Virus record (IMG/VR): IMGVR_UViG_3300036760_000285 | Coordinates: 1-29,440 of that record | Direction: 5' to 3' (one strand) | Length of the DNA stretch: 29,440 nucleotides | From: a virus | Shown here: positions 1 through 29,440 of the stretch, piece after piece | Numbering within the stretch: the first letter of the stretch is position 1 | How the letters are laid out: every line of letters starts with the position of its first letter | Position numbers and translations under genes: made by a program | The notes under the pieces: model-generated | Seen by the model: only the letters and a program-made list of their open reading frames with translations | What the model was told of the DNA's origin: nothing | Database searches by the model: none

Positions 1-237
1 CGACGCCACGATCTCGCCGGCCTGGTCCGTCAGGGCATCGAAGCCGGCCCCGCCCTCGGCGAACTTCTCCTCGACCTGGACGCGGACGTCAGCCTCGGCG
101 CCGTTGCTGGTGATCAGCGAGGCCAGTTTGGCGAGGCGCTTCTTGGCGCCCCAGGGCATCAGCTCGGGCGCGAGCAGCTCCACGAAGGCGCCCTCGTAGA
201 GCTCCGGGAACTCGACGCGCGTGGACTTGTACGGCAC
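1..237 (-). CDS. Tail assembly chaperone-like protein (partial, runs off left edge)
   Basis: This is the first 79 codons of a gene that continues beyond the window's left edge. It starts at a GTG (237) with a clear ribosome site (GGAGAGGAG) about six bases upstream; no ATG serves better. The visible protein begins MPYKSTRVEFPELYEGAFV and is soluble, mixed charge, with no signal peptide. It lies directly after the major tail gene, where long-tailed phages usually carry the tail assembly chaperone that helps load the tape measure protein. That role rests on position only; the sequence itself gives no diagnostic motif. A programmed frameshift, common in such genes, would fall outside the window. 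Confidence 0.55.
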   Translation of the reverse strand, partial: MPYKSTRVEFPELYEGAFVELLAPELMPWGAKKRLAKLASLITSNGAEADVRVQVEEKFAEGGAGFDALTDQAGEIVAS

Positions 238-266
238 GTTTCTCCTCTCCCCCTTCGGGCTCCGAC

Positions 267-1445
267 CTAGTAGGCCGTGGACCGGCTGTTCTTCGCGAGC
301 ACCTGGATCGGCGACATGACCGTGAGCGATCCGTCTCCCGCGTTGGCGATCGCCTCGAAGTTGATGTCCGTCTCGACGTACTCCTTGCCCCGATTCACGG
401 CGCCCTTCTCGAAGGCCGCCAGCGACATCGTCAGCACCAGCTGCCGCGCCGGCGTGACCCCGCGGTCGAAGGTGAACGCGAGCGCCCCCTGGGTGTTGTT
501 GAGGTAGCGCAGGAGCTCGGTGTCGTCGTCGTAGTAGAGGCTCGCCGATCCGGCGACGGCGAGCGGGCCGAGGAAGATCGCTGCCGGCGACTGGGTGTTG
601 TTGGCCCCGAAGATCGGCGTCGCCGAGCGGGAGAGCTTCAGGTCCATCCCGGTCACCTTGGCGTTCGCCACGCCGCCGATCGCCACGGCGCACTGCCAGC
701 CGAGGAAGTACGGCTGTGTGTCGAAGGCCGTGCGGGTCGCCGTGCCCTGGCCCGTCCCGTTGCCGGGGTTGCCCGTCTGGTTGATCGTGAAGATCGTGGC
801 CGACGTCACCGTGGCCACCTGCCAGGTCCCGTTGTAGGCGGTCGGCGTGATCCCGGCGAGTGTGACGAAGTCCCCGACCGACAACCCGTGCGCTGCCGAG
901 GTCGTGATCGTCCAGACGGAGGTGGTCGAGCTCTCAGCGCTGGTCGCGACCTGGACGGTCTCGGTCGGCGCCGAGGTCGTCGCGGACTTGAGGCCCATCG
1001 CTTTCGCCGCGTAGGTGAGGCCCGTCAACGGCGTGAACTTCAGCGCGAGGTCGTACACCATCGAGCCGGGGTACTGGCGGAACACGGTGTCGGCGACCTC
1101 GTCCGTGATGGTGTAGGACGGGGGTTGGGCGGCCGCGAGCTTCAGCGTGTGGCTGAACGGATCCGCTGCGCCGACCAGCGTGTCGGCACCGAGCAGGCCC
1201 ATGAACAGGTGCGCCGGATCGGTCGGGTAGAAGTCGCCCTCGAACTCGACGTGGCTGGTCGCGACGCCCTGGTAGGCCCCGAGTGGGCCCGCGGGCATGC
1301 CGCGGAAGCCCTCGTCCTTCAGGATCGTGAAGTCATCGCCGATGTTCGGGTTCTTGAACGGCAGGAACGAGGTCGCGGCGACGGGTGTGCCGTAGGTGCT
1401 TTCCTTGGCGAGGCCAAGGCTCGATAACGCTGTCAGCTTGGGCAT
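267..1445 (-). CDS. Major tail tube protein with inserted beta domain
   Basis: The 392-aa protein is the likely tail tube subunit, polymerising into the tail shaft. Its N-terminus (LGLAKESTYGTPVAATSFLP) has the E-x-x-Y-G-T pattern seen at the start of many actinophage and Gram-positive phage tail tube proteins. Around residues 167-240 there is a Ser/Thr/Gly-rich insertion with an AHGLSVGDFVTLAG motif, a small beta-rich module found in many phage virion proteins, probably displayed on the tail surface. The start is ATG at 1445; its ribosome site GGAGGAG overlaps the last codons of the upstream gene. It sits between head-tail joining genes and the tail assembly gene, which supports the call. 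Confidence 0.85.
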   Translation of the reverse strand: MPKLTALSSLGLAKESTYGTPVAATSFLPFKNPNIGDDFTILKDEGFRGMPAGPLGAYQGVATSHVEFEGDFYPTDPAHLFMGLLGADTLVGAADPFSHTLKLAAAQPPSYTITDEVADTVFRQYPGSMVYDLALKFTPLTGLTYAAKAMGLKSATTSAPTETVQVATSAESSTTSVWTITTSAAHGLSVGDFVTLAGITPTAYNGTWQVATVTSATIFTINQTGNPGNGTGQGTATRTAFDTQPYFLGWQCAVAIGGVANAKVTGMDLKLSRSATPIFGANNTQSPAAIFLGPLAVAGSASLYYDDDTELLRYLNNTQGALAFTFDRGVTPARQLVLTMSLAAFEKGAVNRGKEYVETDINFEAIANAGDGSLTVMSPIQVLAKNSRSTAY

Positions 1446-1449
1446 CTAC

Positions 1450-1812
1450 CTACTCCTCCCCGCCGGCCACGTCCTCTGCCGGGGTCTCCACGTCCTCTGC
1501 CGTGACCTCCGGCTCGGGCTGGTCCTCGACGGGTGTCTCCGGCGTCTCAGGGGCGACCGTGGTGACCTCTGGCGAGGATGCCGGGTCGACGATGAAGCCT
1601 CCGCCCGTGGCACAACTGACCTCCTCCGCCGAGCTCACCGGATGACCGATGAGCTTGCCGCCGGCCACCTTGAAGCTGCCGTGCGCGCAGCCGTAGCCGC
1701 CGGCGCCCTCGGGCGCGAGCAGCACGATCCCGCCCTTGCGAGACGCCTTCTGGGCCTGGGCCGGCTCGGTCGTCTTCGCCGCGGCGGTGCTCTTCCTCCT
1801 GGTGCTGGCCAT
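1450..1812 (-). CDS. Small acidic virion-region protein, unknown function
   Basis: This 120-aa protein is not recognised. It has three parts: a basic Ala/Lys-rich start (MASTRRKSTAAAKTTEPAQ), a Gly-rich centre with two cysteines around residues 43-68, and a long acidic Pro/Glu/Thr-rich tail (about 79-120) likely to be disordered. The stop lies four bases before the major tail gene's start, and its terminal GGG-GAG-GAG codons supply that gene's ribosome site, so the two are translationally linked. Short low-complexity proteins at this place are common in actinophages, but I cannot name a role. It could be a minor head-tail or decoration component. Confidence 0.65.
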   Translation of the reverse strand: MASTRRKSTAAAKTTEPAQAQKASRKGGIVLLAPEGAGGYGCAHGSFKVAGGKLIGHPVSSAEEVSCATGGGFIVDPASSPEVTTVAPETPETPVEDQPEPEVTAEDVETPAEDVAGGEE

Positions 1813-1831
1813 CTGGTCCTCCTTCCGGGCG

Positions 1832-2269
1832 CTAGACGCCCTGGATGAACTCGTCGACGTCGAACTTCAGAGCGGCAGCGAAGTAGGAGCTCCCGCTGTC
1901 CTGGGTGGTCGGCATGGTCATGTCGGACTCGAAGGTCGGCTCACCGGCGGCGGAGAGTGATCCGGCCGTGCCGAGCGTCTTGTTCGCTCGGAGCCTCGTC
2001 TCGAGCGCCTCGAGGAGCGCATCGAAGTCGTCCTGGCCGTCCTCGGACTTGAGCTTCTTCGAGACGAAGTCCAGGAGCAGATAGATCGTGTAGGTCCGGA
2101 TCTTGGTCTGGTTCGCGCTCCGCCGCTCCCTCATCTTGGCGATGTGACACACGACCGCGGGTTGCTGGCGTCCGTCGATGAGCTTGGGCGGACGACCGTA
2201 GACGCTCGCGATGCCGGGTGTCCCCGTGAAGGTCGCCTGGACGGCGTCGCGGACGCTCGCGCGGCTCAC
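1832..2269 (-). CDS. Tail terminator / tail completion-like protein
   Basis: A 145-aa protein starting at GTG 2269 within a GTGA overlap with the connector gene; a much longer reading of this frame exists but only overlaps the connector gene in another frame. The sequence contains an alternation of beta and helix typical of tail terminators: TYTIYLLLDFVSKKL as a central strand, then an acidic helix DDFDALLEALETRL, then a C-terminal strand near FAAALKFDVDEF. Family members cap the finished tail and join it to the head. The assignment comes from size, fold pattern and order (connector, terminator, tail tube), not from a catalytic motif. Confidence 0.6.
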   Translation of the reverse strand: MSRASVRDAVQATFTGTPGIASVYGRPPKLIDGRQQPAVVCHIAKMRERRSANQTKIRTYTIYLLLDFVSKKLKSEDGQDDFDALLEALETRLRANKTLGTAGSLSAAGEPTFESDMTMPTTQDSGSSYFAAALKFDVDEFIQGV

Positions 2270-3123
2270 GGAGCCAGGACCCGGACTTTGAAGTCCTCGA
2301 GCATCCCGACGAGCTGCGTGTAGTCGCCGCGCCGGGAGAGCTCGGGCCCGGGCCCGCTGATCCGTGTTCCGGCCGCATCGTCCAGCACTATCGCCTCGGC
2401 GCCGCGGTCCTTGATCAGGAGCCCCGTCGCCAGGATCGCGGCCTCTTTCACCCTCGGCGGCAGAGCCGAGACCGCCACCCCCACGGTCGAGTGCGCGTTC
2501 GCCAGGGTGCCCGCGATCGCGACCGTCGTGCCGCCGGCCACGTAGCTCGTGGCCACGACGATCGTCTCCGTGTTCGCGCCGTCGTAGATCGTGAGCTCCT
2601 GGCCGGCGTAGATGCCTACCGCCGAGCCCACCAGGATCGAGGCCGCCCCCGCACTCGCGGTCGCGGCGAGCGTGGTGTTCGCCATGCCGTTCTCGTAGGT
2701 GACCTCGACCCAGCAGTCGTCGGTGCGGCTGAGGTTGAGGAAGGCCTCGAAGGATCGGTCGCCGGCAAGCACGACCGCGCTCGACAGATCGACGCTGGTC
2801 CAGCCGGAGGACGGGTCGGTCGTGTACTTCAGGGCCGTGATGCGGATGATCGGGAAGCTGTCGGTCTTGACGAAGAGCTGACCGCGTCGGCCGGGCCGGA
2901 CGCGATGCCGCTCCGTATTCGTGGTCGGCGCGAGGATCTGGTTGCAGATGTCGTCGATCCACGAGGACGCGCGCGCGATGACGTTCGCGAGCTCCTTGTC
3001 CTCCGCTCCAGCGATCCCTCCGGGGATGAGGTTCGCCGTATCGATGCCGGTTGGAGCGTCCTTGAATTCCTGGACCGTCAGGTAGGACCGCGCCGGCGCG
3101 AGCGTGACCGTCGGGTTCGCCAT
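2266..3123 (-). CDS. Head-tail connector protein
   Basis: The 285-aa protein probably forms the ring between portal and tail (HK97 gp6-like position). The N-terminal part, YLTVQEFKDAPTGIDTANL followed by ANVIARASSWIDDICNQ, is typical of connector proteins of actinophages. The middle (about 150-225) holds a beta-rich insertion with the pattern AGQELTIYDGANTETIVV, similar in style to modules in other virion proteins. I chose ATG 3123, just after the stop of the 41-aa gene, over an in-frame ATG at 3147 that would overlap it; ribosome sites are weak for both. The stop overlaps the next gene's GTG. Confidence 0.7.
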   Translation of the reverse strand: MANPTVTLAPARSYLTVQEFKDAPTGIDTANLIPGGIAGAEDKELANVIARASSWIDDICNQILAPTTNTERHRVRPGRRGQLFVKTDSFPIIRITALKYTTDPSSGWTSVDLSSAVVLAGDRSFEAFLNLSRTDDCWVEVTYENGMANTTLAATASAGAASILVGSAVGIYAGQELTIYDGANTETIVVATSYVAGGTTVAIAGTLANAHSTVGVAVSALPPRVKEAAILATGLLIKDRGAEAIVLDDAAGTRISGPGPELSRRGDYTQLVGMLEDFKVRVLAP

Positions 3124-3130
3124 CGCAGGC

Positions 3131-3256
3131 TCAGACCCCGGCCTCATCCAGTGAGGACTCGACCACGTACAAGCGCCGGGTGAGGGTGGCCGGCACTGTG
3201 AAGACGAACTCAGCGCCGGCGGCGGGCGCCGGTTGGACGATGGGCTTCGCCTGCAC
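3131..3256 (-). CDS. 41-aa protein after the capsid gene, unknown
   Basis: A short gene with a GTG start at 3256 and the strong ribosome site AAGGAGGA seven bases upstream, which is the main evidence that it is real. The protein begins MQAKPIVQPAPAAGAEFVF, has a beta-like centre (EFVFTVPATLTRRLYVVE) and ends SSLDEAGV. There is no membrane segment or cysteine. It lies between the capsid gene's hairpin and tRNA-like remnant on one side and the connector gene, seven bases away, on the other. It may be a small head completion or decoration protein; nothing in the sequence decides that. Confidence 0.6.
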   Translation of the reverse strand: MQAKPIVQPAPAAGAEFVFTVPATLTRRLYVVESSLDEAGV

Positions 3257-3281
3257 GGGGGTTCCTCCTTCGTTGGCAGTC

Positions 3282-3339
3282 GCTCGGGCGGGAGATCTCG
3301 GGGTTATGAGCCCCCGTGTTGGCCGCTACACCACCGAGC
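3282..3339 (-). pseudogene. tRNA-Met(CAT)-like remnant lacking the T arm
   Basis: Read on the minus strand, this 58-base segment has a 6-bp acceptor stem (GCTCGG with CCGAGC), a D arm (GTGT with ACAC around AGCGGCCA), and an anticodon arm with loop CTCATAA carrying CAT on a GGGG/CCCC stem. After the anticodon arm, AGATC runs straight into TCCCGCCCGAGC: the 5' half of the T stem and the T loop are missing, about 16 bases. Adding them back gives a normal tRNA length of 74. The outermost anticodon-stem pair is G-G. No CCA is encoded. It is best read as a decayed tRNA gene. Confidence 0.6.
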
Positions 3340-3355
3340 AGCGATCCCCTCGGAG

Positions 3356-3392
3356 CGACGGGGAGAGCTATCCCTCTCAGCTCTCCCCGTCG
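3356..3392 (-). terminator. Hairpin after the major capsid gene
   Basis: A perfect 14-bp inverted repeat (CGACGGGGAGAGCT and its complement) around a 9-base loop, 22 bases past the capsid stop codon. No T-run follows on either strand, so it may slow transcription or protect the 3' end of the abundant capsid message instead of fully ending transcription. Confidence 0.65.
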
Positions 3393-3413
3393 CCGGCGAG
3401 GGGCTTCAGGTCC

Positions 3414-5033
3414 TTACGGGACCTTCGGCTTGACCCCTTGGAGGAGGCCACAAAACATAGGTGCATAGAAAACGAGCGCCCCGTACATGTAGATCGAGGC
3501 GTCGAACGTGTTCTGGATCTGCGGCCAGGCCACCGAGAAGTAGTCCTGGACGTTGCGTATCTCGACCACGTTCGGGATCTCGCTGGAGGCGATCGGCAGC
3601 GAGTAGCTCATCGCGAGGACGTTGCCCTGCGGGAGCCACGGATGCACGCTCACCTTCACGACCTTTCCGGTCGCCGCGTTCTCGATCGCCTTCACGGCCA
3701 CGCCGATCGTGGAGTCGCCGCCCTGGTCCAGCACGATCCGGTAGGGAAGCGAACCGGCCGCCAGCACGTACTGGCTGATGTCGGCTCGGTCGGCGCCCGA
3801 GACCCAGATCTCGTCGGGGTCGCCCTTGTTGGCGTTCCACAGGCCGACGAACATGTTCTGGATCTCCGTCAGGTCGCCGGAGAGCTGGGCGTTCAGCCGG
3901 TTGTAGTAGCCGGACAAGGTCCCTGCCGAACCCCCGGTGTAGACGCCGGCCAGCTGCGGGATGATCCCGTCGTAGGCGTTCGCCGAAGCGTCCGCCGCTG
4001 CCGGGACCACGGCACCTGTCGTGACGTAGTTCTGACCTCCGAGCACGAAGCACGCCGTCCCGCCGTAGCCGACGCGGCCGATGTACTTCTCGGTGTTGGT
4101 CGTGGTCCCGGCGTACACCTTGTAGCCGAGCGCGCCGGGCGTGTCGACGGTCACTGCGATCTGGATCGCCTGCGCGGTCGTCGCGACCGAGACCTCCGTG
4201 GACGGAGCGCCATCGCCGAAGAGTCCCTCAGCGGTGACCTTGACGAAGTAGGTCGCGTTCGCGAGCGCGGTGACGACTTTGCCCTGGAACGAGCCAGCCG
4301 CGGTGAAGGCCGTGAGGGTCGCGGTCGGAGCCGCGTAGGCGCCCACCTGGCCGCTGCCGGTCCCGCGTCCCCCGAGGATCTCGTACTCCTCGGCGAGCAT
4401 CATGCCCTTGAGGAGCACGGTGTTCGAGAGCTCGCGGATATCCTCGAAGCCCTGCCCCGCCCACTGCGCGAGCCAGTTCACCGAGTCCGACAGGCCCTGC
4501 AGCCGGTAGGTGACCGAGAAGTCGTCAGCCGCGTAGTTGAGCTTCGGCGGACGCTGCAAGGCCAGGCCACCGAAGCTCGCCGTGTCCCCCTGAGCGTGGA
4601 ACGGATTGACGAGCGCCGTGCCCTGGCCGGACCCGGAGATCGACCTGATCCGCTTGGCGAGAGCCGCCGTGCCCTGGCCCTGGGTCCGCGGGATGACGTT
4701 GCGGAGTGGGGACAGGACGGGGAACAGCTTCTTCGACGGCGCCTGCAGGTCGTAGGGCACGAGGCCCGTCGACAGCGGCGCCGATAGCGTCCAATCCTTG
4801 CCGAGGTCGGCCAGGACCGCCTTCAGCCCATCGAAGGCACCGGACAGGTCCGGGCCCTGGGCGGGACCGGTGATCTGGGAGAGGATATCCGGCTGGATCG
4901 ACTTGCCCTGGTCCGCGACCGCGGTCTTTAGCAGATCGCGGAACTCGGCCTCCAGATCGGCCATCTTCCCGAAGTCGGACTCCGCCGGCGATCCGCGACC
5001 GCGGAAGACGTCGGAGTCGAGCAGGGTTGCCAT
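3414..5033 (-). CDS. Major capsid protein with Ig/Fn3-like insertion
   Basis: A 539-aa protein with a strong ribosome site (AAGGAGGA) before ATG 5033. The N-terminal ~90 residues are helical and Gln/Asp-rich (delta/scaffold-like). Then follows an HK97-type capsid core, with KLFPVLSPLRNVIPR near residue 105 and a C-terminal P-domain strand set (VVEIRNVQDYFSVAWPQIQ). About residues 228-330 form an inserted beta domain (ATYFVKVTAEGLFGDGAPST, then YKVYAGTTTNTEKYIGRVG) that looks like an Fn3/Ig-type fold and is probably exposed on the capsid surface. Position right after the protease/scaffold gene agrees. A hairpin follows the stop. Confidence 0.85.
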   Translation of the reverse strand: MATLLDSDVFRGRGSPAESDFGKMADLEAEFRDLLKTAVADQGKSIQPDILSQITGPAQGPDLSGAFDGLKAVLADLGKDWTLSAPLSTGLVPYDLQAPSKKLFPVLSPLRNVIPRTQGQGTAALAKRIRSISGSGQGTALVNPFHAQGDTASFGGLALQRPPKLNYAADDFSVTYRLQGLSDSVNWLAQWAGQGFEDIRELSNTVLLKGMMLAEEYEILGGRGTGSGQVGAYAAPTATLTAFTAAGSFQGKVVTALANATYFVKVTAEGLFGDGAPSTEVSVATTAQAIQIAVTVDTPGALGYKVYAGTTTNTEKYIGRVGYGGTACFVLGGQNYVTTGAVVPAAADASANAYDGIIPQLAGVYTGGSAGTLSGYYNRLNAQLSGDLTEIQNMFVGLWNANKGDPDEIWVSGADRADISQYVLAAGSLPYRIVLDQGGDSTIGVAVKAIENAATGKVVKVSVHPWLPQGNVLAMSYSLPIASSEIPNVVEIRNVQDYFSVAWPQIQNTFDASIYMYGALVFYAPMFCGLLQGVKPKVP

Positions 5034-5072
5034 GGTGGTTTCCTCCTTCTCGTTGGGGGTGATGCGCCCGGT

Positions 5073-6572
5073 CTAGGAACCGGGGAGCGCCCTTATGGCG
5101 CGATCGATCTCGGCGACCTTGGAGGTGTGGGCCGATTTCAGTGTCGGGTCCGCTGCGCCCTCCGCCATCTGCTGGTGCCGCTCACGCAGAGCTGAGAGTG
5201 CGGTGAGAGCGTCGGGCTGCGTGAACTGGTCGACGCTCGAGCCACGCTCGGCCGTCGACAGCACGACCTTCGGCGCGGCCGGCTGCTCCTCCAGTTTGTC
5301 GATCCGCTCCGTCAAGCCGACCACCTTCGCGAGCTCCTCCTTCACGGGCGCGAGCCCGTCTTCGAGAGCCGCCTTCATGGTGTCGGCCACGAGCGTCTTC
5401 AGCGCGTCTGCCGTGGCGACCTTGGTGATATCCGGCGCCGCGGGGTCGCCGTCCGCGTCCGGAGTCTTGTCGGCGTGGGAAGAGGCGGTCATGCCGACCA
5501 TCCCGTCCTCGGTGGGCTCGCCCTCGTCGTCCTCGCAGAGGGCCTCGAACTGCTCGGAGAACAGGAAGCGGCCGAGGATATCCACGGTCCCAGCCAGGAC
5601 GGCGGCAAGCACCCCTCCATCGGTGGCCGGAGGCTGGCCGATGGGGCCGAGCTGGTCTCGGAGCGCCTGGAGCTGCCCCCGCATCTCTGCGATGTTCATG
5701 GCTTCCCAGGCGTCCTTGCCGACATCGGGCTCCGCGAGCTTGCCCTTCGTCGAGCCCTCCCAGTCCTCGGGGAGATCGTCTGTCGCCTTGAGCGCCTTCG
5801 CACGCTTGGTGATGAAGGTCTTCGTCTCTTCCTTGTCCGAGGCTCGACCGTAGGACGACACCGCGTTCTTCAGGTCGGCCTCGTTGCCGATCGGGTACGC
5901 GCCGTTCACGATCTCGCCGTCGGCGTTCTTGACGGGGATCGCCTCGCCCTTCTTCGCCATCTCGACGCGCTGCTCGGTCGAGTAGTCGGTCTTGCCGACG
6001 TCCGGCAGGAGCATCTTCAGCTCGTCGTCCGACAGCGCGTGGGCGACGCCCGTCTCTTCGAGATCCTGGGCCGCCTGCTCGAGCGAGGCCTCCGGGTCCG
6101 GGTCGCCGGCGGTCTTCATGATGTCGATCTTGTTCAAGGGATCGGCCGGCCGGTCGCCATAGGAGATCTCGATGATCTTGCCGCCGGCGATCTTGCCCTT
6201 CGGGAACCGCCCGTCGCGGATGATCTTCGGCGCCTTGATGCCGACGGAATATCCGGTCAGCACGCCCTTCTCGAGCTTGGTGATCGTGACCGGGTCGACA
6301 GCCTCCGATAGGAGCCACCAGTCCTGGCTGTCCGTCTTGAACTCGAGTTCCTTGCCGACGCCGGCGGCGATCGGCTGATGCATCTCCCGCATGTTCGCGG
6401 CGGTCTTGAACCACGCCGGCAGCTCGCTCGCGAGCCAGTCGCGGTCGAGGCCCTGACCGTCGAGGTCGAGCGTCTCGCCGGCGGCGCGACCGTAGACGAG
6501 GAGCGTGCCCTCGGGGGTCGGGGCGGTCTTCACGATGTCGGCGAGCCCGACATAGATGACGTCGTCTGCCAC
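5073..6572 (-). CDS. Capsid maturation protease fused to scaffold region
   Basis: A 499-aa protein. Residues ~1-145 resemble HK97-type prohead proteases: His65 in NMREMHQP, Ser109 in LTGYSVGIK and a GGKIIEISYGDRPADP strand are the expected catalytic region. A middle segment, TDYSTEQRVEMAKKGEAIP to about residue 255, is a small domain often seen attached to actinophage capsid proteases (DUF6582-like). The C-terminal half is Ala/Glu-rich and helical (about 375-499), suiting an internal scaffold cleaved after assembly. It starts at GTG 6572 with AAGGAGG; that site is part of GGAGGTTCCTCC, a small palindrome that could fold over it. Confidence 0.8.
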   Translation of the reverse strand: MADDVIYVGLADIVKTAPTPEGTLLVYGRAAGETLDLDGQGLDRDWLASELPAWFKTAANMREMHQPIAAGVGKELEFKTDSQDWWLLSEAVDPVTITKLEKGVLTGYSVGIKAPKIIRDGRFPKGKIAGGKIIEISYGDRPADPLNKIDIMKTAGDPDPEASLEQAAQDLEETGVAHALSDDELKMLLPDVGKTDYSTEQRVEMAKKGEAIPVKNADGEIVNGAYPIGNEADLKNAVSSYGRASDKEETKTFITKRAKALKATDDLPEDWEGSTKGKLAEPDVGKDAWEAMNIAEMRGQLQALRDQLGPIGQPPATDGGVLAAVLAGTVDILGRFLFSEQFEALCEDDEGEPTEDGMVGMTASSHADKTPDADGDPAAPDITKVATADALKTLVADTMKAALEDGLAPVKEELAKVVGLTERIDKLEEQPAAPKVVLSTAERGSSVDQFTQPDALTALSALRERHQQMAEGAADPTLKSAHTSKVAEIDRAIRALPGS

Positions 6573-6613
6573 GGAGGAACCTCCTTATTTCGGGCGCACC
6601 GGAGGGCGCGCGA

Positions 6614-8485
6614 TCAGGCGGGGGTGGGCTCGAGCGCCTCGGCGAACACGGTCTTCACGGCGGCGGTGGTGAGTGCATCTCTCTCAGCGAGCTCGACGAG
6701 CTCGGCGTGGATGTTCGAGGCGAAGTCCTCGGGGCACTCCGGCGCGACGAATGGGCGAAGTGGGCGGCCCTTGCGGAGCCGTCCGAGGACGAACCGCTCG
6801 TAGTCCCCGAGCACCTTGGCGAGGTCGGGCATCGCGGTCTGCGTGATCGACTCTGCCGCGATCGCCGACTCTGCCGCGGCCTCGACCATGGGTGGCTGGC
6901 CGATGGTCGTGTCCGGCGGCGACGGCGCGATGCCGGTGTTCGCCATGACGGTCGCGCCGGAGAGCACGTCGCGGAGCCTCACGACGGTACGGCCCGTGAT
7001 GACGACCGGCTCTGAGCCGAGTCCTTCCGCCAGCGGCTCCTCCCCGTAGGTATTCACCCTGACCTCGTCGATCGTGCGGATGCCCTTCTCGACGAGCTTC
7101 ACGGCGATGTTCGCCTGGACCTCCTGGTCCTCCCATTCGATGCCGAGGAACTTGAAGCAGAGCTCCGGGAGCCCGAAGTCCTGCTCGATCACCTCGTTGA
7201 AGATGGTCTGGAGCCAGGAGATGATCGGCCGGAGCGACCGGCGGTAGGTGACGTTCTCCTGCATCTGACCTTGGGCGCGGTTCACGTCCTGGGCGAAGCC
7301 GATCTCCTGAGGCTGCACGTCCATGCCGGCGCAGATGACCTTCACCAAGAACTCGTCGAAGTCCAGGATGTGGATCTTCGTCGCGTCCATGACCTCTTGG
7401 ACCCTCGCGCCGCCCGGGAGCCACTTGATCTTCCGGCGGGCCTGGATGTCGCCGGCGAGCAGCTGATCCCACAGCTCCTGCATCTCTCGCACCTGCTGCG
7501 GGTTGTAGTTCTCAGGTGTGAACCCGAACATATCCGGAACGTTGCCCTCGGTGAAGAAGGCCGTGTGCCACTGCGTGCGCTTCAGCGCGAGGTTCACGGT
7601 GAGGATGATCTGTTCGATGTTGGGGAAGCCATACGGCGTCCACGTCCGCCGGACGTAGGGGCGATAGATCAGCTCGGCCGTGGTGAGCGGGGTGGCTTCG
7701 ATGTTGCCGTTCTGACCCCGCTCTGCCGCCTGATCGTAGGAGGGAAGCTCCGCGCCGGCCGAGAGCGAGATGCTCGGCAACCCATACAGGAACTGCTGGT
7801 AGGCCGGATCCGGCGGCGTCGGACGATTGCCCCATTGGTCGATCAGCGGCTTGATCGTCGTGCCGTCGACGAGCTGCAGCGAATGGAGCTCGCCGCGCCG
7901 GTTCGGACGGCGATAGATCGACATCGCATCGACGACGAACACGTCCTCGAGCGCCATCTTCAGCCAGTCATCGATGTTGACGCCGTTGATCCGGTCCGGT
8001 GTACGGAAGAAGCGAGCGAGGCCCTTGATCGCGTCGGAGTAGTCCGTCTTGTCGCGCGGGTTGCGCGGCACGATCTGCCAGTCGAGCTGTGCGATCTCCT
8101 GCTTGCGGGCCTCGATGCAGCGCCGGAGGATCGCCTCGACGTCGGCGAGCGCGCGAAGGGTGCGGAAGTTGACGAGCTTGGTCGCGCCCGGAGGGATCGG
8201 CAGGTTGAACCCGACCGGATATTGCCACCGCCGCGGCATCGCGATCCCCGCCGGGCCGAGCGCGTTGATCGGCGACGGGCGCATAGGCGAACCCGGGCCG
8301 AACGGGACCATGCCGAAAGCCTCCGCGGGCTGCGACAGCGCTGCTCGCTCGCTCGGGCTCATCTGCTCGAGCTCGGCGAGCTGCGGCGCCTGTTGCGCGG
8401 CGAGTGACATGTCGCGGACCTCGACCGGGCGGTTCGGATCCACTCGGCCCCGCAGGACCTTCCACGCCTCGCCGACTCGACCCAC
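6614..8485 (-). CDS. Portal protein
   Basis: The protein of 623 aa (GTG 8485) forms the dodecameric ring through which DNA enters the head. Typical portal features are LRALADVEAILRRCIEARKQ, the Trp-rich DWQIVPRNPRDK segment, AELIYRPYVRRTWTPYGFPN, and the long helical C-terminal region (VIEQDFGLPELCFKFLGIEW). I prefer GTG 8485, two bases after the stop of the 94-aa gene, to an ATG at 8515 that would overlap that gene by 28 bases. The N-terminal ~80 residues are Pro/Ala-rich and likely flexible. Gene order terminase, small gene, portal, protease is standard. Confidence 0.88.
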   Translation of the reverse strand: MGRVGEAWKVLRGRVDPNRPVEVRDMSLAAQQAPQLAELEQMSPSERAALSQPAEAFGMVPFGPGSPMRPSPINALGPAGIAMPRRWQYPVGFNLPIPPGATKLVNFRTLRALADVEAILRRCIEARKQEIAQLDWQIVPRNPRDKTDYSDAIKGLARFFRTPDRINGVNIDDWLKMALEDVFVVDAMSIYRRPNRRGELHSLQLVDGTTIKPLIDQWGNRPTPPDPAYQQFLYGLPSISLSAGAELPSYDQAAERGQNGNIEATPLTTAELIYRPYVRRTWTPYGFPNIEQIILTVNLALKRTQWHTAFFTEGNVPDMFGFTPENYNPQQVREMQELWDQLLAGDIQARRKIKWLPGGARVQEVMDATKIHILDFDEFLVKVICAGMDVQPQEIGFAQDVNRAQGQMQENVTYRRSLRPIISWLQTIFNEVIEQDFGLPELCFKFLGIEWEDQEVQANIAVKLVEKGIRTIDEVRVNTYGEEPLAEGLGSEPVVITGRTVVRLRDVLSGATVMANTGIAPSPPDTTIGQPPMVEAAAESAIAAESITQTAMPDLAKVLGDYERFVLGRLRKGRPLRPFVAPECPEDFASNIHAELVELAERDALTTAAVKTVFAEALEPTPA

Positions 8486-8487
8486 GC

Positions 8488-8772
8488 TTACACGCGCTCC
8501 GGCCAATGCCAACATCCGGGCTCGGGGCCGTCCGCCTCGTGCACGGATGTCCGCCAGATCGCAGCCACGCCGGATGCGGCTTCAGGCACCAAGAACTGCC
8601 CTTCGTGCTGGCGGTTGTCGTTGCTCCCGTCGATGAAGACCTGGAGGTTGACCGGGCCCTGGGGGTAGCCCTGATCGGGACCCCAGAGCCGAATGACGAT
8701 CGCGGGTCGGCACTGCCCGTCCGGCAGCGTGAAGTGCACCAGCCTTCCGATGCTCGCCTTCTTCTGGCTCAT
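8488..8772 (-). CDS. Conserved 94-aa phage protein between terminase and portal
   Basis: ATG 8772 overlaps the terminase stop (ATGA) and has the ribosome site GGAGGAG, so this start is well supported even though the frame stays open further upstream. The protein begins MSQKKASIGRLVHFTLPDGQ and contains CRPAIVIRLWG, VNLQVFIDGSND and a C-terminal TSVHEADGPEPGCWHWPE. This matches a small, probably SH3-like beta protein recurrent in actinophages, often near structural genes, with no known function. No membrane segment is present. It could assist packaging or head assembly given its neighbours. Confidence 0.7.
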   Translation of the reverse strand: MSQKKASIGRLVHFTLPDGQCRPAIVIRLWGPDQGYPQGPVNLQVFIDGSNDNRQHEGQFLVPEAASGVAAIWRTSVHEADGPEPGCWHWPERV

Positions 8773-10448
8773 CGCTCCTCCGATTGCTCTTCTGCGGCGC
8801 GCCGCCGCTCGAGTTCCTCGCGCGCGAAGACGATCCAGCTCGGCTCGCCGGCAGCGAGGATCGCGCGCCCCAGCGCCATGACCGCCGCGACCGGGCCGTC
8901 GACCTTCTCCCCCGAGTGCTTCTTCGAGATCTTGACGTTCTCGTTCTCGTCGGACTTGATGGCGATGTTGTCGAACATCCACCGCATCACCGGATGTCCG
9001 CCGTGCCGGTACAGGCCGGCGACGATGAGCTTCTCCCACTCCTTCGTCGGCCCACTCATCGAGGCGAACCCTTGGCCCATCGGCACGATCGGGAGGCCGG
9101 ACTCGTCGAGGTCCTGCGCGAGCTGCGTCATGCCCCAGCGGTCGTAGGCGACCTCGGCGACCTGGAAGGCCTCACCGTCGCGCTCGATCTGCCGGGTGAT
9201 CGCCTTGTAGTCGATGTAGTCGCCCGGAGTGAGCGTGATGAAGCCAGCCTCGGCCCACTGCGACGCCTCGTTGTTGGTCCGGCGGTCGAGCTCCTCGAGG
9301 CGGTCCTCGGGGAAGAAGAACCGGTACAGCCCCGTGTGTCCGCGGAGCGGCATGTCCTCTTCCCCTTCGGCCGGCTCGAGGACGACGGGATCGGGGAAGT
9401 CCCATACGAGCGCGGCGAAGTCGATCGAGGACGCGAGGTCGAGGCCTCCGTAGCACACGCGTCCGCGGAGCTGCTCCTCCAGCTGGACCGCATCGAGGAT
9501 CCCGGCGGTCGCGTCCCAGGTCTCGAGCGGGATCCACTTGCTGACCTGTTTGACGCGCCGGTTCAGACGAAACTGCAGGAAGGAGTTGAGCTCGGAAGGC
9601 TTCTCCCTCGCCTCGCGCGCCTCTTCCCGCAGCGTGTTGATCGACAGGAAGTCACCCAGCGCGGGGTTCGGGATGTTCCAGGTCTCCTCGTCGAACGGAT
9701 CGGCGGCCTCGGGCGCCTCACGGATGTACACGAACAGATTCGGGTCGGCGATCTCGCCGGCGAGGACCTTCTTCGCGTACCGGTAGTCCTCGGCCTCGGG
9801 AGAGTCCTCGCGGTTGCCGACGGTCGTGATCGTGACGAACAGGGGCTGGATCCGCTTGCCCATGCCCTTCTTCAGCGCGCCGACGAGATTCTTCATCTTC
9901 TGGACCCAGTACTCGTCCACGACGGCCACATGGACCTTGAAGCCCTGCGCACCCGTCCCCATCTCGTCGCGTGGGAGCGCGCGGTAGAAGGAGTTCGTCG
10001 GCAGGTGAACGATCGTCTTCGTCGACGGGATGAGCTTGCACTCCTCGTTGAGGAGCGGAGAGAGCTTCACCATCTGCTCGACGACTCGGTAGATGACCGT
10101 CGCCTGGTCCTTGTCCTCGGCCGCGCCATAGCACTCGGCGCCGATCTCGCCGTCGGCGGTCAAGCCCTCGAGCACCATGCCGGAGGCGATCTCGGACTTG
10201 CCGTTGCCGCGCGGCAACCAGATCTGCGCGCGTGAGTAGCGACGGACCCACAACCCCCACTGCGGGTCGTAGCGCATCCATCCATAGAGCGGCCGGATGA
10301 TGTCCTCGGCCTGCCAGCTGGTGAGGATGAACGGCTCGCCGGCCCAGATCCCCTCCGTGTGCCGGAGGATCTTCTCGAAGAACGCGCAGACCCGGTCGGC
10401 CTCAGCCTCGTTGAACCAATAGCCGTCAAGTCGGTTGGCTCGAGCCAT
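8769..10448 (-). CDS. terL: Terminase large subunit
   Basis: The 559-aa motor protein pumps DNA into the prohead and cuts it. The ATPase has a Walker A variant WLPRGNGKS (77-85), Walker B VHVAVVDEYW with Asp178-Glu179, and a coupling motif ITTVGN (207-212). The nuclease half starts at YGGLDLASSIDF (Asp337) and continues through AEVAYDRWGM to DGPVAAVMALGRA near the end, an RNase H-like set of acidic residues. Size and motifs fit the HK97-like Terminase_1 group. ATG 10448 follows the site GGGAGG. The stop overlaps the next gene. An HNH gene separates it from the small subunit. Confidence 0.93.
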   Translation of the reverse strand: MARANRLDGYWFNEAEADRVCAFFEKILRHTEGIWAGEPFILTSWQAEDIIRPLYGWMRYDPQWGLWVRRYSRAQIWLPRGNGKSEIASGMVLEGLTADGEIGAECYGAAEDKDQATVIYRVVEQMVKLSPLLNEECKLIPSTKTIVHLPTNSFYRALPRDEMGTGAQGFKVHVAVVDEYWVQKMKNLVGALKKGMGKRIQPLFVTITTVGNREDSPEAEDYRYAKKVLAGEIADPNLFVYIREAPEAADPFDEETWNIPNPALGDFLSINTLREEAREAREKPSELNSFLQFRLNRRVKQVSKWIPLETWDATAGILDAVQLEEQLRGRVCYGGLDLASSIDFAALVWDFPDPVVLEPAEGEEDMPLRGHTGLYRFFFPEDRLEELDRRTNNEASQWAEAGFITLTPGDYIDYKAITRQIERDGEAFQVAEVAYDRWGMTQLAQDLDESGLPIVPMGQGFASMSGPTKEWEKLIVAGLYRHGGHPVMRWMFDNIAIKSDENENVKISKKHSGEKVDGPVAAVMALGRAILAAGEPSWIVFAREELERRRAAEEQSEER

Positions 10449-10466
10449 CGCCCGGACCTCCCGAGA

Positions 10467-10868
10467 TCAGGCCGCGGCTCGGTTCCGCTCCCGAGCACAG
10501 GCGCGGCAATGACGCTGTCCCCTCCAGCGGTAGGTGTTCTCCTCGTCGTAGAGGTGACCCTTCGGGCAGTGCGTCTTCACGATGTGAGCGGCCGGCACCG
10601 TCTCTCCGCGAAGCAGGTTTTCGCGCTTGGTCACTGGCTCGAGATGAGCAGGGTTCACGCACCCGCGATTCCGGCAGAGGTGATCGATCGTCAGGCCCTC
10701 GGGGATCGGCCCGACGACTAGCTCGTAGGCCACCCGGTGAGCACGATGGTTCCGGCCCTCGAATCTGAAGACACCGTAGCCGTCCCAATAACGCGCGGCT
10801 CGCCACTCCCAACACTCATCCGGCCCGCGGAGATCGACCTTCGACCAGAAGCGCGATGTCTGATCCAC
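10467..10868 (-). CDS. HNH homing endonuclease-like protein (copy 1)
   Basis: A 133-aa HNH nuclease starting at GTG 10868 behind GAGGAG. It has the C-W-E-W and GYGVF strand region near 19-34, then the core TIDHLCRNRGCVNPAHLEPV with His63, Asn72 and His75, and a C-terminal zinc segment KTHCPKGHLYD plus CRACARER. It closely resembles the HNH gene at 27569-28081 along its full length, implying a shared mobile ancestor. It sits between the small and large terminase genes, a common insertion place for free-standing homing endonucleases, which cut genomes lacking the insertion and spread by repair. A packaging role is less likely because another HNH fills that place. Confidence 0.85.
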   Translation of the reverse strand: MDQTSRFWSKVDLRGPDECWEWRAARYWDGYGVFRFEGRNHRAHRVAYELVVGPIPEGLTIDHLCRNRGCVNPAHLEPVTKRENLLRGETVPAAHIVKTHCPKGHLYDEENTYRWRGQRHCRACARERNRAAA

Positions 10869-10904
10869 AGGGTCAGCTCCTCAGTCTCGTCACGCCTCCG
10901 GGGG

Positions 10905-11396
10905 TCAGCGACCCGGCGGGCGCGGCTCGCGAACGCGGGTCGGTCGCATGATTCCGGCGGCATCGCCCGGGCTCGGCTTTGGGAGCTCGATCCTCGTCCG
11001 CGCGCTCGGCGTCAGGCCGAACTCGACGGCGAATGCCTTCACGTCGGCGGCCGCCTCGCGCTGGACCTGGAGCGCGACGTTCTTCACGCGCGAGCCCCGG
11101 TACCCCTTCACGATCACGCCGCGGCCGCGCGCGTGGATCTCCTTCGTCGCGGCCACGAACACCGCCCACCGCGCGCAGTAGACGGCAAGGGCGGCGCGAT
11201 CGGCATCGGTGATGAACCGGTCCGGCATGGCAGCCACGACGCGTCGCCACTCGGCCTTCGCCTCGGCCGGCAGGAAGCTTGGGCAGCCAGGCGGACCGCC
11301 TCTTGGCTTCGGTTCGGAGTGGTTCGTCCGGCGTTTGCCGGGGTTCCCCTCGATCAGCTTCAACCGTGTGGGCTTGGGTTTGCGCCCGACGGTCAT
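10905..11396 (-). CDS. terS: Terminase small subunit (P27-like)
   Basis: A 163-aa protein beginning MTVGRKPKPTRLKLIEGNPG, the hallmark start of P27-family small terminases, followed by GGPPGCPSFLPAEAKAEWRR and a helical DNA-binding/oligomerisation region (ITDADRAALAVYCARWAVFV). It recognises phage DNA and hands it to the large subunit. The frame is open for 73 codons upstream of ATG 11396, but that stretch is Arg/Pro/His-rich and not conserved-looking, so I start at the conserved Met. No clear ribosome site precedes it. The C-terminus ends in basic residues (RVREPRPPGR). Confidence 0.85.
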   Translation of the reverse strand: MTVGRKPKPTRLKLIEGNPGKRRTNHSEPKPRGGPPGCPSFLPAEAKAEWRRVVAAMPDRFITDADRAALAVYCARWAVFVAATKEIHARGRGVIVKGYRGSRVKNVALQVQREAAADVKAFAVEFGLTPSARTRIELPKPSPGDAAGIMRPTRVREPRPPGR

Positions 11397-11488
11397 CGAG
11401 CCGCCGCCGCCGGCTGGAGTCCACGTGCGCAGGGGCATGAGTTGTGCATGTGCAGAACCTCGACAGTTTCGCGGGCGCGGGAAGAAGC

Positions 11489-11938
11489 CTAAGGCGTCGG
11501 TCCTGTGCGCACACCCTTCGGGAGTTCGATGGGGCCCGGGGTGCCATGGCGCGCAACCGCTCTGCCGAAGCCACCGTCCCGGGCCGCCGTCTTCCGCGAG
11601 TGACAGCGATGGCATCGTGCATGCAGGAAGCGGTCGTCGTCCGGATCAACTACGCCCGAAGCCACCAGCTCACGCCTGCTCGGCGTGTGGTCGGCGTCGG
11701 TCGACGGCTCACCGCAGTCCTCACACCACGGATGGGCGAGCAGGAAGGCGGCGCGGCGCTTGTCCCACGCCGAGCCGTAGCCGCGCTGCCTCGCCGTGCC
11801 CCTTCGTTGGTCCTGCTCCCTCGCCATCCGCCGGCGGTGCTCGTCGCAGTAGCCGGGAGGATCGACCAGGGCGGGACAGCCAGGCCAGCGGCAGGGGGTA
11901 CGGGGTTTGCGAGGAATGAAGGTGCCCCCCTGTGTCAG
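11489..11938 (-). CDS. Packaging-type HNH endonuclease, non-ATG start
   Basis: An HNH nuclease of the kind found just upstream of small terminase genes, where in HK97-like phages it helps packaging. Core: WCEDCG (Cys72, Cys75), DADHTPSRR (Asp83, His84) and ARCHRCHSRKTA (Cys109, Cys112, His113). The first ATG in frame (11827) would cut off PCRWPGCPALVDPPGYCDEH, a zinc knuckle (Cys16, Cys21, Cys31, His34) typical of the family, so translation must start earlier. No ATG or GTG exists there. Candidates are CTG 11938, overlapping the previous stop as CTGA, or ATT 11917 behind AGGGGGG. Residue numbers here assume CTG. Confidence 0.8.
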   Translation of the reverse strand: MTQGGTFIPRKPRTPCRWPGCPALVDPPGYCDEHRRRMAREQDQRRGTARQRGYGSAWDKRRAAFLLAHPWCEDCGEPSTDADHTPSRRELVASGVVDPDDDRFLHARCHRCHSRKTAARDGGFGRAVARHGTPGPIELPKGVRTGPTP

Positions 11939-12330
11939 ACAGCGTCGGCGACGCTGGGCGGGGTGACGCCCGGGATGATGAGCTCACGGCTCACGAGTTC
12001 CAGGCCTGCGCCAGTCACGAGCGGCTTCTGCTCCTCCAGCTCCATGCGGATCTCCTTCAGGATCCGGAGGCGCTCCTGGTGCGTGCGGAGCGCCTTGTCG
12101 AGCGCGCCGGGATGCTCGACGCCACCGGCCGGCGCGAGGCGCTTGAGGATCGTGTTCTGGGCGAGCGCGGAGATCTCCTGCTGCAGCAGCTGCATGCACG
12201 CAGCCACTTCAGCCCCGAGCAGCGCCCGTTCGACCTCAGCTTCGAGTCTCTCGGCAGTGACGGGCAGCTGCGGCTGCTCCTCCACCTCCACTGTATTCGG
12301 AGGCTCTTCACGATGATGGCGTGTGAACAT
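11935..12330 (-). CDS. Coiled-coil protein of unknown function
   Basis: A 131-aa protein with a good ribosome site (AAGGAGAC) before ATG 12330; an in-frame upstream ATG at 12348 lacks one. It is rich in Glu, Leu and Gln with long amphipathic helices: residues ~25-55 (AERLEAEVERALLGAEVAAC) and ~75-105 (HQERLRILKEIRMELEEQK), probably a coiled coil. It ends in a non-helical ITPGV-type tail (REL-IIPGVTPPSVADAV). No catalytic motif is visible. It sits at the junction of early and packaging genes, directly before the packaging HNH, so it might be a DNA-binding or packaging accessory protein, but I cannot support a specific role. Confidence 0.7.
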   Translation of the reverse strand: MFTRHHREEPPNTVEVEEQPQLPVTAERLEAEVERALLGAEVAACMQLLQQEISALAQNTILKRLAPAGGVEHPGALDKALRTHQERLRILKEIRMELEEQKPLVTGAGLELVSRELIIPGVTPPSVADAV

Positions 12331-12344
12331 GCTGTCTCCTTGTC

Positions 12345-12506
12345 TCAAGGGGGGAAGGTCTGGCCGTCAAGGTTCTGATACTCGACGACCACCACCCATC
12401 GCAGTGGCATCGCCGCGCCGTGCTCGCCAGCAGCAACTATGCGTGCGAGGGCTTCGCTCATGATCTCGCGCGCTTCGCCGGTAAGCTCGACCGGCTCTTG
12501 GCCCAT
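12345..12506 (-). CDS. 53-aa small protein, unknown
   Basis: A short gene from ATG 12506, with an in-frame TAG immediately before it that fixes the start. The protein begins MGQEPVELTGEAREIMSEAL and is one helix (about 8-28) followed by a beta strand (PLRWVVVVEYQNLDGQ). Its stop lies within the region upstream of the next gene's ribosome site, so it fits the operon. Codon third positions are mostly G/C, as in neighbours. No relatives are recognised. It could be a small regulator or toxin-like protein, but nothing shows that. Confidence 0.6.
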   Translation of the reverse strand: MGQEPVELTGEAREIMSEALARIVAAGEHGAAMPLRWVVVVEYQNLDGQTFPP

Positions 12507-12511
12507 CTACG

Positions 12512-12631
12512 TCACGCCGCGCTCGCCGTCGTCGGTACAGCTTCGTCACGCCGGTCGGCGACGAGCACGCAATAGCACGCGCGAAGGAATGGCCACAACC
12601 GACCACATCGAGAGCAGGTCCGTGGGTGCAT
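12512..12631 (-). CDS. 39-aa Cys-containing small protein (tentative)
   Basis: A candidate gene supported mainly by a good ribosome site, GGAGG five bases before ATG 12631, and by ending just ahead of the next start. The protein begins MHPRTCSRCGRLWPFLRACY and has a C-x2-C pair plus two further cysteines, suggesting a metal knuckle. A competing frame starts at GTG 12669 and overlaps this one for about 45 codons before turning into an Arg-rich shadow of the following gene. G/C use at third positions does not clearly choose between the two. Function unknown. Confidence 0.35.
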   Translation of the reverse strand: MHPRTCSRCGRLWPFLRACYCVLVADRRDEAVPTTASAA

Positions 12632-12823
12632 CGATCCTCCGTGGTTCGCGCGCCGCAGCCGAGACTCACGTCATCGTTGCCGAGCTGCCCTGAAGCGGAT
12701 TGGTCTCGGACGGTGAGAGGTCTCGGCGCGGCGCGACGGCCTCAGATCCGGGGGTTCGTGCGGCCGGGCTGGGCACGGCTTACGCACAAGGCGCCTCGAA
12801 CTTTAGTTGCACCGGGGGCCATA
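12632..12823 (-). other. Low-coding stretch after the TnpB-like gene
   Basis: These 192 bases hold no convincing gene. A 26-codon frame from ATG 12822 (MAPGATKVRGALCV...) and a 23-codon frame ending at 12670 are the only openings. Short self-complementary pieces are visible (GTGCG with CGCAC near 12763-12786). In TnpB systems the guide RNA comes from the 3' end of the gene and the bases after it, so this is where such an RNA would be expected. No IS end, TAM-flanked terminal hairpin or repeat array was recognised. Confidence 0.3.
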
Positions 12824-13786
12824 TCAAGCACCCTCACCTGCAGGAGCGATCGGATTCCCCCATGCATCGTGTGTGCGATAGGACTCGGCGAGCCGCTCCT
12901 GGATCGCAGCATTTGAGCGCTCCTCGCGCTCCAGGAGCGCCTTCTTACGCATCTCGGTCCGGTATTGCCGCAGGTCAGGAGCCTCTTTGCGGGCTTGTAT
13001 CTCAGCGGCCGAGGGCAACCGCCCGACGCGATATCGAAAGTGGTAGCAGCGTGAGCACGCGCCAGCCTTCCATACGAAGCCGTCGCATCCTTCCGCCTCG
13101 CACTCGGGCAGAGTCAGCTGGAAGCGGTTCGCTGCCTTGGCCGCGATGTTGATCGCTGCGATCACATCGGCCTGCCCGGCAAGCCCACATGTCTGGCACT
13201 CGAATCTGTCTCGGCTGATGCGGTTGGCGCGGGACTTCACGCCGCAACGTGGACAGGTGATCGAGGTATATGCACGATTCACAGTAGTGATCGGTACGTG
13301 ACGATCGGTCGCTCGATCACGGATCGCTGCCCACACTCGTACCCATGCCGGCTTGCGTCGTGAGAATCCGCCCCAGTTCTCAAGAGCGAGGCCACGCTTC
13401 GAGCGTTCAGCAGTCGCCACGATCTGCTTCGCCAGGTGCGCAACGACCGGCACATCGTGGGTCGAGCGCGCCCACACCTCAGCAGCTCCACGCGGTGAAT
13501 AAGCCTCCCGCGTGAACACCGCGCCGTTCAGCTTCCGGATCGTTACCGGCCCCGCCTGCGGGACGATGAGCTTGTCCCGTGATCCCGACCACCGATAGAC
13601 GCGACCATCCGAGTCTGCTGCGGGGAACACCCAGCCCACGTCGATCCCGAGCCAGCCATTGTCGAGCGGCCCCATCGCCTCGCGGGCTTGCCTCTCGGCT
13701 AGCTTCGCCGCCGCGATGACGGCCTTGTCTGCCAGCACGGCGTTCTGCATCTCAAGTGCCTGATCCCAGTCGACCTCTTGGCTCAG
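12824..13786 (-). CDS. Compact TnpB/Cas12-like RuvC nuclease with extra zinc knuckle
   Basis: A ~320-aa protein with the RuvC nuclease core of TnpB/Cas12 proteins: WLGIDVGWVFP (Asp49), GLALENWGG (Glu136), then a zinc ribbon CPRCG...CQTCG (Cys178, 181, 197, 200) and ADVIAAINIA (Asp207, Asn213). All three catalytic acids are present. Unlike TnpB (~400 aa) it has only ~45 residues before the first RuvC motif, so the recognition/wedge half is missing; an in-frame TAG just upstream excludes a longer reading. It also carries a second zinc knuckle (Cys229, 234, 244, 247) and a ~70-residue charged tail. Start: CTG 13786 after AGGAGG, overlapping the previous stop; ATG 13750 is the alternative. No tnpA gene is nearby. 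Confidence 0.75.
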   Translation of the reverse strand: MSQEVDWDQALEMQNAVLADKAVIAAAKLAERQAREAMGPLDNGWLGIDVGWVFPAADSDGRVYRWSGSRDKLIVPQAGPVTIRKLNGAVFTREAYSPRGAAEVWARSTHDVPVVAHLAKQIVATAERSKRGLALENWGGFSRRKPAWVRVWAAIRDRATDRHVPITTVNRAYTSITCPRCGVKSRANRISRDRFECQTCGLAGQADVIAAINIAAKAANRFQLTLPECEAEGCDGFVWKAGACSRCYHFRYRVGRLPSAAEIQARKEAPDLRQYRTEMRKKALLEREERSNAAIQERLAESYRTHDAWGNPIAPAGEGA

Positions 13787-14310
13787 CGTGGCCTCCTACG
13801 CCGTGATCCGAACAGCGACGGATCGAGCTCCTTCGCCGACGGGGACCTACCCACGCCGACCTCTTCTCCGCGTTCACGCCGTCGAGCTTGGGCCTCGAGC
13901 AGCTCGGCGTGTTCGTTCGACAGTGGATCCAGCGATCGCGGGTTTCGCATCGGGTCGAACACGCCATGCGGACGCTCGTCGCGAAGCATCTTCTCCTTGA
14001 GCTTGTCGACGTCGAGCGAGACGGCCTTTGTCGACGCGCGGATGGTGATGGCGGCATGGGTGAGCTGTCCGCGCAGACCGGCGTGATCGAACGCCGTCGA
14101 GTGCATCGGGTTCGGGTCGGTCCCTTTCAACGCCGCTCGCACGATGTCGCCGTCGCGATCTGGTCGTCCACTCGTCACATGGGCTTGCTCGATGACCTGC
14201 TGGCTGTACGCGACCCCCGATGCCCAGCGGAACTCGTTCTGCAGCTGCTTGATCTCCGCGATCAGCGTTCGGCACGCCGCGTCGAATACGTCGGGGCTCG
14301 GCGCGGTCAT
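13783..14310 (-). CDS. 175-aa early protein, unknown
   Basis: ATG 14310 overlaps the previous stop (ATGA), and the frame's upstream extension is a shadow of that gene. The protein begins MTAPSPDVFDAACRTLIAEI, has an N-terminal helical region (QLQNEFRWASGVAYSQQVIE), a central helix rich in Ala/Lys/Asp (AVSLDVDKLKEKMLRDER) and a very basic C-terminus (LFGSRRRRPR) that may bind nucleic acid. It does not resemble the missing N-terminal half of a TnpB protein. Its last codons contain the AGGAGG used by the TnpB-like gene downstream, tying their translation together. Confidence 0.7.
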   Translation of the reverse strand: MTAPSPDVFDAACRTLIAEIKQLQNEFRWASGVAYSQQVIEQAHVTSGRPDRDGDIVRAALKGTDPNPMHSTAFDHAGLRGQLTHAAITIRASTKAVSLDVDKLKEKMLRDERPHGVFDPMRNPRSLDPLSNEHAELLEAQARRRERGEEVGVGRSPSAKELDPSLFGSRRRRPR

Positions 14311-14456
14311 GCCATCCCCAGGAACTTGCGGATCGCGGCGGCGAGTTCCATCTGCCCCGAGAGATCGCACTCGTTCTCGACCCACGTGAGCAGACCTTCG
14401 GCCTTCTGGAGTCGCTTCATGCAGCGGTGCAGCGCGACGCGGTCGCGGAGGCTCAC
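14307..14456 (-). CDS. 49-aa small helical protein, unknown
   Basis: This short gene fills the gap between the resolvase and the 175-aa gene with perfect overlaps at both ends: GTG 14456 inside GTGA with the resolvase stop, and its own TGA inside ATGA with the next start. The protein begins MSLRDRVALHRCMKRLQKAE and appears to be two helices (residues 3-28 and 33-47). G/C-rich third codon positions agree with coding. No known family is recognised. Its tight packing in the operon is the main support. Confidence 0.65.
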   Translation of the reverse strand: MSLRDRVALHRCMKRLQKAEGLLTWVENECDLSGQMELAAAIRKFLGMA

Positions 14457-14965
14457 GCCGCCCCCTCTCGGAGTTCGGGCCACGCGATCTTCGCGATCAC
14501 GGCGCGTTGGTAGGCGAGACTCGCGCGCGCGCCGAGGTCGTAGTGCAGGAGTCCCATCGCGCGGAGCATCAGCGCCTCAGCCTCATTGTCGTCGGTGCCT
14601 TGATAGCCGAAGCGTTCCCGTGCAGCGATGACCATCTCGACCTTCTTAGCGTTACCACGATCCGTCGCGAACTTCTTGAGCTGCGACGGGATGATCGTGA
14701 CGAACGGGATCTCGCCGTGGTGAAGCGCCAGCCGGATGACGCCGCCGAGCTCGCCGATCTCGTGCGCATGGGCTGCGTGTGCCGAGTAGGCGTAGTCCTC
14801 GAGCACGACGAGGTCGGCGCCCGTCGCGACCTCGAAGATGCGCGCCTCGAGGTCGGCCAGGCGGTCGACCCCGATGAGACTCGAGCGGATCGTGCTCACG
14901 CCCTCAGCGTCGGCGACACCTGAAGCAGAGAGCGACAGATCAAGCCCCATCACGCGCGGAGTCAT
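14453..14965 (-). CDS. RuvC-like Holliday junction resolvase
   Basis: A 170-aa protein with the RuvC fold: RVMGLDLSLSASGVA gives the first acid (Asp9), VVLEDYAYSAH the second (Glu56), IIPSQLKKFATDRGNAKK the basic DNA-contact helix, and TDDNEAEALMLRAMG the third acid cluster (Asp125-Glu128). RuvC enzymes cut four-way junctions; phage versions clear branched DNA from recombination or replication before packaging. It lies after the recombination/replication genes and ahead of packaging genes, as expected. ATG 14965 overlaps the previous stop. Confidence 0.88.
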   Translation of the reverse strand: MTPRVMGLDLSLSASGVADAEGVSTIRSSLIGVDRLADLEARIFEVATGADLVVLEDYAYSAHAAHAHEIGELGGVIRLALHHGEIPFVTIIPSQLKKFATDRGNAKKVEMVIAARERFGYQGTDDNEAEALMLRAMGLLHYDLGARASLAYQRAVIAKIAWPELREGAA

Positions 14966-15543
14966 CGAGGTGTGCGCTTCCTTCCCCGAGCCGCCGACTT
15001 GCGAGCCGCTGCGCGTTGCGCCGGCGTCTTCGGCGAAGCCACGCGCCCGGCGAGCTTGCTGACCTTCGACGGCGGCAGCGTCCCGCCGGGCGGCGCGATC
15101 TCGATCGTGCGCTTCGGCGCATCGTCGATGGTCGTCTGGGCATCGTCACTCGGCAATGCGGCGAGGAACTGGCCGTTCCAGTCGGCGGTGAGCAGCGCCG
15201 TCTCGAGCGTGAACTTGCGCGAGGATGCCTCGCCGCTCGTCTTGTTCTTCATCGTCTTCTCGCCCTTGACGATCAGCACGACGTTCTTGAGCTCGATCCG
15301 TTGGTCGATCAGCTCTCCGATATCCGGGAACTCGAAACCGTCAGGCACGTCGATATAGCCGCCGGTATGGATCTGCTTGTCCATATGCATCTTCCCCCTC
15401 AGATCGTCGGCCCAAAGCTCGGGCTGCCACCACTCGAAGGCGCAGCGGTTGCAGGTCGCGTGATGATGCGGCCAGACATCGCGCTCGCAGCCTTCGGCGT
15501 GTTCTTCATGTCGGTAGGTGTGTCGCCCTCCACACGACGTCAC
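14962..15543 (-). CDS. Zinc-binding protein with basic tail, unknown
   Basis: A 193-aa protein read from GTG 15543, which overlaps the preceding stop (GTGA). The frame is open for 166 more codons upstream, but that part overlaps the transglycosylase-like gene. Residues 4-34 carry Cys4, His15, Cys19, Cys31 and Cys34 (ending ATCNRCAFEWWQPELW), a likely zinc site. The middle (YIDVPDGFEFPDIGELIDQR, then NVVLIVKGEKTMK) is mixed. The last ~40 residues are Lys/Arg/Ala-rich like a DNA-binding tail. An internal ATG at about 15387 behind GAGGGGG could give a shorter product. Function unknown; nucleic-acid binding is likely. Confidence 0.65.
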   Translation of the reverse strand: MTSCGGRHTYRHEEHAEGCERDVWPHHHATCNRCAFEWWQPELWADDLRGKMHMDKQIHTGGYIDVPDGFEFPDIGELIDQRIELKNVVLIVKGEKTMKNKTSGEASSRKFTLETALLTADWNGQFLAALPSDDAQTTIDDAPKRTIEIAPPGGTLPPSKVSKLAGRVASPKTPAQRAAARKSAARGRKRTPR

Positions 15544-16094
15544 CTCGCGCCGGGCGAGCACCATGGTCCCGGGCACCCGCCCCCGTCCCACATCTTCGCC
15601 ATCGCGATCAGGTTGGCCCGCATGTCGAGCGGCGAGATCTGCGGCCAGGAGGTCGGGAACCACGCCGGTTGCAAATACGCAACCACGCGTCCGGGCCAGT
15701 ACTGCGCCATCTGTTGCGATAACCCGCACGATCCGAACGGCACGTAGCTCACGTCCCACACGAGGCACGCCGTCGCGGTGTCGGGATTCTTGGCCCATGG
15801 CCACCAGCCCGATTCGCGCTGGATCACCGACGTCGGGACGGCGTAGCCGCGGCCCCACTTCGCGAAGACGCAGTCGGCGAGCGCATGTTCCCGCGCCGAT
15901 GCGATCCCCGGATGTGCGAGCGCGAACGCCGGCTTCAGCGTCTCGCCTAGCGCGAATCCTTGACATGGACCTTCCCACCGCGAATGGCGAGTTATGACCG
16001 CCTTGGCTTCGAGCGCTGAGGCCGGTTGTAATGCGGGACATAGAGCTCCGATCACGATGCTTGCCAATAGTGCGATGCGAACTAGCTGTTTCAT
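15540..16094 (-). CDS. Secreted lytic transglycosylase-like protein
   Basis: A 184-aa protein with an N-terminal signal peptide (MKQLVRIALLASIVIGALC, cut probably after Ala-Ser-Ala near 27). The mature part carries a lysozyme-fold pattern: SVIQRESGWWPWAKN with Glu94 as the likely catalytic acid, then GSCGLSQQMAQYWPG (G-L-x-Q motif) and DMRANLIAMAKMWDGGG. Such enzymes cleave the glycan strands of the cell wall. ATG 16094 follows GGAGG. It is unusual in being in the early operon, far from the lysis genes at the window's right end, and might serve a role in host-wall modification or superinfection control. Six cysteines suggest disulfides. Confidence 0.7.
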   Translation of the reverse strand: MKQLVRIALLASIVIGALCPALQPASALEAKAVITRHSRWEGPCQGFALGETLKPAFALAHPGIASAREHALADCVFAKWGRGYAVPTSVIQRESGWWPWAKNPDTATACLVWDVSYVPFGSCGLSQQMAQYWPGRVVAYLQPAWFPTSWPQISPLDMRANLIAMAKMWDGGGCPGPWCSPGAR

Positions 16095-16120
16095 GTTCGG
16101 CACCTCCGTTCAGTCGTCGC

Positions 16121-16139
16121 TCCGCGCCGTGAGCGGAGT
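16121..16139 (-). terminator. Small hairpin between ATPase and transglycosylase genes
   Basis: A 6-bp inverted repeat (CTCCGC with GCGGAG, 7-base loop) in the 83-base gap between the two genes, one of the few gaps in the early operon. No T-run follows, so it is at best a weak pause or processing site. Confidence 0.25.
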
Positions 16140-16177
16140 CGCCTGGCGGTCGGTCTGTTAGGCCTCACCTCCCGTTC

Positions 16178-17971
16178 TCACGCCGCACCCTCGAGGAACA
16201 GCAGTGGCGTCGCGACGGCATGGCCTGGTGTCGGGTACTCGATCAGCCCGAGCGTGCGCAGCCGCCCGAGGATGTTGCCGAAGGTCCCGCCGACAGCGGG
16301 TCCGACGGAGTAGCCCGCACGCGCACCGAGCTCCTGTTTCGCGAGCGGGTCGGGGTAGATGTCGATGAGCACCTGCAGGACCCGTTGCTCCGGTCCCCCT
16401 AAGCGCGCGAAGACGGCGTCCTGCAGCGCCTCGGTCGTCGGCGCGATCCGCGGTGACTCGGCGCGATCACGCCCCGGATCGAGCAGCCACACGCATCCCG
16501 GCGCGGGATAGTCGATCAAGCCATCCGAGCGCAGGCCGCCAAGCAGGTTGCCGAACGTCCCGCCGATGGCCTTGCCCACGCGATAGCCGGCGATGAATCC
16601 GACCTGGATCTTCGTAGGTTGGTCGAAGCCGACGGCGTTCAGCCACGCGATGGCATCGAGCACGCGCCGCTGAGGGCCAGTGAGATCCCCGGCGACGGCC
16701 GGGCCGGATGTCCGCGGTACATCAGTCCGCGCGGCTCCGGCCGTCTTGGTCCCCGGGGCAGCCGATACGCGCATGGGGGCCGGGGATTGATCCTCTGCGG
16801 CCTCGAGTCCCGAGGCCGTATGTCGTTGGAGCTCGTCGGCGATCTGCGAGAGCGACTCGGCGAAGGCACGCGCGCCGTTGCGGAGCGTTTCGGTGTCGGC
16901 GTGGATCCCTTTGAGCGCCTCGAAGACCGGCGGCGGGACGTGCGCGACCTCGACGCGCTCGATAACCGGCTCCGGCGGGCTGATCTGCACGAGGTTGGCC
17001 CGCTCACGCTGCTCCGCCGCCAGCTCCCGACGCAGATCCGCGATCTGCTTCCGCAGCACCGCCGGATCGTCGGCCTTGGCACGTTCGATAGTCGCGGCCA
17101 TCTGCACCGTGATCGCGTCGAGGTCGACGTCGGCGAGCGTGGCCACGGCGCGCTTGGCCTTCACGCCGGGAGTCGCGCCGCTATCGAACGTCTGCCGCCG
17201 GCGGATCTGCACGCGCTTCGTGAGGTTGAGCCACGGCGACCACACCCATGCCTCGCCGGGCGCAAGCGATGACAGCGACTCGAGGATCTCCTCGGACTGC
17301 CCGTGGTACTTCACCCAGTCGGCGATCGCCTTGCGATCCTGCGGCGACGTGGTCCGCAGCACGATCAGCGTCTCGATCTGGGTCAACACGTCTTTGTTCA
17401 GGCTCGCCGACCGCTGCGAGATCATCGTGCAGCCAAGCCCGCGCGCGCGGCCGCGCTTCACGATCCGCTCGAACGCGCCGAGACAGCGCGCCACGTCGCC
17501 GGTCGCTCGCTGAGGGATGTAGTCGTCGGCCTCCTCGAGGAACAGGTGTAGCGGCGAGTCGTGCTCGGGCTTGCCCTTCTGCAGGTACAGCCGCTCCGCG
17601 AACATCCAGAGGAACCGGCGCTTGGCGGTCTCGGAGTCGAACGCCGACACGTCGAGGACGGCGGATAGGTTCTCCTCGACGATCAGGTCGGCGATGAGTG
17701 CGCCGCCGCCGGGCTCGAGCGGCACGTCTCCGCGGTAGCCGCCGAAGATCGGGACCGGCAGCCCGGTGCCCTTGCCGTCGGCGGAGGATCGCAGGCCCCA
17801 CCACGCACCGACGGGATCCACGACGACGAACGGCAGCCCAGCCTTGTGCATCTCCTCGGCCAGGACGGCGCCGGCGTTCGATTTTCCAGATCCGCGTTTC
17901 GCGAGGATCCCGATGGCCTGCGTGACGGCCTCGTCGGGGAACTTCAGCCCGGGTGCGAGGGTGAGCGTCAC
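16178..17971 (-). CDS. HerA/FtsK-like DNA translocase with duplicated winged helix
   Basis: A 597-aa ATPase from GTG 17971 (GTGA overlap). Walker A is AKRGSGKS (24-31); Walker B is LHLFLEEADD (141-150), followed by a sensor-like CTMISQRSASLNKD and an arginine-rich strand, as in HerA/FtsK motors that pump double-stranded DNA. After a coiled-coil-like stretch (about 310-420) the C-terminus has two tandem copies of a winged-helix unit, both with the pattern GGTFGN-x-LG-x-LR followed by GLIDYPAPG or GLIEYPTPG. There is no HAS-barrel and no NurA nuclease gene nearby. It could move phage DNA during replication, segregation or recombination. Confidence 0.8.
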   Translation of the reverse strand: MTLTLAPGLKFPDEAVTQAIGILAKRGSGKSNAGAVLAEEMHKAGLPFVVVDPVGAWWGLRSSADGKGTGLPVPIFGGYRGDVPLEPGGGALIADLIVEENLSAVLDVSAFDSETAKRRFLWMFAERLYLQKGKPEHDSPLHLFLEEADDYIPQRATGDVARCLGAFERIVKRGRARGLGCTMISQRSASLNKDVLTQIETLIVLRTTSPQDRKAIADWVKYHGQSEEILESLSSLAPGEAWVWSPWLNLTKRVQIRRRQTFDSGATPGVKAKRAVATLADVDLDAITVQMAATIERAKADDPAVLRKQIADLRRELAAEQRERANLVQISPPEPVIERVEVAHVPPPVFEALKGIHADTETLRNGARAFAESLSQIADELQRHTASGLEAAEDQSPAPMRVSAAPGTKTAGAARTDVPRTSGPAVAGDLTGPQRRVLDAIAWLNAVGFDQPTKIQVGFIAGYRVGKAIGGTFGNLLGGLRSDGLIDYPAPGCVWLLDPGRDRAESPRIAPTTEALQDAVFARLGGPEQRVLQVLIDIYPDPLAKQELGARAGYSVGPAVGGTFGNILGRLRTLGLIEYPTPGHAVATPLLFLEGAA

Positions 17972-18393
17972 GCCGTCACGCCCTCGCCGATCTCCTCGAG
18001 CGTGATCCCGTACTTCGCGCCGAGCTCGGGGAACCGCGCGACGGACTGCTTGTCCTCGTCGCTCGCGTGGGTCTCGATCCAATGGGCGAATGCGTGCGCG
18101 GCAGTCCTGCAGCACGCCGGCCGAGGATCCACCGACTCCGGCAGCGCGATCCCGTTGGCGAGGCGGAGCTGCGCCGCACGCTTGGCGGCCTCGTGGATCT
18201 GCAGCACGGTCGGGGGGAACGCGCCCGAGAACCGCTCGATCGCGACCTTCGCGTCGTCTTGGCTGATGCGGGGGTCGGCGAGCTTGTCGATGTAGAGCTT
18301 CATCTCGAGGTCGTCGCCTGGATCGGTTGGCGCGGGCTGGTGCCAGATCGTCCGCACGTAGGCCAGACACTCCATCGCCTCGCCGGCCTTCAC
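17968..18393 (-). CDS. Possible helicase loader (G39P-like)
   Basis: A 141-aa protein from GTG 18393, overlapping the stop upstream. The N-terminal half, YVRTIWHQ to DPRISQDDAKVAIERFSG then AFPPTVLQIHEAAKRAA, follows the pattern of phage helicase loader/inhibitor proteins (a helix, a D-A-x-x-A-I-E helix, then F-P-P-T-x-x-x-I). Those proteins bring the host DnaB helicase to the phage origin. It lies just after the initiator gene that holds iterons, and no phage helicase gene is visible, which fits. The C-terminal half (AAHAFAHWIETHASDEDK) is helical. The match is a pattern only and the call is tentative. Confidence 0.45.
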   Translation of the reverse strand: MKAGEAMECLAYVRTIWHQPAPTDPGDDLEMKLYIDKLADPRISQDDAKVAIERFSGAFPPTVLQIHEAAKRAAQLRLANGIALPESVDPRPACCRTAAHAFAHWIETHASDEDKQSVARFPELGAKYGITLEEIGEGVTA

Positions 18394-18551
18394 GCCGCCA
18401 CCTCGCTGAGCAGCTGGGCGCAGACGGTGCAGAACTCGAACCAGTCGGCGCGGTGTGCGAAGGTCGCGTTCGGTTGACGCTCGAGCGGCTCGCCGTCCTT
18501 GGAGCGGTGGAAGACGTGGCCATCGTCGACCAGAGTCGCGAAGGCGATCAC
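18390..18551 (-). CDS. 53-aa small protein with Cys pair, unknown
   Basis: A compact gene with GTGA overlaps at both ends (GTG 18551 with the initiator stop, TGA 18390 with the loader start). The protein begins MIAFATLVDDGHVFHRSKDG, continues with FAHRADWFEFCTVCAQLL and ends SEVAA. Cys-x2-Cys with upstream histidines suggests a small metal-binding fold. Similar short proteins with an F-C-x-x-C pattern occur in actinophage early regions. Function unknown. Confidence 0.65.
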   Translation of the reverse strand: MIAFATLVDDGHVFHRSKDGEPLERQPNATFAHRADWFEFCTVCAQLLSEVAA

Positions 18552-19291
18552 AGGCCCGCCTCACGCATTGCGGCCGCCTCACGCATCATGTCGGCCGGCG
18601 TGCGCTTCCCGCTGCCGTTACCGTGACCATTCCGTGCCGGCAGAGGGCCGTCGTTCCATCCCTCGCGGTGCAGCCATGTCGTCGGGTGCGGCGTGTAGGC
18701 GTCGTCGCGGTTCGGGTCGTCGCGGAAGCGATATGCGCCGAGGAGGATCAGCCCCGGCTCGACGCCTCGTTTCACCGCTGCCTTGAACGCGATGAACGCC
18801 TTCGGACGGCCGACCTTGCGGGGGTATGCCTCGTCGTAGAACGTGTCGAACTGATCGGCGAGAGAGAGATCTAGTTCGGTTCCTCTTTGGTTGTTTCTTT
18901 GGTTGTGTGTCAGCTCACTTGACACCTGGGTGTCGTCTGGCTTGATACCCGGTGTCGTCTGGCTTGACATCTTGGGTGTCAAGTGGCTTGACACCTCTTC
19001 GTAGGCGACGGGGACGTCGGGCATCAGGAACTCGTACTCCACCGGTCGGCCGAGAGGCCCCTCGTCCTCGGGCGAGACCCGGTGCAGAAAGCCGTCGTCA
19101 CACATGGCCTTCATGGCCTCGCTCGCCGTCTGCCTGCTTGTGCGAGCCTTGGCCGCGAGTTTCCCCAGCGCCATCCAGAACCGATTGGCGTGCATGTCGT
19201 TGGCGACGTCGCCGATCATGTAGTGGATCGTGAATCGCGCGCCCTTGTAGGGACTGTGCTTGATGACATAGGCGCGCCCGGCGTCGCTCAC
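18548..19291 (-). CDS. O-like replication initiator with internal iterons
   Basis: A 247-aa protein from GTG 19291 (GTGA overlap). Residues ~20-95 form a winged helix with a recognition-type segment SRQTASEAMKAMCDDGFL, suited to binding the origin. Residues 100-136 are a Ser/Thr/Pro/Gln linker. The C-terminal part, FDTFYDEAYPRKVGRPKAF through PHPTTWLHREGWNDG, matches the C-terminal segment of many phage replication (O/DnaD-like) proteins. The linker is encoded by four iteron-like repeats, so gene and origin probably coincide, as in lambda O. Downstream genes include a possible helicase loader. Confidence 0.8.
   Translation of the reverse strand: MSDAGRAYVIKHSPYKGARFTIHYMIGDVANDMHANRFWMALGKLAAKARTSRQTASEAMKAMCDDGFLHRVSPEDEGPLGRPVEYEFLMPDVPVAYEEVSSHLTPKMSSQTTPGIKPDDTQVSSELTHNQRNNQRGTELDLSLADQFDTFYDEAYPRKVGRPKAFIAFKAAVKRGVEPGLILLGAYRFRDDPNRDDAYTPHPTTWLHREGWNDGPLPARNGHGNGSGKRTPADMMREAAAMREAGL
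18884..18906. other. AT-rich tract with direct repeat beside iterons
   Basis: Two copies of TCTTTGGTTGT at 18884-18894 and 18896-18906, in a segment much richer in A/T than its surroundings and touching the first iteron. It resembles a DNA-unwinding element. It encodes the Asn/Gln-rich NQRNNQ linker of the initiator, so part of the composition could reflect the protein. Confidence 0.55.
18907..18994. repeat. Four iteron-like 19-bp repeats inside the initiator gene
   Basis: Repeats start at 18907, 18930, 18952 and 18976 (spacing 22-24 bp, about two helical turns). On the plus strand the consensus is GTGTC-n6-7-GCTTGACAC with small changes in each copy; the fourth, GTGTCAAGTGGCTTGACAC, is an 8-bp inverted repeat around three bases. 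They encode residues 100-129 of the initiator. Number, length, spacing and the neighbouring AT-rich tract match the layout of the lambda origin. Confidence 0.65.
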
Positions 19292-19500
19292 CGATGCTTC
19301 CCCTTCCACGCCGCAGCGTCAGGGCAGGTCGCATGGTGGTCGGTGTAGACGTCGACAACGGCGGCGGTTGCATGACCGTCGGGCATGACGCGCTGCAGCA
19401 CGACGCCCTTCGCCGGCTTCGCGTCGAGGATCATGGGGTTGCCGGTCGTCGCGCTCGGGACGAAGACGACCTCGGCCTCGCAGGAGCGGCACGTCGTCAC
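19288..19500 (-). CDS. 70-aa zinc-knuckle protein
   Basis: GTG 19500 overlaps the previous stop (GTGA), and its own TGA overlaps the initiator's GTG. The protein begins MTTCRSCEAEVVFVPSATTG with Cys4-x2-Cys7 and later has DHHATCPDAAAWKGKHR (His55, His56, Cys59), completing a plausible zinc site. The layout CxxC, M-P-L/I-L-D strand, H-x-x-x-C-P-x-A-x-x-W recurs in small actinophage proteins of unknown function. Lying next to the initiator, it may help at the origin, but this is inference. Confidence 0.7.
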   Translation of the reverse strand: MTTCRSCEAEVVFVPSATTGNPMILDAKPAKGVVLQRVMPDGHATAAVVDVYTDHHATCPDAAAWKGKHR

Positions 19501-19712
19501 TTCTTCGGCGCCTTCCCGGTGAGCTCGAGGCGCTCGGCCTTGGACGTCTCATAGCCCTTGCCGTTCGGTGTGACGATGATCGGCTCGAGGATCCCGACGG
19601 AGGTGATCGAGGCCGCGAGCTCCTTCAGCTCGGTCGGATCCATCGGGCCGCGAGGATTGTCATCTGCGGGGTGGAGCGCGGTGAGCTTGACGGTCTTGAG
19701 GTCGGTCGTCAT
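19497..19712 (-). CDS. Truncated ParB-like domain (71 aa)
   Basis: The protein matches only the first part of the ParB N-terminal fold: DNPRG (box I) near 18-22, then LKELAASITSVGILEPIIVT, and then ends after a short Lys-rich tail (TSKAERLELTGKAPKK). The G-E/S-R-R catalytic CTP box and the helix-turn-helix of the full-length ParB encoded 240 bp upstream are missing. It is linked by ATGA and GTGA overlaps, so it is translated as its own protein rather than being debris of a frameshift. It might compete with or modulate the full ParB. The lack of a CTP box makes enzymatic activity unlikely. Confidence 0.65.
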   Translation of the reverse strand: MTTDLKTVKLTALHPADDNPRGPMDPTELKELAASITSVGILEPIIVTPNGKGYETSKAERLELTGKAPKK

Positions 19713-19936
19713 GCCGCCGGCTCCTCCTTCGGAGCTCGCTTGGCCGTCCCCCGCGTGGGCTTCAGCGCGCCGTTACGGGGACGTCCGCGGCGGACGCGCC
19801 GACCACGGGCGAGGATCGACGAGAGATGCGCCGAACATACGTCGAGCTCCACCTTGCCCTTGGACGTCATCACCTGCACCGACTCGACGGCTGCCTTCCC
19901 ACAGTCGTCGCACACGAACACCGTCTTCTCAGCCAT
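19709..19936 (-). CDS. 75-aa zinc-ribbon protein with AT-hook-like motif
   Basis: Starts at ATG 19936 after GGGGGGAGG. Residues 9-37 hold Cys9-x2-Cys12 and Cys34-x2-His37, a small zinc ribbon. A basic stretch near 46-55 (RVRRGRPRNG) carries the G-R-P-R core of AT-hooks, followed by a Lys/Arg/Pro-rich tail. Proteins of this make-up are common in actinobacteria and their phages and are probably DNA-binding. It lies between two ParB-like genes, so a nucleoid-associated or segregation role is plausible, not shown. Confidence 0.65.
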   Translation of the reverse strand: MAEKTVFVCDDCGKAAVESVQVMTSKGKVELDVCSAHLSSILARGRRVRRGRPRNGALKPTRGTAKRAPKEEPAA

Positions 19937-19948
19937 GGCGCCTCCCCC

Positions 19949-20575
19949 CTATCCGGACAGCTGGTCCGCGAGAGCGCGGACCTCGCATGTGCTCTTGCAC
20001 TTCTCGTGGCCGGCCATCTGGTGCAGGCTCACGGCGAGCCCACGGGGGGGGGCAGTCGGAGCAGGATTCATGCCACGATGGCGGCCGATCTGTAGCGCCT
20101 CCTCGAACGTCTTCTCGCCGGTCTCGACCTCTTCGACCACGCGCTTTGGCAAGCGCAGGAAGGCCAGATGTTGCGAGACATGGGAGCTCGACATGCCTGT
20201 GCGGTCAGCGACCTGGGCTTGGTTCAGGCCGAAGAGCTTCATCAGGCGCGCGTACACCGTCGCGACCTCGAGGTGCGAGAGATCAGATCGATGCACGTTC
20301 TCCGAGAGCATCAGGATCTCGCGCTGCTCTTCGGTGAGATCTTCACGCACGACGGCCGGGATCTGTTCGAGCCCTGCCTCGGTCGCAGCCGCGAGGCGGC
20401 GAGATCCTGCCAGGACGACGAACTTGCTGTCGCCGTCCGGAACGACGATGACCGGCTCGATCACGCCGAGCAGACGTATCGACGCAGCGAGCTCATCGAC
20501 GTCGCCCGGGGATCGACGAGGGTTGACCTTGGACACGCGCAGACGGTCGATCGCGATCTCGCGCACGCCGCTCAC
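19949..20575 (-). CDS. parB: ParB family protein
   Basis: A 208-aa ParB/Spo0J-type protein from GTG 20575 (GTGA overlap). It shows box I KVNPRR (16-21), SIRLLGVIEPVIVVP, the CTP/arginine box LAGSRRLAAA (about 55-64), LSENVHRSDLSHLE and a helix-turn-helix (LNQAQVADRTGMSSSHVSQH). ParB proteins clamp on DNA at parS sites and spread; phage versions act in segregation of plasmid-like prophages or in gene regulation. No ParA gene is in the window. It is shorter than chromosomal ParB (about 280-300 aa) and lacks the usual C-terminal dimer domain, ending instead in a Cys/His-containing tail. A run of nine G bases (20044-20052) lies in the coding sequence. Confidence 0.85.
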   Translation of the reverse strand: MSGVREIAIDRLRVSKVNPRRSPGDVDELAASIRLLGVIEPVIVVPDGDSKFVVLAGSRRLAAATEAGLEQIPAVVREDLTEEQREILMLSENVHRSDLSHLEVATVYARLMKLFGLNQAQVADRTGMSSSHVSQHLAFLRLPKRVVEEVETGEKTFEEALQIGRHRGMNPAPTAPPRGLAVSLHQMAGHEKCKSTCEVRALADQLSG

Positions 20576-20772
20576 GCCGCCTCGCTCCGTCGCACCCAGC
20601 ACTCAACGACACGCCGCCCCAGCTCGATCACGAGCGACCACGTCCGCGCGCGGTCGACCATGGTGTGCTTCCATCCGTCAGGCCCGCGCACCGAGTAGAT
20701 CGCCGTCGCCTTGTGCGGCGTGCGATACCAGCGGCGCAGCAGATAGACGAGGGCGCCGGCGTTGTCGGTCAT
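20572..20772 (-). CDS. 66-aa basic small protein, unknown
   Basis: ATG 20772 overlaps the upstream stop; the TGA overlaps the parB start. The protein begins MTDNAGALVYLLRRWYRTPH and has a beta-like centre (KATAIYSVRGPDGWKHTMVD) and a C-terminal helix (ARTWSLVIELGRRVVECW). It is rich in Arg and Trp. No family is recognised. Tight coupling to parB is the only hint to its job. Confidence 0.6.
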   Translation of the reverse strand: MTDNAGALVYLLRRWYRTPHKATAIYSVRGPDGWKHTMVDRARTWSLVIELGRRVVECWVRRSEAA

Positions 20773-21092
20773 GAGCCCACCCGTTGACCGTCAAGCGCCG
20801 TTCCCGTTCCCACCCAGACGAACTCAACTAGCGGGCGGTGCATCGAGCAGGTTGTGCAGTACGTCGCCCCGTAGAAGCTCGGCTGGCGCGCATATGTCTC
20901 GGCGATCGCGCCGGACATCGTCGTCGTTCGGCCACAGGTCTCGTGCTTGTATGTGTCGGCGAACGGTCGGATGAAGCCTTTCGCGCGCTCCGCCTCAGAG
21001 AGGACGAGATAGGCCCTTTGCTGCGGGACCGGCTCCTCGTCCGAACCGTGGCCAAGACGCGGATCACTAGGATCGGTGACGAGATCAGCCAT
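20769..21092 (-). CDS. Conserved 107-aa zinc-binding phage protein
   Basis: This protein carries a pattern found widely in phages of many hosts: AYLVLSEAERAKGFIRPF, a His50/Cys53 pair in YKHETCG, SGAIAETYARQPSFYGATY and a C-terminal Cys79-x2-Cys82 followed by VEFVW. The four Cys/His residues probably bind zinc. Despite its spread its function is unknown. The start is ATG 21092, 16 bases after the upstream stop. The C-terminus ends GQRVGS like its relatives, showing the gene is complete. Confidence 0.75.
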   Translation of the reverse strand: MADLVTDPSDPRLGHGSDEEPVPQQRAYLVLSEAERAKGFIRPFADTYKHETCGRTTTMSGAIAETYARQPSFYGATYCTTCSMHRPLVEFVWVGTGTALDGQRVGS

Positions 21093-21107
21093 GGGCGCAC
21101 CTCATGC

Positions 21108-21461
21108 TCACGGTGGGAACCCCAGCCGTCGCATCGTGTCGGCAGCACGCGGAGTGATCTGGAGGCCAGCGTCCGTCGCCTCGAATCCCGGGTACTGCTT
21201 GGCGAGCATCTCGGCGAGGAAGTCCGCCTCGCGCGCGACGGCCTCCGTGAACTCATCCGCCGTACAGAGGCCCTTCTCGATGAGGAGCTGCGACATCGCG
21301 GACAGCTCGGCGCGGGCGATCAGCCGCGCATCCGTGGCGTCGCGCAGCGCGCGGGTTGGGCCATCGGTATCGGGACGTGTGCCGAGTGACCAGCCCGCGA
21401 AGAACGTTCGCCACTTGCAGAGTCGGTTCAGCGCCCGGTCGGCACGTTCGGCGGCGTTCAC
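21108..21461 (-). CDS. Conserved 117-aa early phage protein
   Basis: Begins at GTG 21461 within a GTGA overlap with the RecT-like gene. The sequence starts MNAAERADRALNRLCKWRTF and continues FAGWSLGTRPDTDGPTRALRD, then ELSAMSQLLIEKGLCTADEF and ends with a YPGFEATDAGL segment. It is mainly helical with no cysteines beyond one and no membrane segment. Similar proteins accompany recombination genes in several phage groups but I know of no assigned function. It could be a partner or regulator of the annealing protein upstream. Confidence 0.65.
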   Translation of the reverse strand: MNAAERADRALNRLCKWRTFFAGWSLGTRPDTDGPTRALRDATDARLIARAELSAMSQLLIEKGLCTADEFTEAVAREADFLAEMLAKQYPGFEATDAGLQITPRAADTMRRLGFPP

Positions 21462-22666
21462 GCCGCGCCCACCTGTTGGCCGCACCGGCGACAGAAGCCG
21501 CCGTCCTCGCGGTGCTCGACCGGATGCGAGCAGGAGCCGCGCCGCAGGAACGCATCGAACGCGATCCCGAGCATCCCGTTGGTGACGTCCTCGATCGACT
21601 TCACGTCTTGGTAGAACTTCCGGACCAGGATCAGGATCGCGCTCTCCGGCGCCATCTCGTTCTTCCGCCCGAGCTGCCGGCGCACGTTGCGCTTGAACTC
21701 CTCGCTCGGCGGTGCACTGGGATCGAGCGGCGGAGGTCCGGAGGCGGGAGGGGAAGCTGCGCCGGCATCGGTGTCTGCCACCTCAGCTGCCGCAGGTTCG
21801 CTATCCCCTCCCGACAGCCTCTCCGGGATCTCCGCAGACCACGCCTCGATCAGCGCATGGGCAGCGGGCTTCGTGAGCTCCGTGAAGCTCGCCACGCCGG
21901 CGCGCCGATGCCGCTCGTCGTCGCTCCATCCGAACTCCTGGGCCATCAGGACGAGCTTCGAGAGCTGCGCCTTGGTCGCCTTGCGTGGCTTAGGTTCTGC
22001 GGCGGCCGGGGAGGACGGAGCAGCCTGTGCGCCAACACCGGCGTCCTCCCCGTTCGCCGCAGGATCTCCAACCTGCACGATCGTGGTCGGAGATCCCTCT
22101 GGTTCGTCGAGTTCATCCCGCAGCGCTGCATCGATGATGCTCCGCGCGCCGATCCCGCCGCCGGCGATGACGTCGGGAGCGAAGAAGGCGACCCCGTTCG
22201 ACATGGTGCGCGCGAACATCATGTTGCGCGGATAGGTCGCCCAGGGCGTCGCAGACGTCCTGCCATCCTTCGTCGTCTCGAGCTCGAGCCCAGCACGCTT
22301 GCGGTCTTCTTCGTCGAACGACGAGACGCCGATCTCCTTGCCATCGCGGAGGAACTGGATCCGACAGCCGTCGTTCTCGAGGTAGAGCACCTCGTAGTCG
22401 TAGGACGGGTGCAGACGCACCCGCTGGGCGAGGAACTCCGCCGCGAACTCGACCTTCCCTTTGATGATATGGAACGAGCGCATCGCCTCGACGGGGGCGA
22501 GACCGATCTCCCAGCCGGCCATGATCTTGACGCCGGCGTGAGCGGCGGACTTCACGTCGGGGAACACGCCGGACTCGAACATCGCCTTCGCGAGGGTCTG
22601 CACGCCGGTCAGGTCGACGTCGGCGGGCGGCGTGACGTCGACGCAGCGGACGATGTCGGTGCTCAC
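21458..22666 (-). CDS. RecT-like single-strand annealing protein
   Basis: A 402-aa protein from GTG 22666. Residues ~20-75 have the RecT-type pattern: LAKAMFESGVFPDVKSA, VKIMAGWEIGLAPVEAM, RSFHIIKGKVEFAAEFLAQ, then CRIQFLRDGKEIG and TYPRNMMFARTMSNGVAFFA. These proteins anneal complementary single strands during phage recombination. After a Pro/Ala linker, a helical module follows (KATKAQLSKLVLMAQEFGW), then an acidic linker and a C-terminal zinc ribbon (SCSHPVEHR, CRRCGQQ). No partner exonuclease is recognised nearby. The gene is longer than classical RecT (about 270 aa) because of these additions. Confidence 0.75.
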   Translation of the reverse strand: MSTDIVRCVDVTPPADVDLTGVQTLAKAMFESGVFPDVKSAAHAGVKIMAGWEIGLAPVEAMRSFHIIKGKVEFAAEFLAQRVRLHPSYDYEVLYLENDGCRIQFLRDGKEIGVSSFDEEDRKRAGLELETTKDGRTSATPWATYPRNMMFARTMSNGVAFFAPDVIAGGGIGARSIIDAALRDELDEPEGSPTTIVQVGDPAANGEDAGVGAQAAPSSPAAAEPKPRKATKAQLSKLVLMAQEFGWSDDERHRRAGVASFTELTKPAAHALIEAWSAEIPERLSGGDSEPAAAEVADTDAGAASPPASGPPPLDPSAPPSEEFKRNVRRQLGRKNEMAPESAILILVRKFYQDVKSIEDVTNGMLGIAFDAFLRRGSCSHPVEHREDGGFCRRCGQQVGAA

Positions 22667-23085
22667 GCCGTCCCTCGCCGTCCGCTGCGCGTCTGGCGCC
22701 GAGAGTCCCTCAGTCGTGCAAGCCGTGCCGTGAGCACCGGGGCATATCGAATCGCATCGGGGTCGTCGATCGCGCGGTTGAGCAGCTGTGAGTACCGCGT
22801 GGTCGTGATTGCGAACCGCTCGCGGATCAGGCGCGCCTTCCGCCACCACTGATGGTTCTCGGCCTCGAAGTCGAGGATCGCCTTGTACGGGACCGGCGGC
22901 TCATAGGCTTGCTCGTGCGGCACCGACTTCTCGGCGTGACGCCGCACGATAGCCTCTAGCTGCTCGACGCTCGGATGGAGCTCGCCGAACTCCGCGAGGA
23001 TGTCGAGCGTGACGCCTTCGAGCTGGATGTCGTCGAGCATCGAGACGTCGACGCCGAGCTCGGCGTAGCGGTCGCGGATGCTCAT
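22663..23085 (-). CDS. DUF3263-containing protein
   Basis: A 140-aa protein from ATG 23085 (ATGA overlap). The C-terminal half is a DUF3263-type helix-turn-helix: AILDFEAENHQWWRKARLI, RERFAITTTRYSQLLNRAID, then PVLTARLARLRDSRR. This family is characteristic of Actinobacteria and their phages and probably binds DNA. The N-terminal half (MSIRDRYAELGVDVSMLDDI, SVEQLEAIVRRHAEK) is helical and of unknown function, so this looks like a fusion. It precedes the RecT-like gene. It may regulate early genes. Confidence 0.7.
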   Translation of the reverse strand: MSIRDRYAELGVDVSMLDDIQLEGVTLDILAEFGELHPSVEQLEAIVRRHAEKSVPHEQAYEPPVPYKAILDFEAENHQWWRKARLIRERFAITTTRYSQLLNRAIDDPDAIRYAPVLTARLARLRDSRRQTRSGRRGTA

Positions 23086-23285
23086 GTGCGCGTGTTCCCG
23101 GCCACGAGCGGCATCGGCACGCCGACGATGACCTCCACCTTGCCTCTCTTCACGGCGTCCCATTCCGACGAGCGCGTCGAGATGGTTCCGGCGCGCCGAT
23201 CGCCGACGATCACGGACACCATGACCACGTCCCCGGATCGGGCTTGCTCCGTGAGCAGGATGCGGAGCTTCGCCGGCGCGGGCAT
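23082..23285 (-). CDS. 67-aa small beta-rich protein, unknown
   Basis: Begins at ATG 23285, sharing one base with the upstream stop (TGATG), and ends in an ATGA overlap. The protein starts MPAPAKLRILLTEQARSGDV and is mostly beta strands (VVMVSVIVGDRRAGTIS, KRGKVEVIVGVP). No cysteines or membrane segments. It may be a small SH3-like or OB-like fold; no family is recognised. Confidence 0.6.
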   Translation of the reverse strand: MPAPAKLRILLTEQARSGDVVMVSVIVGDRRAGTISTRSSEWDAVKRGKVEVIVGVPMPLVAGNTRT

Positions 23286-23677
23286 CAGGGGACGTCTCCG
23301 AAAGCCGGCGTCTCGATCGGCGCGCTGTGGATCCGCGCCAGCTCGTCGTCGATGCTGCGCCTCTGTCTCAGCAACACCACGCGGCGAGACTTGGCCCAGG
23401 CGTGATAGAGAGCGTCGTGGTTTTCGTCCACGGCGAGCCATGCGAGCACCTTCTCGGCGTCGGCGCGCTGCGTGGTGAGGAACCAGCTGCACACCTCACG
23501 GGCCGCTGCCTCAGCGATATCAGGCCAGGGTGTGCTCCCGGATGGCTCACCCGGAGCGAGCCCCGTCAGGGAGATCTCGAAGTCGGGGACCTGAACCCGC
23601 ACGAACAAGGACCGGGCGTCAGGGTGTACCCAATCGAAGCAGCCCGACCGCCATTGGACGTTCAGCTCCCGGGCCAT
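23285..23677 (-). CDS. 130-aa early protein, unknown
   Basis: ATG 23677 shares one base with the preceding stop (TGATG). The sequence begins MARELNVQWRSGCFDWVHPD, shows strands near SLFVRVQVPDFEISLTGL, and a long helical second half (AEAAAREVCSWFLTTQRADAE, KVLAWLAVDENHDALYHAWA, then VVLLRQRRSIDDELARI). The upstream extension of the frame overlaps other genes and is discarded. No recognised domain. Cytoplasmic. Confidence 0.6.
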   Translation of the reverse strand: MARELNVQWRSGCFDWVHPDARSLFVRVQVPDFEISLTGLAPGEPSGSTPWPDIAEAAAREVCSWFLTTQRADAEKVLAWLAVDENHDALYHAWAKSRRVVLLRQRRSIDDELARIHSAPIETPAFGDVP

Positions 23678-23769
23678 CAGGTCGACCACCGTTCGAGCCA
23701 GACGAGCACGCGCAGGCCCACGCCGATCAGGGCGAACAGGGCGGCGATGGCGAACGGGGCGGCAATCAT
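23677..23769 (-). CDS. 30-aa single-span membrane protein
   Basis: A very short gene between two overlaps (ATGA at its start, TGATG at its end). The product is essentially one membrane helix, IAAPFAIAALFALIGVGLRV followed by the polar end LERWST. Its packing into the operon supports that it is translated. Such micro-proteins can act in superinfection exclusion or modulate host membrane enzymes; no function is known here. Confidence 0.5.
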   Translation of the reverse strand: MIAAPFAIAALFALIGVGLRVLVWLERWST

Positions 23770-24002
23770 GCCTCGACCCAGCCGCCTTGCGCCAGAGCAG
23801 CTCCGAGGTCGGCCTCGGTTGCCATCCGGAACTGCCCGCGCGTGAGCTCGGGATAGAGCTGCAGGCCATCGATCTCGAAGGCGACCTCGAAGCTCTGCGC
23901 GTACTCGCCCTCGCCCATGACCGAGCCGATGCTCCCGGCAGGGATCAGCACGCCGTCGTGATGCAGCGCGCGAAGCGTGACGACCGGGGCGGCGTATCTC
24001 AT
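23766..24002 (-). CDS. 78-aa beta-rich small protein
   Basis: ATG 24002 lies in an ATGA overlap. The protein begins MRYAAPVVTLRALHHDGVLI and has the pattern I-P-A-G-S-I-G-S-V-M followed by SFEVAFEIDGLQLYPELT, which resembles small barrel proteins of the DUF4926 type (a K/D-G-x-x-I-P-A-G-x-x-G-x-V motif). Such domains occur in toxin-antitoxin and phage contexts without known function. The likeness is only to the motif. Confidence 0.55.
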   Translation of the reverse strand: MRYAAPVVTLRALHHDGVLIPAGSIGSVMGEGEYAQSFEVAFEIDGLQLYPELTRGQFRMATEADLGAALAQGGWVEA

Positions 24003-24532
24003 CGGGCGACCTCAGCGGCGGCGTGGAATGAGCCGGGAAGTGGGCCTCCTGCTTCTCCACAAGGCCCACCTCCCAACATCTCAGGACCCGGGTGCTCGAG
24101 ATCACCGATGGCCAAACCGGCATCGCTCGAAGCGGCAGGCATGCCCACACCCGGGTCCGAGTCCAGCAGATCGAACAACGTCGTCTGTGAAGCGCCGGGC
24201 TTCCGCTCCCACGCGCGCTGGAGCGCTCGCACACGCCGGAAGATCGCGGCGCCGCGCCGAACGATGTGACCGACGCCGATCTCGAGGTCATCGGGCGTGC
24301 TGACGATGAAGTACCCAGGGTGCTCAGAGTCGCAGGCCGATCCGATGCACACGCCGTCGATCTCGATCAGGTCGGCGACGAGCGCGCCGATCATCCGCGT
24401 CGATGTGTCGAGCTGCTCCGCTAGCACGTCCGCGGGCTTCGCGTTCACCCGACCGACCGGCAGGCCAAGGAGCAGCTCGATACGCATCGCCTTGGAGTCG
24501 GCGGCGTTGTGCGATGCGAGGCGGGTGCTCAT
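23999..24532 (-). CDS. 177-aa early protein with helix-turn-helix-like start
   Basis: Starts at ATG 24532 in an ATGA overlap with the 22-codon ORF. The first ~95 residues look like a winged-helix: MRIELLLGLPVGRVNAKPAD, VLAEQLDTSTRMIGALVADL, IEIDGVCIGSACDSEHPGYF, with the 'A-E-Q-L-x-x-S-x-R-x-x-x-x-x-V-x-x-L' spacing of a DNA-binding helix pair. Helices follow (AAIFRRVRALQRAWERKPG), then a Gly/Pro-rich C-terminus of ~60 residues likely unstructured. It may be an early regulator or a replication accessory protein. No family can be named. Confidence 0.6.
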   Translation of the reverse strand: MSTRLASHNAADSKAMRIELLLGLPVGRVNAKPADVLAEQLDTSTRMIGALVADLIEIDGVCIGSACDSEHPGYFIVSTPDDLEIGVGHIVRRGAAIFRRVRALQRAWERKPGASQTTLFDLLDSDPGVGMPAASSDAGLAIGDLEHPGPEMLGGGPCGEAGGPLPGSFHAAAEVAR

Positions 24533-24597
24533 CGCGCCGGGGTGAGGATCGCGCTGGTCTCGGCCCACTTGGCGAGCGTGAAGTTCATGGTGATCAC
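24529..24597 (-). CDS. 22-codon ORF, tentative
   Basis: GTG 24597 overlaps the stop of the secreted-protein gene (GTGA) and its TGA overlaps the start of the next gene (ATGA). It reads MITMNFTLAKWAETSAILTP plus two residues. The only support is the double overlap, the pattern of the whole operon. It may exist mainly to carry ribosomes from one gene to the next. Confidence 0.35.
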   Translation of the reverse strand: MITMNFTLAKWAETSAILTPAR

Positions 24598-24908
24598 GAC
24601 TTCACCAGTAGGCGAGCACAGATGCTGTTGGCCCGAGCCAGGGCTTGCATCTCGTTCTCCGCGTTGTGGTGCAGGTTCGCTCCGATGGCACGGAAGATGA
24701 GATGCGCGAGCCGGGGTTTGGATGCCTCGTACCAGGCGTGGCCTTCAACCCTATACAGGCCCTCTGAGCCGGGAGACATCGTGAGCGCCACGGCCACCAG
24801 CTCACACGCCTTCTTCTGATGGTTGCGTGAAGCCTGAGCGGGAACGCCGGTTCCCAGCAGGCTTGCTGTCACCAACGCAGCTAGGACGAGCTTGCTGGTC
24901 CTGTTCAT
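24594..24908 (-). CDS. Secreted small protein
   Basis: A 104-aa protein from ATG 24908 with ribosome site GGAGGG. Residues 1-26 are a clear signal peptide: MNRTSKLVLAALVTASLLGT, cleavage probably after Ala-Gln-Ala. The mature ~78 residues (ACELVAVALTMSPGSEGLYR, EGHAWYEASKPRLAHLIFRA) are helical with two cysteines that could pair. No enzymatic motif. Exported early proteins of temperate phages often alter the cell surface against other phages; here that remains a guess. Confidence 0.65.
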   Translation of the reverse strand: MNRTSKLVLAALVTASLLGTGVPAQASRNHQKKACELVAVALTMSPGSEGLYRVEGHAWYEASKPRLAHLIFRAIGANLHHNAENEMQALARANSICARLLVKS

Positions 24909-24986
24909 CTGGCCCTCCGGATCTCTTCGATGCCTCACGTCTTCACCAGCCCGAGCGTTTCTTCCATCTCCTGCTCATGTCGACGC

Positions 24987-25139
24987 TCACTTGGGGTCGG
25001 CCTCGGCGTAGAACAGGGCGTGCGGGGCCGCCTCAGGGCCGAGAGCGCAGAAGAGGCAATCTGGATCGTTGTCGGAGTAGGGGTGCGGGATCTCACGCCA
25101 CGTTCGCCACCACGTCCAGATCTCGGCGCCGAGCGTCAT
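24987..25139 (-). CDS. 50-aa small protein with Cys pair
   Basis: Begins at ATG 25139 (ATGA overlap with the membrane protein gene). The protein starts MTLGAEIWTWWRTWREIPHP, Trp-rich, and has DPDCLFCALG, a Cys-x2-Cys, before FYAEADPK at the end. The pairing may bind metal. Unknown function; seen as the third gene of the early transcript. Confidence 0.6.
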   Translation of the reverse strand: MTLGAEIWTWWRTWREIPHPYSDNDPDCLFCALGPEAAPHALFYAEADPK

Positions 25140-25279
25140 CGGCGTGCCCCATACCGTTCGGCGCGTTCGGCGCGCTCCCGGAACGCGATCTCCATGCGGA
25201 TGATCCGCACGAGCATCGGTAGACCCAAGGCTGTCGCGCCAACGGCGGCGCCGATCAAGAAGAGTCCGGCGGCGTGCAT
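25136..25279 (-). CDS. 47-aa membrane protein
   Basis: ATG 25279 shares a base with the upstream stop (TGATG). Residues 4-26 (AGLFLIGAAVGATALGLPML) form a single membrane span followed by a positively charged amphipathic helix (VRIIRMEIAFRERAERAERY). That arrangement suggests an inner-membrane anchor with a cytoplasmic tail. The gene is second in the early transcript after the small HTH protein. A role in superinfection immunity is possible but unproven. Confidence 0.6.
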   Translation of the reverse strand: MHAAGLFLIGAAVGATALGLPMLVRIIRMEIAFRERAERAERYGARR

Positions 25280-25473
25280 CAGGCCACGCCTTCCTCAGGA
25301 AGTTCGCCGGCGTCACGCAGACTGCGCAGATGCTGGTTGACGGCCTGGGTCGAGATCTCCAGCTCTCCCGCGATCTCGCGTGCGCCCTTTCCAGTGCGGA
25401 AGAGATCGAGCACCAGGCCTCGGGTCTCCCCTACGCCTCGCTTGGCCCCGCCGGTGGCTTGTGTATTTGCCAT
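25279..25473 (-). CDS. Small helix-turn-helix regulator, first early gene
   Basis: The first gene of the minus-strand early operon, 64 aa from ATG 25473. An upstream in-frame ATG at 25491 lies inside the promoter and would start before the predicted transcript. Residues ~18-55 give a helix-turn-helix: GLVLDLFRTGKGAREIAGEL, EISTQAVNQHLRSLRDAGEL, with the A-x-x-L-x-x-S-x-Q-x-V-x-x-H-L spacing typical of LuxR/MarR-like wings. Small enough to be a Cro-like or excisionase-like switch protein opposing the plus-strand repressor. The message looks leaderless because the predicted start site is within about three bases of the ATG. Confidence 0.7.
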   Translation of the reverse strand: MANTQATGGAKRGVGETRGLVLDLFRTGKGAREIAGELEISTQAVNQHLRSLRDAGELPEEGVA

Positions 25474-25490
25474 GCGGGATACATCCTGCA
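25473..25490. promoter_or_regulatory. Operator candidate O1
   Basis: An imperfect palindrome TGCGGG-ATACAT-CCTGCA over the -10 box and start site of the early promoter. It carries ACATCCTG (25481-25488), the inverse of CAGGATGT in O2, and the adjoining CATGCGGG (25471-25478) is the inverse of CCCGCATG in O2. A repressor bound here would block early transcription. Confidence 0.55.
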
Positions 25491-25511
25491 CGCTCGATTA
25501 CCACTTGTCAA
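25483..25511 (-). promoter_or_regulatory. Early operon promoter (minus strand)
   Basis: Read leftward: TTGACA (25511-25506), 17 bases, CAGGAT (25488-25483). This is a consensus -35 with standard spacing and a fair -10. The start of transcription would be near 25476, so the first early gene (ATG 25473) has almost no leader. Confidence 0.65.
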
Positions 25512-25533
25512 GTTACTTCCCGCATGCCAGGAT
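25505..25533 (+). promoter_or_regulatory. Repressor/integrase promoter (plus strand)
   Basis: TTGTCA (25505-25510), 17 bases, CAGGAT (25528-25533). Its -35 box lies on top of the early promoter's -35, so polymerase can occupy only one at a time. The expected start site near 25540 is about three bases before ATG 25543, again nearly leaderless. Confidence 0.6.
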
Positions 25534-25540
25534 GTGCGGG
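25519..25540. promoter_or_regulatory. Operator candidate O2
   Basis: A 6-bp inverted repeat CCCGCA...TGCGGG with a 10-base centre holding CAGGAT, over the -10 of the repressor promoter. It mirrors O1 in sequence and in distance from the shared -35 region, suggesting one regulator binds both. Confidence 0.55.
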
Positions 25541-25542
25541 CT

Positions 25543-26040
25543 ATGGCACTCAGGATGGAGCCACCCAAAATCGACGGCACCCTCTGCCTGCTGATCGGTC
25601 GGAACGTCGAGAACACGCGGAAGAGCTGGGGTTGGTCTCAGGGGAAGCTCGCGGCGTTCTCGGACATGGAGCGCGGGACCGTCGCCAGCGTCGAAGAGGG
25701 CAGCGACGGGACCCAGTTTCGGACGCTGCTCAAGATCGCTGCCGTCTTCGGCGTCGACGTGCGCCGGCTCATGGCGACTGACTACTCTGTCGACGAAGCT
25801 ACGCCCTCGTACCTCAGACAATCAGACACCGGTCGCCAGCCGCCCGATCTCCGCCTCGTAGCACCCGCACCACTGAGCCCCGCCGCGAGCGGGGCTCTTT
25901 CGTCCGCACGTCCGGCGAAGGGCTTAGGACTGAGGACCGTTGCGGCTCAACCGATAGCGGTTGCGCAGGTTACGCCGAAGGTGACATCCTCGGCGCGCCG
26001 TGCTCCCGCAGCTTCCTCCGCGAAGCCCAGGCAGCGGTGA
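25543..26040 (+). CDS. XRE-family repressor-like regulator
   Basis: A 165-aa protein, the first plus-strand gene. Residues ~17-76 are a Cro/C1-type helix-turn-helix: LIGRNVENTRKSWGWSQGKL, AAFSDMERGTVASVEEGSDG, then RTLLKIAAVFGVDVRRLMA. It is the best candidate for the lysogeny repressor and probably binds O1/O2. ATG 25543 is right after the predicted transcription start; no ribosome site is present. The last ~60 residues are Ala/Pro/Ser-rich with no domain, and a terminator-like hairpin lies within that part, so the original gene may have ended near residue 110. The stop is seven bases before the integrase ATG. Confidence 0.75.
   Translation: MALRMEPPKIDGTLCLLIGRNVENTRKSWGWSQGKLAAFSDMERGTVASVEEGSDGTQFRTLLKIAAVFGVDVRRLMATDYSVDEATPSYLRQSDTGRQPPDLRLVAPAPLSPAASGALSSARPAKGLGLRTVAAQPIAVAQVTPKVTSSARRAPAASSAKPRQR
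25876..25896 (+). terminator. Terminator-like hairpin inside the repressor ORF
   Basis: AGCCCCGC and GCGGGGCT form a perfect 8-bp stem around CGCGA, followed by CTTTCG. A TGA in another frame (25874-25876) touches the stem, as at a normal gene end. It would separate repressor from integrase transcription. Translation through the ORF could prevent folding. Confidence 0.6.
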
Positions 26041-26047
26041 TGACGAG

Positions 26048-26944
26048 ATGCCCGCACATCTGCATGTTGCCGGGTCCCTCGACCACCTCTGGGCGCTCGT
26101 CGACGCCTGGCGGGACAACATGGCGGCGAGAGGCCTCGCGCCGCAGACGGTCGCGCACAGGGAGGACTACCTGATCCGGTTCTTCCAGCGGACGCGCACG
26201 AGTCCCGAGACGTTGACCGCCGCGGACTGCGACCGCTTCTTCGCCGCCATGCCCGTGCGGAGCTCGACGCGCCAAGCCTACGCCGCGGCGCTCAAGAGCG
26301 CGTTGCCGTTCTGGATCCGCCGGCGCTACATCGATCTCGAGATGGACCCGACGACCGAGATCGTCGCGAAGAGCGTCCGGTACCCGGAGGCAGACTTCTT
26401 CACCCACGAGGAGGCCCGGCAGATCCTCTTGGCTGCCGCACGCCGGCGGAACAAGCGCCGGGTTTGGGGGTTGGTGCTGCTCTTCGAGACCGGCGGCCGG
26501 ATCGGATCGCTCGCCGCCGTCGAGCCGCACGACGTCCGCGACGATCGCATGCACTTCCGCGTGGCCAAGTTCGACAAGCCCTACGCCGTCGATCTGTCGC
26601 CGCTCGGCATCGAGGCGGTCGAGGCGCTGCTCGCGTTGTGGGAGCCGGAGAAGGTGACGCTGCTTGGAGGGATCGCGCCGGTCACGCTCGGGAACTGGTT
26701 CCGCGAGGCGGCGCGGGAGGCCGGCATGCACGAGGGCCGCGTGAATGCGCACCTGGCGCGCCATACGGCGGTGACGAACTTCTACGAGCGCACGCTCGAT
26801 GGGCTGCTATCGGCGAAGTACGCCAACCATGGCGACCTTCGCCTGATCCACCGCTACGCCGGCAAGGCGAAGGGCGCCATGCGAGACCCTCTGTCGCGAT
26901 CGCTGACGGAGGTAGACATGAGGCTCGTCTTGGGTGAAGGATGA
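26048..26944 (+). CDS. int: Tyrosine recombinase integrase
   Basis: A 298-aa integrase. The N-terminal half is a core-binding SAM-like domain (NMAARGLAPQTVAHRED; TRQAYAAALKSALPFWIRRR). The catalytic domain shows Arg151 in FETGGRIGSL, a Lys in the AKFDKPYAV strand, HLARH (His235, Arg238), His261 and the nucleophile Tyr270 in LIHRYAGKAK. It joins phage and host DNA at attP/attB. There is no arm-binding domain of lambda type, so it resembles the simpler Xer-like group. ATG 26048 is chosen over upstream GTG 26000, which lies inside the repressor gene. No tRNA gene or clear attP core is seen in the flanks. Confidence 0.9.
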   Translation: MPAHLHVAGSLDHLWALVDAWRDNMAARGLAPQTVAHREDYLIRFFQRTRTSPETLTAADCDRFFAAMPVRSSTRQAYAAALKSALPFWIRRRYIDLEMDPTTEIVAKSVRYPEADFFTHEEARQILLAAARRRNKRRVWGLVLLFETGGRIGSLAAVEPHDVRDDRMHFRVAKFDKPYAVDLSPLGIEAVEALLALWEPEKVTLLGGIAPVTLGNWFREAAREAGMHEGRVNAHLARHTAVTNFYERTLDGLLSAKYANHGDLRLIHRYAGKAKGAMRDPLSRSLTEVDMRLVLGEG

Positions 26945-26965
26945 CGAGCCCGGAAGGAGGAACAG

Positions 26966-27247
26966 ATGGCAAAGAGCGGGAGGCTTCGGTTTCCGAAGTG
27001 GCGGATCTTCACCTGGGTGATCCTGGTGATCAACGTGCTGTTCCTGGTCTGGATGATCACCCTCGGCGGCGCGGCCGCGACCAACTGCGCTGGCAAGGTG
27101 GGCCGGGAGCTGGACGCATGTCAGGCTGGTACGGCTGTCGGTGCGACGATCGGAGCTGGGATCATCGTCTTCTTCTGGGTAGCGGCCGACGTCATCCTCG
27201 GCGTGATCTGGCTCATCACGCGGCCGCGAGCGAAGACCGGGGCCTGA
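26966..27247 (+). CDS. Small two-span membrane protein next to integrase
   Basis: A 93-aa protein with a strong ribosome site (GGAAGGAGGAA) before ATG 26966. A basic start (MAKSGRLRFPKWR) is followed by membrane helix 1 (FTWVILVINVLFLVWMITLG), a loop with two cysteines (CAGKVGRELDACQAG), and helix 2 (IIVFFWVAADVILGVIWLIT), ending RPRAKTGA. Proteins of this form are common in actinobacterial prophages next to integrase or repressor genes and may act in immunity against other phages. That is based on context. The gene converges with the next one. Confidence 0.7.
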   Translation: MAKSGRLRFPKWRIFTWVILVINVLFLVWMITLGGAAATNCAGKVGRELDACQAGTAVGATIGAGIIVFFWVAADVILGVIWLITRPRAKTGA

Positions 27248-27267
27248 TTCCGAGAGCGTCGTCGGTC

Positions 27268-27459
27268 TTATCCATGTCCTCCGACACGCCGAGTGAACGC
27301 CTCTCGCATCTCACGCAGGACCCGCCGCGTTGTACGAGCGGTGGCTTCGCAGAGCGGGCATCCGATCACGTCGTGGAGACGATCACAGTGAGCGCAGGAC
27401 GGCGCGACCCCGAGCGTCAGGGGCGAGCGACACCATCTACAGTGCGTGCGTTCGTCCAT
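27268..27459 (-). CDS. 63-aa triple CxxC zinc protein
   Basis: Begins at ATG 27459. It has three Cys-x2-Cys pairs, Cys7/10 (THCRWCRSP), Cys22/25 (PSCAHCDRLHD) and Cys34/37 (IGCPLCEAT), so one or two zinc sites are likely. The C-terminus is an Arg-rich helix (TTRRVLREMREAFTRR). A nucleic-acid-binding or adapter role is plausible. It faces the plus-strand membrane gene tail to tail with a 20-base gap. No promoter is evident; a hairpin lies 46 bases upstream. Confidence 0.6.
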   Translation of the reverse strand: MDERTHCRWCRSPLTLGVAPSCAHCDRLHDVIGCPLCEATARTTRRVLREMREAFTRRVGGHG

Positions 27460-27504
27460 CGCTGAATCACCTGCACATGTTACCCCGGGAGATGCTCTGC
27501 ACCC

Positions 27505-27555
27505 GGAACGATGAAAGTCCCCCAGGTCCGAAGACCTGGGGGACTTGGTCGTTCC
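27505..27555 (-). terminator. Long hairpin between HNH and triple-CxxC genes
   Basis: A perfect 13-bp stem (AAGTCCCCCAGGT, loop CCGAAG, and its complement) inside a second 7-bp stem (GGAACGA with TCGTTCC), 51 bases in total. It begins 14 bases after the HNH stop. No T-run follows on the minus strand; on the plus strand GTTTC follows. It may end lysis-cassette transcripts or read-through from the integrase side. Confidence 0.6.
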
Positions 27556-27568
27556 GTTTCTCGCGACG

Positions 27569-28081
27569 CTAGTGCGCCGGTGTCTTGCTGCGGATCAGAT
27601 CGAAGGCCTTTCGAGCCCGATACCGTCGCTGGTAGATCACCATGCAGCGACGACAGGAGCGTCCCCCAGACGGAGGCCAGTAGGTGTTCCCCTGGTCATA
27701 TGCATGGCCGAGCGGACAATGCGTCTTGGCCCTGTTCACCGGGTTGCCCTTCACCGGCACGCGGCGCATGTTCTCCGCGTGCTTCACGGGTTCCAAGTGC
27801 TCCGGGTTGACGCAGGCGCGATTGCGACAGAGATGGTCGATCTCTGTGCCATCGGGGATCGGCCCGCGCGTGAGTTCGTAGACGACACGATGGGCCAGGC
27901 GTGTCGTCCGACCATGCTCTTCCATGATGTAGAACTGCCCATAGCCGTTCGGGTAGAACGCGGCGAGCCACAGCCAGCAGTCGGAAGGCCCGGTCCTGAG
28001 AACCTTCGGCCAGAACCGGGCCTCGACTGATTGGCGGGTTCCCTTAGGGCGTCCGGTCGGTCGACCTGTTCGTCTGCTCAT
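27569..28081 (-). CDS. HNH homing endonuclease-like protein (copy 2)
   Basis: A 170-aa HNH nuclease. A basic N-terminus with two G-R-P units (RRTGRPTGRPKGTRQ) resembles an AT-hook. Then come DCWLWLAAFYPNGYGQF, the core EIDHLCRNRACVNPEHLEPV (His83, Asn92, His95) and a C-terminal zinc part (THCPLGHAYD, CRRCMVIYQ). It is clearly paralogous to the gene at 10467-10868 but has a longer start and an acidic insertion (MEEHGRTTR). Set between the holin-like gene and a hairpin, it is best explained as a mobile homing gene. The start ATG has only a weak ribosome site. Confidence 0.85.
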   Translation of the reverse strand: MSRRTGRPTGRPKGTRQSVEARFWPKVLRTGPSDCWLWLAAFYPNGYGQFYIMEEHGRTTRLAHRVVYELTRGPIPDGTEIDHLCRNRACVNPEHLEPVKHAENMRRVPVKGNPVNRAKTHCPLGHAYDQGNTYWPPSGGRSCRRCMVIYQRRYRARKAFDLIRSKTPAH

Positions 28082-28093
28082 GCTTCTAGCAGC

Positions 28094-28426
28094 TTAGGCC
28101 TTGCTACCGACAGACCGAATCGTGTCGAACAGGTCGTGCAGGAACCCGGACACCGCGCCGGACGCAAGGCCGGTGAGCACCTGACCTGACACGCCGTCGA
28201 GGCGCGACGTATGGCCAGCGAGCGCGGGTACGAGCGCGGCGAAGCTCGATGCAAGGTTGAGCTGCCATCCGAGGCAGTAGCCCACGCCGATGACGAGCGC
28301 GCAGATCGGCCAGGTCGACGTCGGCAGACCTCCGCCCGGGTCCACGAGGCGGCGCACGATCGCTACCGTCGCCGTGACGGTGGCCGCGATCACCGCGAGC
28401 GCTTGGAGCGCGTTGGCATAGTTCAT
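28094..28426 (-). CDS. Holin-like membrane protein
   Basis: A 110-aa protein from ATG 28426 (ATGA overlap). Hydrophobic stretches at about 6-24 (ALQALAVIAATVTATVAIV), 38-56 (TWPICALVIGVGYCLGWQL) and a weaker one at 60-70 suggest two or three membrane spans, and the C-terminal part is amphipathic with charged end (FDTIRSVGSKA). Size, spans and place after lysis-type genes fit a holin, which forms membrane lesions to release the endolysin. Sequence alone cannot exclude another small membrane protein. Confidence 0.6.
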   Translation of the reverse strand: MNYANALQALAVIAATVTATVAIVRRLVDPGGGLPTSTWPICALVIGVGYCLGWQLNLASSFAALVPALAGHTSRLDGVSGQVLTGLASGAVSGFLHDLFDTIRSVGSKA

Positions 28427-28902
28427 GGCTTGTCCTCCTTCCCTTCGCCGGGTGTGATCCCGGACTGCTCGCTGACCCAGTCGGTCAGCTCCTTCACGCC
28501 GTCGATGTGGTCCGTCAGGTGTTGCCCAACGGTGTCCACGCTTCCGTCGATCTCATTCACGGCGGCGCGGATCTCACGGATGTCGGCGCCCTGGACCTCC
28601 TGGCGGTCGACGACGACGCGGAGCGTCATCGCGTTGGCCTGGGCCACGATGTCGAGCGAGCCGAGCCGTGCATCCATGCCGTCGAAGCGAGCGCTGATCT
28701 CCTCGGCGAGCGTTTGCTCCGAGCCGTTCGTCGACTTGACGGCGCGGATCAACGTCTCCGTGGTTTGCGCGGACCTGCGCCGATCGTGTCGTGCGCGATG
28801 CGCGCCGATGAGGGAGGGCACGCCGATCGCCGTGGCGAGGAGCGCCATCGCGGCGATCGTCTTGGGCAGGTCGATGTCGACCACGTGGAGGGCGGCGAGC
28901 AC
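28423..28902 (-). CDS. Membrane-anchored coiled-coil protein of the lysis region
   Basis: A 159-aa protein from GTG 28902, four bases after the previous stop. Residues ~13-31 (IAAMALLATAIGVPSLIGA) form a membrane span, followed by a basic segment (HRARHDRRR) and a long heptad-rich region (TLAEEISARFDGMDARLGSL; RQEVQGADIREIRAAVNEID; VGQHLTDHIDGVKELTDWV) that probably makes a coiled coil. A role as spanin-like or holin partner is possible from position. An in-frame GTG nearer the membrane helix is an alternative start. Confidence 0.6.
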   Translation of the reverse strand: MLAALHVVDIDLPKTIAAMALLATAIGVPSLIGAHRARHDRRRSAQTTETLIRAVKSTNGSEQTLAEEISARFDGMDARLGSLDIVAQANAMTLRVVVDRQEVQGADIREIRAAVNEIDGSVDTVGQHLTDHIDGVKELTDWVSEQSGITPGEGKEDKP

Positions 28903-28906
28903 GGGC

Positions 28907-29440
28907 TTAGATCCAGCCCGGGACGAACTCGGGCGACCCGCTGGTGTGCAGGTGAGTGAAATGGCGAGTGAACCGATCCGAGCCCACGTCGTAGGGCTGC
29001 CACCCACCCGAGCTCGGGGACCACCACTCGCCTTGAGAGATCACGCCGCCCACCGGAAGACCCTTCGCCTCTTCGGCGACGAGGAACTTCGCGAGCTGAT
29101 CGAGCTTGGGATCGCTCGCCGGCGTGTCCTGGGTGGAGTCGGCGAACTCCCAGTCCTCCGCGTTGCCCTTCCAGCCCGCTCCTGTCGCGCCGTGCTCGCC
29201 GGGCTTGTTCACGTAGATGCCCACGGAGAACAGGCCCCAGTCCTTCGGCCCGAACGCTTTCACGACGGCGGCGTGGATGAGGTCGATCGCCGGGGATCCT
29301 TCCGTGTTCGCCGGCTGCAACCTCGTCTGGATCCGCTGGATCGCGAACTCCTTGCCCGTCTTGCAGCGCAGGGCTATGGAGGTCCCCGCGGGCTCGCCGG
29401 CGAGCAGCACCGGGAGACGATCGGCGAGGAAGGCGATGTT
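28907..29440 (-). CDS. Cell-wall hydrolase-like protein (partial)
   Basis: The frame is open to the window's right edge, so the start is missing; at least 177 residues are present. The C-terminal end has EWWSPSSGGWQPYDV then RFTRHFTHLHTSGSPEF; an H-x-H-x-S ending after a Trp/Tyr-rich strand recurs in phage peptidase-like endolysin domains (D,D-peptidase type). Upstream is a segment EFAIQRIQTRLQPANTEGSP like a peptidoglycan-binding start. It is the first gene of what appears to be the lysis block. An ordinary minor tail/wall-binding protein cannot be ruled out. Confidence 0.45.
   Translation of the reverse strand, partial: NIAFLADRLPVLLAGEPAGTSIALRCKTGKEFAIQRIQTRLQPANTEGSPAIDLIHAAVVKAFGPKDWGLFSVGIYVNKPGEHGATGAGWKGNAEDWEFADSTQDTPASDPKLDQLAKFLVAEEAKGLPVGGVISQGEWWSPSSGGWQPYDVGSDRFTRHFTHLHTSGSPEFVPGWI

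What the first reader, a model, noticed from the sequence alone, without database searches (positions are those of the whole stretch)
12824..13786. Phage-operon TnpB/Cas12-like nuclease without its N-terminal half but with intact RuvC site and an added zinc knuckle
Seen: three RuvC acids (Asp49, Glu136, Asp207) and the CPRCG/CQTCG ribbon are intact, yet only ~45 residues precede the first RuvC motif, with an in-frame TAG upstream. A second C-x4-C-x9-C-x2-C knuckle and a charged tail follow. Known: TnpB and Cas12 need N-terminal wedge/recognition regions for guide RNA and target binding. The gene is translationally coupled in the early operon, with no tnpA. Inference: a domesticated, possibly guide-independent or partner-dependent RuvC nuclease of the phage.
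Basis: partly seen in the sequence, partly recalled or inferred. Interest (0 to 1): 0.8.

Follow-up and report, generated by a model that had tools for sequence, protein, structure and literature searches.

The report
Phage nuclease stripped to its blade
A phage carries the cutting half of an RNA-guided TnpB nuclease without the half that holds the guide RNA, and with a phage-type zinc finger added; it may be a guide-free DNA-cutting enzyme, but it is one gene with no known sister.

Summary
Window 12824-13786 (-) encodes a 320-aa protein (CTG start overlapping the upstream stop; AGGAGG 5 nt before it). It is the RuvC+TNB half of a TnpB/Cas12f-type nuclease: acids D49/E136/D207, four TNB cysteines, and structure Z 14.7 to Cas12f residues ~216-421. 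Only 44 residues precede RuvC-I, against a mean of 206 (minimum 83) in 225 aligned relatives. The WED/REC half is absent from the whole 29.4-kb record, while the same profile finds it at 5e-26 in a split phage TnpB. The basic RuvC-I/II insert and the lid are also remodelled (4/23 and 4/23 family-conserved positions kept); catalytic strands and TNB are largely kept. No tnpA, CRISPR-like repeat or unusually structured downstream RNA was found. The C-terminal C-x4-C-x9-C-x2-C resembles a phage zinc knuckle (GordTnk2 gp38, annotated HNH). The gene ends a RecT/ParB/HerA/RuvC module and scores as coding. Best explanation: a TnpB-derived, guide-independent RuvC nuclease whose DNA binding moved to the knuckle (about 0.5). 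Nothing else searched shares the architecture, so conservation is untested and a relic stays possible. New variant of a known kind.

The parts
12824..13786 (-). mini RuvC-TNB nuclease gene, 320 aa, CTG start at 13786 (or 308 aa from ATG at 13750), TGA stop 12824-12826
13792..13797 (-). AGGAGG ribosome-binding site, 5 nt before the CTG; in-frame TAG overlaps at 13796-13798
   Evidence: sequence
13655..13786 (-). residues 1-44: helical N-terminus in place of the WED/REC lobe
   Evidence: model helix 7-37; no WED/REC profile match in the record
13121..13654 (-). residues 45-222: RuvC (RNase H fold) core with TNB zinc ribbon; D49 13640-13642, E136 13379-13381, D207 13166-13168; C178/C181/C197/C200
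13046..13102 (-). residues 229-247: second zinc knuckle C-x4-C-x9-C-x2-C-Y, of the kind in a phage protein annotated HNH (GordTnk2 gp38)
12827..13045 (-). residues 248-320: charged, mostly helical tail (helices 260-268 and 272-305 in the model)
13783..14310 (-). 175-aa all-helical protein of unknown family, stop overlaps the mini start
14453..14965 (-). separate phage RuvC-like Holliday junction resolvase (phrog_159)
12507..12823 (.). about 317-nt gap after the gene: no coding signal, no unusual RNA structure, no Rfam family; so no sign of an omega RNA

Best explanation
It is a TnpB-derived RuvC endonuclease that has lost RNA guidance. The RuvC fold with its three acids would cut nucleic acid with metal ions. 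The TNB ribbon is retained as part of the fold. The missing wedge/recognition lobe, the remodelled basic insert (in the part of RuvC that contacts the omega RNA in ISDra2 TnpB) and the shortened lid mean that it probably no longer builds a guide RNA-DNA heteroduplex. Substrate binding would instead come from the added phage-type zinc knuckle and charged tail, as in small phage HNH-type proteins. Its place at the end of a RecT/ParB/HerA/RuvC module suggests a role in phage DNA processing (recombination intermediates, homing-like cutting or cutting of competitor DNA). Shown: gene, residues, predicted fold, absence of the guide lobe from the record. Inferred: metal catalysis, guide independence, DNA binding by the knuckle, pathway.
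For: Catalytic and TNB residues intact and frame coding at about 36% identity to the nearest TnpBs. Fold match to Cas12f RuvC+TNB only, Z 14.7, rmsd 3.0-3.3. N-terminus 44 vs 206 aa, lid 15 vs 27 aa (shortest of 226), K+R fraction of the I-II insert 0.15 vs 0.32 (minimum of the others 0.17). Against 21 mostly actinobacterial relatives it keeps 4/23 conserved positions of the insert and 4/23 of the lid (means 19.2 and 19.4) but 7/12 of RuvC-I, 11/17 of RuvC-II and 21/29 of TNB/RuvC-III. No WED/REC anywhere in the record, control 5e-26. No structured RNA downstream, z -0.27; no TnpA or OrfB_IS605. Knuckle matches the spacing in GordTnk2 gp38. omega-RNA contacts of Q227/R231/R232/R238/K263 and WED/REC roles in ISDra2 TnpB: PMC10097598.
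Against: No relative with the same architecture, so no conservation test of the tail or knuckle; the C-terminal third has the weakest coding signal and the knuckle region is not confidently modelled (pLDDT 44-55). One metagenomic contig only. I know of no report of a TnpB RuvC domain cutting DNA without a guide. The longest terminal branch of the tree would also fit relaxed constraint.
Confidence: 0.5

Rival explanations
1. A truncated, no longer functional TnpB captured in the operon: an IS200/605-type gene lost its 5' half and lingers as an open frame by chance.
For: Actinomadura and Streptomyces genomes carry many short TnpB remnants; no relative keeps the short form; longest branch in the tree; weak coding score in the C-terminal third.
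Against: All catalytic and zinc residues kept at about 36% identity; strong SD and stop/start overlap; the N-terminal 44 aa score as coding and are modelled as a helix, not a leftover WED strand; a knuckle not seen in any TnpB relative has been added.
Confidence: 0.2
2. Still RNA-guided, with a bulky RNA or a partner protein replacing the missing lobe (as the RNA does in IscB/IsrB).
For: RuvC core net charge +15; [quoted passage not shown]
Against: No unusual RNA structure in the 320 nt downstream, no Rfam match, no short-spaced repeats, basic insert lost; the upstream 175-aa protein is all-helical in a poor model and does not match the WED/REC profile.
Confidence: 0.12
3. A recombination nuclease partner: it serves the phage HerA-like ATPase or RecT, in the way that NurA serves HerA, and acts on DNA ends or junctions.
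For: Same-strand module with RecT, ParB-like, replication initiator, HerA-like ATPase and RuvC-like resolvase.
Against: Not adjacent to HerA; the module already has a RuvC-fold resolvase; no sequence or structure link to NurA was tested.
Confidence: 0.13
4. A decoy or inhibitor of host TnpB/Cas12 that does not cut.
For: Phages encode TnpB-derived regulators such as TldR (PMC13418256), and anti-CRISPR proteins (own knowledge).
Against: Active-site acids all intact, unlike TldR (own knowledge); the omega-RNA contact region is lost, so it should not compete for the RNA.
Confidence: 0.05

Closest known systems
TnpB (IS200/IS605 and IS607 RNA-guided nucleases; nearest here Actinomadura sp. KC345, locus L180, 36-41% identity over residues 31-223)
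   Same: RuvC I/II/III acids, TNB zinc ribbon, core fold
   Different: no WED/REC lobe, basic insert and lid remodelled, extra knuckle and tail, no tnpA and no sign of an omega RNA
Cas12f (type V-F)
   Same: best fold match, RuvC+TNB, Z 14.7
   Different: no N-terminal lobe, no CRISPR-like repeats in the record
TldR (phage TnpB-derived RNA-guided regulators)
   Same: TnpB-derived gene in a phage that carries an integrase
   Different: TldR keeps the RNA-binding lobe and loses the RuvC acids (own knowledge); here the reverse
RuvC Holliday junction resolvase (T. thermophilus 4ep4/4ld0)
   Same: RNase H fold, Z 11.3, guide-free
   Different: no TNB zinc ribbon, no sequence match; this phage has its own RuvC-like resolvase two genes upstream
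GordTnk2 gp38, annotated HNH endonuclease
   Same: C-x4-C-x9-C-x2-[H/C]-Y knuckle with a charged stretch after it
   Different: two tandem knuckles, no RuvC domain; similarity is weak (E 5)

Membership tests
TnpB | RuvC triad D/E/D and TNB four-cysteine ribbon | tested here: met
TnpB | N-terminal WED/REC lobe | tested here: not met
   44 aa before RuvC-I; profile silent over the record, control 5e-26
TnpB | OrfB_IS605 central domain (PF01385) | tested here: not met
   no match at E 1, control genomes ring
TnpB | omega RNA at or after the 3' end of the gene | tested here: inconclusive
   no excess structure, no Rfam; needs RNA sequencing
TnpB | curated TnpB family score (NF040570, cut-off 100 bits) | tested here: not met
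   43.8 bits, only profile positions 330-389
Cas12f | linked CRISPR array | tested here: not met
   no direct repeats of 24 nt or more within 120 nt in the record; the record may be a fragment
TldR | degenerate RuvC acids | tested here: not met
   all three intact
RuvC Holliday junction resolvase | sequence match to PF02075 or phage resolvase PHROGs | tested here: not met
   no match for this protein; the neighbour matches
any of the above | nuclease activity and its substrate | not testable with these tools
   needs purified protein

The most novel reading that the evidence does not exclude
A TnpB-class RuvC nuclease that a phage has cut loose from RNA guidance and re-aimed with its own zinc knuckle: the reverse of the TldR route (lobe kept, blade lost), that is, blade kept and lobe lost.
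Probability: 0.42. Interest if true: 0.8.

Novelty: new variant of a known kind. Interest (0 to 1): 0.52.

Why it matters
As far as I know, all tested TnpB and Cas12 enzymes work with a guide RNA and the wedge/recognition lobe. A natural protein that keeps only RuvC and TNB would make it directly testable whether that nuclease core can work alone, would give a minimal enzyme for study, and would add a third fate (nuclease without guide) to the two known for TnpB-derived genes (guided nuclease, guided regulator).

Tried and rejected
Single-protein pattern scans of viral and genome contigs found no close relative. Alignment scans gave TnpB relatives; those with intact frames are full-length or nearly so. 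Rhodothermus phage RM378 gp58 looked like a second short form, but gp57 just upstream holds the WED/REC half: a split TnpB. Two pattern scans for TNB plus knuckle were void because my pattern was one base short (it did not match the window). The corrected pattern matched the window and gave six hits in viral contigs, all out of frame, and none in 396 Actinomycetota genomes; it allows only TGC for C181 and this knuckle spacing. A first codon-usage run had two genes out of frame and was redone. Terminase relatives carry nothing like it. The knuckle hit in MT839698.1 is not in a convincing gene. The 175-aa neighbour has no relatives found and only a poor model. NurA does not figure among the PDB rows seen; that is not a test. 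One Pfam call failed on wrong coordinates.

Full report
Observation. The reverse strand of 12824-13786 encodes 320 aa. Upstream in frame there is a TAG, then AGGAGG and, 5 nt on, a CTG that overlaps the stop of a 175-aa ORF.

What it is. Pfam Cas12f1-like_TNB matches at 2e-14, the NCBI TnpB model only over its last 60 positions and below its cut-off, PADLOC Cas12 models only over their ends. A model built with 50 TnpB sequences (mean pLDDT 79; core blocks mostly above 90) aligns to Cas12f with Z 14.7 (rmsd 3.0-3.3 over 147 residues), only to chain residues about 216-421, the RuvC and TNB half; RuvC resolvases follow at Z 11.3. The residues before about 33 and after 226 were barely tested in that comparison.

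How it differs from its relatives. From scans of IMG/VR and GTDB genomes I aligned 226 sequences including this one. The three acids and four cysteines are nearly or fully invariant. This protein has the shortest N-terminus (44 aa; others 206 on average, minimum 83), the shortest lid segment (15; others 27, minimum 18) and the lowest Lys+Arg fraction in the RuvC-I/II insert (0.15; others 0.32, minimum 0.17). Against 21 representatives of the nearest, mostly actinobacterial group it keeps 4 of 23 conserved positions in the insert and 4 of 23 in the lid, but 21 of 29 in the TNB/RuvC-III part, 11 of 17 in RuvC-II and 7 of 12 in RuvC-I. The set of 226 still contains some near-identical contigs; the 106 representatives below 80% identity give the same direction with wider spread. 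In ISDra2 TnpB the WED and REC domains bind the TAM duplex, and RuvC residues Q227, R231, R232, R238 and K263 bind the omega RNA (PMC10097598). I place the lost basic insert in that region by its position between RuvC-I and RuvC-II, not by a residue-level alignment to ISDra2.

Is the missing half elsewhere? A profile of 212 TnpB N-terminal halves finds nothing convincing in six frames of the record (best E 1.7), while it finds the separate N-terminal half in Rhodothermus phage RM378 at 5e-26. OrfB_IS605 and TnpA families are absent too. The 317 nt after the gene are not more structured than shuffles (z -0.27), carry no Rfam family and no coding signal.

The knuckle. C229-x4-C234-x9-C244-x2-C247-Y recurs, with His as last ligand, in Gordonia phage GordTnk2 gp38, a protein annotated HNH that has two such knuckles and a charged stretch after them. 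The match is weak by E-value (5) but exact in spacing. None of the TnpB relatives has it. So the tail looks like a phage module joined to a TnpB core; that is inference from one pair.

Gene or relic? The frame scores best of six overall and in each third, at the level of the record's HNH genes (0.09 against 0.04-0.13), and falls to about zero in the last third. It sits on the longest terminal branch, and its grouping there (support 0.42-0.81) should not be trusted. Actinomadura and Streptomyces genomes contain short TnpB remnants, so a relic is a fair rival. Against it stand the intact site at low identity, the SD and overlap, the coding N-terminus modelled as a helix, and the added knuckle.

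Setting. On the same strand lie a RecT-like annealing protein, ParB-like proteins, a replication initiation protein, a HerA-like ATPase and a RuvC-like resolvase, then the 175-aa protein, this gene, a 317-nt gap, and the HNH/terminase genes. The record is a 29.4-kb IMG/VR contig of unknown host; its terminase is at best 40-48% identical to those of other phages.

Mechanism and confidence. Shown: the gene, its residues, the predicted fold, and that no guide-binding lobe is encoded in the record. Inferred: metal-dependent cutting, freedom from a guide, DNA binding through the knuckle, and a role in phage DNA processing. I put the guide-independent nuclease at 0.5. [quoted passage not shown]

Novelty. 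In 2.9 million viral contigs (by pattern), 192 phage and 36 plasmid records with a match (by tblastn) and some 1,300 genomes of several phyla (by protein; 396 of them also by pattern) there is no second case. These searches are samples, and the host phylum is unknown. Papers found describe TnpB truncated at the C-terminus or phage TldR, not a RuvC-only form (open-access library only). Hence: new variant of a known kind, with interest held down by being a singleton.

Noticed in passing
window 14453-14965: A second, unrelated RuvC-fold protein (phage RuvC-like Holliday junction resolvase) lies two genes upstream, so one short module holds two RuvC-fold nucleases.
   Followed up: partly
window 10467-10868 and 27569-28081: Two HNH endonuclease genes of the same family (phrog_826) in one 29-kb phage, one between the terminase genes.
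   Followed up: no
window 12512-12631 (-): A 39-aa ORF with CSRCG...CYC in the gap after the mini nuclease; coding signal is absent, so probably chance.
   Followed up: partly
window 16178-18000 (-): HerA-like ATPase (DUF87/HerA_C) in a phage replication module without an evident NurA partner.
   Followed up: no
L004 1939-3166 (Rhodothermus phage RM378): gp57 and gp58 together are a TnpB split into overlapping frames; gp58 alone is annotated transposase.
   Followed up: yes
L046, L054, L089: A phage TnpB-like group of 350-362 aa with a short lid; could be domesticated TnpBs. Their context was not examined.
   Followed up: no
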